64,000 bases of DNA, taken from Cellulomonas sp. IC4_254 (GTDB lineage: Bacteria; Actinomycetota; Actinomycetes; Actinomycetales; Cellulomonadaceae). The stretch lies in the NCBI RefSeq assembly GCF_011603975.1, contig NZ_JAANNB010000001.1, positions 1 through 64,000 of the forward strand. The letters are read 5' to 3'. Below the pieces are notes generated by a model, which saw only the letters and a list, made by a program, of their open reading frames with translations, did no database searches and was not told the origin of the DNA. Position 1 is the first letter of the stretch. Every line of letters starts with the position of its first letter. The position numbers were made by a program, and so were the translations under genes. Positions 1-64,000 of this stretch are shown here, piece after piece.

Positions 1-344
1 ACCCCCAAGCAGCTTTCTTGCTCCAGACCAACCGGCTCCCGCAACCCGGCTCACACCCCACACGACTCCCCCGGATGCGCCGCCTTTCGCCCGACGCACC
101 CCGCCCCCGCGCTCACAGCCTCGCCCAGACCCAAGAGAGCCAGATCAAAGAACAGCGATCCGCCCGGACGCGCGATGCCGCAGGCCACGACAGCGACCGG
201 GGCGCGAGCGCGGTCACGAGCGACCGGCCGCACCCGGCCGAACGAAGACACGCACAGCCGTGCGTCGACTGCGCCGACCACCCACCACCGGGACGGTGCC
301 GACTCCACGACCCGCACCGTGCGGGCCCGCTCAGGAGACGCACC
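1..344. other. Leading stretch without a supported gene
   Basis: No gene is supported here. The long open frames on both strands reflect very high GC and show no start with a ribosome site until the ATG at 345. Because the next gene looks like a replication initiator, an origin or its control region could lie here, but I see no iterons or clear inverted repeats. Confidence 0.5.
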
Positions 345-1103
345 ATGCAGCATCGCCCCCGACAGCTCCCCCCGACCTCACGCGTCCGCGGCGACGGACA
401 GCTCACCGACCACTCCTGGGTGCGGGTCTACCCGCACCGCCTCACCGAGCTCGCACGCACCGGCGTCCTGTCGCCCGCAGCGCTCGAGCTCCTCCTGCAC
501 CTCATGACCAGGATCAAGCCGAACTCGGCCACCGTCAGCCCCTGGATCAGCGCCACGACCGCCGCCGAGCTCGGACGGCACCCCGACACCGTCAGCGCCG
601 CCACCACCGAGCTCCGCACCACCCACGTCCTGACGAAGGACTCCCGGCACGGGACCACGAGCCTCCGGCTCGACCCGACCCTGGTCTACCGGGGCGACAG
701 CAGCGAGCACAGGGACACGCTCCGGGCCGCGCACATCGCGCCGCCGCCCAACCGATGGGTCAAGATGTTCACCCCCAGCCTGCGCCAACTCATCGCCGAC
801 GACCTCGCCGGGAGCCGCATCCGGGTACTCCTGCGCCTCATCGCGCTCATCGACACCGGCAGCACCACCCCGCCACTCGGGTCCCCGAGCGCCGCCGCCG
901 CGTACATCGACATGAGCCGGGCCGCCTGGTCCGGCGCCCTGCACTCCCTCGAGCAGGCCGGGTACATCCACCGCAAGGCCGACAGCAACACCGGACCAGT
1001 CACCGTGAACCCCGCCTTGGCATTCCGCGGCAGGCCAGCCGAACGCAAAGACGCTCGAAACGCGTGGAACCGTTCAGTCCCTGACGGAGGACGAAGGGCC
1101 TAA
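345..1103 (+). CDS. RepL-like replication initiator / winged-helix DNA-binding protein with internal duplication
   Basis: Probably binds DNA as a plasmid-type replication initiator or a related mobile-element regulator; the placement rests on winged-helix pattern, not a firm family match. The 252-residue protein carries one ~105-residue unit twice, at about residues 25-128 and 138-240. Each unit starts with W-V-R/K, has a leucine-rich helix, a recognition-helix region, and ends in a strand of the form LDPTLVYRG or VNPALAFRG followed by a charged helix. The frame is open further upstream, but the ATG at 345 has AGGAG 7 bases before it, so I start there. The HTH/HEPN-like gene follows after 83 bases on the same strand. 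RepL proteins usually have a single winged-helix unit, so the duplication is odd. Confidence 0.6.
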   Translation: MQHRPRQLPPTSRVRGDGQLTDHSWVRVYPHRLTELARTGVLSPAALELLLHLMTRIKPNSATVSPWISATTAAELGRHPDTVSAATTELRTTHVLTKDSRHGTTSLRLDPTLVYRGDSSEHRDTLRAAHIAPPPNRWVKMFTPSLRQLIADDLAGSRIRVLLRLIALIDTGSTTPPLGSPSAAAAYIDMSRAAWSGALHSLEQAGYIHRKADSNTGPVTVNPALAFRGRPAERKDARNAWNRSVPDGGRRA

Positions 1104-1186
1104 GCCCACCCGCCAAACCTGTCGATCAGGAAGAACGAGGCGACACGACCGCGCTCGCCGCAGCACCACAGCAGGGGCCACCACGC

Positions 1187-2917
1187 ATGAGCCAGACCTC
1201 GACCACCGATCGCGACGCTGCGATCGTCTCCGACTACCGCAGCGGCAAGACCTACCGGCAGATCGCCGACGCGCTCGGGATCTCCCACCAACGGGTCGCC
1301 CAGATCGTGAAGCAGTCCGGGCAGGTCGCAGCCACGGACTCGAGCCAGGCGCGCAGAGCGGAGCGCGACGCCCGAGCGCGCACCCGTACCGAAGAGTTCG
1401 TCGCCCAGTACGGCGACGCCGTCCGGGCACTCGCAGCAGCCGGCGAACCGCGCGCTGAGGTCGAGGCTCGCATCCACGCGCTGCTGCCCCACGAGCCGGC
1501 CGCGTTCGTCAAGGCCGCCGTCGCCGCGTGCGGTCACGTCTTCGACGTGCGAGTTCAGGAGTTCGCGTTCTCGCGCTCCGTCATCGCATCGGCCGTCTGG
1601 TACGCCATCGCCGTCGACCGTGGTCTTGATGAAGACCCGGTTGCCGCACTCACCGAGCTCGACCTCGACGAGACAGCGGAACTCGCGGCCGCCCTGAGCC
1701 TGCTCGGCATCCCCGCGACGAAGGTCGCGAGCATCCTGACCCTCGCGTCCAACGCACGCACGCAGGCCGAGACCCCGACGGACGTCTCCATGACCAAAGC
1801 TCGGTACGACGACCTGCGAACCGTCGTCCTGACCGATCTCGGACTGACGTCCGGCCAGGGCGCAACACCGTGGCCGCCGACGAGCCAGACGGTCACGAAG
1901 CGGCTCGGCGAGGGCAGGTGGTCGACAGCCATGACCTCCATTGGGGTCCAGCACGGCGACCGCGGCCGCCCGCCCGGCCTAATCCTCTTCGAGGAGAACG
2001 ACTACACGGACGCATTGGCCGACTTCCTCGCCGAGACGACGACGACCAACGTCCCTGCGACGTACGCCGGCTACGAGGCCTTCGTCGAGCGGGAGGCACG
2101 CGCGGGACGCAGACGACCCTCCGGGCCGTCCGTCCGCCTCTTCTACGGGAGCTGGAACAGCGCGAAGCGCGCCACCGGCGCGACCGGCCCGGCGCGCCGA
2201 CCCCGCGCCGCAGGCCTCGGCACCGCCAGCGCCGCGATCCACCTGCACCGCGCGCAGCTCGAGCTCGACTCGTTCCTCATCGACCTCCAAGCCGTACGCC
2301 CCCGCGACGCCGGCGACCTGCTCGAGAGGTACATCCAGTCGAAGTGCATCCGGGAGTTCGAGGTGAGCCGCCGCCAGTGGCTCCGGGCGATGATCGGGCT
2401 CGACACCCAGGCTGTCGCACGTCGGGTCGACGAGGGCAAGGGCGACATCCCCAAGGACGTCTTCCACGAACTCCGCCAAACCGGAGACGCCGGCGCCATC
2501 ACCGACATGTACATCGACCGCATCAGCTCACCGCCCAACGGCGATGTCAGGAGCACCGACGGCTGGCTTGTCGTGGACTCCCAGGCCGAGCTCGACGCGC
2601 TCAGCGACGAGCTCGTCCTGCGGTTCGAGCTCCTGCGCGCCGCCCGGAACATCTTCGTCCACGAGTCCGAGGAGTCTCTCGGCAAGCTCGCCGCCGCGAT
2701 CGACCGACTCGCAGAGGTCGACGATCGATTCACAGTCCGGCGCACGCTGACCCGCACGCTGCTCATCGACTGGCTGGCCGCCGAACGAGGACGACGCATC
2801 CGAATCCTCGCTCAGACCGTCCCCGCCGTCTGGCAGAGCAAGCTCAACGCCGAGACGATGCAGCTGACCTCGACCACCCCGGAGCCGACGACGCCCGAGA
2901 CGACCACGAACCGATAG
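1187..2917 (+). CDS. Large HTH protein with homing-endonuclease-associated-like repeats and a HEPN-like C-terminus
   Basis: Function unknown. The 576-residue protein opens with a helix-turn-helix (about 12-43, containing YRQIADALGISHQRVAQI) of the sigma-70 region 4 / HTH_7 sort. The middle (about 222-255 and 273-330) resembles the small DNA-binding repeats found beside HNH homing endonucleases, with the P-S-x-x-S-V-R-x-x-Y-G-S-W-N signature at about 311-324. The C-terminal 230 residues are helical and hold R-N-I-F-V-H (487-492), an R-x4-H arrangement as in HEPN RNases, in a helix context that fits that fold. The ATG at 1187 follows a GGGG-rich ribosome site. It lies between a RepL-like gene and an XRE gene, the sort of neighbourhood in which mobile-element defence genes sit. 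HTH and repeat calls are fairly safe; HEPN is inference. Confidence 0.6.
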   Translation: MSQTSTTDRDAAIVSDYRSGKTYRQIADALGISHQRVAQIVKQSGQVAATDSSQARRAERDARARTRTEEFVAQYGDAVRALAAAGEPRAEVEARIHALLPHEPAAFVKAAVAACGHVFDVRVQEFAFSRSVIASAVWYAIAVDRGLDEDPVAALTELDLDETAELAAALSLLGIPATKVASILTLASNARTQAETPTDVSMTKARYDDLRTVVLTDLGLTSGQGATPWPPTSQTVTKRLGEGRWSTAMTSIGVQHGDRGRPPGLILFEENDYTDALADFLAETTTTNVPATYAGYEAFVEREARAGRRRPSGPSVRLFYGSWNSAKRATGATGPARRPRAAGLGTASAAIHLHRAQLELDSFLIDLQAVRPRDAGDLLERYIQSKCIREFEVSRRQWLRAMIGLDTQAVARRVDEGKGDIPKDVFHELRQTGDAGAITDMYIDRISSPPNGDVRSTDGWLVVDSQAELDALSDELVLRFELLRAARNIFVHESEESLGKLAAAIDRLAEVDDRFTVRRTLTRTLLIDWLAAERGRRIRILAQTVPAVWQSKLNAETMQLTSTTPEPTTPETTTNR

Positions 2918-3024
2918 CCCGGCCCCACCGGGAGCGACGCAGGCGGCCGAAGTGACCCAACCGCGCACACCGGAAACCTACCCCTGCTGCCCGAAGAGCA
3001 GGCACCCGCCTGTACCGTCACGTC

Positions 3025-3255
3025 GTGCACAACCCCGAGCAACAGCCCGCCTGGCAGCGCGACTTCGGCTCCCGCCTCCAGCGGCTACGCACCCAGTCGG
3101 GCCTCACGCAGGAACAGCTCGCAGCCGCCTCCGGCCTCGACCGCACGTACATCGCCGGGGTCGAACGAGGAAGACGCAACCCGACACTCGTGACGATCCG
3201 GCGCCTCGCACGCACCCTCGACATCAGCCCCGCAGACTTCTTCGACGGCACCTGA
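3025..3255 (+). CDS. Small XRE-family transcriptional regulator
   Basis: A 76-residue single-domain regulator, essentially one Cro/C1-type helix-turn-helix (about residues 13-70). The pattern LTQEQLAAASGLDRTYI followed by GVERGRRNPTL is typical of XRE proteins and close to the controller (C) proteins of restriction-modification systems and to phage-type repressors. It starts at GTG 3025. There is no restriction or methylase gene beside it in this window; its neighbours are the HTH/HEPN-like gene upstream and a degraded stretch downstream. It would act as a dimer on DNA and probably regulates itself or the gene before it. Confidence 0.85.
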   Translation: MHNPEQQPAWQRDFGSRLQRLRTQSGLTQEQLAAASGLDRTYIAGVERGRRNPTLVTIRRLARTLDISPADFFDGT

Positions 3256-3759
3256 CCACCCAACACGCGCCAGCCGCGCGCGACGCCCGGCGCCGCGCGC
3301 ACACGCACGCACGCTCACACCATCGGAAGACCTGATCGCGACACCCCAGCGCCCGCCAGGACCCGCGCGCTCACCACTGCCGCGATCGGCGTCTTCGCCG
3401 GCCTGCTGCCGACCCAACAACACAGGTAACGACCACAGCAACAAAGCAAGAACCAGCTCGCACCATACCCGCACAGCCTCCTCACCCCACGCCACCGGTT
3501 CCACACCGAGCAGACGATCCCCAATCCCAGCGCACGCGGCATCCCTGAGGCGACATCGCGACCACCTCCGCGCCCCCGACCCCACGCCGACGCGTGCGTT
3601 GATGGCCATGTGCTTGAGGTGGTGTTTGATCACGGGGGTGCTCCGTCTGCTCAGTCGGGTCTGCTTGTCGCCGATCTCGATCCTCGACGTGCTGGGTGGA
3701 GCAAGCCCTTCGGCACCGATGAAGCGTCGATGAAGCGGACGGCGCTACTGCGGACACAG
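3256..3759. other. Gene-poor stretch with remnants
   Basis: No intact gene is supported. It holds one copy of a dispersed repeat (3515-3545). Around 3600-3645 the minus strand reads V-I-K-H-H-L-K-H-M-A-I-N, which looks like the start of the small membrane proteins often found beside DUF305/copper genes, but it runs on into nonsense. The stretch reads as eroded DNA between the XRE gene and the truncated DUF305 gene. Confidence 0.4.
3515..3545. repeat. Dispersed repeat, copy R0 (diverged)
   Basis: The stretch CGATCCCCAATCCCAGCGC and the following CGC..GGCATCCC match, with scattered changes, the repeat cores at 49487, 55209 and 57653, where the spelling is CGATCCCCGATCCCGGCGC. This is the only copy at the left end of the window. 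Confidence 0.45.
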
Positions 3760-3796
3760 CAGCGCCACCGGGGCAAGGGGTGTCCCGGTGGCGCTG
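3760..3796 (-). terminator. Hairpin terminator of the DUF305 gene
   Basis: CAGCGCCACCGGG (3760-3772) pairs perfectly with CCCGGTGGCGCTG (3784-3796), a 13-bp stem with an 11-base loop. It lies 12 bases past the stop codon of the minus-strand DUF305 gene. Confidence 0.75.
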
Positions 3797-3808
3797 CGTC
3801 TTGGATGC

Positions 3809-4198
3809 TCACATGTCGGCGAGCATCTCCTTCATCTCGGCGATCTCCTCGGTCTGGTCGCCGATGATCGTCCCGGCCAGGGCCAGCGCGTCCTCGTTGA
3901 GGCCGTTCTCCTGCTCCTGCTGGGACATGGTGATCGCGCCCTGGTGGTGCTCGATCATCATCTCCAGGAACATCCGGTCGAAGTCCGCGCCGGCGTCTTC
4001 GAGCTGCTGCATCTGCTCGTCGTCCGCCATGCCGGCGTGTCCGCTGGAGTGGTCCATCCCGCCCATGTCGTCCTCGCTGCTGGGCGGCTCTTCTCCCCAG
4101 GTCTCCAGCCAGGAGGTCATGAGGTCGATCTCGGGCTGCTGGGCGAACTGGATGTCGCTGGACAGCTTCTGAACCTCATGCCCGAGGACGGCATCCAT
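3809..4198 (-). pseudogene. 5'-truncated DUF305 gene
   Basis: This encodes the C-terminal two thirds of a DUF305 protein, a secreted His/Met-rich four-helix protein linked to copper and metal handling in actinobacteria. Visible are FAQQPEIDLMTSWLETWGEE, a Met/His-rich linker (DDMGGMDHSSGHAGM) and the second conserved block MMIEHHQGAITMSQ. The signal peptide or lipobox and the first M-I-x-H-H block, which family members carry before this point, are missing: DUF305 similarity begins at about 4196 and the upstream sequence is Arg-rich and unrelated. No ribosome site precedes the Met codon at 4198. The 3' end and terminator are intact, so this looks like a real gene cut at its 5' end by rearrangement. 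Confidence 0.7.
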
Positions 4199-4374
4199 CC
4201 ACGCCCGTACGGCGCCGCGGCCCGGTCCGCGAGTCCGCCGGACCCGATGCCGGCGCAGCAGCACGCGAACGCGGTGCGCGATCACCCGGCTCAGCACCCG
4301 CCCAGACCCCGTCCCTCCCTCACGAGCTGCTGCCGGGTGCCGCCCTCGTGATCACGCCCGCGCCGCCGGGTCGG

Positions 4375-5604
4375 TCAGGCCGTCACGGCTCCACGGAAGC
4401 GGAGGACATTATCCAGCCAGTCGTACACCGTGGCGAAGGCGAACCGCTGGGCGCCGCTGTGGCAGTGAGCCGCAGCCCCGTCTGCCTCGGTGAACTCGAC
4501 CAGAGTGCTGGCCGCGTTGAGGTGCTCGTGCAGCAGCTCGGGCTGTCCGGCGAAGAACAGGTCGTCCTGCGCGTCGGCCACCAGGACGGGGCACTGGATC
4601 TGCTCGGCGATCCCGCCGCCGAGGGAGTAGTCGAAGTAAGTCGCCATGAACTTCCGAGGCGAGTCCACGTTCATGGTGTACATGCCGTGCAGGCACCCCC
4701 ACCGCGCGGTCGGGTTGGCCGCCATGATCTTCTCGAGCGCGGCGTCCAGCTCCGGCGCCTCCTCGGCCCGCAGTGCGGCTTCCGCCTGCTCGCGGTCCAT
4801 CGGCAGGAAGTTCATCGCCGCTCCGCCGAGGTCGAACACGCCGTCGAGTGCGATGACGCCGGCGAGGCGGTGCTCGAAGGCCGCAGCGCGCGGGGCGAGG
4901 ATTCCGCCCATGCTCACACCGAGCAGCGCCGTTCGTTCCTGATCGACCTCGGGGTGGGTGGCGAACAGCCAGTCCAGGACAGGCGTCACGACCGTTTCCC
5001 AGTCGGCACGGAACGTCAGCCCGTCGCGGCGACGCGAGCTGGGCTGCCCGGGGCCGTCGAAGCTCAGCACGTGGTAGCCCCGCTCGACGGCCGCCGCCGC
5101 CCCGAAGAAGTGCATCTCCTCCACCGAGCCGTCGAAGCCGTTGTGCATGACCACGGTGGGACGCTCTCCCGGCCCACCGCGGTAGAAGTAGCCGTGCAGG
5201 GTGGTTCCCTCGAACGGCACTTCGACCTCCCGCACGGCACCGTCGGTGAGCTCCACGTAGGCACGGAATGCGGCGAGGGAGTCGTCGTAGGACTCCTGGA
5301 TCCGCGGGTCGTCCGGGTTGCCGTGCAGGAAGAACTCGGCGCAGCGGAAGTAGTTGCTGGCGCGCAGGTAGTGGTCCCGCGCGGAGACCGCGTGCCCACC
5401 CTCGCGCGCTGTGTCGGCGTGCTGCAGGACGCGCCGCGCCGTCGAGGTCCACTCCCGGTACCAGCTCTCGTAGTCGCCGGCGGTGATGCGAGCCGCGGTG
5501 GTGGCGACCTCGCCGAGGTCCGAGCCGCCGTAGACGGCGTGGCCGAGGGCACGCTGCGTCTCGTACCAGAACTGCGGGTCGTCGTGAAAGAAAAGAGGGT
5601 CCAT
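4375..5604 (-). CDS. Alpha/beta hydrolase, FrsA/DUF1100-like
   Basis: A cytoplasmic hydrolase of 409 residues, related to FrsA and to 2,6-dihydroxypseudooxynicotine hydrolase (C-C bond hydrolase of nicotine catabolism). A helical N-terminal cap (1-120) precedes the alpha/beta fold. VVMHNGFDGS (151-160) is the oxyanion strand; GVSMGG carries the nucleophile Ser231; the acid is in ADAQDD (about Asp347/348) and the base is His380 or His382 in AAAHCHSG. The frame continues upstream, but AGGAG lies just before the ATG at 5604, so I start there. It is divergent from a TetR regulator with a palindromic site between them, implying a locally regulated pair. The substrate is not deducible. Confidence 0.85.
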   Translation of the reverse strand: MDPLFFHDDPQFWYETQRALGHAVYGGSDLGEVATTAARITAGDYESWYREWTSTARRVLQHADTAREGGHAVSARDHYLRASNYFRCAEFFLHGNPDDPRIQESYDDSLAAFRAYVELTDGAVREVEVPFEGTTLHGYFYRGGPGERPTVVMHNGFDGSVEEMHFFGAAAAVERGYHVLSFDGPGQPSSRRRDGLTFRADWETVVTPVLDWLFATHPEVDQERTALLGVSMGGILAPRAAAFEHRLAGVIALDGVFDLGGAAMNFLPMDREQAEAALRAEEAPELDAALEKIMAANPTARWGCLHGMYTMNVDSPRKFMATYFDYSLGGGIAEQIQCPVLVADAQDDLFFAGQPELLHEHLNAASTLVEFTEADGAAAHCHSGAQRFAFATVYDWLDNVLRFRGAVTA

Positions 5605-5663
5605 GGCCGTGCTCCTATCGCAGCGATGATGCGTTAAGACGACCCTAGGTCGCACCTGCTCCG

Positions 5664-5682
5664 AACGCAAGTTAGTTGCGTT
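5664..5682. promoter_or_regulatory. Palindromic operator between hydrolase and TetR genes
   Basis: AACGCAA (5664-5670) and TTGCGTT (5676-5682) form a perfect 7-bp inverted repeat with a 5-base spacer, directly before the TetR start at 5694. GCGTTAA occurs again at 5630, nearer the hydrolase start. Position and form fit a TetR-family operator controlling both divergent genes. Confidence 0.6.
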
Positions 5683-5693
5683 AAACTCGTCGG

Positions 5694-6287
5694 GTGATCG
5701 ACAAGCAGCAGCGTCCCGGTGGGCGGAGCGCCCGCACCCGCGAGGCCGTGCTCGCCGCGGCAGCCCAGTTGATGCACGAGTCCGGCGAGGAGGCGATCAC
5801 CATCCCGGCCGTGGCCGAGCGCTCTGGTGTCCATCCCACGACGATCTACCGTCGCTGGGGCTCGGCGGCGGTCGTCCTGCTGGACCTGCAGACAGCTCGC
5901 CTGAGCAGGTCGGCGGCGATGCCCGATACCGGAACGCTGCGAGCCGACCTGCTCGCCTACGGCACGACCGCCGCGACCGACATCGCCGCCCCCGGTGGTC
6001 TGGCTCTCGTGCGTGCGGCTCTGGAACCGGGCGCCCGCGACACCCCGGCGGTGCGAACGCGGCGCGCCGAGGTCCTGGCGCAGCGCGCCGCGGAGATACA
6101 GGAGATGCTCGACCGCGCCGTCGAGCGAGGCGAACCCGCACTCGACTACCGCGACGTCATCGACGGCCTGCTCGCCCCGATCTACCTGCGTCAGATCCTG
6201 CAGGTCGACGGCATCGACGACGCGCACCTCGTGCACCTCGTCGACCGGGTGCTGGCGACCGCAGCGGTCCGGCCCGTCGAACCGTGA
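5694..6287 (+). CDS. TetR-family transcriptional regulator
   Basis: A 197-residue repressor-type protein. The N-terminal TetR helix-turn-helix spans about residues 12-58 (R-S-A-R-T-R-E-A-V-L, then ITIPAVAERSGVHPTTIYRRW); the rest is the variable ligand domain with a TetR_C-like helical pattern. It starts at GTG 5694. It is divergent from the FrsA-like hydrolase at 5604 and the gap holds a palindrome, so it most likely represses that hydrolase and itself in response to the hydrolase substrate or a product. Confidence 0.9.
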   Translation: MIDKQQRPGGRSARTREAVLAAAAQLMHESGEEAITIPAVAERSGVHPTTIYRRWGSAAVVLLDLQTARLSRSAAMPDTGTLRADLLAYGTTAATDIAAPGGLALVRAALEPGARDTPAVRTRRAEVLAQRAAEIQEMLDRAVERGEPALDYRDVIDGLLAPIYLRQILQVDGIDDAHLVHLVDRVLATAAVRPVEP

Positions 6288-6323
6288 CGCGTTGACTCGC
6301 TGATGGCCATCACGGTGGCGCCT

Positions 6324-6343
6324 CCGACCGTTACAGCGGTCGG
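6324..6343. terminator. Possible shared terminator hairpin
   Basis: CCGACCG (6324-6330) and CGGTCGG (6337-6343) form a 7-bp stem with a 6-base loop between the convergent TetR and MmyB-type genes, overlapping the stop codon of the latter. Confidence 0.45.
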
Positions 6344-7227
6344 CGAGCGAAGGAGTCGGCATCGGCTCCGCCGGCTCTCGCCGACGGCCCGTGCCTCGCG
6401 ATCGTCGTCGCGGCCACCGATCCGAGGAATGCCAGCTTCTCTCCGGCGTCGGTGCCCGGGCTGGGTTGGTAGACGACCAGCATCATCCCGTCCGCGCCCG
6501 TCACGGCGAGCTTGTCCCGGTCCAGGCGCAGCGCACCGACCATCGGGTGGTCGAGAACAACGGCGCCGCTGCCGCGGTCCGCGACGTCGTGCCGCGCCCA
6601 CAGCCGACGGAACAACGGGCTCGCGACGGAGAGCTCCCCCACCAGCGCGATGACGCGCGGATCGTCGACGTCGGTACCCACGGATCGACGGAACCCGGCG
6701 ATCAGCGCCCCCGCGGCCCGCTCCGCATGCGTGAACAGCGCCCGCTCCGAAGGGTCGAGGAACACGTCCCGCAACCGGTTGCGCCCCACGTCGAGGCACG
6801 CCGAGACCGCGGTGGCGAGCGGGTTCGCCGCGAGCACGTCCAGGTAGCGACCCTCGACGAAGGCGGGCACGGGCAACGTCTGCACCAGTCGCAGCAGGCT
6901 CGGCGGCGGCGTCTCCCGTCGGACGCGCGCCCGACCGGAGCCGGGGCGCGCGGGGTCGACCGCGTCGGCGAGAACCACGAGGTGCGCGACATCGAGCTGC
7001 AGGACGCGGGCGATCGCCTCGAGCACCTGCCGCGACGGGCGCCTGTCGCGTCCCTGCTCGAGGCGGACGTAGTACTCGGCGCTGATGCCGGCGAGCATCG
7101 CCACCTCCTCGCGACGCAGCCCCGCGACCTTCCGCCGGGCGGAGGTCGGGATGCCGGCACGTTCAGGGGTCACGAGCTCGCGCCGGGCGCGCAGGTACTC
7201 CCCCAGCAGGTTGCGCGCCTCGACCAT
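6331..7227 (-). CDS. Helix-turn-helix regulator, MmyB-like
   Basis: A 298-residue regulator with an N-terminal XRE-type helix-turn-helix (about residues 10-75, including VAGLRREEVAMLAGISAEYY and the LEQGRDRRPS turn) and a C-terminal MmyB-like ligand domain (about 105-285; YLDVLAANPLA, FRRSVGTD, FRRLWARHDV). MmyB-type regulators bind a small lipophilic ligand and usually control a neighbouring oxidoreductase. That fits here: it is divergent from the extended-SDR gene at 7330 with only about 100 bases between. The ATG at 7227 is preceded by a weak GGTGG. Confidence 0.9.
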   Translation of the reverse strand: MVEARNLLGEYLRARRELVTPERAGIPTSARRKVAGLRREEVAMLAGISAEYYVRLEQGRDRRPSRQVLEAIARVLQLDVAHLVVLADAVDPARPGSGRARVRRETPPPSLLRLVQTLPVPAFVEGRYLDVLAANPLATAVSACLDVGRNRLRDVFLDPSERALFTHAERAAGALIAGFRRSVGTDVDDPRVIALVGELSVASPLFRRLWARHDVADRGSGAVVLDHPMVGALRLDRDKLAVTGADGMMLVVYQPSPGTDAGEKLAFLGSVAATTIARHGPSARAGGADADSFARRPL

Positions 7228-7329
7228 GTCGCCACCGTAGCTTCTGGCGCGCTCCGGACCCTGCCTCTGGCAGTACCAGTGTCAGCGGGGGCTCCCGCGT
7301 CCACCCGACGACCGTGCACGATCGGCACC

Positions 7330-8376
7330 ATGACTGACATCGACCCCACTGCGCCCGTCCTCGTCACCGGCGGCTCCGGCTTCATCGCGGGCCACTGCAT
7401 TCTCCAGCTGCTCGCCCAGGGCAGGCCGGTCCGGACGACCCTCCGTTCGCTGGCGCGCGAGGCCGAGGTCCGGACGGTCCTCGCCGAGGCAGGGGTACGA
7501 GAGCTGGGCCGGCTCGAGGTCGTCGCCGCGGACCTCGACGCCGACGCGGGCTGGGACGAGGCCGTGCGCGGCACCGCGGGCGTCCTGCACGTGGCCTCCC
7601 CCGTCACGCCGGGGCACGTCGAGGAGGAGGACGAGCTGATCGTCCCAGCGCGCGAGGGTGCGCTCCGCGTCCTGCGGGCCGCGCGGGACGCGCGAGTGCC
7701 CCGGGTCGTCCTCACCTCGGCCTTCCACGCCGTCGGCTTCGGCCACGGCCGGGTCGACCACGTGTTCACCGAGGACGACTGGTCGCCGCTCGACGGCCCC
7801 GGTATGGACGCGTACGGGCGCAGCAAGGTGCTCGCCGAGCGCGCCGCGTGGGATGACGTGCGGGTCCACGGCGGACCGGAGCTCGTCACGATCCTGCCGG
7901 TCGCCGTGCTCGGGCCCGTCATGGGGGACGCGGTGTCCGGCACCAACCGGTTGCTCCAGCGCATCCTCACGGGCGCGCTGCCCGGGTTCCCCGATCTCGC
8001 GATCCCCTTCGTCGACGTCCGCGACGTCGCTGCCGCCCACATCGCGGCCCTCGACCGCCCCGAGGCTGCGGGCCTGCGCGTCCTGGTCGCCTCGCAGGAC
8101 GTCGCCACACCGTTGCGAGAGGTCGGGGCGGTCCTGCGCGAGGCGCTCGGCGACGCCGCCCACGCGGTGCCGACCCGGAACATCCCGTCGATCCTCATCC
8201 GCGCAGGTGCCGCGGTGCGACCCGAGATGCGCGAGATCGCCCCGGAGCTCGGCTACGTCAAGCGCCTGTCGACCGCACGCGCGCGCGACGTGCTCGGACT
8301 CACCCCCCGCCCGTGGACCGAGGCGGTCGTCGCCGGGGCCCGCAGCATGATCGACAAGGGGCTCGTCGAAGCCTGA
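7330..8376 (+). CDS. NAD(P)-dependent epimerase/dehydratase (extended SDR, dihydroflavonol-reductase-like)
   Basis: A 348-residue Rossmann-fold reductase. The nucleotide motif is VTGGSGFIAGHCILQLL near the N-terminus, followed by HVASPV, and YGRSKVLAE supplies the catalytic Tyr-x-x-x-Lys. This is the pattern of actinobacterial dihydroflavonol-4-reductase-like and aldehyde-reductase SDRs acting on carbonyl compounds with NADPH. I start at ATG 7330 because TGGSGFIAG must lie near the N-terminus; no clear ribosome site is seen, so the transcript may be leaderless. It is divergent from the MmyB-type regulator, which probably controls it. The physiological substrate is unknown. Confidence 0.88.
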   Translation: MTDIDPTAPVLVTGGSGFIAGHCILQLLAQGRPVRTTLRSLAREAEVRTVLAEAGVRELGRLEVVAADLDADAGWDEAVRGTAGVLHVASPVTPGHVEEEDELIVPAREGALRVLRAARDARVPRVVLTSAFHAVGFGHGRVDHVFTEDDWSPLDGPGMDAYGRSKVLAERAAWDDVRVHGGPELVTILPVAVLGPVMGDAVSGTNRLLQRILTGALPGFPDLAIPFVDVRDVAAAHIAALDRPEAAGLRVLVASQDVATPLREVGAVLREALGDAAHAVPTRNIPSILIRAGAAVRPEMREIAPELGYVKRLSTARARDVLGLTPRPWTEAVVAGARSMIDKGLVEA

Positions 8377-8557
8377 GCGACCACCAGGACCCAACCGCTC
8401 GCCCATCTGGTCCGAACCGGCCGCCACCGTCCGGACCTTCCGCCACACCTGCTCGGCCGCTGCGGACACCTCCGATGCCGCCGCGACCTGCCGGTTGGTC
8501 GCGGACGTCTTGGTCCTAGCACCGGGTGAGTCGCGACGCCTGCCTTCAGGAGGATCG

Positions 8558-9676
8558 GTGGCGGCCGATGAGCCGGACGTGAGCTCACCGCCTTGTCATA
8601 CCGACCCAAGCCCACGTCAGGCCGGCCGACCCCCCGCGGTCGTACGCCTGGTCGCGCGCACGCCCGCGTGGTTGCTCGTGGGAGGTACCGCGGCCGCCGC
8701 TGGTCGGCTCCTCCTGGTGTTCTGCGGCGGCTTCGTCGTGGTGGCGGCGCTGTACGTCGGGATCGACCGGAACGAACAGCTCATGCTCGTCGCCGCCTCG
8801 GCGTTCATGTTCCTGCTCCTCGTCGTGAGCCTGCGGGTGCCGTGGCACCGGTTCCCGTGGGGCACGATCGCCTTCCCCGTCTCCGTGCTGCTTGCACTCG
8901 CGGTGCTGGCTCACGTCACGGCGGAGGTCACGTTTGCCTTCGTCAGCCTGATCCCGCTGACTTTCGTCTACGTAGGGCTCTTCCACCCGGGGCGGGCCGC
9001 GCTCGTCGTCCTCCCCGTCGCGTGGTGGTCGTACATCGCGATGGTCCCGATCTTCGACAGCATGGCTGCGATCCGCCTGACCGGGTACGGCATCGTGTGG
9101 TGGGCCACCGCCCAGGTCCTCGCGGTCACGATGGCGCTCCAGCGGGACCTCCGGCGCCGGCTCGCCGACGACGCGCGGACCGACGTCCTCACCTCGCTCG
9201 GCAACCGCCGCGACCTCGAGGAGCGCCTGTCGCAGGCCCGTCCGGGCGACTGCCTGGTGATCGCGGACCTCGACCACTTCAAGCGGCTCAACGACACCCG
9301 GGGCCACGCCGCCGGCGACGCCGTCCTGGAGAAGTTCGGCGGCTACCTCGCCCAGCACATCCGCCGGCGCGACTACGCCGCGCGGTACGGCGGTGAGGAG
9401 TTCGTCCTGATCCTGCCGCGCACGGAACCGGTCCAGGCGGCCACCATGCTCCGTGCCCTGCGCACGGAGTGGGCCGAGCAGGCCACCGGGGTCACCTTCT
9501 CCGCCGGGATCGCCGTCGTCACGCAGGGCACCCCTCCTGGGAGCGCGCTCGCCGCCGCCGACATCGCCCTCTACCGCGCGAAGGACGCCGGTCGGGACCA
9601 GATCCGTATCGCCGGCACACCGATCGGGGGGACCCACCTGTCGGCAGCGGCCGGCACGCGGTCGGACGACACCTGA
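8558..9676 (+). CDS. Membrane-bound diguanylate cyclase (GGDEF)
   Basis: Makes cyclic di-GMP from two GTP. The N-terminal ~180 residues hold about five or six hydrophobic segments with no recognised sensor domain; a short helix leads to the GGDEF domain (about 200-355). The active motif is intact as GGEEF at 278-282, and RRRD five residues before it is a canonical RxxD inhibitory site, so the enzyme should be active and product-inhibited. I start at GTG 8558 because AGGAGG sits 4 bases upstream; GTG 8579 is an alternative. No EAL or HD-GYP partner lies nearby. Confidence 0.9.
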   Translation: MAADEPDVSSPPCHTDPSPRQAGRPPAVVRLVARTPAWLLVGGTAAAAGRLLLVFCGGFVVVAALYVGIDRNEQLMLVAASAFMFLLLVVSLRVPWHRFPWGTIAFPVSVLLALAVLAHVTAEVTFAFVSLIPLTFVYVGLFHPGRAALVVLPVAWWSYIAMVPIFDSMAAIRLTGYGIVWWATAQVLAVTMALQRDLRRRLADDARTDVLTSLGNRRDLEERLSQARPGDCLVIADLDHFKRLNDTRGHAAGDAVLEKFGGYLAQHIRRRDYAARYGGEEFVLILPRTEPVQAATMLRALRTEWAEQATGVTFSAGIAVVTQGTPPGSALAAADIALYRAKDAGRDQIRIAGTPIGGTHLSAAAGTRSDDT

Positions 9677-9736
9677 GCAGGGCGGGGTTCGCGCCGATCC
9701 AGCACTGGCATGACCGAGATCACGCATCGGTCCGAC

Positions 9737-9753
9737 ATACCCATGGGGGGTAT
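9737..9753. promoter_or_regulatory. CsoR-like operator before the MFS pump
   Basis: ATACCC (9737-9742) and GGGTAT (9748-9753) form a perfect inverted repeat with the centre ATGGG, about 60 bases before the transporter start. The form matches operators of CsoR/RcnR-family repressors (copper, sulfide or formaldehyde sensing). No csoR gene is in the window. Confidence 0.5.
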
Positions 9754-9813
9754 TAATGTAGCGGTCGAGGGGTACCCGTACGGGGTAGCCGAGAACGACC
9801 GGAAGGACCTGCC

Positions 9814-11259
9814 ATGGCCCGCGACGCCGCCCGCGCCGCCTCGAACAGCCTGCGTGCGTCACGATCGCTCACCTGGGCACTCCTGGTCATCGCGACCGCC
9901 CAGCTGATGATGGTGCTCGACGACACCGTCGCCAACGTGGCGCTGCCGAGCGTGCAGGCCGACCTGGAGGTCTCCGAGGCCGCGCTCCCGTGGGTGATCA
10001 ACGCGTACGTGCTCGCCTTCGGTGGCCTGCTGCTCCTGGGAGGGCGTGCGGGCGACGTGTTCGGCCGCCGGCGGGTCCTGCGTACCGGCCTCGTCGTGTT
10101 CACCGTGGCGTCGGTCGTGGGTGGCCTCGCACCGGGGATCGAGCTGCTGGTCATCGCCCGGGCGGTCCAGGGCGTGGGAGCCGCCCTCGTGGCGCCGAAC
10201 GCTCTGGCGCTCATCGCGACGACCTTCCCGGAAGGCAAGCCGCGCAACAAGGCGGTCGCGGTCTACGGTGCGATGTCCGCCCTCGGCATCATCGGGGGCG
10301 TCCTGCTCGGCGGCGTCCTGACGAGCGCGCTGTCCTGGCGGTGGGTGCTGCTCGTCAACCTGCCGATCGGCGTGGCCGTCCTGGCCGGCACGCGAGTCCT
10401 GCGCGACGCCCCCCGCGGCACCAGCCGTGTCGACGTGCTCAGCGCCGTCGGGGCCACGGGGAGCTTCGCCGCGCTCGCCTACGGCTTCACCCGCGCCGGG
10501 GCGAGCGGGTGGACCGACCCCGTCACCCTTGTCGCCTTCGGCGTCGCGGTCCTGCTGCTCGTCGCCTTCATCGCGCGGCAGTCGATCAGCAGCAGCCCGC
10601 TCCTGCCGTTGCGTCTGCTCACGGACCGCAACAGGGCCGGTGCGTACGTCGGGGTGCTCATCATCGGCGCCGGCCTCATGGGGACGTTCTACCTCGCGAC
10701 GTTGTTCATGCAGCAGGTCCTGCAGTTCGGCCCCTTCCAGGCCGGCGTGGCGGCCCTCCCGTTCGGGTTCGGCATCGTGATCGCCTCGGCAGTCGCGGCC
10801 AAGCTCGCAGGGAAGCTCCCCCCGCGCGCGGTGTCCGTGCCCGGGTTCGTCCTGGCCGCAGGGGGTGCGTTCTGGCTGTCCTCGCTGGAGTCAGGTTCCT
10901 CGTACCTCGACCACCTGATGATTCCGCTGTTCCTGTGCTCTGCCGGGCTCGGCCTGGCCTTCGTGCCCATGACGCTCACCGTGGTGCACGGCGTCGTCGA
11001 GCGGGAGACCGGCGTCGCCTCAGCCGTCATGAACACCGCCCAGCAGATCGGGGCGGCTCTCGGCCTCGCCGTCCTCACCGTCGTCGCCACCACCGCATCG
11101 GCGGCGGGGTCCGCCGACCGCGCCACGGCGGACGCCCTCAGCGACGGATACGCCGCGGCCTACCTCGCGGCGGCCGTCATGTTCCTCGCCGGCGCCATCA
11201 TCACGGCCTTGACAGTCACCACCAGGAACCACCAGGGCACGCGCGCTCCCTCGGCGTGA
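9814..11259 (+). CDS. MFS efflux transporter, DHA2 (EmrB/QacA) family
   Basis: A 481-residue inner-membrane drug/proton antiporter with about 14 hydrophobic segments, the DHA2 topology. Signature pieces are LDDTVANVALPSVQADL in helix 1, the motif A loop GGRAGDVFGRRRVL, and the motif C region SALGIIGGVLLGGVLT. The ATG at 9814 follows GGAAGGA. No TetR or MarR gene is adjacent, which is unusual for this family; instead a CsoR-like palindrome lies 60 bases upstream. The exported compound cannot be deduced. Confidence 0.93.
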   Translation: MARDAARAASNSLRASRSLTWALLVIATAQLMMVLDDTVANVALPSVQADLEVSEAALPWVINAYVLAFGGLLLLGGRAGDVFGRRRVLRTGLVVFTVASVVGGLAPGIELLVIARAVQGVGAALVAPNALALIATTFPEGKPRNKAVAVYGAMSALGIIGGVLLGGVLTSALSWRWVLLVNLPIGVAVLAGTRVLRDAPRGTSRVDVLSAVGATGSFAALAYGFTRAGASGWTDPVTLVAFGVAVLLLVAFIARQSISSSPLLPLRLLTDRNRAGAYVGVLIIGAGLMGTFYLATLFMQQVLQFGPFQAGVAALPFGFGIVIASAVAAKLAGKLPPRAVSVPGFVLAAGGAFWLSSLESGSSYLDHLMIPLFLCSAGLGLAFVPMTLTVVHGVVERETGVASAVMNTAQQIGAALGLAVLTVVATTASAAGSADRATADALSDGYAAAYLAAAVMFLAGAIITALTVTTRNHQGTRAPSA

Positions 11260-11322
11260 CGCCTGGCGAGGTGGAGCCGCCCCGCGCCTCGCAGAACCAA
11301 CGCGTCCCGGGCCACCGTCCGG

Positions 11323-12231
11323 TCACCAGACCCGGGCGCACGCCTCCAGCCGGCGCCGCACGAGGTCGACGTGCGGGTTGGCGTCGGCACCGGGCCGCTC
11401 GACGAGGAACAGGGTGTTCAGCGGCGGCTCGGGCGGGGTGAGCAGGGGGACCAGCCGCCCTTCGGCCAGATGGTCCGCGCACAGCGACGCGGGCAGCACG
11501 CTGCACCCCGCCCCCGCCACGACCGCGGCCTGGACCGCGTGCAGGTTCGGCACGGTGAGCGCGGCGGGTGCGTCCAGCACGCGTCCGAGCACCTGCCGCC
11601 AGTACCGGCGCACGATCGGGAGGTCGTCGGCGTAGGTCACCAGCGGCACCGCCCTCAGGTCGTCAGGACCGGGCGGGGCAGGCAGGCGTGCCGCCCAGGC
11701 CGGAGCCGCGACGAGCACGTACTCCTCGTCCGTGAGCGGGGACGACCGCAGCGCGCGCCCTCGCGGGCGGCGCGTGGTGATCACGAGGTCGTGGGCTCCC
11801 GACCGCAGGCCCTCGACGAGCGGTTCGCTGAGGCCCTGCGAGACCCGGAGCTCCACACCGTCGGCCACCAGGTCGGCGAGGGCGGGCAGCACGCGCGCGC
11901 ACAGCAGCTCGGAGGGGCCCGCGATCCGCACGGGTCGTCCCGCACCGCTCAGCCCGCCCCCGCCGATCGCCACCAGCGCGTCGAGGGGTGCGGCGAGCCG
12001 GGCCGCCAGGTCGTGCGCGGGCGGGGTGGGTTCCACCCCGCGGGGCAGGCGCTCGAACAGCGTCGCGCCTGTCTGCTGCTCCAGCGCCCGCACCTGCGTC
12101 GTGACGGTGGGCTGCGCCAGGCCGAGCCGCGCCGCGGCAGCCGTGAAGCTGCCCGCGCGGTACACCGCGAGGAACGTGCGCAGGAGATTCAGGTCGGTGC
12201 TCGCCGCGCCCGGCCTCTCGTGCGAGGTCAT
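11323..12231 (-). CDS. LysR-family transcriptional regulator (paralogue of the one at 38331)
   Basis: A 302-residue regulator with the N-terminal winged helix-turn-helix (about 13-72; LNLLRTFLAVYRAGSFTAAA, then QPTVTTQVRALE) and a substrate-binding C-terminal half. It ends convergently with the MFS pump and lies 40 bases downstream of the SRPBCC gene on the same strand. It resembles the LysR at 38331-39287 along its whole length (shared RTFLAVYRAGS, RGVEPT, EEYVLVAAPAW/EDYVLVAAPAW and IVRRYWR/IIRRYWR), so the two are paralogues. The target is unknown. Confidence 0.93.
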   Translation of the reverse strand: MTSHERPGAASTDLNLLRTFLAVYRAGSFTAAAARLGLAQPTVTTQVRALEQQTGATLFERLPRGVEPTPPAHDLAARLAAPLDALVAIGGGGLSGAGRPVRIAGPSELLCARVLPALADLVADGVELRVSQGLSEPLVEGLRSGAHDLVITTRRPRGRALRSSPLTDEEYVLVAAPAWAARLPAPPGPDDLRAVPLVTYADDLPIVRRYWRQVLGRVLDAPAALTVPNLHAVQAAVVAGAGCSVLPASLCADHLAEGRLVPLLTPPEPPLNTLFLVERPGADANPHVDLVRRRLEACARVW

Positions 12232-12271
12232 GCGTGCATGGTAGGAGCCGCCCGCCCGCTGCGGGTCGCGC

Positions 12272-12799
12272 TCAGGTCGCCGACGACGCCGAGCTGGCGG
12301 CGACGAGACCGTCGAGCCATGCCTGGTGCCCGTTGAGCATCGGGTTCGGGCGCTCCGCGGCCAGGGCGGCGGCCGGGGCGCCGATCTGGGTCTCCTGGGT
12401 CAGGATGCGCACGCGCCCGCCGGGCAGGTCCTCGACGAGCCAGGCGTGGAGCACGTCCAGGCGGTCCTGCGGCTCCCCGTCCTGCCGAGCGGTCCAGGAC
12501 AGGCGGCCTGCGGTCCCCGCGGCGGGCGGGACCAGCTCGACGACGCGCGCCTCGAGGGGCGGGAACCCGAACGTGCCGAAGCGGAATTCCAGGCCGTCGG
12601 TCAGCACCGGCCCACCACCGGAAGGGAACGAGATGCCGTCCACGTTGTCGTAGTAGGACCGCCACCTCGCCGTGTCCGTCAGGAACGGCCACACGTCGGC
12701 CGCGGCGAGCCCTCGGACGACGACCTCGTTCGACACGAAGTTGTCCCCGGTACCCGGCAGGTAGCGGTCGGGCCAGGTGATGGCACTCTGCGTGGTCAT
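12272..12799 (-). CDS. SRPBCC (START-like) family protein
   Basis: A 175-residue polyketide-cyclase/START-fold protein with a hydrophobic cavity (about 20-150). VWPFLTDTARWRSYYDNVDG and the later strand pattern ending in ILTQETQIG are typical of the AHA1/CoxG-like group that binds small hydrophobic molecules. I start at ATG 12799 because GAGAGG precedes it, although the frame continues upstream. It precedes the LysR gene with a 40-base gap and may share its transcript. Function unknown beyond the fold. Confidence 0.8.
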   Translation of the reverse strand: MTTQSAITWPDRYLPGTGDNFVSNEVVVRGLAAADVWPFLTDTARWRSYYDNVDGISFPSGGGPVLTDGLEFRFGTFGFPPLEARVVELVPPAAGTAGRLSWTARQDGEPQDRLDVLHAWLVEDLPGGRVRILTQETQIGAPAAALAAERPNPMLNGHQAWLDGLVAASSASSAT

Positions 12800-12924
12800 G
12801 GTGGTCTGCCTCTCGTCGACGCCCGGCGTCCCCGGGCCGCCAGCCAGGCTAGGCGTCCTCGTCATCGGGCCACCAATAGCTGCGGGCATCGAACGCATAG
12901 CGTATGTGATGGCTCACCCGACGG

Positions 12925-14430
12925 TCAGCCGGCCGTCCCCGGCTCCTGCACCGGCGAGGCGGGCGCGTGCCGGTCCAGGAACGCGTACACCTCCCGCGCG
13001 TCCACGCCGGGGAACGTCCCCGCGGGCAGGGCCGAGAACACCTGCTGGTGGATGCGGGCGCTGGGCCAGGACGCGTGGCGCCACCGCGCGACCGCGGAGG
13101 CCGGGGGGCGCCGGCAGCACGACTCGTCGGGGCAGGTCGAGCGGTGGCGCACCGCGGTGTCCCGCCCGCGGAACCAGGTCGCGGACGAGAACGGCACACC
13201 GACCGCGAGCGCGATCTGCCCGGTGGCACCCGACCCTGTCTGCGTGGAGCACCAGAAGGTGCCCGCCGGCGTGTCGGTGTACTGGTAGGACTCCGAGGGC
13301 CGGTCGCGACGGGTCAGCGCGCGCCGGACGCCCCACGCCCGGCACACGGGCTGCCCCTCGATCGCGCCCGTCACGTCGACAGGCAGGGGCAGGCCGTCGT
13401 TGGCGTACGCCCGGTAGATGGCGCCGTCCCCGCCGATCCGCACGAAGTGCACCGGGATGCCGAGGTGGTGGGTCGCCAGGCTGGTGAACCGCTGCCCTGC
13501 CGCCTCGTGCGTCACCCCGAAGGCGTCGCGGAGGTCCTCGATGGCGAGGTCCTTCGCGCGCTTGCGCTCGTGCAGGTGCGCGACGACCGCGGTCTCGGGC
13601 AGCAGGCAGCACGACGCGAAATAGGTGATCTCCATCCGCTGGCGCAGGAACTCCTCGTAGGACGCCGGGCGCTCGTGCGCCAGCACCCGGTGCGCGATCG
13701 CCTGCAGCACGAGCGAGCGCAGGCCGTGCCCTCCCGGCGTCGAGGCGAGCGGGACGTAGATCCGGCCGTGGGTGAGGTCGGTCACGGTCCGGGTGGAGGC
13801 GGGCAGGTCCTCGACGTGGATGATCGTGAACCCGAGGCGTTCCGCCATGCGGGACACGGCGTGGTGCGTGAGCGCCCCCCCGGTGTAGCCGGCCCGACGC
13901 ACGAGGTCCTCGGCCAGCCGCTCGATGTCGGGGAGGTAGTTGTCGCGCGCCTGCCGCTCCAGGCGGATCTGCGTGTTGGCGCGACGGGCCTCCTCCGGCG
14001 TCGCCACCGCCTCGAGGTCCCGCCGTCGCAGCTCCTCGTGCAGGCCGACGAGCTGCTCGAGCACCGGCAGCGGCAGCGACCGGCCCGGCCGGACCACGGG
14101 CAGGGCGAGCCGTTCGAACCCGGGGACGCGCTGGGCCCGGTCGAGCGCGATCTCGAGCGCGGCGCGCCGCGAGGGCGGCGTTGGGTCGAGCAGGTCGGCG
14201 AGCGGCACGTCGAGCACCTCGGCGATGCCCCGGAGCAGCGCGAGCCTCGGCTCCCGCCGCCCGTTCTCGACGAGCGACAGGAGGCTGCCGGTGACCCCGA
14301 CGCGACGACCGAGGGCGTCGAGCGTCAGGCCGCGTGCCGTGCGGAGGTGCCGGACCCGACGCCCGAGCGTCAGGGCGTCGGGGCCGGCCGGGCGCGGGTC
14401 GGCGGGGCGCCGGCGGACGTCGTCAGCCAC
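12925..14430 (-). CDS. RamB/PrpR-type short-chain fatty acyl regulator
   Basis: A regulator of about 501 residues from the family of RamB (acetate metabolism, Corynebacterium) and PrpR (propionate, Mycobacterium). It has an N-terminal XRE helix-turn-helix, a central IrrE-like domain, and a C-terminal domain with clustered cysteines (FWCSTQTG, then [11 protein letters not shown]) that in PrpR bind an iron-sulfur cluster. The IrrE-like domain has AHRVLAHE where active metallopeptidases have HExxH, as is usual for this family. The start is uncertain: GTG 14430 (chosen) or TTG 14442. It is divergent from PEP carboxykinase with a palindrome in the gap, so control of gluconeogenesis by acyl-CoA status is likely. 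Confidence 0.88.
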
Positions 14431-14444
14431 GGACCTGACCAACC

Positions 14445-14466
14445 GTCAAGACGGCGCGTCCTTGAC
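14445..14466. promoter_or_regulatory. Inverted repeat between the RamB-type gene and PEP carboxykinase
   Basis: GTCAAG (14445-14450) and CTTGAC (14461-14466) form a perfect 6-bp inverted repeat with a 10-base spacer in the 121-base divergent gap. It is a candidate operator for the adjacent regulator; TTGACA within it may also serve as a -35 element for the kinase gene. Confidence 0.4.
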
Positions 14467-14551
14467 AGGTCGGGAGGGCGGCGGCCGCGCGGCGCTCGAC
14501 AGCACGATGGGGCGTGCGGGACCCCGACCCCCCGCGCAGAGGAGACCGGAC

Positions 14552-16468
14552 ATGAGCACCTTCACCGACGCGGCCGGCCCGCGGGGCGTCCGAACCCGGC
14601 GCCCGACGCCCGCCGACGTCGCCGCGGCGGCCGCGCGCGGGGACGTGCGCGCCTGGGTCGAGGCGGTGGCCGCTCTCACCGAGCCGGACGCCGTGGTGTG
14701 GTGCGACGGCTCCGCGTCCGAGCGCGCCCGGCTGCTCGACGCGATGGTGGGTGCCGGCACGCTCGTCCCCCTGGACCCCGGGCGCCGTCCCGGGTCTTAC
14801 CTGGCGCGGTCCGACCCCGACGACGTCGCCCGGGTCGAGTCGCGCACGTTCGTGTGCCCGAGCCGGCGGGCCGACGCCGGTCCGACCAACAACTGGCGCG
14901 ATCCGGCGGAGATGCGCACGGAGCTGGGCGAGGCGTTCGCCGGCAGCATGCGGGGCCGGACCCTGTACGTCGTGCCGTTCTCCATGGGCCCGGTCGGCAG
15001 CCGGCTGTCCCGGGTCGGGGTGCAGGTGACCGACTCCCCGTACGTCGTGGTGAGCATGGCGATGATGACCCGCGTGGGCACGGCCGTGCTCGACCGCGTC
15101 GCCGCCGGGGAGCCGTTCGTGCCCGCGGTGCACTCGGTCGGCGCGCCGCTGGTCGCCGGGGAGGACGACGTCCCGTGGCCGTGCAACGCGACCAAGTACA
15201 TCGTGCACTTCCCCGAGTCCCGCGAGATCTGGTCCTACGGCTCCGGGTACGGCGGCAACGCGCTGCTGGGCAAGAAGTGCTTCGCGCTGCGCATCGCGTC
15301 CGTCATCGGCCGCGACGAGGGATGGCTGGCCGAGCACATGCTGCTGCTGCGGCTGACGTCCCCGCAGGGCCGCCGGTACCACGTGGCCGCGGCCTTCCCG
15401 TCGGCGTGCGGAAAGACCAACCTCGCCATGCTGCACCCCACGCTGCGCGGCTGGCGGGTGGAGACCCTGGGGGACGACATCGCGTGGCTGCAGCCCGGCC
15501 CGGACGGGGCGCTGCGGGCGATCAACCCGGAGGCCGGGCTGTTCGGCGTGGCACCGGGTACGGGTCCCACGACGAACCCCGCCGCGGTGGAGATGCTCGC
15601 GCGCGACGTGATCTTCGCGAACGTGGCGCTCACCGACGAGGGCGACGTCTGGTGGGAGGGCCTCACCCCCGAGCCGCCCGCCCACCTCGTGGACTGGACC
15701 GGCGCGGACTGGACGCCGGCCGACGGTGCCGCCGGCCGCCCCGCCGCGCACCCCAACTCCCGGTTCACGGTGTCCGCCACCCGGTGCCCCACCCTGGCCG
15801 CGGACTGGGACGACCCCGAGGGCGTCGCCGTCGACGCGATCGTCCTCGGCGGACGTCGCGCGACGACCGTCCCGCTGGTGCTGCAGGCCGAGAGCTGGGA
15901 GCACGGCGTGCTCATGGGGGCGACCGTCGCGTCGGAGCGCACCGCGGCCGCCGAGGGCCAGGTCGGCGAGCTGCGGCGCGACCCGTTCGCGATGCTGCCG
16001 TTCTGCGGCTACGACATGGCGGACCACTGGGCCCACTGGCTGCGGGTCGGCGCCGCGCTGGACCCGGCGCGCCGGCCGCTGGTGTTCCAGGTGAACTGGT
16101 TCCGCACCGGTGCCGACGGCCGGTTCCTGTGGCCGGGGTTCGGCGAGAACGCGCGCGTGCTGGCGTGGGTCGCGGACCAGGTCGACAGGGCGCGGCTCGT
16201 CCGCACGGATGTCGGCGCCGTCCCGAGCCCGATCGGGCTGCTCCCGGCGCCCGGCGCCCTGGACACCGCGGGGCTCGCGATGGACGAGCGTGCGCTCGCC
16301 GAGCTGCTCGCCTTCGACCCCGGGGCGTGGCTCCGGGAGACCGAGCGGACCGAGGAGTTCTTCGGGCAGTTCGGGGACCGGGTGCCGGGGAGCCTGCGCG
16401 CGCAGGTCTCCCGGATGCGGGCGGCCCTCGCGGCCTCGGCGGGGTCCGGCGGCCACGGCGGTCAGTAG
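14552..16468 (+). CDS. pckG: Phosphoenolpyruvate carboxykinase (GTP)
   Basis: Converts oxaloacetate and GTP to phosphoenolpyruvate, GDP and CO2, the entry step of gluconeogenesis from TCA-cycle carbon. The 638-residue length is close to the family norm (about 600). The nucleotide-binding/active-site loop [12 protein letters not shown] (about 281-292) with its hyper-reactive Cys, the metal/GTP motif GDDIAWL, and [23 protein letters not shown] in the substrate region (given here in parts: [16 protein letters not shown], then NALLGKK) are all present. ATG 14552 follows AGAGGAGA. It is divergent from a RamB/PrpR-type regulator and its stop overlaps the stop of the convergent HpaI-type aldolase by 7 bases. 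Succinate from the neighbouring pathway would flow through it. Confidence 0.96.
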
Positions 16469-17262
16469 CCCGCGCGGGGCGGGGCGGCGCTCCCGGCGAA
16501 CCGGCCGGCGAGCGCCTCCGCCCCGCGCGCCAGCAGGGCGACGTCCGCGCCCACCAGGACGAACGACGCGCCGGCCGCGAGGTACGAGTCCGCCACCGCG
16601 GGGTCGAACGCGTTGACGCCGGCGGGTACCCCGGCCGCGTGCACCGACTGCAGGATCCGCAGCACCGCGGCGGTCACGTCGGGGTGCGTCTGCCGTCCGA
16701 GCAGGCCCATGGACGCCGCGAGGTCGGACGGACCGACGAAGACGGCGTCCACGCCGTCGACGGCCGCGATGTCGCCCGCCCTCGCCACCGCGTCGGCCGT
16801 CTCGACCTGCACCACCAGCGACACGTGCTCGTCCGCGCGCCCGAGGTAGCCGTCGACCGCGTTCCAGCGCGCCGCCCGCGCGAGCGCGGAGCCGACGCCA
16901 CGACCGCCCCGGGGTGGGTAGCGGACCGCCGCGACAGCCGCCCGGGCCTCCTCGGCGGAGCCCACCATCGGCACCATCACGTTCTGCGCGCCGAGGTCGA
17001 GCACCTGCTTGAGCACCACCGGGTCGTTGACCGGGACGCGCACCACCGGCGTGACGGGGTAGGCGGCGACCGCCTGCAGCTGGGCGAGGACCGATGGCAG
17101 GTCGTTGGGGCCGTGCTCCATGTCGACGAGCAGCCAGTCCAGCCCCCCGCCGGCGCAGATCTCGGCGACCAGGGGACTGCCGGAGCTGATCCACATGCCG
17201 GCCAGCGGGCGCCCGGCTCCGGCCAGCGCCTCGCGGAACGTCGGACTCAGACGAACCGGCAC
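16462..17262 (-). CDS. hpaI: HpaI-type 4-hydroxy-2-oxoheptanedioate / HpcH-family aldolase
   Basis: A 266-residue class II pyruvate aldolase of the HpcH/HpaI family, expected to split 4-hydroxy-2-oxoheptane-1,7-dioate to pyruvate and succinic semialdehyde. Seen are [12 protein letters not shown] with the metal-site Glu, the Arg/His catalytic region, ENVMVPMV-type strand (here QNVMVPMV) and [11 protein letters not shown], all family hallmarks. The GTG start at 17262 lies inside the end of the hpaH-type gene (16-base overlap), so the two are translationally coupled, with the hydratase first, in pathway order. Convergent stop overlap with PEP carboxykinase. Confidence 0.87.
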
Positions 17263-18032
17263 GAGATCACCCCGAGGGGCCCGTAGTCGCACAGCACGCT
17301 GTCGCCGCGCGAGACCCAGACGGGGCGGGTGAACGAACCGGCGAGCACGGTCTCTCCCGCCTCGATCCGCGCGCCGTGCTGGTGCAGCTTCTGGGCCAGC
17401 CACGCGACGCCCGTCGCCGGATGGTTGAGCACGCCGGCCGCGACCCCCGTCTCCTCGATGGTCTCGTTGCGGTACAGCAGGGCGGAGACCCAGCGCAGGT
17501 CCACGTCGCCGGGTGCCGTCGGGGTGCCGCCCAGCACCACGCCGCCGTAGGCGGCGTTGTCCGCGATGGTGTCGACGATCGTGCGGCCCTCCAGCTCGAT
17601 CCTCGAGTCGAGGATCTCCAGCGCGGGCGTCACGTGGTCGGTGGCGCGCAGCACGTCGAACACGGTGCAGCGCGGACCCTCGAGCGGGGCGCGCAGGACG
17701 AAGGCGAGCTCGACCTCGATCCGGACGTTCGAGTAGGCGTCGAACGGGATGAGCGCCCCGCTGTCCCACACCGTGTCGTCGAACATCACCCCGTAGTCCG
17801 GCTCGGTGATCCCGGTCGCCGCCTGCATCGCCCGCGACGTCAGCCCGATCTTGCGTCCGACGACGCGCCGGCCGGCGGCGATGTTTTTGTCCCGCCACAC
17901 GTTCTGGATCGCGTAGGAGTCCTCGACCGTGGCCTCGGGATAGCGCGCGGTGATGCGCGGGATCACACCGCGGGCGCGCTCCGCCGCCGCGAGCTCCTCG
18001 GCGATCGCGGTGATCGTGTCGGCGGTCAGCAT
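17247..18032 (-). CDS. hpaH: HpaH-type 2-oxo-hept-3-ene-1,7-dioate hydratase
   Basis: A 261-residue hydratase of the 2-keto-4-pentenoate hydratase (MhpD/HpaH) branch of the FAH superfamily, adding water to the oxo-ene-dioate formed in homoprotocatechuate meta-cleavage. GRKIGLTSRAMQ near the N-terminus, EPDYGVMFDD, the metal-binding IEVELAFVL strand and ALEILDSRIE are the family markers. ATG 18032 follows GAGGAG. It sits between the GntR gene (37-base gap) and the aldolase gene it overlaps. Assignment to HpaH over MhpD rests on neighbours. Confidence 0.85.
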   Translation of the reverse strand: MLTADTITAIAEELAAAERARGVIPRITARYPEATVEDSYAIQNVWRDKNIAAGRRVVGRKIGLTSRAMQAATGITEPDYGVMFDDTVWDSGALIPFDAYSNVRIEVELAFVLRAPLEGPRCTVFDVLRATDHVTPALEILDSRIELEGRTIVDTIADNAAYGGVVLGGTPTAPGDVDLRWVSALLYRNETIEETGVAAGVLNHPATGVAWLAQKLHQHGARIEAGETVLAGSFTRPVWVSRGDSVLCDYGPLGVISCRFV

Positions 18033-18069
18033 GCAGGCTCCTCGAGGGGGGACGGGGGGGTCGTCGCCC

Positions 18070-18765
18070 TCAGAGGGACGACGGGCCGGCGGGCTCGCCG
18101 GGGTGTTCGTGCTCGAGGTACGCGGCGAGCGTGCCGGTGCGGTGGCGGCGCACGGCCTGCTCGATGTCCTCCGGCGGCGCACCGTCCTCGATCAGCCGGA
18201 GGAGCTGCTCGTGCTCCTGCACCGACTCCTGGGCGCGAGCCGGGACGAACGCGAAGATCGAGTCGCGCATCGGGGCGAGGCGCGCCCACTCGGCGTCCAC
18301 GATCTCGAGCAGGCGGGGATTCGCGCACCGGGAGTACAGGATGTGGTGGAACTCCTGGTTGAGTGCGGAGAACGCCCGTGGGTCGAACCGGTCCAGCGAC
18401 CCGGTCATCACCTCGTTGACGGCCCGGGCGCGCCGCAGGTCGTCCGCGGTGAGGTGTCGGGCGGCCAGCGCGGTCGCGGCGCTCTCTACGACCGTGATCG
18501 CCTGCATGGCGTGCCGGTACTGCGTGTCGTCGACCATGGAGACCCGCGCGCCGACGTTCCGCTCGAAGGTGACCAGGCCCTCGGCCTCCAGCTGGCGCAC
18601 GGCCTCCCGCACGGGCACCACGCTCATGTCGAGCCCGTTCGCGATGGTGCCGAGCACGAGGCGGTAGCCGGGCGTGAACTCCTGCTTCGCGATCCGCTCC
18701 TTGATCCAGTGGTACGCCCGCTGGGACTTGCTGACGCCGGTGGGGGTCACTGCTGGAGACGCCAT
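18070..18765 (-). CDS. GntR-family regulator with FCD domain
   Basis: A 231-residue regulator with an N-terminal winged helix (about 12-80; AYHWIKERIAKQEFTPGYRL, then SVVPVREAVRQLEAEGLV) and a C-terminal all-helical FCD effector domain (about 90-215). It lies within the catabolic operon, overlapping the end of the upstream FAH-RraA gene by 19 bases. FCD regulators bind short palindromes with a GT..AC core; sites close to ATCGTATACGAT occur through this region, so it or the second GntR at 22441 is the likely operon regulator. The two GntR proteins are similar throughout (QFHQLLYSRC versus EFHHILYSRC). Confidence 0.92.
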   Translation of the reverse strand: MASPAVTPTGVSKSQRAYHWIKERIAKQEFTPGYRLVLGTIANGLDMSVVPVREAVRQLEAEGLVTFERNVGARVSMVDDTQYRHAMQAITVVESAATALAARHLTADDLRRARAVNEVMTGSLDRFDPRAFSALNQEFHHILYSRCANPRLLEIVDAEWARLAPMRDSIFAFVPARAQESVQEHEQLLRLIEDGAPPEDIEQAVRRHRTGTLAAYLEHEHPGEPAGPSSL

Positions 18766-20255
18766 TCCTCGTACCTCGCTCTCGTCTTCTCGTCCGGCGG
18801 GAACAGCCCCTCCAGGGGATGTCCCGCCGCGACCTGCTCCGCCACCCAGGCGTCCTGCTGCTCCTGCGCCAGGGCGGCGTCCACGACCTCCTCCGCGAGC
18901 GCCGGCGGCAGCACCAGCACGCCGTCGGCGTCGCCGACCACCACGTCGCCGGGCTGCACAGTGGTGCCGCCGCAGGCCACGGTGACGTCGGCCTCCCAGG
19001 GGACGTGTCGCCGCCCGAGCACGGCGGGGTGGGTGCCGGCTGCGAACACCGGGATACCGACCGCGGCCACGCCGTCCGCGTCGCGGACGCCGCCGTCGGT
19101 GACGATCGCCGCGGCGCCCCGGGCGCGCGCTCGGATCGCCAGCACGTCGCCGAGCGTGGCCGCACCGGTCTCGCCGCGGGCGTCGACGACCAGCACCTCC
19201 CCCTCGGCGAGCGTGTCGAACACGCGCTTCTGGGCGTTGTACCCGCCGCCGTGCCGCTCGAAGAGGTCCTCCCGGTTCGGCACCAGCCGCAGCGTCCGGG
19301 CGGTGCCGGCGAACCGGGCGCCGGGCCGCAGCGGCCGCACGCCGTCGACGGTCACGTCGTCCAGCCCTCGCCGGCGCAGCTGGGCGGACAGCGCCGCGAC
19401 GGGGGTGCGCAGCAGCTTGGCGCGCAGCGCGGGGGTGAGCCCGGCGGGCGGCAGGCCCGCCGCCTCCCGCGACCCCCACGCCTCGGCGCGCTGGACGTTG
19501 TCCGGCGCCGGCAGAGAGCCGAGCGCGGCGTCGAACGGCGTCACGCCCTGGGTGACGGTGGTCACCAGGCGCCCCGACGACGGCGACCCGGGCGCGGTCG
19601 GGGCGTCGACCTCCACCTCGACGACGTCTCCCGGGACCACGACGCTGGAACCCGCGGGCGTCCCGGTGAGGACGACGTCGCCAGTCTCCAGCGTGAAGTG
19701 CTGGGAGAGGTCGGCCACCACCTGGGCGAGCGGGAACAGCAGCCCCGCCGTGGTGTCCTCCTGCGCCAGCCGGCCGTTGACCCAGGCGCGCAGCCGGATC
19801 GCGCCCGGGTCGACCGTGCGCGCGTCGATCAGCGCCGGGCCCAGCGGGGTGAACCCGTCGCCGCCCTTCGAGCGCAGGTTCGACCCGCGGTCGTTCGCCC
19901 GCAGGTCGTACAGGCCGAGGTCGTCCGCGGCGGTCACCCACGCGACGTGGCCCCAGGCGTCCTCGGGCCTGACACGCCGCGCCGGTGCACCGATGACGAG
20001 GGCCACCTCGCCCTCGAAGGCGAGGAGCTCCGTGCCGTCGGGGCGCTCGACGACCCCCCCGGACGCGGCGATCGAGCTCGACGGCTTCAGGAAGTACGAC
20101 GGGGCGGCAGGGCGCCGACCGCGCTGGTCCGCGCGCGACGCGTAGCTGAGGTGGACGGCGACGACCTTGCCTGGGCGCCCGGGCAGCGCGGCGAACCGCT
20201 CGTCCCCCTCCCGCTGACGGGCGGCGCGCCCGGGGCCGCTCGTCTGCGTCGGCAT
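18747..20255 (-). CDS. Fused fumarylacetoacetate-hydrolase-family and RraA-like aldolase protein
   Basis: A 502-residue two-domain protein. The N-terminal half (about 1-270) is an FAH-family domain (LLAFEGEVALVIG metal strand, the LRANDRGSNLRSKGGDGF loop and VVLTGTPAGS), as in HpaG-type isomerase/decarboxylases. The C-terminal half (about 300-485) is RraA-like (GEVLVVDARGETGAATLGD, VTDGGVRDADGV, PGDVVVGDADGVLVLP), the fold of 4-hydroxy-4-methyl-2-oxoglutarate aldolase / oxaloacetate decarboxylase. I start at ATG 20255 because GGAGGAGG lies upstream. HpaG is normally two FAH domains, so an RraA second half is unusual. It probably performs the decarboxylation and/or isomerisation of the ring-cleavage product. 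Confidence 0.85.
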   Translation of the reverse strand: MPTQTSGPGRAARQREGDERFAALPGRPGKVVAVHLSYASRADQRGRRPAAPSYFLKPSSSIAASGGVVERPDGTELLAFEGEVALVIGAPARRVRPEDAWGHVAWVTAADDLGLYDLRANDRGSNLRSKGGDGFTPLGPALIDARTVDPGAIRLRAWVNGRLAQEDTTAGLLFPLAQVVADLSQHFTLETGDVVLTGTPAGSSVVVPGDVVEVEVDAPTAPGSPSSGRLVTTVTQGVTPFDAALGSLPAPDNVQRAEAWGSREAAGLPPAGLTPALRAKLLRTPVAALSAQLRRRGLDDVTVDGVRPLRPGARFAGTARTLRLVPNREDLFERHGGGYNAQKRVFDTLAEGEVLVVDARGETGAATLGDVLAIRARARGAAAIVTDGGVRDADGVAAVGIPVFAAGTHPAVLGRRHVPWEADVTVACGGTTVQPGDVVVGDADGVLVLPPALAEEVVDAALAQEQQDAWVAEQVAAGHPLEGLFPPDEKTRARYEEWRLQQ

Positions 20256-20280
20256 CTCGTCCTCCTCCATGATGAGGAGG

Positions 20281-20292
20281 ATCGTATACAAT
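20281..20292. promoter_or_regulatory. GntR-type operator, site A
   Basis: ATCGTATACAAT differs at one base from the palindrome ATCGTATACGAT repeated in other promoter regions here. It lies in the 61-base gap upstream of the FAH-RraA gene. Confidence 0.6.
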
Positions 20293-20316
20293 CCCGAAGT
20301 CCCGCGCAACCGCGGC

Positions 20317-21312
20317 TCAGTGCACCCCCAGGTAGTCCTCCAGCGTGGCCGGGGACGCGTGCAGGAGCGGCTCCCGCACCGGCTCGCCCGGGAACGGGCT
20401 CGCCTCGAAGAACCACCGCCGCGAGGCCGGCAGCCCCCACAGCTGCGCGCGCCGCGCATCGCTGACGTCCCAGCGGATCGGCTCGTCCTCCAGGTCGATG
20501 AACTGGTAGTGCGTCGTGAACAGCTCCACGCGGTGCTGGTCGGGGTCCCGCAGGTACAGGAACAGCGCGTTGCTGATCCCGTGCCGCCCGGGGCCGCGGT
20601 CGATCTCGTCGCCGACGCCCAGGGCGCCCGCGACGTCCGCGGCGTGCAGCAGGGCGGAGGCGTCGGGCACCGTGTAGGCGAAGTGGTGCAGCCTCGGGCC
20701 CCGCCCGTTGGTGAAGACCAGGTCGTGCGTGTTGCCCTTCACCTCCATCCAGGACCCCCACAGCTCGTCCGTGCCGTCCTTCGCCGTGTACTCGGACATC
20801 CGCATCCCCAGGCCCGTCCAGAAGTCCGTCGCGGCCTGCACGTCGTGCGTCACCACCTGGAAGTGGTCGAGCCGCTGCGGGGCGCCGGCGACGAACTCGT
20901 CGAACCGCTGCATCTTGCGCGGGACCAGGTCCATCGACGCGGTCAGCTCCAGGTGCGTGCCCACCGGGTCCCGGAACTGGAGCGTCGCGCCCTGGTGGGG
21001 CCGCTCCACGCGCCGGTGCTCGATGCCGCGCGCGGCGAAGCAGCGCTCCGCCGCCGCGATGTCGTCCTCGGTGCGCACCCGCAGCCCCACGCGCAGCGCC
21101 CGCGGCTCGTCCGCGCGCTCCAGCACCAGGCTGTGGTGCGCCGACTCCTCCAGGCCGCGCAGGTAGACGGCGTCCTCGGACTCCTCGGTGACGACGAGCC
21201 CGATCACGTCCCGGTAGAAGTCCCGGCTCCGCCCGAGGTCGGTGACCGCGAGCGAGACGTGGCTCGCGCGGGTGAGCGCGAACGGGGGCACGAGCGGGGT
21301 GGTGGGAAGCAT
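20317..21312 (-). CDS. hpaD: Extradiol ring-cleavage dioxygenase (homoprotocatechuate 2,3-dioxygenase-like)
   Basis: A 331-residue type I (vicinal oxygen chelate) extradiol dioxygenase cutting a catechol ring next to the diol. Two glyoxalase-like modules are visible (about 15-125 and 145-270). The metal triad is His150 (RLDHFQVV), His209 (PRLHHFAY) and Glu263 (HRVELFTTHY), with spacings of 59 and 54 residues, nearly those of Brevibacterium homoprotocatechuate dioxygenase (365 residues). ATG 21312 follows GGAGG. It is the first gene of the minus-strand operon and divergent from a LysR regulator. Substrate assignment to 3,4-dihydroxyphenylacetate depends on family similarity and on the HpaH/HpaI-type genes; a related catechol is possible. 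Confidence 0.87.
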   Translation of the reverse strand: MLPTTPLVPPFALTRASHVSLAVTDLGRSRDFYRDVIGLVVTEESEDAVYLRGLEESAHHSLVLERADEPRALRVGLRVRTEDDIAAAERCFAARGIEHRRVERPHQGATLQFRDPVGTHLELTASMDLVPRKMQRFDEFVAGAPQRLDHFQVVTHDVQAATDFWTGLGMRMSEYTAKDGTDELWGSWMEVKGNTHDLVFTNGRGPRLHHFAYTVPDASALLHAADVAGALGVGDEIDRGPGRHGISNALFLYLRDPDQHRVELFTTHYQFIDLEDEPIRWDVSDARRAQLWGLPASRRWFFEASPFPGEPVREPLLHASPATLEDYLGVH

Positions 21313-21440
21313 CGTCGGTTCCTCCGGGTGGGTGCGGGTGCGGTCAGCGTGGCACCGACCGGGCGCCAGGAGAACTACCGGCTGGTTCTGCCTGTCATGC
21401 GTCATGGCTATACCCACCGACGCCCGATACCCTCGCGGCT

Positions 21441-22370
21441 ATGGATCTCCGCCTGCTGCGCTACTTCACCGCGGTGGTCGAGGCCGGGTCGATGACGAGC
21501 GCGGCCGCGCGCCTGCACGTCTCCCAGCCGTCGTTGAGCGTGGCCGTCTCGCGGCTGGAGTCGGAGGTGGGGGTCGCCCTGCTCGTCCGCACGCCGCGCG
21601 GGGTGCGGCCGACGAGCGCCGGCCGGTTCCTGCTCGGGGCATCGGCCCGGGTGCTGCACGACGTCGACGACATCGCGGCGTCGCTCGCGCGGTTCGGCGC
21701 GGGGACGGCCGGCACGCTCACCCTCGCCGCGGTCCCGGTGCTGGTGTGGCACCGCGTGCCGCGGTTGCTGCGCGCCCTCGCCCGCGACGCCCCCGACCTC
21801 GAGGTCCAGCTCGTCGACCCGCCGCCGTGGACGGCGATCGACATGCTGCTGGAGCGCAGCGCGGACGTCGCGGCCGTCGTCGTGGCCCACCCCGGCCGGT
21901 TCGCGCGGCAGCACCGCGGGGTGCTCGACGTCGCGGACTGGGGAGAGGTCCCGCTGGTCGCCGCGCTCCCGCCCGAGGAGCACGAGGCGCCCGACCCGCT
22001 GCCGCTGCACGCCCTCGCGGGCCGGACGGTGCTGCTCCCCCGGCGCACCGCCGCGGTCCCGAGCCTGCCCGAACGCGTGGAGGAGGCGCTCGCCCGGCAC
22101 GACGTCGCGCCCGCCGCGGTGCGGACGGTCGGGACGATCCAGGTGGCCCTGCCCCTGGTGGAGGCCGGCGTGGGCGCGGCGGTCCTGCCCGACCCCGACC
22201 ACGCGAGCCTGCACCGGTTCGACGTGACCCTCCGCCGGCTGGACCCCGCCCCACCGCCGCTGCGGGCCCTCGTCCTGTCGCGGGCGGGCGCCGCGGCGTC
22301 CGACGCCCGGGTCGCCCGGCTCCTCCGGCACGCCCGGCGACCTGCGCCCCGGGGATCAGATACGATCTGA
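21441..22370 (+). CDS. LysR-family transcriptional regulator
   Basis: A 309-residue LysR protein: winged helix-turn-helix at about 1-60 (LLRYFTAVVEAGSMTSAAA, QPSLSVAVSRLE) and a periplasmic-binding-like effector half. It is divergent from the extradiol dioxygenase with a 128-base gap, the classic arrangement for LysR activators of aromatic catabolism. It probably activates the dioxygenase operon when the substrate or an intermediate is present, working alongside the GntR proteins. Confidence 0.92.
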   Translation: MDLRLLRYFTAVVEAGSMTSAAARLHVSQPSLSVAVSRLESEVGVALLVRTPRGVRPTSAGRFLLGASARVLHDVDDIAASLARFGAGTAGTLTLAAVPVLVWHRVPRLLRALARDAPDLEVQLVDPPPWTAIDMLLERSADVAAVVVAHPGRFARQHRGVLDVADWGEVPLVAALPPEEHEAPDPLPLHALAGRTVLLPRRTAAVPSLPERVEEALARHDVAPAAVRTVGTIQVALPLVEAGVGAAVLPDPDHASLHRFDVTLRRLDPAPPPLRALVLSRAGAAASDARVARLLRHARRPAPRGSDTI

Positions 22371-22372
22371 TC
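22354..22372. promoter_or_regulatory. GntR-type operator, site B
   Basis: GATCAGAT (22354-22361) and ATCTGATC (22365-22372) form a perfect 8-bp inverted repeat with a 3-base spacer, 68 bases before the second GntR gene. Its centre ATACGAT resembles half of the ATCGTATACGAT sites but the flanks differ, so it may be an autoregulatory site. Confidence 0.5.
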
Positions 22373-22440
22373 CGCAGCCGGGCGACGACGCCTGGCGCGA
22401 GCCGCGCCGCCGCCCCGCCGGCGCCACTCGAGGAGGCGCC

Positions 22441-23121
22441 GTGGCCCCGAGCAAGGCCGAGCAGTGCTACCAGATCCTGCGCGAGCGGATCATGGACGGG
22501 ACCTTCGCCCCCGGCCACCGGCTCGTGATCGACCAGCTCTGGCGCGAGTACCAGATCAGCTCCGTCCCGTGGCGGGAGTCGCTGCGGCGGCTCGAGGCCG
22601 AGGGGTGGGTGCACATCGTGCCGAACGTCGGCGCCGTCGTGAACACCTTCGACACCGGCGCGTGGGAGCGCACGCTCCGGCTCCTCGCCCGGCTGGAGGG
22701 GTACGCGACCGCGCTGTCCGCCCCCCACCTGACCGGCGGCGAGCTGGCCCGCGCCCGCTCGCTGAACCGCGACATGGCGGACGCCCTGGCCGCGTTCGAC
22801 CCCGCCCGGTTCGGCGTCCTCAACCGGCAGTTCCACCAGCTCCTGTACTCCCGGTGCGACGACCGGCGCGTGCTCGACCTGGTGGAGGCCGAGTGGACCC
22901 GCCTGGAGCTGATCCGCAGGTCCGCCTTCTGGTACGCGCCCGGGCGGGCCCTGGCGTCCCTGGCCGAGCACGACGGGCTGGTCGACCTGGTCGAAGGGGG
23001 CGCGACACCGGAGGTCATCGAGACCGCCGCGCGCCGGCACGAGACGAACACGGCGGACGCGGTCGCCCGGCACGAGGCCCAGCTCGAGCTCGAGGAGGAG
23101 CCCGCGGCGCGGGAGGCGTGA
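22441..23121 (+). CDS. GntR-family regulator with FCD domain (second copy)
   Basis: A 226-residue FCD-type GntR regulator: winged helix at about 5-72 (QCYQILRERIMDGTFAPGHR, SVPWRESLRRLEAEGWV), FCD domain at about 85-205. GTG 22441 follows GAGGAGG. It resembles the GntR at 18070 in sequence and length. It follows the LysR gene by 70 bases and is convergent with the DUF3500 gene. A palindrome in its own promoter region suggests autoregulation. Confidence 0.92.
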   Translation: MAPSKAEQCYQILRERIMDGTFAPGHRLVIDQLWREYQISSVPWRESLRRLEAEGWVHIVPNVGAVVNTFDTGAWERTLRLLARLEGYATALSAPHLTGGELARARSLNRDMADALAAFDPARFGVLNRQFHQLLYSRCDDRRVLDLVEAEWTRLELIRRSAFWYAPGRALASLAEHDGLVDLVEGGATPEVIETAARRHETNTADAVARHEAQLELEEEPAAREA

Positions 23122-23123
23122 CG

Positions 23124-24446
23124 TCAGCCGGGCGGCCGGCGCCGGGCCCGGTGCTGGGCGACGTACGCCCGGCCGTAGTCGTTGCCGTTCGGCAGGCGCA
23201 GCGTCGTGTGCACGTGGAACCGCGCGGGCAGGCGGTTGCTGAGCCACACGCCGGCGTGGTGGTCCAGCTCCGCGAGGACCACCGGGCTGTGCACCCTCAG
23301 GTAGAACGGCTGGCTGCCGTCGGTCGCGCCGTACCAGGCGAACCAGGTCTCGCTCCGGTGCGCGTCGACCTCCTGGAGCGTCATCGCCCGCTGGGGGGCG
23401 ACCAGCAGGGCGTGGAAGTCCTCGACCACCCGCAGCAGCGTCGCCCACTGCGCGTCGGTCAGGTCGGCCCCGCCGATGCCCTCGTACGGGACGACGCGGT
23501 TGTCACGGAACGCCCCGGCGACGTGCCGCTCGTCCGCCGGGTGCAGCCGGCCCGGCGGCATGGCCGGGTCGAGCACGGAGCGGTACACCACGGCCCGGTC
23601 GCGCTGCGCCGCGGTCAGGGACGACGCGAGGTCGAGCGCGGTCCGCTCGCGCGCGTCGAACAGCGCGGGCCGAGCGCCGTCGGCCAGCGCCGGCTCAGCG
23701 CCCAGGAAGACGGGGGCGACGACGTGCCGGCCGGCGACGGTCACGAAGCACACGGCGACGTGGTGGCCGAACAGCTGCCAGCCCCACGGCTCGTCCGGCG
23801 AGGGGCTGCCGAACAGGGAGAACCAGTAGGAGCGCTCGTTCATGAGCGCCGGCAGGTCCACGAGCTCGCCGAGGAACCCGTTCAGCGCCATGGTCTCGGC
23901 CACCCGGGCCCAGCCCTCCGGGCTCAGCGAGGCCCGGACCACGTCGAGCACCGCGTCCGCGGACTCAGGCGCCAGGTCCTCGAGCCGCAGCCCGACCCGG
24001 TGGATCACGAACTCCGGGTTGCTCCACGCCCGCCACTGCGGTGCGTCGAGCGGGTACTGCACCCGCGCCCGTTCGTCGTCGGTCAGCGTCGCCAGCGCGC
24101 GGGCCGCGGCCGCGAGCAGCGCCGCGTCCGGCGGCAGGTCGCCCGCGGTGCCCTCGGGCAGGCGGTGGACGTCGTCGCGCACGGCGCCGTGGTCGGTCAC
24201 GCCGACGAAAGGCTCGTCGTACAGCGCCTGCCAGTCCGCCAGCAGCTCCTGCACGAATGCCGGCTCGCGCTTGCGGGCGGAGAAATCGTCGTAGCCGAGA
24301 CCGCGCCACTGCGCGAGCACGGGGTCGTCGTGGTCGTAGAGGTGCTCCCGGTAGCTCTCGCCGGTCAGCACCACGTCCTCGTCACGCCCGGACACGCGGG
24401 CCGCGGAGAAGAACGCGTCGATCTGGTGGTCGTCCCGCTCGGGCAT
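23124..24446 (-). CDS. DUF3500 family protein
   Basis: A 440-residue protein of the DUF3500 family, whose biochemical role is not established. The C-terminal signature is visible: FYLRVHSPVVLAELDHHAG followed by HVHTTLRLPNGNDYG, close to the family's H-x-H-T...DYG ending. WGWQLFGHHVAV in the middle is another conserved piece. Signal peptide not seen. ATG 24446 follows AGGAGGAACC. It is divergent from the ABC transporter operon, and the shared gap holds three GntR-type sites, so the protein is probably part of the same catabolic programme, perhaps acting early on the imported compound. That role is inference. Confidence 0.85.
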   Translation of the reverse strand: MPERDDHQIDAFFSAARVSGRDEDVVLTGESYREHLYDHDDPVLAQWRGLGYDDFSARKREPAFVQELLADWQALYDEPFVGVTDHGAVRDDVHRLPEGTAGDLPPDAALLAAAARALATLTDDERARVQYPLDAPQWRAWSNPEFVIHRVGLRLEDLAPESADAVLDVVRASLSPEGWARVAETMALNGFLGELVDLPALMNERSYWFSLFGSPSPDEPWGWQLFGHHVAVCFVTVAGRHVVAPVFLGAEPALADGARPALFDARERTALDLASSLTAAQRDRAVVYRSVLDPAMPPGRLHPADERHVAGAFRDNRVVPYEGIGGADLTDAQWATLLRVVEDFHALLVAPQRAMTLQEVDAHRSETWFAWYGATDGSQPFYLRVHSPVVLAELDHHAGVWLSNRLPARFHVHTTLRLPNGNDYGRAYVAQHRARRRPPG

Positions 24447-24482
24447 GGTTCCTCCTGGGTGTCCCAGCGCTGGGTGCCGCCG

Positions 24483-24494
24483 ATCGTATACGAA
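24483..24494. promoter_or_regulatory. GntR-type operator, site C
   Basis: ATCGTATACGAA, one base from the palindrome ATCGTATACGAT, 37 bases before the DUF3500 gene start on the minus strand. It overlaps a plausible -10 region. Confidence 0.65.
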
Positions 24495-24555
24495 ACGGCC
24501 GCGGGTCGACAGGGGGAACCCCGGGTTCACCTGGCCGTTGCGCGACGTGGCCCAG

Positions 24556-24586
24556 ATCACATACGATCCGTCAGGTCGTATACGAT
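24556..24586. promoter_or_regulatory. Paired GntR-type operators, sites D and E
   Basis: ATCACATACGAT (24556-24567) and GTCGTATACGAT (24575-24586) lie 19 bases apart, centre to centre, in the divergent gap between the DUF3500 gene and the ABC transporter operon. The second is one base from the consensus. Confidence 0.6.
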
Positions 24587-24782
24587 CCGAACGGACGCCG
24601 GCTCGACGGAGAGGCGCAGTCCATGCGAGACCCCCAGCACACCGATCCGGCGATCCCCTCGCCGCACGCCGGGCCGCGCACCGCGGCCGGCCGCCCGGAC
24701 GGGCACCCGGCGCGCGCCTGACCCGCCCGGAGAGACGCGACCGTCCCCCACCGCAGTACCCGGCGCAAGGAGGCGCCCTCCC

Positions 24783-26321
24783 ATGGTGAAGTCGACTCGC
24801 CGCACGCGGACCGCCGTCCCCGTGCTGGCCCTGGCACTGGCCCTGACCGCGTGCTCCGCCTCCGGCGACGGAGGCGGCGGCACCGCAGCGCCCGACGGGG
24901 GCGGTACCGCCGGCTCGGTCCTGCGCGTGAACTGGGGCGGGTTCCCCGAGAGCTGGGCGCCGGGCGCCGAGATGGAGGCGGGCTACCTGCGCGTCCCCTA
25001 CGAGAACCTGGTGGCGCTCGGGGAGGGCAGCGAGATCCTCCCCGTCCTCGCCACCGCGTGGGAGCAGACCGGCGACGCGCTCACGCTCACGCTCCGTGAG
25101 GGCGTGACGTTCCACGACGGAACCCCGTTCGACGCGGAGGCCGTCAAGGTCAACCTCGAGGCGATCAAGGACACCCCCGGGCCCTACGCCGGGCCGTTCC
25201 AGGTGGTGGAGTCGATCGACGTCCTCGACCCGCAGACCGTGCGGGTCAACCTGAGCCGGCCGGCCCCGTCGCTCCTCACCACGCTCGCCACCCGCGCCGC
25301 GCCCATGGCGAGCCCCGCCGCGATCGCCGACGGCTCCGTCGCGCAGTCCCCGGTGGGTACCGGCCCGTGGGCGTACGACGCGGAGGCGTCCACGCCGGGC
25401 ACCCGGATGAAGTTCACGGGGTTCGAGGAGTACTGGGGCGACGAGGTCGGCTTCGAGTCCGTGGAGCTGTACGCGATCGGCGAGGACAACGCCGCGACGG
25501 GCGCCCTGACGAACGGCGAGATCGACCTCACGGACACCGAGGTCTCGCAGCTCGCCACGCTCGAGGGGTCCGGCGACGTCGACACGCTCACCTACCCCGC
25601 CATCCGCAACAACCCGATCTTCTTCGACCGGGGGCCCGGCGGGGTGTTCGAGGACGTCGACGTGCGCCGCGCGGCCTGCTACGCCCTCGACACCGAGACG
25701 CTCGCGGAGCTCGAGCCCGACTGGGAGGTCCGCACCCAGCACTTCGCCGAGGGAGAGGTCGGGTACAACCCGGACATCGAGGGCTACCCGCACGACCTCG
25801 AGCAGGCCCAGGAGCTCTACGACGCGGCCGGCAACCCGCCCGTGCAGGCCGAGATGCTGGCGACCGTCTTCAACGAGAACCAGATGCAGGTCTACGCCGA
25901 GCAGCTCGGGGAGATCGGCATGGAGATCACCGTGCAGAGCGCGCCGCCGCCCCAGTACTTCACGGAGTGGAACAGCGGCCGCTACCCGCTGGGGCTCGGC
26001 GGCAACGACGAGCTCACGCCGTACGACTGGTACTCGGCCTGGTTCGCCGCCGACGCCCCCGGCAACCCGTCGGGCGTCGAGAGCCCCGAGCTGAAGGCCG
26101 CCGCCGACGCCGCCGTCGCCGCCGGGAGCGACGAGGAGGCCGCCGACCTGTGGGCCGAGGTCACCCGGATCATCTCGGACGAGGCGCTCACGTGCGCCCA
26201 CGTCGCGGGCGAGGAGATCCTCGCCTGGAACACCGGCACCGTCACGGGGGTCGCGGCCCCGAGCCAGCCGTGGGAGACCAACCTGGTCGACTACCGCGCG
26301 CTGCGGCCCGCCGGCTCCTGA
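24783..26321 (+). CDS. ABC transporter substrate-binding lipoprotein, family 5
   Basis: A 512-residue extracytoplasmic solute receptor of the peptide/nickel/opine (SBP_bac_5) family. The signal sequence has a lipobox, LALTAC, with Cys24 as lipid anchor, followed by a Gly-rich linker. VTFHDGTPFDAEAVKVNLE is the family signature, and GTGPWAYD and the later FFDRGPGG..DVDVRRAACYALD region fit. ATG 24783 is preceded by AAGGAGG. It is the first gene of a complete importer operon and lies behind GntR-type sites, so it probably captures the substrate of the adjacent catabolic genes, not peptides. Confidence 0.93.
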   Translation: MVKSTRRTRTAVPVLALALALTACSASGDGGGGTAAPDGGGTAGSVLRVNWGGFPESWAPGAEMEAGYLRVPYENLVALGEGSEILPVLATAWEQTGDALTLTLREGVTFHDGTPFDAEAVKVNLEAIKDTPGPYAGPFQVVESIDVLDPQTVRVNLSRPAPSLLTTLATRAAPMASPAAIADGSVAQSPVGTGPWAYDAEASTPGTRMKFTGFEEYWGDEVGFESVELYAIGEDNAATGALTNGEIDLTDTEVSQLATLEGSGDVDTLTYPAIRNNPIFFDRGPGGVFEDVDVRRAACYALDTETLAELEPDWEVRTQHFAEGEVGYNPDIEGYPHDLEQAQELYDAAGNPPVQAEMLATVFNENQMQVYAEQLGEIGMEITVQSAPPPQYFTEWNSGRYPLGLGGNDELTPYDWYSAWFAADAPGNPSGVESPELKAAADAAVAAGSDEEAADLWAEVTRIISDEALTCAHVAGEEILAWNTGTVTGVAAPSQPWETNLVDYRALRPAGS

Positions 26322-26367
26322 CACCGCCCGCCCCGACCCCCGACCCGGACCAGACAGGAGCCGCCCG

Positions 26368-27312
26368 ATGGGCAAGCTCGTCGCGTACCGCGTGCTGTTC
26401 GCCGTCCCCCAGCTCGCGATCGTGTCACTCGTGGTGTTCTCGCTGACCTACCTCGTGCCCGGCAGCCCGGCCGCGGCGATCCTCGGGACCGCCGCCACGC
26501 CGGACGCCATCGCGCAGGTCGAGGCCCAGCTGGGCCTCGACCGGCCGCCGCTGGAGCGGCTGGCGTCGTGGTTCGGCGGCGTGCTGACGGGCGACCTGGG
26601 GACGTCGTTCCGGTCCGGGGTTCCGGTGGCAGAGCTGCTCGGGCAGCGGTTCCCGGCGACGCTCTCCCTGGTCCTCGGGGGCATGGTCGTCGCGCTCGTC
26701 GTCGGGGTGGGTGCCGGTGTGCTGACCGGCACCCGTCCCGGCACGACGACCGACCGGGTCATCACCGGCGGTACCGTGCTGGGGCTGGCGATCCCCGAGT
26801 TCTGGCTCGGCCTGGTGCTGACGCTCGTGTTCGCCGTGCAGCTCGGCTGGGTCCCGGTGGTGGCGTGGACGCCGATCACCGAGGACCCGGTCGCGTGGCT
26901 GCGGGGGCTGCTCCTGCCGTCCGTGGCGCTCGGGCTGACCGGCGCCGCGATCATCGCCCGCCAGACCCGGGCGGCCGTCGTGAGCGCGCTGGCCGCGCCG
27001 TACGTCGACACGCTCACGGCGGCGGGGGTGCCCCGCCGCCGGGTCGTGCTGGTCTACGGGGTCAAGAACGCGCTCGTCCCGGTGCTCGCGTCGGCCGGCA
27101 TCACGTTCGCCATCCTGATCGGGGCGAGCTTCGTCGTGGAGAAGGTCTTCACCTCCCCCGGCCTCGGCAGCCTCATGCTCACCAGCGTCATCGGCAAGGA
27201 CTTCCCCGTGGTCCAGGGCGTCGTGCTCCTGACCGCCGTCCTGGTGGTCGTGGTGAACTTCGTCCTCGACGTCGGGTACGGCGTGATCAACCCGCAGGCG
27301 AGGCCCCAGTGA
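26368..27312 (+). CDS. ABC transporter permease, DppB type
   Basis: A 314-residue inner-membrane permease with six hydrophobic segments and the BPD_transp_1 domain. The N-terminus (YRVLFAVPQLAIVSLVVFSL) and PGSPAAAILG are typical of DppB/OppB, and the EAA loop lies around YVDTLTAAGVPRRRVVLVYG. ATG 26368 follows AGGAG. Its stop overlaps the GTG of the next gene, so the two are coupled. It forms the translocation pore with the DppC-like half of that protein. Confidence 0.93.
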   Translation: MGKLVAYRVLFAVPQLAIVSLVVFSLTYLVPGSPAAAILGTAATPDAIAQVEAQLGLDRPPLERLASWFGGVLTGDLGTSFRSGVPVAELLGQRFPATLSLVLGGMVVALVVGVGAGVLTGTRPGTTTDRVITGGTVLGLAIPEFWLGLVLTLVFAVQLGWVPVVAWTPITEDPVAWLRGLLLPSVALGLTGAAIIARQTRAAVVSALAAPYVDTLTAAGVPRRRVVLVYGVKNALVPVLASAGITFAILIGASFVVEKVFTSPGLGSLMLTSVIGKDFPVVQGVVLLTAVLVVVVNFVLDVGYGVINPQARPQ

Positions 27313-29321
27313 GCGCCGCCGTCACCGTCGGCCGCCCCGCGTCCGCGTCCCCGCTCCGCCGCCAGGCCGCGAGCCTGGCGCAGGCGTGGCGCCGCCTCCG
27401 GCACCAGCCGGCCACCGTCGCCGCGCTCGTCGCCCTGGTCCTGATCGCCGTGGCCGCAGCGGCGGCCCCGCTGCTCGCGCCGTTCGCGCCGGACGAGACC
27501 GACTTCACGGCCGCGCTGTCCGGGCCGACGGCGGAGCACCCGCTGGGCACCGACGACCTCGGCCGCGACACGCTGAGCCGCGTGATCTACAGCGCCCGAA
27601 CGGCCCTGCTGGTCGCCGGGGGGTCGGTCCTCGTCGCGATGCTGATCGGCGTCCCCCTCGGGCTGCTGCTCGGGTACAAGGGGGGCTGGTACGACCGGCT
27701 CGGGTCCCGCGGCCTCGACGTCGCCGACGCGCTGCCTGGCCTGCTCGTGGGGTTCGTCGTGATCGCGGTCCTCGGGCGCGGGATGCTCGTGCTGATCGTG
27801 GCCATCGGCCTGATCTTCTGCATGAACTTCGCGCGCATGACGCGGGCCGTGACGCTCACGGAGCGCAAGAAGCCGTACGTCGAGGCAGCGCGCGTCTCGG
27901 GGTTGCCGCACCGCCAGGTCGTGTTCCGCCAGGTGCTGCCGAACCTCGCCGGACCGCTCGTCGTGCAGGGCGCCGTGTTCCTCGGGTCCGCGATCAAGGT
28001 CGAGTCCGCCCTGTCGTTCCTCGGTCTCGGGCTGGACGAGAGCCAGCCGTCCTGGGGCGGGATGCTGGGGCTGGCCGCCGAGCACCAGGCCGACCACCCG
28101 TTCATGGCGCTGCCGCCCGGCATCGCCATCGTGGTCACCGTGCTCGCGTTCAACGTGCTCGGCGACGGTCTGAACGACGCCCTGTCCGGACGCCGGCCCA
28201 CCCGGCGCCGCCGCGCGGCCCGGTCGGCCGCGCGGCCGCAGCGCGCCGGCGGCATCCCGCCCGCCTCCGCCGCGGTCGCCGAGCAGCACCCCCGCGCGGA
28301 GCGGCCCGTGGCCGCGGCGCAGACCGTCCGGCCGGAGCCCGCCGCCCTCGAGCTCCGCGACGTGACGGTCGTCGCCGACCGCCCCACGGGCGAGACCGTC
28401 CCCCTGGTCGCCGACGTGGCGCTCACCGTCGCCCGCGGCGAGGTCCTGGGCCTGCTCGGCGAGTCGGGCTCCGGCAAGTCCATGCTCGCGAAGGCCGCGC
28501 TCGGCCTGCTGCCGGCGGGCGTCCGGCTCGGCTCGGGCTCCGTGCTGCTGCACGGCCGGGACATCGCCGGCTGCTCCGACCGCGAGCTCCGCGAGGTGCG
28601 CGGCCGGTCGCTGGGCGTGGTGTTCCAGAACCCGCAGGCCAACCTCTCCCCCGTGCACACCGTGGGCCGGCAGCTCGCGGAGCCGCTGCGCGCCCACCTC
28701 GGCATGTCGCGGGTCCAGGCGCGCGAGCGCGCGGCGGAGCTGCTGGACCTGGTGGGCGTCGACGACCCCCGCCGCCGGCTCGGCCAGTACCCGTACCAGT
28801 TCTCGGGCGGGATGGCGCAGCGGGTCGCGATCGCGATCGCGCTCGCCGGCGAGCCGGACGTGCTGATCGCCGACGAGGCGACCTCCGCGCTGGACGTCAC
28901 GACGCAGAGCCAGGTGCTCGACCTGCTGCTCGACCTGCGCGAGCGGCTGGACATGGCGGTCGTGATGATCACGCACGACCTCGGTGTGGTCGCGGAGACC
29001 TGCGACCGGGTCGCCGTCATGTACGCGGGGCAGATCGTCGAGACGGGCGCCGTGCGGTCCTTGTTCGACCGCCCGCGGCACCCGTACACCGCGGCGCTGC
29101 TCGCGGCGCACCCGTCGGCGGACCGCGACGTCGACCGGCTCCCGACGATCCCGGGACGCGTCCCGCTCGCGGGCGAGTGGCCCCCCGGCTGCCACTTCGC
29201 CGGGCGCTGCCCCTTCGTGCGCCCCGAGTGCACCGCCGGGCCCGTCCCCCTGACCGACCACGTGCGGTGCGTGCGCGCCGCGGAGATCGCCCTCGAGGTG
29301 TCGGAGGTGGCCCACGCATGA
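27309..29321 (+). CDS. Fused ABC permease (DppC type) and ATP-binding protein (DppD type)
   Basis: A 670-residue fusion. Residues 1-295 are a DppC-type permease with six hydrophobic segments and the EAA loop (YVEAARVSGLPHRQVVFRQV); 296-345 is an Ala/Arg/Pro-rich linker; 346-670 is a DppD-type ATPase with Walker A GESGSGKS (about 384-391), LSP Q-loop region VVFQNPQANLSP, signature FSGGMAQR and Walker B VLIADEATSALD. The C-terminal tail keeps the oligopeptide-transporter Cys motif (CHFAGRCPFVRPEC), which in relatives binds an iron-sulfur cluster. The GTG at 27309 overlaps the previous stop (GTGA) and the end overlaps the next ATG (ATGA). Confidence 0.92.
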   Translation: MSAAVTVGRPASASPLRRQAASLAQAWRRLRHQPATVAALVALVLIAVAAAAAPLLAPFAPDETDFTAALSGPTAEHPLGTDDLGRDTLSRVIYSARTALLVAGGSVLVAMLIGVPLGLLLGYKGGWYDRLGSRGLDVADALPGLLVGFVVIAVLGRGMLVLIVAIGLIFCMNFARMTRAVTLTERKKPYVEAARVSGLPHRQVVFRQVLPNLAGPLVVQGAVFLGSAIKVESALSFLGLGLDESQPSWGGMLGLAAEHQADHPFMALPPGIAIVVTVLAFNVLGDGLNDALSGRRPTRRRRAARSAARPQRAGGIPPASAAVAEQHPRAERPVAAAQTVRPEPAALELRDVTVVADRPTGETVPLVADVALTVARGEVLGLLGESGSGKSMLAKAALGLLPAGVRLGSGSVLLHGRDIAGCSDRELREVRGRSLGVVFQNPQANLSPVHTVGRQLAEPLRAHLGMSRVQARERAAELLDLVGVDDPRRRLGQYPYQFSGGMAQRVAIAIALAGEPDVLIADEATSALDVTTQSQVLDLLLDLRERLDMAVVMITHDLGVVAETCDRVAVMYAGQIVETGAVRSLFDRPRHPYTAALLAAHPSADRDVDRLPTIPGRVPLAGEWPPGCHFAGRCPFVRPECTAGPVPLTDHVRCVRAAEIALEVSEVAHA

Positions 29322-30169
29322 ACACGACTCAGGCCCTGCTGGAGGTCCGGGACCTCACGGTGGACTACGACTTGGGGGGTGCGGCCGCCTGGCGGCGCCG
29401 GACGACGACGGTCCTGCAGGGCGTCGGCTTCACCATCGCACCCGGCGAGACGTACGGGCTCGTGGGAGAGTCCGGTTCGGGCAAGAGCACGACGGGCCGG
29501 GCGGTGCTGCGGCTCGCGGACGTCACGGGTGGCTCGATCCGCTTCGACGGCACGGACCTCGCGACCTTCGGCCGCGAGACCCCGCTCTCGTACCGGCGCG
29601 ACGTCCAGGCCGTGTTCCAGGACCCGGCTGCGTCGCTCAACCCGCGCCACCGGGTCGGCCGCGCCGTGACGGACGCGCTGCGCCGGCACGGGGTCCGCGG
29701 GCAGCGCGTGCGCGAGGAGCGCGCCGCGGAGGCGTTCGAGCAGGTCGGGCTGCAGCGCGCGCACCTCGACCGCTACCCCGCGGAGATGTCCGGTGGACAG
29801 CTCCAGCGCGTCGCGATCGCCCGCGCGCTCGTCCTCCGGCCCCGGCTGGTGGTCTGCGACGAGGCGGTGAGCGCGCTCGACCTGTCCACGCAGAGCCAGA
29901 TCATCAACCTCCTGGCCGACCTGCAGGCGCAGACCGGCGTGAGCTACCTCTTCATCGCGCACGACCTCGGCGTCGTCCGGCACATCTCGGACCGGATCGG
30001 CGTGCTGCGCCGGGGTGTCCTGGTCGAGGAGGGCACCACGCACGAGATCTTCACCGCGCCCCGGCACCCGTACACCCGCGCGCTGCTGGCGGCGAGCCCC
30101 GCGTCGCAGCCGGCGGGCCGGGAGGAGCGGCGCGCGCGGCGGCTGGCCGTCCGCGCGGCCGCTGCCTGA
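29318..30169 (+). CDS. ABC transporter ATP-binding protein, DppF type
   Basis: A 283-residue ATPase that energises the importer together with the DppD-like half upstream. Walker [10 protein letters not shown] (about residue 50), Q-loop [12 protein letters not shown], signature MSGGQLQR and Walker [13 protein letters not shown] are intact. Its ATG overlaps the stop of the fusion gene. It is shorter than usual DppF proteins (about 320) because the C-terminal Cys-rich tail is absent. The operon ends here at a shared hairpin. Confidence 0.94.
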
Positions 30170-30203
30170 CCGGCGGTGACGGGGCTGGCCCCCGGCACGG
30201 CGA

Positions 30204-30230
30204 GGCCCGCGCACCGGGGGTGCGCGGGCC
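30204..30230. terminator. Bidirectional terminator hairpin
   Basis: GGCCCGCGCAC (30204-30214) pairs perfectly with GTGCGCGGGCC (30220-30230) around a 5-base loop. It lies between the convergent ATPase and amidohydrolase genes and can serve both. Confidence 0.75.
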
Positions 30231-30244
30231 GTCGTCCGTGCCGG

Positions 30245-31294
30245 TCAGATCGGCAGGCCGAACAGGCGCTTCGCGTTGCCGGCGAGGACCAGCTCGCGCT
30301 GCTCGTCGCTGATCTCCAGCTCCTTCTTGACGAACTCGACCCCCTGGCTCATCCAGCCGTAGAACACCGGGAACGACGAGCCGAACAGGTAGTGGTCCGC
30401 CCCGCTGACCTTGATCGCGCACTCCACCTGGTCCTTGCCCCAGGAGTGCGGGTGGGTCAGGTCGAAGAAGATGTTCTGCTCGAGGTACGACGCGATCTTC
30501 TCGCCGCCCGTCGGGTCGAGCCGGGTCAGCGACTCGGTCTTGTTCGACGCGTGCGGCGTGAGCAGGGCCGCGTTGGCGAACCAGTTGCCGCCGAGCATCG
30601 TGTGGATGAACCGCAGCCCGGGCATCCGGTCGAACATGCCGCTGAACAGCTCCCGCCCGACGGCGGTCGCCTGGTCCACCACCCGGCCGTACTCGCGACG
30701 CAGGTTGGTGTAGTCGATCACCGAGCGCCACTCCACGGGCAGCGGCGTGTGGTGCACGACGACGGGGACGTCGAGCTTCTCGATCACCTGGAGATACGGC
30801 TCGAAGACCGGGTCGTCGAGATACAGCTGCCCGTAGTGGCAGGCGAGCTGGACGCCGACGGCGCCGAGCTCCTTGACGCACCGCTCGAGCTCGTAGACGT
30901 TCTCCTTGCCGCCCCACGGCGGCACGCACGCCGTCGCGAACAGGCGGCCACCCGAGCGGCGCACGATGTCCGCGGCGTTGTCGTTGACCTCGCGGCAGAT
31001 CTCGAGCGGCAGCCACTCCTGCCACACCGGCACCCGCATGACGCCGTAGTCGACGCCGGCGTCGTCCATCGCGGCGAGCTTGGCCTCGACCGAGTAGTCG
31101 CCGTCGACGTAGTTGAGGTTCTGGTAGCCGGCCGGCTTCTCGAGGACGAGCTGCTGCTTGCCGCCCTCGGTGGTCGCGACCCGCGCGATCTCCCCGAACC
31201 CGCGCGGTGCGCTGTCGAGGAAGCCGTTGAGGATCTTCTCGTTGGTGAAGAGGTCCTCGGGCAGGTGGTGGATGTTGATGTCGACGACGGTCAT
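30245..31294 (-). CDS. Amidohydrolase family 2 (ACMSD-like decarboxylase/hydrolase)
   Basis: A 349-residue TIM-barrel metal enzyme of the amidohydrolase-2/ACMSD family, which decarboxylates or hydrolyses aromatic acids and their ring-cleavage products. It begins VVDINIHHLPEDL, so the usual H-x-H metal pair on strand 1 appears as NIHH; VVVHHTPLP carries the strand-5 His and FIHTMLGGNW the next, and LFGSSFPV occupies the strand-8 position where the catalytic Asp is normally D in GSDYP. Both the first and last metal ligands are thus atypical, so activity is uncertain. It reads away from the dienelactone hydrolase operon and has a GntR-type site in its promoter region. Confidence 0.8.
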   Translation of the reverse strand: MTVVDINIHHLPEDLFTNEKILNGFLDSAPRGFGEIARVATTEGGKQQLVLEKPAGYQNLNYVDGDYSVEAKLAAMDDAGVDYGVMRVPVWQEWLPLEICREVNDNAADIVRRSGGRLFATACVPPWGGKENVYELERCVKELGAVGVQLACHYGQLYLDDPVFEPYLQVIEKLDVPVVVHHTPLPVEWRSVIDYTNLRREYGRVVDQATAVGRELFSGMFDRMPGLRFIHTMLGGNWFANAALLTPHASNKTESLTRLDPTGGEKIASYLEQNIFFDLTHPHSWGKDQVECAIKVSGADHYLFGSSFPVFYGWMSQGVEFVKKELEISDEQRELVLAGNAKRLFGLPI

Positions 31295-31378
31295 GCCGCC
31301 TCCTTGTCGGTCGGGGCGCCCGGGACGGGCCACGGTGCCCCGCCCCGGGCGTCTGCGCGTCGTTGCGTCCGAGCCCGG

Positions 31379-31390
31379 ATCGTATGCGAA
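31379..31390. promoter_or_regulatory. GntR-type operator, site F
   Basis: ATCGTATGCGAA, two bases from ATCGTATACGAT, about 85 bases before the amidohydrolase start (minus strand); CATACG follows at 31393. Confidence 0.5.
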
Positions 31391-31508
31391 ACCATACGTG
31401 TGGTCGCCGCGCCCCACAAGGCGCCCGCGCGCGGCCGGCGCGACCCCACGAGCGTTGACCTGGCTCGACGAGAGCATCGCGGGACGCGCCTCTCGGTTGG
31501 ATCTTGAA

Positions 31509-31520
31509 ATCGTGTACGAT
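31509..31520. promoter_or_regulatory. GntR-type operator, site G
   Basis: ATCGTGTACGAT, one base from the palindromic consensus, about 120 bases before the dienelactone hydrolase gene that opens the plus-strand catabolic operon. Confidence 0.6.
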
Positions 31521-31638
31521 CTCTCATAGGATCGGACATGCTGCACCGCCGCAGCACGGATCGCCGGCTCGCCCCCCCCAGGCGGCGGACCCGCGCCCTC
31601 CACGTCCCCGCGACGACGCGAGGAAGGAAGCCGGCCCC

Positions 31639-32385
31639 ATGACCGCACCGCTGACCCGCGACGTCGCCTACGAGGACGGGCCCACCCGCATGGCCGGCCT
31701 TCTCGTCGCCCCCGGCGACGGGCAGCCGCACCCCGGCGTCCTGCTGCTGCACGACGCGTTCGGGCTGTCGGACGAGATGGTGGACGTCGCCCGCCGCCTG
31801 GCCGCGCTCGGCCTCTCCGTGCTCGCGGCCGACGTGTGGGGCGACCGCGCGCTGCCCTCGACCGAGGCGGAGATCGGGCCGCTGATCGGCGGCATGGTCG
31901 CCGACCGCGGGCGCTGGATGGGCCGCGTGGCGGCCGCGCACGCCGCGGCGGTGGCGCAGCCCGAGGTCGACCCGGCGCCCCTGGTCGCGCTGGGCTACTG
32001 CTTCGGCGGAGCCGGCGTCCTCGAGTACGTGCGGACGGGCGGCGCGTTGCGCGGCGCGATCAGCGTGCACGGCGGCCTGGACCTCCTCGCGCCCGGCTGG
32101 GACGGGGCGACGCCGGGGTCGCGGGTGCTCGTGTGCACCGGCGCGGACGACCCGATGGCGACCCCGGGGATGCTCGCCGACCTCCAGCAGGGCATGGACG
32201 GCGCCGGCGTGGACTGGGAGGTCCAGATCTACAGCGGGACCACCCACGCCTTCACCAGCCCCCGCGCCCGGCACTCCCCCCGGCCGGACGTCGTCGCCTA
32301 CCACGCGCGCAGCTCCGCGCGCGCGTGGGCCGCGACCACCCGGTTCCTGCGCGAGCTGCACCCCACGGCGCAGCGCGCCGCCTGA
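31639..32385 (+). CDS. Dienelactone hydrolase family protein
   Basis: A 248-residue alpha/beta hydrolase of the dienelactone hydrolase family, cytoplasmic. The nucleophile is Cys121 in GYCFGG, as in true dienelactone hydrolases; Asp170/171 in CTGADDPM and His203 in SGTTHAF complete the triad. ATG 31639 is preceded by AGGAAGGAAG. First gene of a seven-gene plus-strand run (31639-38317), 30 bases before the monooxygenase. It would open a lactone or hydrolyse an ester of an aromatic-pathway intermediate; the substrate is not known. Confidence 0.9.
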   Translation: MTAPLTRDVAYEDGPTRMAGLLVAPGDGQPHPGVLLLHDAFGLSDEMVDVARRLAALGLSVLAADVWGDRALPSTEAEIGPLIGGMVADRGRWMGRVAAAHAAAVAQPEVDPAPLVALGYCFGGAGVLEYVRTGGALRGAISVHGGLDLLAPGWDGATPGSRVLVCTGADDPMATPGMLADLQQGMDGAGVDWEVQIYSGTTHAFTSPRARHSPRPDVVAYHARSSARAWAATTRFLRELHPTAQRAA

Positions 32386-32415
32386 CCCCACGGCACCCGA
32401 GAGAACGAGGACACC

Positions 32416-33687
32416 ATGCTCGACATCGCCATCGTCGGGGCCGGCCCGTGCGGGCTCGCCACCGCCCTGCGCCTGCACCAGCGCGGGTTCCGCCCGCGGA
32501 TCTACGAGTCCGTCGCCGAGCTCCAGCCGCTCGGCGTCGGCATCGACGTCAAGGTCTACGGCACCCGGGAGCTCGACGAGCTCGGCCTGCTCGAGGAGTT
32601 CCGGGCGATCTCGGTCGACGCCGAGGAGTCGATCTTCTACAACAACCACGGGCAGGAGATCTACGCGGAGCGCTGCGGCGTCCACATGGGCTACCTGTAC
32701 GAGCAGCGCTTCGTGCACCGCGGCTACCTGCAGATGCTGCTGCACCGGACCGTGCTCGACCGGCTGGGCCCCGATGCGCTGGTCCCCGGCGCGCGGTGCG
32801 TCGGCTACACCAACGGCGACGACGCCGTGACCCTCGACCTGCGGCACGCCGACGGGCGCACCAGCCAGGTGGTCGCCGACGTCGTCGTCGCCGCCGACGG
32901 CATCAAGTCGGCCGTCCGGCGGCAGATGCACCCGGACAGCTCCCGGCCCACGTACTCCGGCATCACGATGTGGCGCGGCACCACCCTGATGGAGCCGTTC
33001 CGCGGCGGCCACACGATCCTGCACATCGGCGCGCCGAGCGTCTCCAGCATGATCGTCTACCCCATCGCCGACGACTTCGAGGGCAGCGGGCTGACCCTGG
33101 TGAACTGGGTCGTCGAGGCGACGCGGGGCGAGTCCGTCGAGGACTGGAACCAGACGGGGACGGTCGACGAGGTCCTCGGCTACTACGACGACTGCGACCT
33201 GGGCTTCCTCGACGTCCGGCAGATGCTGCGCGACGCCCGCGAGGTCTACCTGTTCCCGCTGATCCGGCACGAGCCGCTCGACCGGTGGGTCGACGGCCGG
33301 GTGGTGCTCGCCGGCGACGCCGCCCACGCGATGTACCCGCGCGGCGGGAACGGCGCCTGCCAGTCGATCGTCGACGGCCGCGTCATCGCCGAGAAGCTGG
33401 CCACCACCGACGACCCGGTGGCGGCGCTGCACGCCTACCAGGACGAGCGGCTCGAGGCGGTCAACCGCATCGTCCTGGCGCACCGCGGCGAGGGCTACGA
33501 GGTGATCCGCCGGATGGTCGAGGAGCGCACGGGGGGACGCCGGTTCGACGACATCGAGCAGGTGCTGCCGCTGGCCGAGGCCGACGCCATCTTCAGCCGG
33601 TACCACGCGCTCGTCGGCCAGCCGCGACCCGGGTACGCGGCGGGCGAGGCAACCGGCTTCCGCACGGCCGGCGCCGAGAGCCGCTGA
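32416..33687 (+). CDS. FAD-dependent aromatic monooxygenase (PHBH fold)
   Basis: A 423-residue class A flavoprotein hydroxylase that inserts one oxygen into an aromatic ring using NAD(P)H. The FAD GxGxxG motif is IVGAGPCGLATAL (residues 6-18), the DG motif is VVAADGIKSAVRR (about 158-170) and the GD motif is VVLAGDAAHAMYPRGGNGAC (about 292-311). It lies between the dienelactone hydrolase (30-base gap) and the SDR (10-base gap). It likely hydroxylates the imported aromatic acid ahead of ring cleavage. Confidence 0.9.
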   Translation: MLDIAIVGAGPCGLATALRLHQRGFRPRIYESVAELQPLGVGIDVKVYGTRELDELGLLEEFRAISVDAEESIFYNNHGQEIYAERCGVHMGYLYEQRFVHRGYLQMLLHRTVLDRLGPDALVPGARCVGYTNGDDAVTLDLRHADGRTSQVVADVVVAADGIKSAVRRQMHPDSSRPTYSGITMWRGTTLMEPFRGGHTILHIGAPSVSSMIVYPIADDFEGSGLTLVNWVVEATRGESVEDWNQTGTVDEVLGYYDDCDLGFLDVRQMLRDAREVYLFPLIRHEPLDRWVDGRVVLAGDAAHAMYPRGGNGACQSIVDGRVIAEKLATTDDPVAALHAYQDERLEAVNRIVLAHRGEGYEVIRRMVEERTGGRRFDDIEQVLPLAEADAIFSRYHALVGQPRPGYAAGEATGFRTAGAESR

Positions 33688-33697
33688 GGAGGCCGCC

Positions 33698-34480
33698 GTG
33701 GACCTCGGACTCGCCGGCCGCACCGCGTTCGTCGCGGCATCATCCCAGGGGCTCGGGTACGCGTGCGCCCGCTCGCTCGCGCGCGAGAGCGTCGCCGTGA
33801 CCCTCAACGGGCGCGACGGCGACAAGCTCGCCCGGGCGGTCGACGCCCTCCAGGACGACCTGCCCGGCGCCGCCCTCGCGTGGGTCGCCGCCGACCTCAC
33901 CACCGCGGAGGGTCGCGCCGCCGTCGTCGCGGCCGTCCCCGACGCGGACATCCTGGTGACGAACAACGCCGGCCCCCCGCCGGGCCAGCTCGCCGACTGG
34001 GACGAGGACGCGCTCGTCGGCGCCCTGCGGGCCAACGCCGTGCCGGCCGTCGAGCTGATGCGGCACTACCTGCCCGGGATGCGGGCGCGCGGGTTCGGGC
34101 GGGTCGTCAACATCACTTCCGCGATGGTGAAGAGCCCCGCCGCGGACATGGGCCTGTCCACCTCCGCGCGCGCGGCGCTCACCGCGATCAGCAAGTCCGT
34201 CAGCGTGGCCGTCGCACCCGACGGCGTGACGGTGAACAACCTGCTGCCCGAGCGCTTCGACACCCCGCGCCAGGAGTTCATGGTCCGGCGACGCATGGCT
34301 GCCGAGGGCATCGACCGCGACGAGGCCCGCCGGCGGATCGCCGCGACCATCGCGGCGGGGCGGCTGGGTCGTCCCGAGGAGCTCGGCGACGCCTGCGCGT
34401 TCCTGTGCAGCGCGCAGGCCGGGTACATCTCGGGCCAGAACCTCCAGCTGGACGGCGGCTCCTACCGGGGGCTGGTGTGA
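33698..34480 (+). CDS. Short-chain dehydrogenase/reductase
   Basis: A 260-residue classical-length SDR. The N-terminal nucleotide segment is AASSQGLGYACARSLA, where the usual TGxxxGIG appears as A-S-S-Q-G-L-G; NNAGPPPGQL follows, and a catalytic Ser is at NITSAMVKSP. The usual Y-x-x-x-K position reads STSARAALTAISKSV, with Ser/Ala in place of the Tyr, so the classical catalytic Tyr seems to be missing although Lys is present. GTG 33698 follows AGGAGG. It overlaps the NTF2-like gene. It may act as a 3-oxoacyl-reductase-like enzyme or a non-classical SDR. Confidence 0.85.
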   Translation: MDLGLAGRTAFVAASSQGLGYACARSLARESVAVTLNGRDGDKLARAVDALQDDLPGAALAWVAADLTTAEGRAAVVAAVPDADILVTNNAGPPPGQLADWDEDALVGALRANAVPAVELMRHYLPGMRARGFGRVVNITSAMVKSPAADMGLSTSARAALTAISKSVSVAVAPDGVTVNNLLPERFDTPRQEFMVRRRMAAEGIDRDEARRRIAATIAAGRLGRPEELGDACAFLCSAQAGYISGQNLQLDGGSYRGLV

Positions 34481-34878
34481 CCGCGGTCAGGCCCGCCGGC
34501 GCGGCGGAGCTGGCGGAGCTCCGCGCGGTCGAGGACCGCCGTCGGCGGGCGCTCGTCGCCGTCGACCTCGCCGAGCTCGACGCGCTGTTCGACGACGCGC
34601 TCGTGCACATCCACAGCCCCGGCCTCACGCACGACAAGCCGCAGCTCCTGGCGCACGTCGCCGAGCGCCGCGCCTTCGTCGACATCACCCGCGGACCCCT
34701 CGACGTCCGCGTCCTCGGCGACGTCGCCCTCGTCGTCGGCACCCTGACCAACCGGATGCGTACGCCCGCCGGCGAGGTCACCCTCACCGGCGTCGCCACC
34801 CAGGTCCTGCGCCGCACCGGCGCAGGACGGTGGCGGTTCCTGCACTTCCAGCTCACCCCGACGTCCCCCGGACAGTGA
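34477..34878 (+). CDS. NTF2-like / DUF4440 small enzyme or accessory protein
   Basis: A 133-residue cone-shaped NTF2-fold protein: two long N-terminal helices (AELAELRAVEDRRRRALVAV), a DALVHIHSPGLTHDK segment, then a curved sheet ending in WRFLHFQLTP. Such proteins act as isomerases, dehydratases or lactone-forming accessory enzymes. GTG 34477 overlaps the SDR stop codon, so translation is coupled. The FAH hydrolase follows by 10 bases. Exact function unknown. Confidence 0.8.
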   Translation: MTAVRPAGAAELAELRAVEDRRRRALVAVDLAELDALFDDALVHIHSPGLTHDKPQLLAHVAERRAFVDITRGPLDVRVLGDVALVVGTLTNRMRTPAGEVTLTGVATQVLRRTGAGRWRFLHFQLTPTSPGQ

Positions 34879-34888
34879 GGACCCCACG

Positions 34889-35740
34889 ATGAAGCTGACC
34901 CGGTTCCGCGTCGCCGACGGGCCGACGCTGCTCGGTCGCGTCGACGGCGACCACGTCACCGACCTGTCCGGCCTCGGCCTGGGCGCGTCGCTGCGTGCCC
35001 TCCTGCCCCGGCTCGACGAGCTGCGCGACGCCATCACCGGGGCCGACGGCCCCGGCTACCCGCTGACGGGCGTCGTGCTCGAGGCACCCGTCGACGACCC
35101 GCAGAAGTTCCTCGGCATCGGGATGAACTACCGCGCGCACGCGGAGGAGGCCCGCGCCGCCGGCATCCCCGTCCCGACCAGCCAGCTCTGGTTCAACAAG
35201 CAGGTGTCCTGCCTGGCGGGCCCGTACGACGCCGTGCACAAGCCGCGGGTGTCCGACGAGCTCGACTACGAGGTCGAGCTGGGCGTGGTGATCGGCACCC
35301 CCTGCCGGCACGTGCCCGTCGAGGAGGCGCGCTCCGTGATCGCGGGCTACCTGGTCGGGAACGACTTCTCGGTGCGCGACTGGCTGCACAAGCGCTCCCC
35401 CACCTTCACCCTCGGCAAGTCCTTCGACACCCACGGGCCCGTCGGCCCCTGGCTCACCACGGCCGACGAGGTGGCCGACCCGCTCGCGCTCCGGATGCGC
35501 CTGACCGTCAACGGGGAGGTGCGGCAGGACTGGACGACCGGCGACATGATCTACGGCATCGACGACCAGATCGCCTACCTCAGCCAGGTCATGACGCTGA
35601 TGCCGGGCGACATCCTGCTCACCGGCACCCCGTCCGGCATCGCCGCGCCCACCGGTCGGTGGCTGAAAGCCGGGGACGTCGTGCGGGCCGAGATCGAGGG
35701 GCTCGGCGCGCTCGAGAACCGGGTGGTGGACGAGCCGTGA
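34889..35740 (+). CDS. Fumarylacetoacetate hydrolase family protein
   Basis: A 283-residue single-domain FAH enzyme, acting on a 1,3-diketo or 2-oxo-enoic acid (acylpyruvate hydrolysis, decarboxylation or isomerisation). KFLGIGMNYRAHAEE carries the catalytic His-x-x-Glu, and the metal site is DELDYEVELGVVIG with the later Asp in NDFSVRDW; ILLTGTPSGI closes the active site. ATG 34889 follows a GAGGACC site. Flanked by the NTF2-like and aldehyde dehydrogenase genes. It differs from the FAH half of the 18747 fusion and may serve another step or branch. Confidence 0.9.
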   Translation: MKLTRFRVADGPTLLGRVDGDHVTDLSGLGLGASLRALLPRLDELRDAITGADGPGYPLTGVVLEAPVDDPQKFLGIGMNYRAHAEEARAAGIPVPTSQLWFNKQVSCLAGPYDAVHKPRVSDELDYEVELGVVIGTPCRHVPVEEARSVIAGYLVGNDFSVRDWLHKRSPTFTLGKSFDTHGPVGPWLTTADEVADPLALRMRLTVNGEVRQDWTTGDMIYGIDDQIAYLSQVMTLMPGDILLTGTPSGIAAPTGRWLKAGDVVRAEIEGLGALENRVVDEP

Positions 35741-37224
35741 CCCGGACCCTGGTGCCGGCGGCCGACGAGGCCCGGGTCCTGGCGGGGGTCCCCGACGGCC
35801 TGCTGATCGGCGGACGGTGGCGGCCCGCCACCGCCGAGCGCCTCCTCGACGTGCACGACCCCGCGACAGGGGCGCGGATCGCCCGCGTCGCCGACGCCTC
35901 GGTGGCCGACGGCACGGCCGCGCTCGACGCGGCGTGCCGGGCGTTCCCGGCGTGGGCCGCGACCCCGGCGCGGCACCGGGGCGAGGTGCTGCGCCGCGCC
36001 TTCGACCTCCTGCGCGAACGCGCCGAGGAGTTCGCCCTGCTGATGACGCTCGAGATGGGCAAGCCGCTCGCCGAGTCCCGGGGGGAGGTCGCGTACGGCG
36101 CGGAGTTCCTGCGCTGGTTCGGCGAGGAGGCCCCGCGCGTCCAGGGGCGCTACGGGCCGAACCCGGAGGGCACCGGGCGCGCGATCGTCACGCAGCACCC
36201 GGTCGGTCCCTGCTTCCTCATCACGCCCTGGAACTTCCCGCTGGCGATGGCCACCCGCAAGATCGCGCCCGCGCTCGCGGCCGGGTGCACCGTCGTCGTC
36301 AAGCCGGCCGCGCTCACCCCGCTGACGACGCTGCTGCTGGCGCGCCTCCTCGAGGACGCCGGCGTGCCGCCGGGCGTGGTGAACGTCGTCCCGACGTCCG
36401 CGTCCGCGCCGCTGTCCGAGGCGATCATCCGCGACCACCGGTTGCGGAAGCTGTCGTTCACCGGTTCCACACCGGTCGGGCAGCGGCTGATGGCGCTGGC
36501 CGCGGAGGGCGTGCTCCGCACGTCGATGGAGCTCGGGGGCAACGCCCCGTTCCTCGTCTTCGAGGACGCCGACCTCGACCAGGCGGTCGACGGGGCGATG
36601 GCCGCCAAGTTCCGGAACATCGGGCAGGCGTGCACGGCAGCCAACCGGTTCCTGGTGCACCGCTCGCTGTCCGCCGAGTTCACCCGCCGGGTCAGCGCGC
36701 GTGTGCGGGAGCTCCGCGTCGGCCGCGGCACGGAGGAGGGGGTCACGATCGGGCCGCTCGTCGACGACCGGGCCGTCACGACGACGCACGCCCTCGTGCG
36801 CGACGCGGTCACCCGCGGTGCGGTCCTCGAGGTCGGCGGCGCCCCGCTGGACGGGGTCGGCTCGTACTTCGCCCCCACCGTGCTCGGTGACGTCCCACCC
36901 GCCAGCGCGCTGCTGTCCGAGGAGATCTTCGGCCCGGTCCTGGCCGTCACCCCGTTCGGCGACGAGGACGAGGCGGTGCGGCGGGCGAACGCGACGGAGT
37001 ACGGGCTCGTCTCCTACGTCTACACCCGCGACCTCGCGCGCGGTCAGCGCATGATCGAGCGGCTCGAGACCGGGATGATGGGCCTCAACGTCGGGGTCGT
37101 GTCCAACGCCGCGGCACCGTTCGGGGGGTGGAAGCTCTCCGGCCTGGGCCGCGAGGGCGGGCCGGAAGGCATCGGCGAGTACCTCCAGACCAAGTACACG
37201 CTCACCCGGGACCCGTTCGCGTAG
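35737..37224 (+). CDS. Aldehyde dehydrogenase, succinate-semialdehyde dehydrogenase-like
   Basis: A 495-residue NAD(P)-dependent aldehyde dehydrogenase. Catalytic Cys299 is in NIGQACTAANR and the general base Glu265 in MELGGNAP; TPWNFPLAM, FTGSTPVG and EEIFGPVL are conserved. The N-I-G-Q-x-C-x-x-A-N-R spelling is that of GabD/SSADH-type enzymes. In the pathway inferred here it would oxidise the succinic semialdehyde made by the HpaI-type aldolase; it could also be the ring-cleavage semialdehyde dehydrogenase (HpaE role), for which no other candidate is present. GTG 35737 overlaps the FAH stop (GTGA). Confidence 0.93.
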   Translation: MTRTLVPAADEARVLAGVPDGLLIGGRWRPATAERLLDVHDPATGARIARVADASVADGTAALDAACRAFPAWAATPARHRGEVLRRAFDLLRERAEEFALLMTLEMGKPLAESRGEVAYGAEFLRWFGEEAPRVQGRYGPNPEGTGRAIVTQHPVGPCFLITPWNFPLAMATRKIAPALAAGCTVVVKPAALTPLTTLLLARLLEDAGVPPGVVNVVPTSASAPLSEAIIRDHRLRKLSFTGSTPVGQRLMALAAEGVLRTSMELGGNAPFLVFEDADLDQAVDGAMAAKFRNIGQACTAANRFLVHRSLSAEFTRRVSARVRELRVGRGTEEGVTIGPLVDDRAVTTTHALVRDAVTRGAVLEVGGAPLDGVGSYFAPTVLGDVPPASALLSEEIFGPVLAVTPFGDEDEAVRRANATEYGLVSYVYTRDLARGQRMIERLETGMMGLNVGVVSNAAAPFGGWKLSGLGREGGPEGIGEYLQTKYTLTRDPFA

Positions 37225-37321
37225 CGGGCCGCTCCCCGGCGGCGTCTCTGCTGGTTCGACCACTGTGCGGCCGGGCGGCGGACCTGATGAGATGGCCTCC
37301 CCGTCCCGAGGAGGACCTGTC

Positions 37322-38317
37322 GTGCGCGCACTGCTTCTCGACCGCCCCGGACCGCCGGAGTCCCTGCGGGTCGGCCACGCCCCGGATCCGGCTCCCGGTC
37401 CCGGGCAGGTGCGCGTCCGCGTCGAGGCGTGCGGGCTCAACCCCGTCGACCACCAGGTCGCCGCTGCCGGCAACCCGGCGTGGTCCTGGCCGCACGTGCC
37501 GGGCCTCGACGTCGTGGGGTCGATCGACGCCCTCGGAGACGGCGTCGAGCACCTCCACCTCGGCCAGCGGGTCGCCTACCACGGGGACCTCCGGCGCGCG
37601 GGAGGGCTGGCGGAGCTCGCGCTGGCCTCCGCGACGACCGTCGCCGTCGTGCCCCGCGGTGTGGCCCCGGCCGCCGCCGCCGCGCTGCCGTGTGCGGGCA
37701 TGACGGCCTACCAGTCCGTGCGGCGGCGCCTCCACGTGGCCGCCGGGGACACGCTCCTCGTCACCGGCGGCGCGGGCGGCGTCGGCGGGTTCGCCGTGCA
37801 GCTCGGCGCACTCGCCGGTGCGACCGTGATCGCCACCGCGGCGCGTGCCGACGCCGCCCACGTGCGCGCGCTCGGCGCCACGCACGTCGTGGACCACCAC
37901 ACCGAGGACGTCCCGGCGCGCGTGCAGGAGCTCACCGCAGGACGCGGCGTCGACGCGGTCGTCGACACCGTGGGCACCGAGAGCGCGGAGCGCCACCTCC
38001 GGCTGCTCGTGCACGGGGGCGGGCTCGCGGCCGTGGCAGGCCGCCCGGAGCTCACCGCCGTCCCCCCGTTCACGACGGCGCCGTCGGTCCACGAGATCGC
38101 GCTGGGTGCCGCGCACAGCCACGGCGACCTGCGCGCCCGGGCGGACCTGGCGGCCATGCTGAGCGAGCTCCTCGCCCTGACCGCGTCGGGCGAGCTGGAC
38201 CCGATGGTGTCCCGGACGGTGGCCCTCGCGGACGTGCCGGACGCGCTGTCCGCGATCAAGCAGGGGCGCGGGCGCGGGAAGGTCGTGTACCTGGCCGAGG
38301 GCCCCGCAGCGCCTTGA
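37322..38317 (+). CDS. Zinc-type alcohol dehydrogenase / quinone oxidoreductase family
   Basis: A 331-residue medium-chain dehydrogenase/reductase of the quinone oxidoreductase (QOR) group, which reduces enones or quinones with NADPH and lacks catalytic zinc. ACGLNPVDHQVAAAG, VPGLDVVGSI, the cofactor motif VTGGAGGVGGFAVQLG and a typical Y/HVVDHHTED stretch are seen. I start at GTG 37322 because GAGGAGG sits before it. It is separated from the aldehyde dehydrogenase by about 100 bases, so it may have its own promoter. It is convergent with the LysR gene at 38331. Confidence 0.9.
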   Translation: MRALLLDRPGPPESLRVGHAPDPAPGPGQVRVRVEACGLNPVDHQVAAAGNPAWSWPHVPGLDVVGSIDALGDGVEHLHLGQRVAYHGDLRRAGGLAELALASATTVAVVPRGVAPAAAAALPCAGMTAYQSVRRRLHVAAGDTLLVTGGAGGVGGFAVQLGALAGATVIATAARADAAHVRALGATHVVDHHTEDVPARVQELTAGRGVDAVVDTVGTESAERHLRLLVHGGGLAAVAGRPELTAVPPFTTAPSVHEIALGAAHSHGDLRARADLAAMLSELLALTASGELDPMVSRTVALADVPDALSAIKQGRGRGKVVYLAEGPAAP

Positions 38318-38330
38318 GGGGAGCGCGCCG

Positions 38331-39287
38331 TCACCACCCCGGCCCCACCTCGAGCAGGCGCGCCGCGACACGTTCCACGTGCGGTGCCGCCACCCCGGTG
38401 CGCTGGACCAGGTGCACGGTGTTGCCGGGCGCGGGGTCGACGTCGTGCAGCAGCACCAGGTCGCCCGCGTCGAGCTCCACCTGGCAGAGGTACCGCGGCA
38501 GGACGCTGTAGCCGGCACCCGCCGTCACGGCCGACACGACACCGCGCAGGTCCGGCACCGTGACCGCGGCCCTGGCGGTCGAGCGCTTGCCGAACGCGGT
38601 CCGCCAGTACCGGCGGATGATCGGCAGCTCGGGCGCGTACGCGACCAGGGGCACGTCCCGGACCGCGACGCAGGGGTCGTCGGGCAGGAGGTGGGCGATG
38701 ACGCGGTGCCACGCCGGCGCCGCCACCAGCACGTAGTCCTCGTGCGCGAGCGGCTGGGTGACGAACGCCCGGCCGGGTGGCCGGTGGGTGGCGATCACCA
38801 GGTCGTGCCGGCCCGCACGCAGGTCCTCCACCAGGTCGTTCGCGAGTCCGGGAGCGATCACGAGGCGTACGCCCTGGCTCACGAGGGGGGCCAACGCCGG
38901 CAGGACCCGGGTGCTGAGCAGCTCGGCAGGGCCGCCCAGCCGCACCGGTGGTTCGTGCCCGGCGAGCGCCGCGTCTCGCGAGCCGAGCGACGCCAGGGCG
39001 TCCAGCGGCGCGGCGACGTGACCCGCGAGCTCGTGCGCGCGAGCCGTCGGCTCGACCCCGCGCGGGCGGCGGCCGAACAGCGGCTCCCCGACCTGGCTCT
39101 CGAGCGTGCGCACCTGAGCGGTGACCGTGGGCTGCGCGATGCCCAGGGACTGCGCCGCCGCGGTCAGCGACCCCGCGCGGTACACCGCGAGGAAGGTGCG
39201 CAGGAGGTTGAGGTCGAGCGCCGCGGTCGCGAGCGCAGCGTCCGCGGCAGATCCCGGGCCGCCCGTCCGAGGGCTCACGTCCGACAC
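38331..39287 (-). CDS. LysR-family transcriptional regulator (paralogue of the one at 11323)
   Basis: A LysR protein of 318 residues (winged helix at about 22-80: LNLLRTFLAVYRAGSLTAAA, QPTVTAQVRTLE). GTG 39287 is chosen; ATG 39323 would add 12 residues, and neither has a strong ribosome site. It is divergent from the DJ-1/PfpI gene at 39492, so it probably controls that gene and the following old-yellow-enzyme gene. It is a full-length paralogue of the LysR at 11323-12231. Confidence 0.9.
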   Translation of the reverse strand: MSDVSPRTGGPGSAADAALATAALDLNLLRTFLAVYRAGSLTAAAQSLGIAQPTVTAQVRTLESQVGEPLFGRRPRGVEPTARAHELAGHVAAPLDALASLGSRDAALAGHEPPVRLGGPAELLSTRVLPALAPLVSQGVRLVIAPGLANDLVEDLRAGRHDLVIATHRPPGRAFVTQPLAHEDYVLVAAPAWHRVIAHLLPDDPCVAVRDVPLVAYAPELPIIRRYWRTAFGKRSTARAAVTVPDLRGVVSAVTAGAGYSVLPRYLCQVELDAGDLVLLHDVDPAPGNTVHLVQRTGVAAPHVERVAARLLEVGPGW

Positions 39288-39491
39288 GCCCTGAGCATAG
39301 GCACGGAGCACCGAGCTGGCCATCAGCACCCTGATGCCAGCGATCGAACAAGTGAGTGGTCCACCGATGGGACCCCGGTCTAGCGTGACTGCCGTCGCCC
39401 AGGGCGACGCGCCGTTGGCAGTCCGCGGCGCGGGAACCGATGACGGTCCGGCAGGGCCTCCGTCCTCCGGGCCCCGACACGAGGAGCACCC

Positions 39492-40187
39492 ATGGCTCGC
39501 ATCCTGTTCGTCATGACCGGCGCCGACGGGTGGACGCTGACCGACGGCACAGTTCACCCGACCGGCTACTGGGCCGACGAGGTCGCCGTCCCCTACGAGT
39601 CGTTCACCTCGGCCGGTCACGCCATCACGGTCGCGACGCCCGGCGGCGTCGTGCCGCCGGTCGACCCCGGCAGCCTCTCGGACGAGTCCAACGGCGGCGC
39701 CGACCAGGCCGCCCACGTCCGCGCCGTGCTGGAGGGCGCCGACGAGCTGCGCACCCCGGTCGCGCTGGACGCGGTCGACCTCGCGGGCGTCGACGCGATC
39801 TACGTGCCCGGCGGGCACGGGCCCATGGAGGACCTCGCGGTGGACGCCACCTCCGGCGCACTGCTGGCCGAGGCGCTGAGCGCCGGCACGCCGCTCGGCA
39901 TCGTCTGCCACGGTCCGGCCGCTCTCCTCGCAGCGGTGGACGCCGAAGGCCGCAACGTGTTCGAGGGGTACCGCATCACCGCCTTCACCGACGAGGAGGA
40001 GCGCCTGGCGGGCACCGCGGCAACGGCGCCGTGGCTTCTCGAGCAGCGGCTCGTGGCCGCCGGGATCCAGGTGGTCGCCGGGGCCCCGTTCGCCCCGCAC
40101 GTCGAGGTCGACCGCACCCTCGTGACCGGGCAGAACCCCGCGTCCTCCGGCGCCGTGGCCGCCGAGCTGCTGACCCACCTGGGCTGA
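39492..40187 (+). CDS. DJ-1/PfpI superfamily protein (Hsp31-like)
   Basis: A 231-residue class I glutamine-amidotransferase-fold protein. The nucleophile elbow is GIVCHGPAALL with Cys139-His140, preceded by VPGGHGPMEDL. The long N-terminal region and length fit the Hsp31/HchA-like group, which includes glyoxalase III and chaperone activities against reactive carbonyls. ATG 39492 follows GAGGAG. The OYE gene follows after 11 bases, and a LysR gene is divergent, so the pair looks like a carbonyl/electrophile stress operon. Confidence 0.9.
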   Translation: MARILFVMTGADGWTLTDGTVHPTGYWADEVAVPYESFTSAGHAITVATPGGVVPPVDPGSLSDESNGGADQAAHVRAVLEGADELRTPVALDAVDLAGVDAIYVPGGHGPMEDLAVDATSGALLAEALSAGTPLGIVCHGPAALLAAVDAEGRNVFEGYRITAFTDEEERLAGTAATAPWLLEQRLVAAGIQVVAGAPFAPHVEVDRTLVTGQNPASSGAVAAELLTHLG

Positions 40188-40198
40188 GGAGAGCACCG

Positions 40199-41305
40199 AT
40201 GACCGCATCGAGCACGACGACGAGCCTGCTGTTCAGCCCGCTGAGCCTCCGGGACGTGACCTTCCCGAACCGGCTGTGGATGGCCCCGATGTGCCAGTAC
40301 TCGGCACCGGACGACGGACCCGACGTCGGCGCACCCACCGACTGGCACGTGCAGCACTACGGGTCGCGGGCCGTCGCCGGGCCCGGCATGGTGATCGTCG
40401 AGGCGACCGCCGTCGCGCCCGCGGGCAGGATCACCCCGTGGGACCTCGGCATCTGGTCCGACACCCAGGTGCCCGCGCACCGCCGGGTGACGGCGTTCCT
40501 GCGCGAGCAGGGCGTCGTCCCCGGCATCCAGATCGCGCACGCCGGCCGCAAGGCCAGCACCGACAAGGAGTTCCTCGGGGGCCGGCCGCTCGTGGAGGAC
40601 GAGGGCGGGTGGACCACCGTCGGGCCCAGCGCGGTGCCGTTCGCCGACGGGCACCCCGCGCCCCGGGCGCTGACCGCCGACGAGATCCGCGACGTCGTCG
40701 CGCAGTTCGCGGAGGCCGCCCGGCGCGCGATCGCCGCCGGCTACCAGGTCATCGAGGTGCACGCGGCGCACGGCTACCTCCTGCACCAGTTCCTCTCCCC
40801 CGAGTCGAACCGCCGCACCGACGGCTACGGCGGCGACTTCGCGGGGCGCACCCGCCTCACCCGCGAGGTCGCCCGCGCCGTCCGGGGCGCCGTGCCGGAC
40901 GGCGTCCCCGTCCTGGCGCGCGTCTCGGCCACGGACTGGGTCGAGCCGGAGGGATGGACCGCCGACGAGACCGTCCGGCTCGCGGCCGGCCTGCGCGAGG
41001 ACGGCGTCGACATGATGCACGTCTCGACCGGTGGCAACCGGCCGGCCGCCTCGATCCCGGTCGGGCCGGGGTACCAGGTGCCGTTCGCCGCGCGCGTGCG
41101 GGCCGAGTCCGGCATGCCGACCGTCGCCGTCGGGATGCTCGCCGACCCGCACGTCGCCGAGCAGGTCCTCGCCGACGGCTCCGCCGACGCGGTGGCGGTG
41201 GGGCGCCAGATCCTGGTCGACCCGGTCCTGCCGCGGCGCACGGCCCGCGCGCTCGGTGTCCCCGCGCCGCAGCCGCCGCAGTACGCACGCGCCGAGCGTC
41301 GCTGA
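40199..41305 (+). CDS. Old yellow enzyme family NADH:flavin oxidoreductase (YqjM-like)
   Basis: A 368-residue FMN ene-reductase that reduces activated C=C bonds (enones, nitro compounds). LWMAPMCQYSA near the N-terminus has the Cys typical of the YqjM class; QIAHAGRKAS, the H-A-A-H-G-Y-L-L motif with LSPESNRRTDGYGG, and the late phosphate-binding VAVGMLADP are present. ATG 40199 follows GAGGAGAGC. Second gene of the PfpI operon; a detoxification role for electrophiles is likely. Confidence 0.94.
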   Translation: MTASSTTTSLLFSPLSLRDVTFPNRLWMAPMCQYSAPDDGPDVGAPTDWHVQHYGSRAVAGPGMVIVEATAVAPAGRITPWDLGIWSDTQVPAHRRVTAFLREQGVVPGIQIAHAGRKASTDKEFLGGRPLVEDEGGWTTVGPSAVPFADGHPAPRALTADEIRDVVAQFAEAARRAIAAGYQVIEVHAAHGYLLHQFLSPESNRRTDGYGGDFAGRTRLTREVARAVRGAVPDGVPVLARVSATDWVEPEGWTADETVRLAAGLREDGVDMMHVSTGGNRPAASIPVGPGYQVPFAARVRAESGMPTVAVGMLADPHVAEQVLADGSADAVAVGRQILVDPVLPRRTARALGVPAPQPPQYARAERR

Positions 41306-42179
41306 GGGCGCCGACGGTCGACGGCGGAGCGCTCTCGACGAAACGGGCGCGTCGCCGTCGGCCAGGCGTCACGGGGCGGCGCCGCGCGGCGCGGCGGTCG
41401 CGTGCGCTCGGGTCGTGGGCAGCGGGGTACCTCCGCAGGGACAACGACTGCTGACCCGATGCCCAGACGACGGAGCCCGCCTGGTCGACCAGGAACGCGA
41501 CCCGGCACCGCAAGGCCGGTGAGGTCGGGAGGGGCGCCGCCACGGAGCGCGGGGTGGAACACGGTCGCCCGATCGGCGCAGGGGCGCTGTGCGCAGCTAG
41601 CCGCGGCGAACGACAGCGGATTCCTGTACCAGGTGCCGCCCACCTCGTCCGATGCTGTGACGGAGGCACCGCCAGCCCTGGGCACCAGGGGCTGCTCGCC
41701 GCCACAGCCGCTCCGCACCTGGCGACAGGTAGCGTCGACTCAGCACCACACCGCGCTGACCGCACCGACGGAGCCCACCCGCGCCGACGCCGGGCCCCTT
41801 CCGGAACGATGCGTGACCCGAGCGCCAGGCGTCGAGCCGGGCCCCTCGCACGTGCGCTGGAGCCGCGGGACCAGGGGCCTGTGCCAGGTCGCCGGTGTGG
41901 TGCCGCTCGCGAGCATCGCCGCGACGGGCTAGCTGGTGGAGCGAGAGCTCGGCCCGCCCGGAGCCGGTGGCGATCGGCCCCGCCCGGTCGGCCCCCCCGC
42001 CGACCGGCCCTACGCACCACGACCGATCTGCAGACGGACCGGCCTGACCCGCAGGCCCGCCCGGCGCGATCGACGCGCTCCCCATCGACGACGCGAGATC
42101 TATCGCGACCCCATCCAAGACTTATCTGATACCTTTTGGCGTCGGGCCGATGGCGGCCCCGGTGCGAGGAGAACAATCG
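41306..42179. other. Long stretch without a supported gene
   Basis: About 870 bases in which I find no convincing gene. The frames that stay open on either strand lack ribosome sites, family motifs and normal residue composition. The GC-rich repeats at 41310-41400 may include a terminator for the OYE gene. The last 70 bases (CTTATCTGATACCTTTT at 42120-42136) are noticeably AT-richer and probably hold the promoter of the hydrolase at 42180. The rest may be an eroded regulator gene. Confidence 0.4.
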
Positions 42180-43481
42180 ATGACGATGCACACGACGCCT
42201 GCACAGGCGCAGGACCGACGCGCGTACTGGTCCACGGAGAGCAACCCCCAGACGGGCAGGAAGTTCGAAGCAGCGCTGGGATCTCTGCGGGTGGCGCACA
42301 ACGGGGGCGCCGACATCGACGCGCTGCTCGACACCGACTACGGTGCGCGGTTCGCGGAGGACCTCGAGCTGGGTTTTCGGTTCGAGGAGGACCCCACGGG
42401 CCGCGATGTCGAGGAGTACTACCGCGGCCTCGGGCTGCGGCGACAGATGTTCGAGAACTCGGACTACTACACGCGGTGGTTGCTCATCACCCCGCTCGAA
42501 CTCGAGGACGTGGCAGCCGAGGGTGGCCGGTACCCGGTGGTGTTCGTCAACCACGGCGGGTTCTGCTCGATCTCGACCGACGAGTTCATCTCGGGGTTCC
42601 CACGGGTCGCCGCACGCGAACGGATCATCGTCGCCATGCTGCAGGACACGAACCCCGCGAACACCCAGCGGGTCCTCGATCGCCTCATCGAGCTGTACCC
42701 GGTCGATACCGAGCGCGTCTACTTGGTGGGCGAGTCCCAGGGGGGATACCAGGCGACCTCGACGTACTTCCGCGCCCCTGAGCGATTCGCCGCGGTCGTC
42801 ACGTGCGGGAACGACATCTGGCGCGACTGGGACAACGTGAATACACCGTTCAGCGACCAGGAGATCGCGCACGTCACCGAGACGTTCGTGCCGTTCATGC
42901 AGATCGTCGGGCAGTTCGAGGCCTCCGGCTTCGCCCCCGTGAACGACTGGCATCCCCGTAAGGACTGGGGCGCCGGCGACGGTCCCGAGCCCTACCACGA
43001 CCCGCGACGCGACGACGAGCGTGACCCCACGCGCAACGTGAACGGCCCGCGCCGGTTCTCGACGCAGCCGTCACCCCCTGAGGGGGTCGACAAGCACGAG
43101 TGGATGCTCGCGCGGCTCAACAAGCGGATGGCGACCCTGTCCTGCGCACCGAGGGACCCCGGCATCTGCATCGGCTACCTCGACAACCCGGACACGGAGC
43201 TGCACGGCGTGCTCGGCTTCTACGGCGACCGGGAGCGTACCGAGACCATCCTCGGCGTCACGCACTGGATCAGCGACATCGATAACGCCGCCGGCATCAA
43301 CGCCTTCCGCTACGTCGTCGTGGCGAACGCACCCCACTGCTGGCCGGCGACCGCGGCCGACCTCGCGTGGGAGTTCATGGCGACGTTCCGCCGCGACGCG
43401 CGGACCGGCTCGATCGTCGTCGATGAGCGCCAAACGCACCACACCACGACCGCGGCCGGGGCACAGACGCCGCCGGCCTGA
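42180..43481 (+). CDS. Alpha/beta hydrolase, probable esterase
   Basis: A 433-residue alpha/beta hydrolase without a signal peptide. YPVVFVNHGGF is the oxyanion strand (about 120-130), VYLVGESQGGYQA carries the nucleophile Ser in G-E-S-Q-G, and the base is probably the His in VVVANAPHCWPATA near the C-terminus. ATG 42180 has GAGGAG upstream. Codons around its start are less GC-rich than in the neighbours. Two MFS transporters follow (75-base gap), and a UTRA-type GntR gene closes the cluster, so it probably hydrolyses a compound taken up by those transporters. Confidence 0.82.
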   Translation: MTMHTTPAQAQDRRAYWSTESNPQTGRKFEAALGSLRVAHNGGADIDALLDTDYGARFAEDLELGFRFEEDPTGRDVEEYYRGLGLRRQMFENSDYYTRWLLITPLELEDVAAEGGRYPVVFVNHGGFCSISTDEFISGFPRVAARERIIVAMLQDTNPANTQRVLDRLIELYPVDTERVYLVGESQGGYQATSTYFRAPERFAAVVTCGNDIWRDWDNVNTPFSDQEIAHVTETFVPFMQIVGQFEASGFAPVNDWHPRKDWGAGDGPEPYHDPRRDDERDPTRNVNGPRRFSTQPSPPEGVDKHEWMLARLNKRMATLSCAPRDPGICIGYLDNPDTELHGVLGFYGDRERTETILGVTHWISDIDNAAGINAFRYVVVANAPHCWPATAADLAWEFMATFRRDARTGSIVVDERQTHHTTTAAGAQTPPA

Positions 43482-43556
43482 ACGACACCTCCGGGTGCCG
43501 GACCACGAACGATCCGACGGGCAGCGCTGCCCCGAACACGAGTGGAGCGTCATGAA

Positions 43557-44786
43557 ATGAGTATCGCCGCAGTCGACAAGGCTCCGACCGCCAAGGTCTG
43601 GAACAGTGCTTTCATCAACATCTTTCTGGCGTACTTTCTGGTGAACGTCGCCCTGGGGATGTCCAACAACCTTTCCACGCCATTCGCCAAGGAACTCGGC
43701 GCGACACCAGTTCTGATCGGGGTGGTCGCTACCGGCTTCACCTACGGTGCCATCGTGTTCAAGCTCGCGTCCGCGCCCGCGATCGACACCTACAACCGCA
43801 AGTTCGTGTTGCTCGGCGCCGTCGCAGTCATCGCGATCGCGTTCGTGGGGTACGCCATCTCCACGACCGTGCCCGTGCTGATCACCTTCCGGGTGCTCCA
43901 GGGCGTCGGGCAGGCGTTCACCGCGACCACGTTCATCGCGCTGGCTGCCGACACCCTGCCCCGGGAGAAGCTCGCCCAGGGGATGGGCACGTTCGCGATC
44001 GGCACCGCGGCCGCCACCATGGTCGCCGCGCCCATCGCGCTCAAGGTCCAGGAGGCCACCTCCTACCGAGCCACCTTCGTGATCGCACTGGTGGTTCTGG
44101 TGCTGGGCGCCGTGGCGATCCTGCGCATCGAGCTCAGGCCGCTGCCGCGCAAGAAGTTCCGGATCACCCTGAACGGCTTCATCGCCGTGGAGGCGATCCC
44201 GCCGGCGCTGATGCAGTTCCTGTTCATGATGGCCTGGTCCTGCGTCTTCTCGTTCCTCATCGTCTTCGGGATGGACCAGGGGCTCGGTAGCAACGTCGGG
44301 TTCTTCAACACCGCGTACGGCCTGGCCGTGTTCGTCGCCGCACCGCTCGGGGGCCGGCTCGTCGACCGGTTCGGCTACTACATGCTCATCCCGATGATGG
44401 TCTTCATGGGTGTCGCCCTGCTTCTCATCAGTATCTCGACCAACCTGGTGACACTGCTCGTCGCCGCGGTGTGCGGTGCATTCGGCTACGGCGCCGCCGG
44501 CCCGGTCGTCCGCTCCATGGCGATGGGCATCGTCCCGAAGCCGCGGCGCGGCGCGGCCAGCAGTACCTTGTTCCTCGCGTCCGACGTCGGCCAGCTTCTC
44601 GGCCCGATCGTCGGTGGCATCCTGGCCACGAGCTTCGGGTACGCGGCGATGTTCCGCGTCGTGCCGGGCTACCTCCTGCTCGTCGTGGTGCTGCTGCTGG
44701 TCACGCGCAGGTCGCTGACGTCGAGGATCGCGTCGGTGGCCGCCGCCGAGCAGGCGGAGGTCGAGGCCGCGGCCCGCGCGGCCTGA
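43557..44786 (+). CDS. MFS transporter (first of a tandem paralogous pair)
   Basis: A 409-residue, 12-helix major facilitator. GATPVLIGVVATGFTYGA, FRVLQGVGQAFTATT, the central FIAVEAIPPALMQ and GGRLVDRFGYYM (motif A-like) are seen. I start at ATG 43557, with GGAG 9 bases upstream; GTG 43542 is an alternative. A 15-bp hairpin follows the stop. The protein is similar along its whole length to the MFS at 44923, so the pair arose by tandem duplication. Substrate unknown, probably the ligand or product of the adjacent esterase. Confidence 0.92.
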   Translation: MSIAAVDKAPTAKVWNSAFINIFLAYFLVNVALGMSNNLSTPFAKELGATPVLIGVVATGFTYGAIVFKLASAPAIDTYNRKFVLLGAVAVIAIAFVGYAISTTVPVLITFRVLQGVGQAFTATTFIALAADTLPREKLAQGMGTFAIGTAAATMVAAPIALKVQEATSYRATFVIALVVLVLGAVAILRIELRPLPRKKFRITLNGFIAVEAIPPALMQFLFMMAWSCVFSFLIVFGMDQGLGSNVGFFNTAYGLAVFVAAPLGGRLVDRFGYYMLIPMMVFMGVALLLISISTNLVTLLVAAVCGAFGYGAAGPVVRSMAMGIVPKPRRGAASSTLFLASDVGQLLGPIVGGILATSFGYAAMFRVVPGYLLLVVVLLLVTRRSLTSRIASVAAAEQAEVEAAARAA

Positions 44787-44792
44787 GACGCG

Positions 44793-44826
44793 CCACGGTG
44801 CGAGCCCCGACGGGCTCGCACCGTGG
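44793..44826 (+). terminator. Strong hairpin between the two MFS genes
   Basis: CCACGGTGCGAGCCC (44793-44807) pairs perfectly with GGGCTCGCACCGTGG (44812-44826), a 15-bp stem with a 4-base loop, 7 bases after the stop codon of the first transporter. It should end or attenuate that transcript before the second paralogue. Confidence 0.8.
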
Positions 44827-44922
44827 CCGGAGAGAATGCCCGCACCGGCGGCGCCGCGAGGGCATCGCTCAGACCGGGATGGACCTGGAGCTCACGGCGC
44901 GACGATGGGACGAACCACGAGC

Positions 44923-46146
44923 ATGACGGCGATGACGCCCTCGTCTCAGCGGGCCACGACGACGACGTCGACGGCCCGGATCTGGAACCGCTCGTTCACG
45001 AGCGCGTTCACCGCGTACTTCCTCATCAACCTCGGCCTGAACTTCGGTGAGGTGATGGTCCCGCCGTTCGCGAAGGCCCTGGGCGCCACCCCGGTGGTGA
45101 TCGGGACCGTGGCCGGCGCGTTCGCCGGAGGCGCGATGGTCTTCAAGCTGGTGTCGGCGCCCGCGATCGACGCCTTCCGACGCAAGTATGTCTTGCTGGT
45201 AGCGATCGTGGCGATCGCGACGGCCTTCGCCGGATTCGCGTTCTCGACGGACGTCCCGACGCTGACGACGTTCCGGATCCTGCAGGGTGCCGGCCAGGCG
45301 TTCACCGCCACGACATGCATCACCCTCGCCGCCGACGCGCTCCCTCGGGAGAAGCTCGCGGCCGGTATCGGGGTTTTCGCGGTCGCGTCCGGCGCAGCAC
45401 GCATGCTCGGCGAGCCGGTCGCGCTGAAGATCCACGAGATGACGAGCTTCCGGTTCACGTTCCTGGTCGCGGTGGTGATGATGGTCTCATCGGCAGTCGC
45501 TAGCCTGAGCATCACGACCACACCCGTACCCAAGAAGCAGTTCCGGCCCTCGCTGTCCGGCTTCATCGCCGTCGAGGCGATCCCGCCGGCGCTGCTGCAG
45601 CTCATGTTCATGCTCGCGTGGTCCTGCGTGAACTCGTTCGTCGTCGTCTTCGGCCAGGAGCGGGGCCTGGGCAGCAACGTCGGGTTGTTCGCGACCGTCT
45701 ACGGCCTGGGCATCTTCGCCTCGGCACCCCTCGGTGGCCGGCTCGTCGACCGGTTCGGCTTCATCATGATGCTGCCGATGCTCGGCTTCTTCGTGGCGTC
45801 GCTGTTCCTGATCAGCATCGCCGACGACCTGTGCACGCTGCTGGTCGCCGCCGCCGTGGGCGCGTTCGGCTACGGCGCCGCAGGCCCGGTGGCACGGACC
45901 ATGGCGATGAGCGTGGTGCCACCCCGGAGGCGGGGCGCGGCGAGCAGCACCCTGTACCTGGGCTCGGACCTCGGCCAGCTCGCAGGACCCGTCATCGGCG
46001 GCCTGCTCGCCGCATCCCTCGGCTACGCCGTGATGTTCCGGGCCGTGTCGGCGTTCGTCGGCGGCGCGCTGGTCGTGCTGCTGCTCACCCGTCGATTCGT
46101 GACCAGGGCACGCGCTGCCGCGGCGGTCGCCGACGACCTCACATGA
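44923..46146 (+). CDS. MFS transporter (second of a tandem paralogous pair)
   Basis: A 407-residue, 12-helix MFS protein, homologous to the one at 43557 (shared KALGATPVVIG/KELGATPVLIG, FTATTCITLAADALPREKLA/FTATTFIALAADTLPREKLA pieces and GYGAAGPVxRxMAM). The start is uncertain: ATG 44923 is chosen to match the paralogue's length; 44905 and 44932 are in frame too. A strong hairpin separates it from the first copy, so it may be expressed independently. Its stop overlaps the convergent GntR gene by 8 bases. Confidence 0.9.
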   Translation: MTAMTPSSQRATTTTSTARIWNRSFTSAFTAYFLINLGLNFGEVMVPPFAKALGATPVVIGTVAGAFAGGAMVFKLVSAPAIDAFRRKYVLLVAIVAIATAFAGFAFSTDVPTLTTFRILQGAGQAFTATTCITLAADALPREKLAAGIGVFAVASGAARMLGEPVALKIHEMTSFRFTFLVAVVMMVSSAVASLSITTTPVPKKQFRPSLSGFIAVEAIPPALLQLMFMLAWSCVNSFVVVFGQERGLGSNVGLFATVYGLGIFASAPLGGRLVDRFGFIMMLPMLGFFVASLFLISIADDLCTLLVAAAVGAFGYGAAGPVARTMAMSVVPPRRRGAASSTLYLGSDLGQLAGPVIGGLLAASLGYAVMFRAVSAFVGGALVVLLLTRRFVTRARAAAAVADDLT

Positions 46147-46915
46147 CCAGGTCGAGGGACGCGTCGCGCTGATCCCCGTCCGGGGAGATCGTGATGAAAG
46201 TGCCCAGTCGGTCGGAGCGCTCGAAGCTCTCCGCGTACTCGATCGGCCCAGACGGCGACTCGGTGACCCGCGTGTGCAGAAGGAGAGGGAACCCGACTGG
46301 GATGTCGAGGACTCGCGACTCGATGAAGTCCGCGGTCACCGCACTCACCCGGCTCTGGCTGCGTGCAAACCGGGTCCCGTACCGCTTCGCGAGGAAGTCG
46401 TACAAGTAGAAGATCCGCCCGGACTGCTCTGCCAGGTCGGGAAAGGCGGCGGCGTCCAGGTAGCTCGCGATGTGCGCGACCGGCTCGTCGTCCATGAGCT
46501 TGATCCGCTGAACGCGGTGCACGAGCGCGCCGGGCTCCAAACCCAGGGCCAGCGCGACGTCTTCGGGCGCGCGCACGGTCTCGATGGTCGCAGCTTGCGC
46601 CACCACCGATGACGGCGATCCCGAGACCGCACGGGTCTCGACCGCGGTGCGTCCGACGAGCGAGGTGAACGCATAGGAGTCCGCACGTCGAGGGGACGCG
46701 GTCACCTCAGTCCCACGTCCCTGCCGCGAGTCGACGTACCCGTCGGTGCGCAGAAGGGCCACAGCCTTGCGGATGGTCGTCCGGCTGACGTCGTACTGCG
46801 CCATCAGCTCGGACTCGATCGGCAGGAAATCTCCCGTGCGGTACGTCCCGGAGGTGATCTCGGCCTTGATCTGCCGGTACACGTCCATGTACTTGACCGC
46901 CACACGCACCCCCAC
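46139..46915 (-). CDS. GntR-family regulator with UTRA domain (HutC type)
   Basis: A 258-residue regulator: winged helix at about 8-78 (VYRQIKAEITSGTYRTGDFL, YDVSRTTIRKAVALLRTDGY) and a UTRA effector domain (about 100-245; AHIASYLDAAAFPDL, FIESRVLDIPVGFPLLLHTR, IEYAESFERSDR). UTRA regulators sense small molecules such as sugars, histidine-pathway intermediates or fatty acids. It is convergent with the MFS pair and probably represses the hydrolase/MFS cluster. The GTG at 46915 is one of several close start options. Confidence 0.92.
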   Translation of the reverse strand: MGVRVAVKYMDVYRQIKAEITSGTYRTGDFLPIESELMAQYDVSRTTIRKAVALLRTDGYVDSRQGRGTEVTASPRRADSYAFTSLVGRTAVETRAVSGSPSSVVAQAATIETVRAPEDVALALGLEPGALVHRVQRIKLMDDEPVAHIASYLDAAAFPDLAEQSGRIFYLYDFLAKRYGTRFARSQSRVSAVTADFIESRVLDIPVGFPLLLHTRVTESPSGPIEYAESFERSDRLGTFITISPDGDQRDASLDLVM

Positions 46916-47272
46916 CGCCGATTTGTACCTGAAAGGGATCCTACCCGGGGCGAGACACCTAACTTGAGGCTCAGACCGGCTCTGACGACCGCACCTCTCG
47001 GAAGTTCCGCCCTGGACCGGTTCAGAGAGCAGGGGACCGACTGGCGCGTCACCAGCACACCCCCTCGCCGGCCGCGCTCTGGAGCGCCATCGCTCCCCGA
47101 CAGTCGTCGCTCCGGCATGAGCCAGTGGAGCCGACTGGCCGCCAAGGGGACACGTCAGCGAAGCGCGTCCGTGTCACTGCCGGAGAATCGACCCATCGCG
47201 CGGGCTGGATCTGGCAACCTCGGCTTCGATGGGCTGATGCATCAGGCTCCGCGTGAGAGCGAGAGAGTCCGC
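46916..47272. other. Upstream region of the GntR gene and flank of a duplicated segment
   Basis: No gene seen. The left part holds the GntR promoter region. From about 47185 the sequence matches the upstream region of the intact DUF2188 gene at 61190-61275 with scattered substitutions (shared GATCTGGCAACCT and GCATCAGGC pieces). Confidence 0.5.
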
Positions 47273-47365
47273 ATCGGCGCGAACAGGAACGTCGTCCCCA
47301 ACTCGTCCGGTGGATGGGATGTAACCGTGAACCCGGGCAACGACCCACGGAACATCCCGGGCTGA
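47273..47365 (+). pseudogene. Deleted DUF2188 gene copy
   Basis: A remnant copy of the intact DUF2188 gene at 61275-61505. It reads GANRNVVPNSSGGWDVT and then directly VNPGNDPRNIPG, where the intact gene has 46 further codons between WDVT and VDPGNDPRNIPG: an in-frame deletion of 138 bases. The start codon is also lost (ATC in place of ATG). The short ACCG/CGGTG bases at the junction could have been the deletion substrate. Similarity continues on both sides, including the hairpin at 47445. Confidence 0.8.
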
Positions 47366-47444
47366 GGGCGCAACGGCCTCCAGCTCCAGGCGTGGCACCA
47401 GTCGCGGTCCCGTCACCGCGACAGCGGATCGCACCCCACCGGAC

Positions 47445-47471
47445 GCCGGCACGACGGGAGGTCGTACCGGC
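47445..47471. terminator. Hairpin shared with the DUF2188 locus
   Basis: GCCGGCACGAC (47445-47455) pairs with GTCGTACCGGC (47461-47471), 11 bp with one mismatch and a 5-base loop. The same hairpin follows the intact DUF2188 gene at 61585, so it was carried along as that gene's terminator; it now also lies at the 3' end of the chemoreceptor gene. Confidence 0.6.
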
Positions 47472-47509
47472 GACCGGTGAGGGCGCTGAGTCCGGGACCA
47501 ACCGCAGGC

Positions 47510-49135
47510 CTACACGCGGAACCGGCCGACGATGTCCTTGAGCTCGGCCGACATCACCGCGAGGGCCGCCACAGCCTGCTGCGACTCGCTGACACCCACC
47601 GTCGTGGTCCCGGCGGCCTCGGCGACTCCCGTGATGTTCGCGGCGATCTCGCTCGACCCGGTCGCCGCCTCGGACACGCTCCGGTTCATCTCGGCGGTCG
47701 TCGCGGTCTGCTCCTCCACCGCGCTGGAGATCGTCATCTGGAAGTCGCTGATCTGACTGATGATCCCGCTGATCTGCTCGATCGCACCCACCGCACCGGA
47801 CGCGTCGCCCTGGATGGACTCGACGCGCCGCGCGATGTCCTCGGTCGCCCTGGCGGTCTCCTGCGCCAGCTCCTTCACCTCACCCGCGACCACCGCGAAC
47901 CCCTTACCCGCCTCCCCCGCTCGAGCAGCCTCGATGGTCGCGTTCAGCGCCAGGAGGTTGGTCTGCTCCGCGATCGAGGTGATGAGCTTGACGACGTTCC
48001 CGATCTCCTTGCTGGAGTCACCCAGACGGGCCATCGTCGTGGACGTCGACCCGACCGCGTCGACCGCACGGTTCGCGACGTCCGACGCGCGCGCCGCGTT
48101 CTGCGCGATCTCCTGAATCGAGGCGCCCATCTGCTCCGAGCCGGCCGCCACCGTCTGAACGTTGCGCGAGACCTGCTCGGCGGCTGCGGACACCACGCCC
48201 GCCTGCGCTGACGTCTCCTCCGCCGCCGCGGCGATCTGACCGGTGGTGGCCGACATCTGCTCAGCGGCCGAGGCCAGCGAACCGGACGACGCGTCGATGG
48301 CCGCGATGACCTCGCGCAGCTTCGCCACCGCGGAGTCAAGGGCAGCACCCATCGTGCCGACCTCGTCCCGGGAGCTCAGACCCGCCCGCACCGTCAGATC
48401 CCCGCGCTCGATGCCGTCAGCCACGATCCGCACCCGCGCGAGGCCACGGACGATGGACCGGGCGACCAAGACCCCGACCCCCACCGCGACCACCGTCCCC
48501 AGGACCAGCAGGACCAGCACCGCGGTCCGGTTGGCGGTGAAGTCGCGAGCGGCGGACTCGGCGGCCGCCGCCGCGCCCGCCTCCTCGCTCTCCACGAGGG
48601 ACTCGACACTCGCCCCCATCGCGTCGATGAACGACTGCGCCTCCCCGTCGCGGACCGACTCGTAGAGCGCGACGTCGCCGGCACGACTGGCCGGCAGCAT
48701 CTTCGACTCACGCACCGCGTCGTAGCCGTCCAGGGCCGTCGAGAACGTCTCCAGGGCTGAGCGCTGGTCGGCGTCGAGGTGGAGATCGTCGTACGCCTCG
48801 ACGGCGTCGCGGACCTCGCTCTCCGCGGCGGCGATCTTCTCCTCGGCGGCGTCCTTCGCCGCGTCGTCGCGCGCGATGACGTGGTTCGCCAGGCCGAAGC
48901 GCATCTCGACGGTCGCCCGTCGGATCGTCGCGGCGTACTGCAGTCCCGTGAAGTTGTCCCGGTACATGGAAGAGGTCGCGTCGTTCGTCCGGCTCAGCGC
49001 GCTGATCCCCAGCACGCCGACGGCTGCACCGACGACCACCGCCACGAGCACCGCGGCGACGATCTTCGTCGCGATCCCGCGATCGGCGATCCATCTCACC
49101 CGAGACCCGCCGGCGTGCACATCATTCGTCGTCAC
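47510..49135 (-). CDS. Methyl-accepting chemotaxis protein
   Basis: A 541-residue chemoreceptor: an N-terminal membrane helix (about 20-45), a ~150-residue helical extracellular four-helix-bundle sensor (MCP 4HB type), a second membrane helix ([20 protein letters not shown]), a HAMP domain, and the long coiled-coil signalling domain with the hallmark tip [19 protein letters not shown] and the [15 protein letters not shown] segment. GTG 49135 is chosen, with GAGAAAG upstream; GTG 49144 is an alternative. No che genes are in the window, so it depends on a chemotaxis system elsewhere; the ligand is unknown. Confidence 0.93.
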
Positions 49136-49604
49136 GAGAGTCACTTTCTCGACATCGGGCCTCGTTCTGGACCGTTCGACCGGCAGATCGGCCGACGACG
49201 ACCACGCGATACGGGATCTTCGTCCCACGTGCGGGTGAAGTGTCCCGCCGCCCCAGGCGCCACCCGGCAGAACCCCAGCGGGACGCAAAGAACGAGCCGA
49301 CACTCAGCACAGCGCCGTGACCACACCGTCACGTCGAGCGCTCGACAACCCACCCCTCACTCGACCGGCGCGGCGGCACCAATCGAGCGGCCCGCCACCA
49401 AGCCCACGAACAGCGCCGCCCCCACCACATCGCACCGCTCAGCGACACCGCCCACGCCAACCTCGACACCCTCGAAAGGCGACCCCCGATCCCCGATCCC
49501 GGCGCGCGCAGCACACCCTAGAGCGACGTCACGAACGCCTATCACGACCACGCGGACACCCCCGAACCCGCCCTCACGAGCTCACGCACTCCCCCACCCG
49601 GCCG
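49136..49604. other. Intergenic stretch with a dispersed repeat
   Basis: No gene is supported. It contains the chemoreceptor promoter region and, from about 49431, a repeat-bearing segment: GCACCGCTCAGCGACACCGC is shared with 57616, and the R1 core follows at 49487. The repeat then leads into the truncated gene at 49605. Confidence 0.55.
49487..49518. repeat. Dispersed repeat, copy R1
   Basis: The core CGATCCCCGATCCCGGCGCG continues into CGCAGCACACCC; identical or nearly so at 55209 (R2) and 57653 (R3), diverged at 3515 (R0). The next 65 bases (GAGCGACGTCACGAACGCC onward) match 61619-61685 as well. Confidence 0.7.
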
Positions 49605-49835
49605 TCAGTCCCACCACAACCCCAGGACACTGCCTTCCGACCTCCCGACAGCCAGCGCCTCACCGGCGTGGCCAGCCCAGTACGGACGCACCGCGACCCA
49701 CCCAGTCCACAACTCCGCAACGGCAGCCGCCGTCGCCTCCGACCGCCACTCGCGCACCAACCGCTCACGCAACGCCGACCACGCCAGCCTGCCCAGGACC
49801 TGAAGAGCGTCGAACCGCAGGTGACCCCACGACAA
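49605..49835 (-). pseudogene. Truncated copy of the hypothetical gene at 55325
   Basis: The 76 codons here match the C-terminal half of the 152-residue protein at 55325-55783 (for example PYWAGHAGEALAVGRSEGS against PYWAGHAGEALAAARSDGG, both ending VLGLWWD). The N-terminal half is missing and the sequence upstream of 49860 is unrelated. It may still be translated from the internal ATG at 49835, but it is most simply a 5'-deleted duplicate. Confidence 0.7.
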
Positions 49836-50003
49836 GACCCGGCAAGGTTCGCCGAACCTGAAGCTGCACGATGCTGCCTGTAGCGCCCTGAGCCGGTGTC
49901 AGCCGGTCGGTCGCCGAACTCCTGGCGCGGGACCGACGCGCAAGCGCACGACCCCCGGTCACGGCGATCCAGGAGCCGTGCGCAGCACGCGTGCACGCGC
50001 GCA

Positions 50004-50180
50004 TCAGCGCGGGTTGTTGGGCTTCGTCACCGCCTGGCACACGCACACGATCGCCACGGCAGCCGCAAGTACGGCCATGGCGGTGGACAGCGCCTCGCCG
50101 CGCAGCGCGAGGATCACCGCCAAGGTCCCGAAAGCTACGGCGCCTACAGCACTGATGAGTCGCTCACGTGTGCTTCTCAC
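50004..50180 (-). CDS. Tiny two-helix membrane protein (C)
   Basis: A 58-residue protein with two hydrophobic segments (about 9-25, AVGAVAFGTLAVILAL, and 32-50, STAMAVLAAAVAIVCVCQAV) joined by a short RGEA turn, and a charged TKPNNPR tail. GTG 50180 follows AAGGTGG; a longer frame upstream exists but lacks a ribosome site. The 25 bases before its start resemble those before the protein at 50484. It is one of three such proteins in 1 kb downstream of the rhs gene and sits just after an rhs fragment. An immunity-type role is possible (inference). Confidence 0.5.
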   Translation of the reverse strand: MRSTRERLISAVGAVAFGTLAVILALRGEALSTAMAVLAAAVAIVCVCQAVTKPNNPR

Positions 50181-50225
50181 GGGCACCACCTTGAACCGTT
50201 GGAGGAGTTGATGTAGCACCGGGGT

Positions 50226-50290
50226 GAGAGTCACCGACGCCAGCGCCGTCCTCGAGGATCTCCTCGCCTCCGTGCCGGACCTGTGGTGGT
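50226..50290 (-). pseudogene. Displaced fragment of the rhs gene
   Basis: Two pieces of the rhs gene are fused here: bases 50263-50283 are identical to 51598-51618 (21 bases), and 50231-50258 nearly match 51398-51430. In reading frame this gives V-R-H-G-G-E followed directly by ILEDGAGVG, where the full gene has about 60 codons between. It is a deletion-scarred rhs end, as left behind when Rhs tips are exchanged. Confidence 0.75.
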
Positions 50291-50432
50291 CTGGTGGTCT
50301 CGCCCCCCGTGCTGGACCTGCTCGCCGCTACTGCCGGCAACGCCGACACACTCTTTCCGACCGTCGTGCGTCGTGCAGTGAGGTGGGTTCCTCGGGCGTG
50401 AAGCACCCAAACGAGGTGGCCTGTCGCTCTAT

Positions 50433-50466
50433 GAGGCTCCGCCCAGGACACCCTGGGCGGAGCCTC
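50433..50466 (-). terminator. Strong hairpin after small membrane protein B
   Basis: GAGGCTCCGCCCAGG (50433-50447) pairs perfectly with CCTGGGCGGAGCCTC (50452-50466), 15 bp with a 4-base loop, 17 bases past the stop of the 50484 gene. Confidence 0.8.
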
Positions 50467-50483
50467 TCGAAGCCGCACGGTGA

Positions 50484-50678
50484 CTAGCGAGGGCCTGACG
50501 AGCGCCCCTCGCTTCGAGACGCACGTACCGCTCGAACGCCCAGGACCAGCCACATCACACCAACCGCGTATCCGAGGACCGCGACCCACCACGGCCCGTC
50601 GATCGTGGCCCAGACGCCCATCGCGAGGAAGATGCCGGCTGCCACGAAGCGCAGGACGAGCTGAGAACGGGAGATCAC
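50484..50678 (-). CDS. Tiny two-helix membrane protein (B)
   Basis: A 64-residue protein with two hydrophobic segments (about 8-25, LRFVAAGIFLAMGVWAT, and 30-50, WWVAVLGYAVGVMWLVLGV) and a basic C-terminal tail (RAVRASRSEGRSSGPR). GTG 50678 follows GAGGTAC, and the 25 bases before it are alike to those before protein C. A strong terminator follows. Not recognisable by family; its position between rhs-derived pieces suggests a toxin-immunity cassette remnant. Confidence 0.6.
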   Translation of the reverse strand: MISRSQLVLRFVAAGIFLAMGVWATIDGPWWVAVLGYAVGVMWLVLGVRAVRASRSEGRSSGPR

Positions 50679-50708
50679 GGGCAGTACCTCGATCCGTTGC
50701 GCCCGGTT

Positions 50709-50744
50709 CGAGGCCCGGGTCGACGGTCGACGACCCGGGCCTCG
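50709..50744 (-). terminator. Hairpin after small membrane protein A
   Basis: CGAGGCCCGGGTCG (50709-50722) pairs perfectly with CGACCCGGGCCTCG (50731-50744), 14 bp around an 8-base loop. It is about 105 bases past the stop of the 50851 gene and likely ends the rhs/protein A transcript. Confidence 0.65.
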
Positions 50745-50850
50745 CGTTGCACTCGTCTGTTGCCCGCCACGCGGACGCCGCCGGAGCGATCTCTAGGCCG
50801 GTACCGGCGGCGTCTCACGTTGTGCGACCGGGGTCGCACTCACGCACATC

Positions 50851-51015
50851 TCACGGGCGGCGAGCAGCTCGCCATGCCAGGCCGCCGGTGAAGGCTGCCG
50901 CTGCCAGGGCGAAGACTCCGCCCCACGGCGTACCGGAAATAAAGGCGATAATCGCGGCAGCAACGAGCAGAACTGCGGCGACCGTGTACAGCAGTTGGCG
51001 GGTCTGCGTAGACAC
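50851..51015 (-). CDS. Tiny two-helix membrane protein (A), directly after rhs
   Basis: A 54-residue protein with two hydrophobic segments (about 10-27, YTVAAVLLVAAAIIAFIS, and 31-48, WGGVFALAAAAFTGGLAW) and a basic end (RAARRP). GTG 51015 follows AAGGGG, 15 bases after the rhs stop codon. The gene immediately after an Rhs gene normally encodes the immunity protein for its tip; here the tip itself is a 56-residue hydrophobic peptide, so a membrane immunity protein would make sense. Function is inference. Confidence 0.6.
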   Translation of the reverse strand: MSTQTRQLLYTVAAVLLVAAAIIAFISGTPWGGVFALAAAAFTGGLAWRAARRP

Positions 51016-51030
51016 CGAGGCAACCCCTTC

Positions 51031-54000
51031 CTAGAAGCAAGCGTCGATCGTCCACGCGGCCGACCCGGCCACGAGGAAGGCTGATCCGACCACAAGAGGA
51101 GTGCTCACGCCACCCGTGACGGGATCTGCCGCAGAGCTAGCGACGAGAGCGATCGTGCTGCCCACAAGGGACAACGACGCAGCAGCGCAGTTCCAGCTCG
51201 TGCCCGTCGGATCGGTGTAGTTGACGGGGTTGTTGGCGGCGTACGCGTACCGGTTGGCATTCCCGGGGTCGAGGGGCGCGTCAAGGGTCTCCATCTGAGT
51301 CCAGCGTCCCTCGTGAGCGTCGTAGTACCGGGCGCCGTTGAGGGTCCACGTGGTCGTCCGGTCGTTGAGTCCGCCGGTGTACAGGAACGGGGTAAAGGTG
51401 ACGCCGACGCCGGCGCCGTCCTCGAGGACTTCCGGCACACCGTAGGGGTCGAACTCCACGACGGTCTCGGTGCTGTTGTCGTCGGCGATGAGTGCCAGCG
51501 GTGAGCCGAGGTTGTCGTAGACGTACAGGCCCGTCTCGGCGGCCTCGGTCCGCAGGGACAGCGGCGTTCCGAGGGCGTCGTGCTCGATGTATGCCGTCTC
51601 GCCTCCGTGCCGGACCTGCTCGATGAGCGGCTGCCCGAGCTGGTCGGTGCGTCCGAGGGTGTACCCGTACTCACCGTCCGGCGTGGTCTGCGCGACGAGC
51701 TCGGTGTTGCCCAGCCCGGCGTACAGGTACTCATACGTCTGCCCGTCCCGGGTGACCGAGTCGAGCTGGTCACCAGCGGTGTACCCCAGGGTGCCGACCT
51801 CGGGGTCGGCGGTGAGGTTGCCCGCCCCGTCGTACGTGAAGCCGGCCGTGGTGGTCTGGTTGCCGACGTTGTACGTGCGGGTGCGGGTGCCGTCGGGGCC
51901 GACTGACGTGAGCCGGTTTCCGCGGGCGTCGTAGGTGTAGTCGTAGCTCTGCGCGGCGTGCCCGCCGTTGCCCGCGGTCACGTCGGCGCCGACGAGGCGG
52001 TTCGCGTCGTCGTACGCGTAGGTCGTGACCTGCGCGGTGAGGTTGTTGCGCTTCCACTGCAGCTTCGAGCGGTCACCGGCCGAAGTCCCGCCGGTGCACC
52101 CCGGCTGGGCGGCGTTGGTGCTGTAGCAATAGGTCGTGTCGACGACCTCGGTGACGGACCCGCCCGCCACGGCCTGGTCCGCCCAGATCCCCGACACCCG
52201 CCCGGAGGCGTCGTAGTCGGTGTGCGAGTGCGCCGCGAACTGCGTGTTGTCGGCGTTCGTCGCGAGCCACGTGTCGGTGCGGCGTCCCTTGTCGTCCACG
52301 GCGAACCGCGTCCACGACTCCTGCCCGCCGATCACCGTGACCTGAGCGACCTGCGCCCCGGCGTCGTCGTACTCGTACGTCGTGGTGCCGCGCCCATCGG
52401 TGGTGGTGAGCAGCCGGGAGGACTTGTCGTAGCCGTACGACACGGGGTCGTCGTCCCGGTCGTGCGCCCTCTCCAGGAGCCGGTTCATCCGGTCGTAGGC
52501 GTAGGTCGTGGTTCCGGACACGTCCGTGCGCTCGGCCAGGCGGCCGGCGGTGTCGTAGTCGAAGGTCACGTCCGGGTTCGCGCTGGTGCCGGAGTAGTCC
52601 ACGCCGGTGAGCCGGTCGAGGTCGTCGTACCCGTAGCTGACGGTGACGCCGCCGCCGTTGGTAGCGGTCGCCAGCCGTCCGTACTGGTCGTAGGTCATCG
52701 CCCGGGCGCCGAGGCTGGTGCCGGTCGGCGGGGTGATCGACTCCAGCTGCTTGTTCGCGTCGTACCCGTACGTCGTCGGGTTGCCCGTGTTGCCCGGCGC
52801 GGTCGCCGTCGCCACGGTGCCGTCGGTGTTGTACGTCAGGACCGCCTGCTCGGCCAGGGCGTCAGTAGTGGTGAGCTGGTTGCCGGCGCCGTTGTACGTG
52901 TACAGCGAGGTCTTGCCGTTGTCGTCGGTCGAGGACGTCGGCAGGTACTTGGTCGCAGCGGCGGCGTTCCCGTACGCCCACGTCGTGGCCGCACCGCCCT
53001 GCGTGGTACGGCTGGTCAGTGACTCACCGGCATTCGCCGCATACCCGTACGTCGTGGTCTGCGCCCCGGTACCGGAACCCTGGACCTGCGTGGCCGGGTC
53101 GATGTTCGGCGTGTACGTCGCCGAGCGGGCGCGGCCTTCGGCGTCGGTCGCGCTGGCGACCCGGCCGAGCTTGTCCGTGGTCAGGGTGTACGTGGTGTGC
53201 GGCCCTGAGCTCGGGGAGCCGGACTGCTCCTGTTCGCCGTCGGAGACGAAAGTCTGGGTCTCGGAGGTGTACGCCAGGCGGGTCCAGGCGTCGCCGGCGT
53301 TCGGCTCGACCTGACGGATCGCGCTGACACGGCCGTTGGCGTCGTAGGAGAAGTGCGTCTCGACGTCCCCGGGCGCGTAGACCGCGGTGAGCAGGTGGTT
53401 GGTGTACTCAAACTCGGTGTCCCGGCCTGCGGCGTCGGTGATCGCGACCAGGTCCTTGTTGCCGTCGTAGTGGAAGTCGATCGTGCGGCGGTCCGAGGCC
53501 GGGCCCTGCGCGAGCTCGAGGAGCTGGCTGGTGGAGTAGGTGGCGTCGACGTCCTGGTCCGCTCCGCCGGGCGTTGCGCTCACGGTAGTCGGCAGGCCCT
53601 GGATCGCGCCGTAGGAGAACTGGTGGGCGTTGCCGTTGCGGTCCGCGACCGACACTGGGTAGCCGCCGGCGTTGAACGTCCACTTCTGCTGGCTGGCGTG
53701 GTCGGTCAGGGTCCACCCACCGCCCGATACCGCGACGAGGTCGGCGGTGATTCCGGCCGGCGGGGTGAACGTCGTCCCGGACTTCTTGAACGTCGCCGCC
53801 TGACCCGAACCCGCCCACAGCACGACCGACCCGTCCGGCTCTGTCGTCACGACCATGCCCGAGGACGGCATCCACCCACGCCCGTACGGCGCCGCAGCCT
53901 GATCCGCCAGCCCGCCGGACCCGATCGCGACCGAGTTGTACGCGAGGTCCACCGAGAAGTCGCCGTTGACCCCCGGTGCGGTGAACCCGGTCGCGGTGAC

Positions 54001-54477
54001 CACCAGGTTGCCCGTGCCCACGTCGACCGACGCCGCGACGCGGTCGCCGAGCTGGAACGGCAGCGTCGTGGCGTTCTTGCGCGCCCCGGCACCGAGCTCG
54101 GGCTGCACCCGGCCCGTCTGCGCCGCCGAGGGCGCCGAGCACGCCGAGGCGTCACACGCCGCGACCTGCCACTGCACCCGCCGCCCAGCCGGCAGCGCCG
54201 GCAGAGCGAGCCGGGCGGTACCCCCGGAGGCCACCGTCACCTTCGTGCCGTTCACCAGGTCCCAGGTGCTCGCACCCGCACGCTAGGCGAAGAACTGCCC
54301 GGCCACGTTCCCGCCGTCCGGGTCCGACACCACGGCCGCCAGGACCGGGGTGTGCGTGACCGGGAACTCGAACGCCAGACCGGATGGAACACTCGGGCTC
54401 GCGGCGGCCGCCGGCAGCGCCGACACGACCAGAGCTCCGATGCTCAACCCCACGACTGCATGCCATCGACCCCGCAT
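51031..54477 (-). pseudogene. Rhs/YD-repeat wall protein with hydrophobic tip, interrupted by one in-frame TAG
   Basis: A secreted RHS protein of 1148 codons with a signal peptide (ALVVSALPAAAAS), a beta-sandwich N-terminal region, and many YD repeats (YDANGRVSAI, YDTAGRLAERTD, YDDANRLVGAD) ending at the RHS core boundary ANRYAYAANNPVNYTDPTG. After that boundary comes a 56-residue tip rich in Ala/Val/Ser with Cys near both ends (NCAAAS, IDACF) and no known toxin motif. Codon 65 is TAG (54283-54285), in frame between GQFFA and RAGASTWDLVNG; everything else reads through. ATG 54477 follows AAAGGGGG. Restart at an internal codon would lack the signal peptide, so as written the gene is probably off unless the stop is read through. 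Confidence 0.88.
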
Positions 54478-54680
54478 CGCGGGCCCCCTTTGGCTCGCGG
54501 ACTCTCGCGCCCCCTAGCGACGAGTCGCCCAGGTGATGCCTACAGGGCGGGTGAGCGCGACATGCGACGTTTCGTAATCATTCACCCAAACGGATGCAAG
54601 CACGGACAAACCGGACCAGCGGGGGCTAGCGTCGCTGTGTCGCGCGGCATCGTTGCCGCTTTCTCGCGGGGGGCGAGGCC

Positions 54681-55133
54681 ATGGCGTACCTCAGGTTGCT
54701 GGGCGCCTTGAGCGCGCTTCTCCTGGTGGGGGGCTGTTCGCCTGCGCCGGCGGCATCGCCCGAGTCGTGACAGGACTACGACTCACTCGCCGCGCTACAA
54801 GACGACGCAAGCCTCGTCGTCACCGGCGTCGCACAGCGCCACACCGGCACGGGTGGGACCCGCGACGTCCAGTTCTCGATCACCGAGATCCACACCGGGG
54901 CCGCACCCGCTCACGACCCGGTCGTCGTTCGTCTCGACCCCCAGGTCCCACTCGACCTCCAAGCCGGATTCCAGTACGTGCTCTACCTGACCGCAGCAGA
55001 CGACGACACCTACACCGTCGTAGGACCAGGCGCGTACGAACGCCCACCGGGCAGCCCGAACTACGAGCGCCCGACAGGCGCACCCGACACCCTTCCCCGC
55101 ACCGTCACGTCAGCCGACCTCGACGCGGGATAG
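54681..55133 (+). pseudogene. Small lipoprotein gene interrupted by one in-frame TGA
   Basis: Reads as a 150-codon secreted lipoprotein: signal sequence with lipobox LLLVGGC (Cys19), then an OB-like/beta-rich domain (ASLVVTGVAQRHTGTGG, VQFSITEIHTG, FQYVLYLTAADDDTYTVVG). Codon 30 is TGA (54768-54770), after ASPES and before QDYDSLAALQ; the rest of the frame is intact to the TAG at 55131. The gene is divergent from the rhs gene, which also carries a single nonsense codon near its 5' end. The product type is a hypothetical lipoprotein of actinobacteria. Confidence 0.75.
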
Positions 55134-55208
55134 ACCCAGACCGGCGCACGCACTTCCCAGCGGCGACCCGTCAACACAGCCGCCACGAAGCACTGCCCGA
55201 GCGATCCC

Positions 55209-55240
55209 CGATCCCCGATCCCGGCGCGCGCAGCACACCC
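55209..55240. repeat. Dispersed repeat, copy R2
   Basis: CGATCCCCGATCCCGGCGCG followed by CGCAGCACACCC, identical in core to R1 at 49487. It marks the 3' flank of the intact 152-residue gene at 55325; similarity to the R1 segment continues for about 300 bases into that gene. Confidence 0.7.
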
Positions 55241-55324
55241 AAGGGCGACGTCACGAACTCCTTCACGACCGCGCGCGCACCCCCAGGCCCGCCGTCACGA
55301 GCTCGAGAACTCCCCGCCCACCCA

Positions 55325-55783
55325 TCAGTCCCACCACAACCCCAGGACACCGCCGTCCGACCGCGCGGCAGCCAGCGCCTCCCCGGCGTGGCCAGCCCAG
55401 TACGGACGAACCGCGTCCCACCCAGACCACAGCTCCGCAACGGCACCCGTCGTCGCCTCCGACGGCCAGTCGCACGCCAACCGCTCAAGCAACGCTGACC
55501 ACGCGGGCCTCCCCTGGACCTGAACGGCGTCGAACCGCAGGTCACCCCACGACAACGACCCGGCAAGGCGACCATCCAGCTCCCTCGCCACATCGACCAA
55601 CCAGCGCATCGACGGCTGATCACCGTTCGGCCGGCCGTCCGCGAGCGCGGGGTCCACCGCATCCAGCACGCGCGCCGCGACGTCCGGCGGGACGTCAACG
55701 AAGCGCGACCCCGACGGGACCGCGGCGTCAGCGAACGGCGCAAGCAGCGCCTCCACCTCAGATCTGGAACCCACAGCACCCAC
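55325..55783 (-). CDS. Hypothetical protein with truncated paralogue at 49605
   Basis: A 152-residue soluble, acidic protein of unknown family: helical, Trp-rich C-terminal half (SWGDLRFDAVQV, WSALLERLACDWPS, AVAELWSGWDAVRPYWAG) ending VLGLWWD. GTG 55783 starts it. No signal or membrane segment. A 5'-deleted copy at 49605 and a collapsed remnant at about 57700 share its 3' flank (repeat R). Repeated small acidic genes next to an rhs locus are often immunity genes, but nothing in the sequence proves that here. Confidence 0.6.
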   Translation of the reverse strand: MGAVGSRSEVEALLAPFADAAVPSGSRFVDVPPDVAARVLDAVDPALADGRPNGDQPSMRWLVDVARELDGRLAGSLSWGDLRFDAVQVQGRPAWSALLERLACDWPSEATTGAVAELWSGWDAVRPYWAGHAGEALAAARSDGGVLGLWWD

Positions 55784-55793
55784 TCAACCGCGC

Positions 55794-56033
55794 TCAAACA
55801 GTCATACGCCAGCATCGATCGCCCCGCCGAGGCCTCCGCACCAGCAGCCTCGTCGCCGGGCACGTGAGCGCAACCGCCCGCTCGAGCGCCTCCGCGGCGC
55901 CGGGTCCGGCCCAGCTGCCGCGCCTCGCGGTCGACGCCGACGCCGTTGCGCGGACGAAGAGCCGTCCGACTCCCGGTACGCACACCACGAAGGGCCGCGC
56001 CGGCCCGGCATTAGCAACCGCCAGGCCACACAC
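55794..56033 (-). CDS. Small hypothetical protein
   Basis: Possible 79-residue protein starting at GTG 56033 with an AGGGG-type site just upstream. Third codon positions are strongly G/C-biased and the composition is protein-like (RPFVVCVPGVGRLFVRA, EALERAVALTCPATRLLVR). A remnant of its 3' half appears near 57815-57850 in the same order after the 152-residue gene remnant, which supports its being a real gene of the repeated module. Function unknown. Confidence 0.35.
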   Translation of the reverse strand: MCGLAVANAGPARPFVVCVPGVGRLFVRATASASTARRGSWAGPGAAEALERAVALTCPATRLLVRRPRRGDRCWRMTV

Positions 56034-56051
56034 GACCCCTCGTCGAGGCGA

Positions 56052-56450
56052 TCAGCCTCGCGCTGCCGAGACGAGCACCGCGTACCGCCAGCCCGCCTCG
56101 TTGTCGGCCAGATGCTCAGCGACCCGGCCCATGCACCGCGCGAGATCACACAACATCTCCGCGTCGGACTCCTCGTCCACCCAGAACGCCGAACCCCCAC
56201 GGAAGACCTCCCCCGCCGCGAACATCTTCCAAGCCCGCGGGTCCTCCCCCACCATCAACCGGTCCAAGTGCTCGGGCTCGCTCAGCACGTCAGCACCAGT
56301 GGAGAAAAGCACAACCTCCAACTGACGCAGCACCATCGCGAACTCGTCCTCGAACGGGAACACCGCGTCGTCCAACCCCCTGAACGGGTGGAACTCCGCC
56401 TCGTCGGGCTTGCACTCGCTCCCGAGCGTCGTCGCCTCAGCGGTCGTCAT
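56052..56450 (-). CDS. Hypothetical protein
   Basis: A 132-residue acidic protein, not recognised. It begins MTTAEATTLGSECKPDEAEF and contains FPFEDEFAMVLRQLEVVLFS, FAAGEVFRGGSAFWVDEES and a helical end (CDLARCMGRVAEHLADNEAG). I start at ATG 56450 because AGAGGAAG lies before it. It lies directly upstream of, and on the same strand as, the small gene at 55794 and the 152-residue gene, so the three may form an operon. The style (small, acidic, Trp/Phe-bearing) would suit an immunity protein, but this is a guess. Confidence 0.6.
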   Translation of the reverse strand: MTTAEATTLGSECKPDEAEFHPFRGLDDAVFPFEDEFAMVLRQLEVVLFSTGADVLSEPEHLDRLMVGEDPRAWKMFAAGEVFRGGSAFWVDEESDAEMLCDLARCMGRVAEHLADNEAGWRYAVLVSAARG

Positions 56451-56997
56451 CGTCACTTCCTCTCGTTGCGCAGCGGTCACTCCGCCGCACCAACGAGCCT
56501 CCCGAGGATCCGGTCGCAGCACATCGCCCCGACAACGGAACTTCAACACCGTCAACTGACGTAGACGGCACCGTCAAACCACGGCGCCGTGACAGCCCAG
56601 CGCGACGCCCGAACGAGCGTGCGCACGGAGACCACGTCGGACCCAGACGAGCCCGGATCCCGCCCAGAGCCCACTCAACGATGTGGCCCTCGACCCCCAG
56701 CGGGCACATGCCGGCACCACGAACGCACGTCCGCGGCAGAACGACCAGTTCAGATGAGCGTCGTCTGCGTGTTGCTGTGACCAGCGACGATGCTAGGCGT
56801 GGGCGTACGCAGGCCGACTGGCGTGGACCACGCCGGCAAGCCCGCGGGTGCGCGCCGGCGCCGACGTCGGCATCGCCATTCGCGCGTCCGACACCACCGC
56901 CCCCCGGAGTCCGCCACCACCGAGGACGACGCCGCGACCACGAACCCGCAGGCAGTAGCGTGAGACGAGACGCGAAACTCGAGACGAGGAGTGAAAA
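56451..56997. other. Stretch without an intact gene
   Basis: No intact gene. On the minus strand near 56755-56800 the frame ends ...IVAGHSNTQTTLI-stop, resembling the G-H-S-x-x-T-T tail of tyrosine recombinases; nothing further of an integrase is present. The last 60 bases are AT-richer and hold the promoter and GAGGAG site of the SdpI-family gene. Confidence 0.4.
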
Positions 56998-57384
56998 GTG
57001 ACGAGCCCCGGCTGGTCAGCAGCGGTCGCATGCGCCGTGCTCCTGATCCTCGTTGACGCGGCCGTGTGGATGTTCGTCTCTCAGCCCGTGCACGGAGCAG
57101 GAAGGACCCGCTCGGCAGGCATCCGCTTGCCGTCTCTGATGGCCAGCGACCAGGCATGGCGCGCCGGCCACGTCGCTGCACGAAGTGCCATGGCTCCATT
57201 CCTCGGCGCCGCCGCCGTGATCGCGGCGCTCTCCGTTCCCCTGCAGCTGGCTCCTGTCCTGTACGTGATCTCTGTGGGCTTGTCTCTGGCCAGCACCGTC
57301 CTGGCGCTCGGTGTCGGTTCCGCCCGTGCCGCTCGCGCCGCTCGGCGCGTCGCTCGCCACCCTGCGATCGAGATGCTCGAGTAG
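56998..57384 (+). CDS. SdpI-family membrane protein
   Basis: A 128-residue membrane protein with three hydrophobic segments. The soluble loop has IRLPSLMASDQAWRAGHVAA, matching the SdpI signature (G-I-R-T...S-D-E-A-W-x-A-x-N/H). SdpI of Bacillus protects against the SdpC killing peptide; other family members are of unknown role. GTG 56998 follows GAGGAG. Being in a toxin/immunity-like mosaic region, it could be an orphan immunity protein against a membrane-active peptide. Confidence 0.75.
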   Translation: MTSPGWSAAVACAVLLILVDAAVWMFVSQPVHGAGRTRSAGIRLPSLMASDQAWRAGHVAARSAMAPFLGAAAVIAALSVPLQLAPVLYVISVGLSLASTVLALGVGSARAARAARRVARHPAIEMLE

Positions 57385-57418
57385 GGTCGGCGGTCCGACG
57401 GCTCAGGCCCCCGACCCT
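57383..57418 (+). terminator. Possible terminator of the SdpI-family gene
   Basis: AGGGTCGG (57383-57390) and CCGACCCT (57411-57418) form an 8-bp stem with a 20-base loop beginning at the stop codon. Confidence 0.35.
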
Positions 57419-57900
57419 CGGCCAGCGCGCTGGTTAGCCTTCCGCGGCGAGGCCACGCGACCGGGAGTACGACTGATCCCGATACGCAGGATTGCCCGCC
57501 ACCGCGCTGCAGCTCGACGACGTCGAGGCCGCGGTGCAGACGTCACCTACCTCGCCCACGACCGGGAGCTGACGCCGAACCAGGCCGCTCCCGTCAGCGC
57601 CACCTCAACGACCCCGCACCGCTCAGCGACACCGCCCTCACCAACCTCCACGCGATCCCCGATCCCGGCGCGCGGCACACCAGAGACGCCCTTGCTGAGC
57701 TCCCGGCAGCCAGCGCCCCACTGGCCCGACCACCCCAAGAGGCCCCAAGCTTGTCCCAGCCCGTCCTGGGCTCTGCAAGAGTTCCCGTCGCCGCCGCCGT
57801 TCGCCCAACCGAAACCTCGCCACCAGCTGCCTCGTCGCCGAACGGGTGAGCGCACCCGCTTTCCGGTCACGACTACGGACGCGGACGACAGACTGCGGCC
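57419..57900. other. Collapsed copy of a repeated gene module
   Basis: No intact gene. From 57616 the segment carries, in order, GCACCGCTCAGCGACACCGC (shared with 49431), repeat core R3, a short remnant of the 152-residue gene (GGCAGCCAGCGCC at about 57705) and a remnant of the end of the 79-residue gene (CAGCTGCCTCGTCGCCG at 57824). This is the order of the intact module at 55209-56033 with most of both genes deleted. Confidence 0.55.
57653..57681. repeat. Dispersed repeat, copy R3
   Basis: CGATCCCCGATCCCGGCGCG followed by CGGCACACC; three bases shorter than R1 and R2. Confidence 0.65.
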
Positions 57901-58476
57901 GTGACACCCACTTCACGTCCGGCACGCCCTGGAGCCGGCCGGCTTCTCACCTGGCTGCTCGTGCTCTGCGTTGCGGCGATCCTCGCCGTGGCGGCACTGC
58001 TCACCACAGTCGTCCAGGACGTGTGGCAGCGGTCAGGCGCAATCGTCGGATGCCTCGTAGCCGCAGCCATCCTCACCAGCCTGTTCTTCCCAGCGCCCCT
58101 CGCGTGGCTGCGCGTCACCCGACTGTTCGCCGGAGCCGTGCTAACCATCTGCGGGACGCTACTCACGCTCATGCTGGGCTACGCCGTCGAACACCCGTCA
58201 CCGGACGACCCGTTCCTCGGCGGGCTGATGCTGGCCACCCTGCTGGCCTTCCTCGCGACTCTCGCGACCGACCTGCGGATGCACGCCCTGGAAAGCCGGG
58301 CCGCCAAGGACCTCGAACGCCAAGCCGTCGAGCGGCACGACGCGCTGCTCGCCGCCCTCGCGGCACAGGACCAGACCCACGCGCGCGTCTCCCGAGCACC
58401 CGCCAGGGCCGGCCTGCTCATCACGGCGGCGGCCGGTGTCCTCGCCGGCATGCTGCTCACCCGGCAGCGCAGGTAG
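57901..58476 (+). CDS. Hypothetical membrane protein
   Basis: A 191-residue protein with four hydrophobic segments in the first 125 residues (LLTWLLVLCVAAILAVAALL; GAIVGCLVAAAILTSLFF; LFAGAVLTICGTLLTLMLGY; LMLATLLAFLATLA), a charged helix (LESRAAKDLERQAVERHDAL) and a final hydrophobic stretch (GLLITAAAGVLAGMLL). GTG 57901 has no strong ribosome site. No family recognised. Overall form (helices plus coiled cytoplasmic tail) is compatible with a small membrane scaffold or effector. Confidence 0.6.
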   Translation: MTPTSRPARPGAGRLLTWLLVLCVAAILAVAALLTTVVQDVWQRSGAIVGCLVAAAILTSLFFPAPLAWLRVTRLFAGAVLTICGTLLTLMLGYAVEHPSPDDPFLGGLMLATLLAFLATLATDLRMHALESRAAKDLERQAVERHDALLAALAAQDQTHARVSRAPARAGLLITAAAGVLAGMLLTRQRR

Positions 58477-58818
58477 CAGGGACCGCTCCGAAGCCGGAGC
58501 CGGGCTTGTTCGAGCGCAACTTCGAGCTGCCCTGCGACCACTCACCCAACTCGGCGGCGAGCACCTGCGACCGGCCGCTGACCCTGGGGGCCACCCTCGG
58601 GGCGAACAGGCAAGCGTCGAGCGCGCCCCGACCAAGAAGGCGTTCGCGGGGACGAGGACTGCAACGTAGCTAGCAGCCACTAGGCGTGGCGTCACGCCGC
58701 AGGAGGCGCGACCCTTCGAGCCATCCACGATGGCGCGTTCGGTGCTCGCCGTCAGCGGTCGTGCTCGGCGATCCGGGTTTGGCCACGCAAAGGCGGCGCG
58801 GGCGCACCTTAAGAACTC
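58477..58818. other. Stretch without a supported gene
   Basis: Nothing convincing. A 6-bp hairpin at 58485-58500 (GCTCCG/CGGAGC) may end the membrane-protein transcript. The remaining bases show no ribosome site, motif or repeat that I can see. Confidence 0.4.
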
Positions 58819-59616
58819 TCAGTCAGTGAGCTCGACAATCACATCGAGGCCGTCGTCCGGGTGATAGGACCAGGTCACCTCGACATCATCCCAGTCCGCA
58901 GTCTGACGCCCGTCGAGCGCGCGCGTGTCCTCCATCTTCGACCAGACGGAGTCCGGCATCTCCAACTCCGTGAGCACGCACAGCGCCTGCACGTAGTCGA
59001 GGTCGCCGGACCCGTAGTCCTCGCCCTCTACGTCGAGCACGACTGACGAACCGTTGTCCCCGACGCTCGTCGGCACGTTGCACGCCTTGACGGCGGCGGT
59101 CACCGGAGTCGACACCCATAGCCGAACCTCTGTCGCCTCACCTGCATCGCCCGCCTCCGGGTCCTGCGACGACACAGTCCAGTGGTCGCCGTCATCATCA
59201 TCGGGCACCGACTCGCCACGGAACTCCACGACGAACCCGAGCGCCTCGAGCGACGCGCGGGCGTCCTCGACGCTCTGCCCGACAACGTCCGGCACATCAG
59301 GCGTCCGATCCATCATCGCGAAGGCACCGACTGTCGCCGCCACCACCACGCCCGCGCTGACGGCCACCCACGTCAGGGCGCGTCTGCGGCGGGACGTCAC
59401 ACCCGCCTCCTGCGGGCGAGGAACTCCGGCAGTGGACTCGGCCGGTGCGGCCACCGGGTCGGACTGGGCAGCTCCCGCCTCAGACGCTGCGGGTGAGGGC
59501 GGCGGCGCCGCGCTGAGGTCGACCTGCGTTCGCTGGGTCCACTGCGCGCCGTCCCACCACCGCCTGCCAGCGGAGTCAGTCGGGTCCGGGTACCAACCGG
59601 GCGCGGGCGTGCTCAT
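58819..59616 (-). CDS. DUF2510 and PASTA domain membrane protein
   Basis: A 265-residue actinobacterial surface protein. The N-terminal DUF2510 motif (PGWYPDPTDSAGRRWWDG, then QWT) lies in the cytoplasm, a Pro/Ala linker leads to one membrane helix (ALTWVAVSAGVVVAATVGAF, about 85-105), and outside is a PASTA domain (VPDVVGQSVEDARASLEALG, about 112-170) followed by an acidic domain with three cysteines. PASTA domains bind peptidoglycan or muropeptides. ATG 59616 follows GAGAGGGAACAG. It could sense or anchor to the cell wall; role unknown. Confidence 0.88.
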   Translation of the reverse strand: MSTPAPGWYPDPTDSAGRRWWDGAQWTQRTQVDLSAAPPPSPAASEAGAAQSDPVAAPAESTAGVPRPQEAGVTSRRRRALTWVAVSAGVVVAATVGAFAMMDRTPDVPDVVGQSVEDARASLEALGFVVEFRGESVPDDDDGDHWTVSSQDPEAGDAGEATEVRLWVSTPVTAAVKACNVPTSVGDNGSSVVLDVEGEDYGSGDLDYVQALCVLTELEMPDSVWSKMEDTRALDGRQTADWDDVEVTWSYHPDDGLDVIVELTD

Positions 59617-59846
59617 CTGTTCCCTCTCCGACCATGCGGCTTCGCCGGTCCGTCATGTCGACCGCGAGCCGAACCTGCTGCGCGTGCGGCCATCTGGGGT
59701 ACCCATCGGCCGGCACCCAGGCAGTTGTGAGGCCTCGTGGACGAACGCCACGAGTCACGCCCGCGCGTGCGCGTCCCGAGGTTGGGTCCGCGCACACCGA
59801 GCCGACCTTCCATCTGGCTTCCGCGGACGACGCCTACCCTCGAAGC

Positions 59847-60693
59847 ATGAGCGGAAGCGGCGAGTTGGATCCGGTCGAGGCCCTCGCCCGCGATCGGCTC
59901 GCGCAGTTCCTCGGCGAGCTCGTCTCGACCCGACGTGCCCGGGACCTCTGGAAATCCGGACTTCGGCCCTGCGGACGGCTCGTCGCGCTACGCCACCGAG
60001 GTCACATCCGACCCCGACTCCTCTCGGGTCCGGCTCCGCCAGGCCCTACGCCGCAACGCGCAACTGGATCTCGGCACGCAGCACAGCTGGCACGTCTACC
60101 TCTACCCAAGGGCACGCGTGAAAGAGCTCGCGGATTCGGATGCTCTCAAGCGGCTGCTTCTCGAAGCCGAGCGGCTCGGGTTGATGGAGCTCCCGACCGT
60201 GCACGCAGACGTGACCCTGCGCGACCTCGCGTACTTCGACGACGCCCTCGCCTCACTCCGCATCGAGCATGCGGGCGCCACCTTCGCCCAGGATGGGTCG
60301 CCCGGGCGGGTCTGGCTGTCCGGCGGGACCACAGCAGCATGGGGCGGTTACGGCCCGCGCGTGGACGCGTGGTGGTCGACGATCCGAGACGGTTCGACGA
60401 TCGCGAACAAGGTAGCCAAGCTGCGCAATTCAGGTGCCCGGCGAACGCACCTCTACGTGGAGCTGGACCAAGCGAGTGAACATGGTCTCGCCATCGCCGT
60501 CGGGTTGTCTTCCGCACTCGACGAGGGAGCAGAGCCGTACACGCTGCCGACGCTGACCCCGCCCGAGGGCGTGGACGAGCTGTGGCTGTGGCCGAACGGC
60601 CCAAGCGACGGACTGCGGTACACCGCTGAGGTCGGGTGGCGGCGGGTGACATTCGACGGAACGGTGCGAGCTCAGGCCGGACCCACTTCATGA
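59847..60693 (+). pseudogene. Frameshifted hypothetical gene
   Basis: Two overlapping frames join to one protein of about 280 residues. The first starts at ATG 59847 and reads MSGSGELDPVEALARDRLAQ...RARDLW; the second, one base out of phase, takes over at about 59940-59955 with NPDFGPADGSSRYATEV and continues to 60693 (HSWHVYLYPRARVKELADSD, RLGLMELPTVHADVTLRDL, VWLSGGTTAAWGGYGPRVD). The second part has no good start of its own (GTG 59935 without a ribosome site). One extra base (or a deletion of two) near CTCTGGAAATCC would explain it; a programmed shift or sequencing error cannot be excluded. Family unknown. Confidence 0.6.
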
Positions 60694-60717
60694 GCAGAGA
60701 GCTCGCGCCGTCCCCGC

Positions 60718-60927
60718 TCAACGGCGCTCGACGGCACCCACCCACACCCACGCCCGGTCCAGGTGGCCGTACTTGTCGACGTAGCGGACGTACACAGCCC
60801 TCTTCGTCCACGCGAGGGCATCTCCGTCCACCTGCAGGTCCTCACCGCTGACCGTCTGGATCCACACCCGGACCGCGATCGCCCGCTCCGGCCGCACCTC
60901 GGTGCCACTGCCGTACTGGCGGGGCAT
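60718..60927 (-). CDS. Small SOS-box-controlled protein
   Basis: A 69-residue, beta-rich, charged protein of unknown family (MPRQYGSGTEVRPERAIAVR at the start, DALAWTKRAVYVRYVDKYGH, RAWVWVGAVERR at the end). ATG 60927 has GCGAGG before it. A LexA-type box sits 56 bases upstream (60983-61014), so it should be induced by DNA damage. It is convergent with the frameshifted gene. Size and composition recall the small basic proteins of integrated elements induced by SOS, but no homologue is recognised. Confidence 0.7.
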   Translation of the reverse strand: MPRQYGSGTEVRPERAIAVRVWIQTVSGEDLQVDGDALAWTKRAVYVRYVDKYGHLDRAWVWVGAVERR

Positions 60928-60982
60928 CAACGACCTCGCCCTTTGCGGGAACGGCGTACTCCCCGACGAACGACTCACAGCC

Positions 60983-61014
60983 GCATCGTATCGAACACCT
61001 GTTCGATACGATGC
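60983..61014. promoter_or_regulatory. LexA (SOS) box inside a 32-bp perfect palindrome
   Basis: TCGAACACCTGTTCGA is a match to the actinobacterial/Gram-positive LexA box (CGAAC-N4-GTTCG). The symmetry extends beyond the box: GCATCGTATCGAACA (60983-60997) and TGTTCGATACGATGC (61000-61014) are perfect reverse complements around a CC centre. It lies 56 bases before the small gene at 60927. Confidence 0.85.
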
Positions 61015-61274
61015 ACCGCTCCGCTCCGCCTTAGCGCAAGCGGCGACAGGACCACGAGGGAGGGTGTCTCACCCGTGAGACAACCTCGCTGCACGCTTCG
61101 CCCCCGAGATCGCGGCAGAGATCTCGAGGCGATCGTCCGCGCCTGATGGCAAGACGATCACAACTCGCCGCGCGACCCACCCGCTCGACGAGCGCCGCCG
61201 CGCGGACTCGATCTGGCAACCTTGGCTCCGATGCGCTGGTGCATCAGGCACCACGCGAGAGCGAGGGAGTGCGC

Positions 61275-61505
61275 ATGGGCACGAACAGGAACGTCGTCCC
61301 CAATTCGTCCGGCAGATGGGACGTGACCGGAGCCGGTGAGCGACGCTCCGCACACACCGACACGCAGGCCGAGGCGATCGCCCGGGCCAAGGAGATCGTG
61401 CACAACGCCGGCGGCGGCGAGGTCACCATCCACGGCCGAGACGGCCAGATCCGCGCCAAGGACACGGTGGACCCGGGCAACGACCCGCGGAACATCCCGG
61501 GCTGA
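61275..61505 (+). CDS. DUF2188 domain protein
   Basis: A 76-residue DUF2188 protein (a small alpha/beta fold with a conserved HV/NVVP start): NRNVVPNSSGRWDV, then TDTQAEAIARAKEIVHNAGG, GEVTIHGRDGQIRAKDTV and NDPRNIPG. Family function is unknown; members are common in phage and plasmid-like regions. ATG 61275 follows GAGGGAG. A deleted copy of the gene with both flanks lies at 47273. A hairpin 80 bases downstream is shared by both copies. Confidence 0.88.
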   Translation: MGTNRNVVPNSSGRWDVTGAGERRSAHTDTQAEAIARAKEIVHNAGGGEVTIHGRDGQIRAKDTVDPGNDPRNIPG

Positions 61506-61834
61506 GCTCGCCGGAGCCTCCAGCTCGAGGCGCAGCACGGGTCGCGGTCTCATCCCCACAACCGCGCATCGCACTCCACCGGTCGCCGGCACGACGGAAG
61601 GTCGTACCGGAACCTCTCAGAGCGGCCTCACGAACGCCTTCACGACCATGCGGACATGCCGGAGCCTGCCGTCACACGCTAGCTCCGCGAGCCCGTCCGA
61701 CGATGACCAAACCGAACACGCCCGAACCGTCGAGCCCGGTGAAGTCCGACTCGCGACGCGGTTGGGGGCGTCAGTCTTCGAGAGGCCATCCGCGCGCGGG
61801 AGGGCGTAAGCGACAACGGAGCGCCCAGATGCGC
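61506..61834. other. 3' flank of the DUF2188 gene with repeat fragment
   Basis: No gene seen. It contains the hairpin at 61585 and, at 61619-61685, a segment matching 49519-49585 (downstream part of repeat R1: CACGAACGCC..TCACGACCA..GCGGACA). Confidence 0.5.
61585..61610 (+). terminator. Hairpin terminator of the DUF2188 gene
   Basis: GCCGGCACGAC (61585-61595) pairs with GTCGTACCGG (61601-61610), about 10 bp with one mismatch and a GGAAG loop. The same structure follows the deleted copy at 47445. Confidence 0.6.
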
Positions 61835-62608
61835 CTAACGTAGTTCGGCCAAGCGGACAGCGAGGTGGCCGAAGTGTGCCGGGTCCTCCAACCTGCGCAC
61901 TTCGATCCCCGGAACGTTGCGCGCAAGGGATCCAAGTTTCGCGTGCCCGTAGGTACGCGAGTCGAATGTGGGCTCGGTGTTGGCGATGTACGCACCGACC
62001 GTCGCCAGATAGGCCCAGCCGTCCTCGTCCGCGGAAGCCGAAATCGCCGCCTCCAGCAACGGGAGGGCGGCCACCGGGTCGAGCCGGACCGGTTCAACAC
62101 CCGCAGTGGTGCCAGACCCACGCTCGTGCTCTAAATTGCTGTCAGGGGCCGTTGCCGGAACCGCCGCCGGTGTTTCGCCGTCCCCGGGAAGCAAATCGAG
62201 GTAGGTGAACCGGTCGCAGGCATTCGCGAACGCACCAGGCGTGTGTCGCGCTCCGATGCCGTAGACCCGTCGACCAGACTCGCGGAGACGCACAGCGAGG
62301 CGAGTGAAGTCACTGTCACTGGAGACGATGCAAAAGACGTTGACGTTGCCTGCGTAGAGCAAGTCCATCGCGTCGATGATGAGGGAAGAGTCGGTAGCAT
62401 TCTTACCAGCGACATAGGCGAACTGCTGCACCGGCTGGATGGCGTGTCGAGTCAGCTCGTTCTTCCACCCGTTGAGGTGGGGTCGAGTCCAGTCACCGTA
62501 TCCGCGCTTCACGCTCAGCGTTCCGTAGCGCGCGGTCTCGGCGAGGACTCCCCTGACCTGATCACGCGAGACGTTGTCGCAGTCGATCAGCACGGCGACG
62601 TGATCCAT
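61835..62608 (-). CDS. NYN-domain RNase-like protein with C-terminal LOTUS (OST-HTH) domain
   Basis: A 257-residue protein. The N-terminal NYN/LabA (PIN-like) domain (about 1-140) has the acidic site residues in VLIDCDNVS, TDSSLIIDAMDLLYAG and CIVSSDSDFTRLA, and would cut or bind RNA using Mg ions. The C-terminal ~80 residues (DPVAALPLLEAAI to VRRLEDPAHFG; ADEDGWAYLATVGAYI inside) have the LOTUS/OST-HTH pattern, which binds RNA (G-quadruplex or dsRNA in other systems). I start at ATG 62608 because AAAGGA precedes it; the frame continues upstream without a better site. NYN-LOTUS proteins are widespread in bacteria but of unclear role. An inverted repeat lies at 62715. Confidence 0.88.
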   Translation of the reverse strand: MDHVAVLIDCDNVSRDQVRGVLAETARYGTLSVKRGYGDWTRPHLNGWKNELTRHAIQPVQQFAYVAGKNATDSSLIIDAMDLLYAGNVNVFCIVSSDSDFTRLAVRLRESGRRVYGIGARHTPGAFANACDRFTYLDLLPGDGETPAAVPATAPDSNLEHERGSGTTAGVEPVRLDPVAALPLLEAAISASADEDGWAYLATVGAYIANTEPTFDSRTYGHAKLGSLARNVPGIEVRRLEDPAHFGHLAVRLAELR

Positions 62609-62714
62609 GACGGTCCTTTGCTCGGGCGACGGTGTTGGGCGACGTCGTGAGCGTGCCATGAACGAACGACCTCTCGCGCGCTTCGAGGGGCCGTTCACCA
62701 GGTTGCCCACAACT

Positions 62715-62734
62715 GATACGCCTGTCGGCGTATC
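62715..62734. promoter_or_regulatory. Inverted repeat before the NYN-LOTUS gene
   Basis: GATACGCC (62715-62722) and GGCGTATC (62727-62734) form a perfect 8-bp inverted repeat with a 4-base centre, about 110 bases before the gene start. It could be an operator or a weak hairpin. Confidence 0.35.
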
Positions 62735-62832
62735 CATCGCAGTGACGACTCGCTGGCGAGCACCGTCTCGACCCTCGATCTTGCGGTTGGCGCGGGCGAC
62801 GAGACGGTAGCAACGGACGCGACTGACGAGTC

Positions 62833-63159
62833 GTGAGCCAGCCCAGGCTCACTCCGTGCGCCTTCTTCCCGCACGACCTCGGCGGACACCGGCTACTGGT
62901 GCTCGACCTCGCCCGAGCACTCGGCATCGTCCTGTGCTCCGCACCCGGCCGCCCCTGTGGCGCCACCGGGAGTGCCGGCACCGCCGCCTACAGCCCCGAA
63001 CAGATCGCGGCGACACGGGAAGCCGTCCGCGGGATCATCGCCGACGCCGGGATGCCGCTGCCGTGCTTCTGCAATGACACAACGGTGGCCCAGTCGAACT
63101 CATGCCCACCGTTCCGCCACCTCCCGACGACAGGCACGGAGACGCCGCCAGCCGGGTGA
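62833..63159 (+). CDS. Hypothetical protein
   Basis: Possible 108-residue protein from GTG 62833, not recognised. It contains FFPHDLGGHRLLVLDLARAL, a Cys-bearing stretch (LCSAPGRPCGATGS), YSPEQIAATREAVRGIIADA, and CFCNDTT, suggesting a metal-binding or structural Cys set (five Cys in all). There is no strong ribosome site. It precedes the kinase/PurA-like gene by about 115 bases on the same strand. Confidence 0.4.
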   Translation: MSQPRLTPCAFFPHDLGGHRLLVLDLARALGIVLCSAPGRPCGATGSAGTAAYSPEQIAATREAVRGIIADAGMPLPCFCNDTTVAQSNSCPPFRHLPTTGTETPPAG

Positions 63160-63275
63160 AATCAGGACTAATCACGTCGCGATGACACATCGATGCGGCC
63201 TCGTACTGGAACCTTGCCTCAGGCACGAGCGCTCCCTCGACCGACGGGGCCGCACCCGTCGACCTCGGAGGACTC

Positions 63276-64000
63276 GTGGACATCGTCGTCGCACTGTCCG
63301 GCGCCATCGCCGTAGGTAAGAGCACCGTCGCATCGAAGCTCGTTGACCGGTGGGGTGGGACCGTCGTCAAGACTCGCGACGCCCTTGTCGACCTCGCGAG
63401 CAAGCGAGGCGTCGACCTGACCGACCGCCGCGCGATGCAGGCGTTCGGCGACGTTCTCGATAGGGAGACCGCGGGGCGCTGGGTCAGCGATGCTGCGCAC
63501 GCCCACGACGGTGACGACTCTCGCCTCCTCATCGTCGACGCCGTGCGAATCCGCGAGCAGATCGACGAACTGAGGGTGTCGTTCGGGCGTCGACTCGTTC
63601 ACGTCCACCTCGTTGCCGCCGACCGCTCGGTCCTGGCAGAGCGGTACCGGGAGCGACGTCGCGACTCCGTGGCTGAGCTGGCGTCGTACGAGATGCTCGC
63701 CGAGAACTCAACCGAGGCGAACATCGACGAGCTCGGCATGATCGCTGACGTCGTACTGGACACCCACCGCAACACGATCGAGGACATCGTCATCCGGTGC
63801 GCGGCCCGGCTGGGCCTGCTTCCCGCCCTTACCGCCCCACTCGTCGACGTCCTCGTCGGAGGCCAGTTCGGTTCCGAAGGCAAGGGGAACATCGCCTACC
63901 ACCTCGCGCCCGAGTACGGCGTCCTCGTGCGAGTCGGGGGACCGAACGCAGGACACAAGGTCCGCCACGACGGCTCCGTCCTGACCCACCGCACCCTGCC
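63276..64000 (+). CDS. P-loop kinase fused to adenylosuccinate-synthetase-like (PurA/PurZ-like) enzyme, 3' end outside the window
   Basis: 241 codons are visible and the gene runs off the edge. Residues 1-180 form a nucleotide-kinase-like P-loop domain: Walker A SGAIAVGKSTVASKL (8-22), a LIVDAVRIREQID Walker B-like strand and a lid-like Arg cluster (ERYRERRRD, 122-130). After a short linker (LLPALTAPLVD), residues 190-241 begin an adenylosuccinate-synthetase fold: VLVGGQFGSEGKGN (192-205) equals the PurA GTP/IMP loop GAQWGDEGKGK, and GGPNAGHKV (221-229) equals GGNNAGHTV with the catalytic His227. The catalytic Asp of PurA is Ser200 here. GTG 63276 follows GGAGG. This is not the housekeeping purA; it looks like a specialised nucleotide-modifying enzyme. 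Confidence 0.8.
   Translation, partial: MDIVVALSGAIAVGKSTVASKLVDRWGGTVVKTRDALVDLASKRGVDLTDRRAMQAFGDVLDRETAGRWVSDAAHAHDGDDSRLLIVDAVRIREQIDELRVSFGRRLVHVHLVAADRSVLAERYRERRRDSVAELASYEMLAENSTEANIDELGMIADVVLDTHRNTIEDIVIRCAARLGLLPALTAPLVDVLVGGQFGSEGKGNIAYHLAPEYGVLVRVGGPNAGHKVRHDGSVLTHRTL

Follow-up and report, generated by a model that had tools for sequence, protein, structure and literature searches.

What does an enzyme of the PurZ kind do in a bacterium? The accessible part of a 2026 survey presents PurZ as an enzyme of phages and lists four archaeal relatives (PMC12884076), and the window (the whole stretch analysed, 64,000 nucleotides of Cellulomonas sp. IC4_254) runs at its end into a gene that a preliminary description took for a nucleotide-kinase-like P-loop domain fused to a domain resembling adenylosuccinate synthetase (PurA), with a PurZ-like active site. 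The contig extends to 73387 and shares its numbering with the window, which ends at 64000. On the + strand, the gene starts with a GTG codon at 63276, preceded by GGAGGA (63267..63272, +) as probable ribosome-binding site, and ends at 64910, so that 63276..64000 of it lies in the window and the complete product has 544 aa. The in-window part matched the AAA_17/AAA_18 and Adenylsucc_synt profiles; the completed protein matched AAA_17 at residues 9-130 and PF00709 (Adenylsucc_synt) with 158 bits (E 3.7e-46), and the fusion stands as first described. The N-terminal, adenylate-kinase-like P-loop domain covers about residues 1-189 (63276..63842, +). In its P-loop, SGAIAVGKS (residues 8-16, 63297..63323, +), S8, G9, G14 and K15 are invariant in 11/11 aligned fusions, and a profile built from 28 kinase domains found adenylate-kinase-like proteins as its best match (SSO1041, E 3e-12). 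The PurZ-type domain takes up residues 190-530, its first part lying at 63843..64000 (+) and the remainder past the window end. The motifs GGQFGSEGKG and GGPNAGHK read as had been reported: Ser200 (codon 63873..63875, +) occupies the position of PurA Asp13, the catalytic Asp, and the conserved catalytic His belongs to NAGH (residues 224-227, 63945..63956, +). Residues 190-530 cover positions 3-334 of the 337 of the archaeal-type PurA model NF003295, nearly end to end, and the C-terminal synthetase fold is therefore complete, which answers the earlier concern that the unseen part might lack it. The host's own PurA is a separate gene on contig C92 (598 bits, motif GTQWGDEGKG, with the Asp kept), so the fusion is not the only adenylosuccinate synthetase of its genome, and all 22 other fusion genomes tested (22/22) likewise carry an ordinary PurA in addition.

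The nature of the synthetase domain was examined in an alignment of 173 rows, for which the viral sequences were drawn from the best 80 of 235 matches (52 of these are in the alignment; L111, which repeats L010, was excluded, and the others were set aside manually) and the near copies L021 and L023 were omitted, as they were from the neighbour clustering. The Asp13 position is Ser in 88 of the 89 rows labelled bacterial fusions, a group that includes one viral row (L010) and whose other row, L099, is gapped there; among genome matches this invariance is partly selected, since the scan patterns contained GSEGKG or VGGPNAGH. The eight full-length plasmid fusions, retrieved by plain tblastn without a pattern favouring Ser, also have Ser (8/8). 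The same residue is found in 9/9 viral fusions, two of them identical, in 43/43 viral rows taken as kinase-less (four of which, L112, L117, L142 and L164, have a stop elsewhere and were counted here though absent from the trees below), in 7/7 phage PurZ references and in a kinase-less protein of Sinorhizobium medicae. Asp is found in 22/22 housekeeping PurA, in the host's own PurA and in the protein of a 7-deazapurine cluster. That loss of this Asp marks PurZ had been put forward in the preliminary description, and the accessible text of PMC12884076 agrees: each of the 147 phage PurZ in its tree has Ser in place of Asp13, which is 99% conserved in the PurA group. Pro408 and Ile409 are kept in 89/89 and 9/9 fusions and in 42 and 43, respectively, of the 43 kinase-less viral rows; the 22 housekeeping PurA have Thr or other residues at these positions. 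Insert columns 413-414 are filled as in PurZ, with single exceptions among viral rows, and are gaps in the 22 housekeeping PurA. According to the parts of PMC12884076 and PMC8342488 at hand, PurZ carries an insertion after a conserved Val; in the alignment, the fusion has this loop insertion following the R-V pair, and its PIRVAGNSG is identical to chain 7vf6 when the two are aligned pairwise.

Trees were computed from 81 and 68 rows of the 173-row set, leaving out L099 (ORF split in two) and the viral rows with stops (L112, L117, L142, L164). After removal of the trait columns, the rows bearing Ser formed a single clade (99/96) and so did the fusions (100/100), with the viral fusions nested among the bacterial ones. 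The fusion grouped with phage PurZ and not with PurA in both trees, whose rows do not include archaeal PurA of the NF003295 type (L252, which reads GFFGDEGKG). Among solved structures, the nearest chains to the synthetase domain were the Pyrococcus PurA 2d7u and 5k7x (191 bits). They were followed by 7vf6 (120 bits) and by 6fko and its like (116 bits); 6fko is the PurZ of phiVC8 (PMC8342488, accessible part). Chain 7odx, named PurZ, scored 104 bits, with one other PurA ranking between 6fko and 7odx. On the curated models, the fusion scored 191.6 bits against the PurZ model NF038379, below the 300-bit cut-off; its highest curated score, 287 bits, was with NF003295, below the cut-off of 368. Because the curated cut-off is missed, we call the domain PurZ-type and not a filed member of PurZ: the fusions are a separate PurZ-type subclade. 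The PurZ-type assignment itself is well supported by the pocket residues, the PurZ-specific loop and the tree made without those columns, and upholds the PurZ-like active site proposed at the outset. By homology, the domain quite probably uses dGMP.

A search for the same fusion and its neighbours, as had been suggested, found 413 stretches of a genome collection (GTDB) encoding a relative. The best 80 were retained, all spanning both domains; they bear 15 phylum labels, three archaeal, although many of these loci come from metagenome bins and the labels, archaeal above all, can be wrong. Closer to the host the gene is rare, with matches in 3/148 near relatives and in 1/394 genomes of the class, the host itself. 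Among plasmid records, 8/19 covered at least 80% of the fusion. This patchy occurrence fits an accessory gene.

The partners of the fusion lie past the window end, where the host has, in this order and on the + strand, a DUF7002 gene (64914-65576), a PRA-PH/MazG-like gene (65655-66167) and a DUF3644 (PDC-S19) gene (66186-67373). DUF7002 is the constant companion: it was present in 79 of the best 80 genome loci of 413, in 8/8 plasmid loci and in 3/10 viral loci, and the sequence of the one genome locus without it, L095, stops 247 bases past the fusion. In 77/80 loci it follows the fusion on the same strand, and in 72/80 it is at most 60 bases away, the commonest gap being -4 (22 loci) when measured to the start codon nearest the fusion stop. 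The departures were L027-L029, where an opposite-strand MazG gene lies between, or overlaps, the fusion and DUF7002, L051 (DUF7002 4.8 kb away) and L075 (DUF7002 on the opposite strand). A 517-aa ORF in L021, overlapping the MazG gene on the opposite strand, was set aside as a shadow. We also noted a 243-aa family without a Pfam match near DUF7002 (L058 10314-11045 and 8 other loci, all titled Chloroflexota or archaea). A promoter and terminator scan of the cassette returned nothing.

We then considered what DUF7002 might be. Its model built from 72 sequences reached a pLDDT of 96.9 (compare 35 for the single-sequence model). The first Foldseek match of this model was DarT1 (E 1e-4), and a second structural aligner gave Z 10.8 for the same pair (159 aligned, rmsd 3.0). 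The next six structural matches were also DarT (Z 7.9-9.4), and those below Z 8 were mostly other proteins of the ADP-ribosyltransferase fold. At the sequence level, DarT1 was the sole match, a weak one (E 0.052), when PDB sequences were searched with a profile; with 6 DarT rows, hhalign gave Prob 76 for the N-terminal part only, and Pfam DarT (PF14487) did not match at E 0.01, where only the DUF7002 family did. R55, R72, D73, N147, G149, F164 and E187 are invariant in 72/72 DUF7002 rows, and H15 is found in 70/72, the other two being gaps. H15, R55, R72, D73, N147 and E187 may correspond, judged by order only, to the catalytic DarT1 residues H17, R52, D54, N104 and E152. We regard it as well supported by the modelled structure that DUF7002 has an ADP-ribosyltransferase fold closest to DarT1, and it is quite likely to be an active ADP-ribosyltransferase.

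Other partners are shared by part of the loci. The most frequent is a 450-aa protein which, in the one member tested, joins an M78 (ImmA/IrrE) peptidase domain to a C-terminal macrodomain (PDB match 5e3b, E 2.7e-20), and whose HExxH motif is conserved across 59 aligned rows (H 59, E 58, H 59). It was matched in 62/80 genome loci, with no match in 18/80. Counted by position, its gene precedes the fusion on the same strand by at most 300 bases in 60 genome and 2 viral loci (62 together), two of these matches being short or cut. A profile search of the host cassette revealed no macrodomain partner. MazG was present in 15/80 genome loci and not found in 65/80, a deoxynucleoside kinase followed DUF7002 in 3/80, and PurB was present in 5/80. 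All five genomes of the PurB loci (5/5) carry a further, more distant PurB-like lyase elsewhere (30-32% identity); of 3 genomes lacking PurB in the operon, two yielded a single weak match each with the same PurB query and the third yielded nothing. An HD protein and a 452-aa protein accompany the fusion in 3/80 genome loci and 8/8 plasmid loci; the HD proteins, seen in Hyphomicrobiales, resemble YfbR below the Pfam cut-off. One pair of each was compared with the phage enzymes: no real resemblance emerged between MazG and S-2L MazZ (E 0.091), and between the HD protein and phiVC8 DatZ it was slight (39 residues, E 0.001). Equating MazG with MazZ and HD with DatZ was rejected, the pairwise comparison backing the superfamily level only.

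The cassette appears to be mobile, a near-identical block being present in different flanks. A block of 4.54 kb (63032-67574, of which 63032..64000 is in the window) is shared with a Cellulomonas hominis contig at 95.9% identity, and the flanks had no match in the 13.4 kb compared except one 96-base piece (78%). The block's coding sequence has a lower GC content (67.5%) than the window (72.1%). Around the cassette, repeats consisted only of short or probably chance pairs, bar one hairpin outside it, a perfect 22+22 inverted repeat without spacer after a DUF2188 gene (L005 8825-8868). That gene (L005 8517-8798, Pfam) is downstream of the cassette, and a look-alike was recognized by eye upstream, at 61146-61505 of the window. 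The genes annotated beside the host cassette encode NYN-LOTUS, DUF2071, DUF2188 and M20 peptidase proteins. The NYN-LOTUS gene (61835-62737) is itself accessory, as had been thought: it is outside the common cassette and occurs in 1/60 genomes of the genus, the host's own; DUF2071, looked for in a separate search, is in 25/60. Further upstream, a perfect SOS-box-like site, CGAAC-N4-GTTCG, lies at 60992-61005; with at most one mismatch allowed, the window holds 7 such matches against 3.6 expected.

Defence genes are found near several copies. About 1.5 kb from the block, the C. hominis contig encodes a presumably Gabija-like pair of an OLD-TOPRIM ATPase with a UvrD helicase (L022 964-4727); L022 is here equated with L023, with which it agrees in length and position. 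An ORF between that pair and the cassette (L022 5303-6166) appears transposase-like by eye. Within 7 kb on either side, AbiE, SIR2, AbiJ-NTD4, UvrD or VapBC genes were found near the fusion in 4/6 annotated plasmid loci, and no clear defence gene in the other two (2/6). At E 1e-20, the PADLOC models yielded 83 families, which overlap, from 110 of the 158 eligible ORFs flanking 22 fusion loci, compared with 22 families from 110 control ORFs (of 175, from 19 of the same genomes), 17 of the latter being PD-T4-6 models and the rest mad, MkoA and kinase. The 25 families listed, most of them single-member, include type I/II restriction-modification, PDC-S19, PDC-S39, PifA, capP and PD-T4-6, and two of the test ORFs (PDC-S19) are DUF3644 relatives of the host cassette's own gene. 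The enrichment of defence families around the fusion loci is thus modest.

Taken together, these data lead us to propose that the fusion and DUF7002 form the two-gene core of a mobile anti-phage system that makes a 2-aminoadenine deoxynucleotide and couples it to a DarT-like effector, a reading to which we give a probability of roughly 0.4. The substrates, the order of the steps, the coupling and the role in defence we infer from homology and gene context. MazG would supply dGMP from dGTP, and the PurZ domain would convert dGMP and aspartate into 2-amino-dAMP-succinate; PurB, either the host's or the extra copy of some loci, would release dZMP, the 2-aminoadenine deoxynucleotide, which the kinase domain would phosphorylate. 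This chain, coupled to a DarT-like transferase, is the best-supported one, its steps being predicted from homology. Upon alteration of the deoxynucleotide pool by a phage, the product would license the transferase as substrate or activator. It could serve as substrate because DarT1 attacks the guanine 2-amino group, to whose N2 it joins ADP-ribose (PMC11543638, accessible part), and 2-aminoadenine keeps that group. NAD-dependent modification by DUF7002 would then stop phage replication, and the M78-macrodomain protein of many other loci may sense or erase the ADP-ribosyl mark. From its context, the operon is probably anti-phage; a role of the nucleotide in gating or feeding the transferase is somewhat less likely than not.

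The proposed core resembles three known systems in part. With PurZ/PurZ0 of the Z-DNA phages (phiVC8, S-2L, Wayne), whose DNA carries 2-aminoadenine instead of adenine, the fusion shares Ser for Asp13, the examined pocket residues, the PIRV(x)GxSG loop and the clade; it differs in having a kinase, in being cellular and paired with DUF7002, in forming its own subclade below the curated cut-off, and in that the genes annotated next to the host fusion include no DNA polymerase. As in DarTG1/DarTG2, there is a DarT fold and, in many loci, a macrodomain protein, but DUF7002 has no Pfam DarT match, the core includes a nucleotide-making enzyme, and the macrodomain, which forms one protein with an M78 peptidase, is missing from the host cassette. 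Since the host cassette lacks a macrodomain and 18/80 loci gave no match, a plain toxin-antitoxin reading fails there. Kongming-type defence uses a modified deoxynucleotide as signal. It also combines nucleotide-metabolism enzymes with an NAD-using partner, as here; the enzymes are different and so, by prediction, is the nucleotide.

Other explanations have to be weighed against this coupled system. An unlikely one, though the strongest of them, is defence by nucleotide depletion: the kinase-PurZ protein, with MazG or HD where present, would drain dGTP/dGMP and starve the phage, and DUF7002 would be an independent, co-travelling toxin of the DarT type. The MazG and HD hydrolases of part of the loci and the 18/80 genome loci with no match to the M78-macrodomain protein are consistent with it; however, where an additional PurB-like lyase and a kinase join the synthetase, as in some loci, the set seems suited to forming a product and not merely to consuming one, and the tight linkage of the fusion to DUF7002 over 15 phyla argues for joint action. 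We consider it somewhat less likely again that the enzyme instead acts on IMP, GMP or some modified nucleotide to make a ribonucleotide signal activating DUF7002. The top curated-model score, with an archaeal-type PurA, and the fusions' own clade would suit such a change, but Ser, the examined pocket residues and the PurZ loop are all kept and deoxynucleotide enzymes stand beside some loci.

The fusion could also be a domesticated or passing gene of Z-DNA phages, as a prophage remnant or for counter-defence. It does occur on viral contigs and is nested there several times among bacterial copies, and a family A DNA polymerase was nearby in 4/4 of the contigs with a polymerase-like ORF that were scanned (L103, L106, L108, L147). 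Nevertheless, DUF7002 accompanies 79/80 cellular copies and only 3/10 viral ones, and the genes annotated beside the host cassette are not phage structural genes. We hold this origin to be improbable. The viral contigs bearing the fusion with no DUF7002 match (L103, L105, L106, L108, L110, L147, L010) are candidate Z-DNA phages. On L010 the fusion adjoins a DUF4406 protein whose C-terminus resembles MazG by eye, and L105 has a DUF1937 protein. Viral contig L107 (7977-10872) has a further kinase-like gene, free-standing (AAA_18, below the Pfam cut-off), immediately ahead of the fusion, which DUF7002 follows. The kinase-less PurZ-type protein with Ser on a Sinorhizobium medicae plasmid (L019 6296-9057) is preceded by a YfbR-like protein and followed by a dCTP-deaminase-like one, both weak and below the Pfam cut-off; it may represent a second arrangement of PurZ in cells.

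Biosynthesis of a nucleoside natural product is very improbable. It is suggested by a Rhizobium leguminosarum plasmid (L020 6369-14717), where a PurA-like gene belongs to a 7-deazapurine-type cluster with FolE, QueE, QueC, nitrile hydratase, PurB and IMP dehydrogenase, and by an ABC-transporter-ATPase-like neighbour cluster (by eye) in 7 clustered loci at varied distances. The Rhizobium protein, however, keeps the Asp and lies outside the Ser clade, and no further biosynthetic gene was evident by eye among the 45 commonest neighbour clusters. Finally, a housekeeping PurA role has the common fold in its favour and virtually no chance of being right, as it is ruled out by the separate PurA of the host and of 22/22 other fusion genomes.

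The coupled system can be extended into a bolder, rather doubtful picture, in which cells too make 2-aminoadenine deoxynucleotides. Upon infection, the Z-nucleotide would be produced by a mobile immune operon of wide occurrence; the DarT-like enzyme would either ADP-ribosylate the 2-amino group of this nucleotide, whether free or built into new phage DNA, or be activated by it; the M78-macrodomain protein would be both reader and eraser, and the synthetase gene would be exchanged between Z-phages and the operon. The literature searched, mostly open-access and of partial coverage, contained no report of a cellular PurZ in defence, nor of DUF7002. With a cellular, kinase-fused PurZ-type clade tied to a DarT-like transferase in 15 phyla, 2-aminoadenine chemistry would reach into cells, and DUF7002 would gain a fold and a probable activity. 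Such a clade would also define a testable candidate defence system and suggest how Z-phages could have acquired, or passed on, their key gene.
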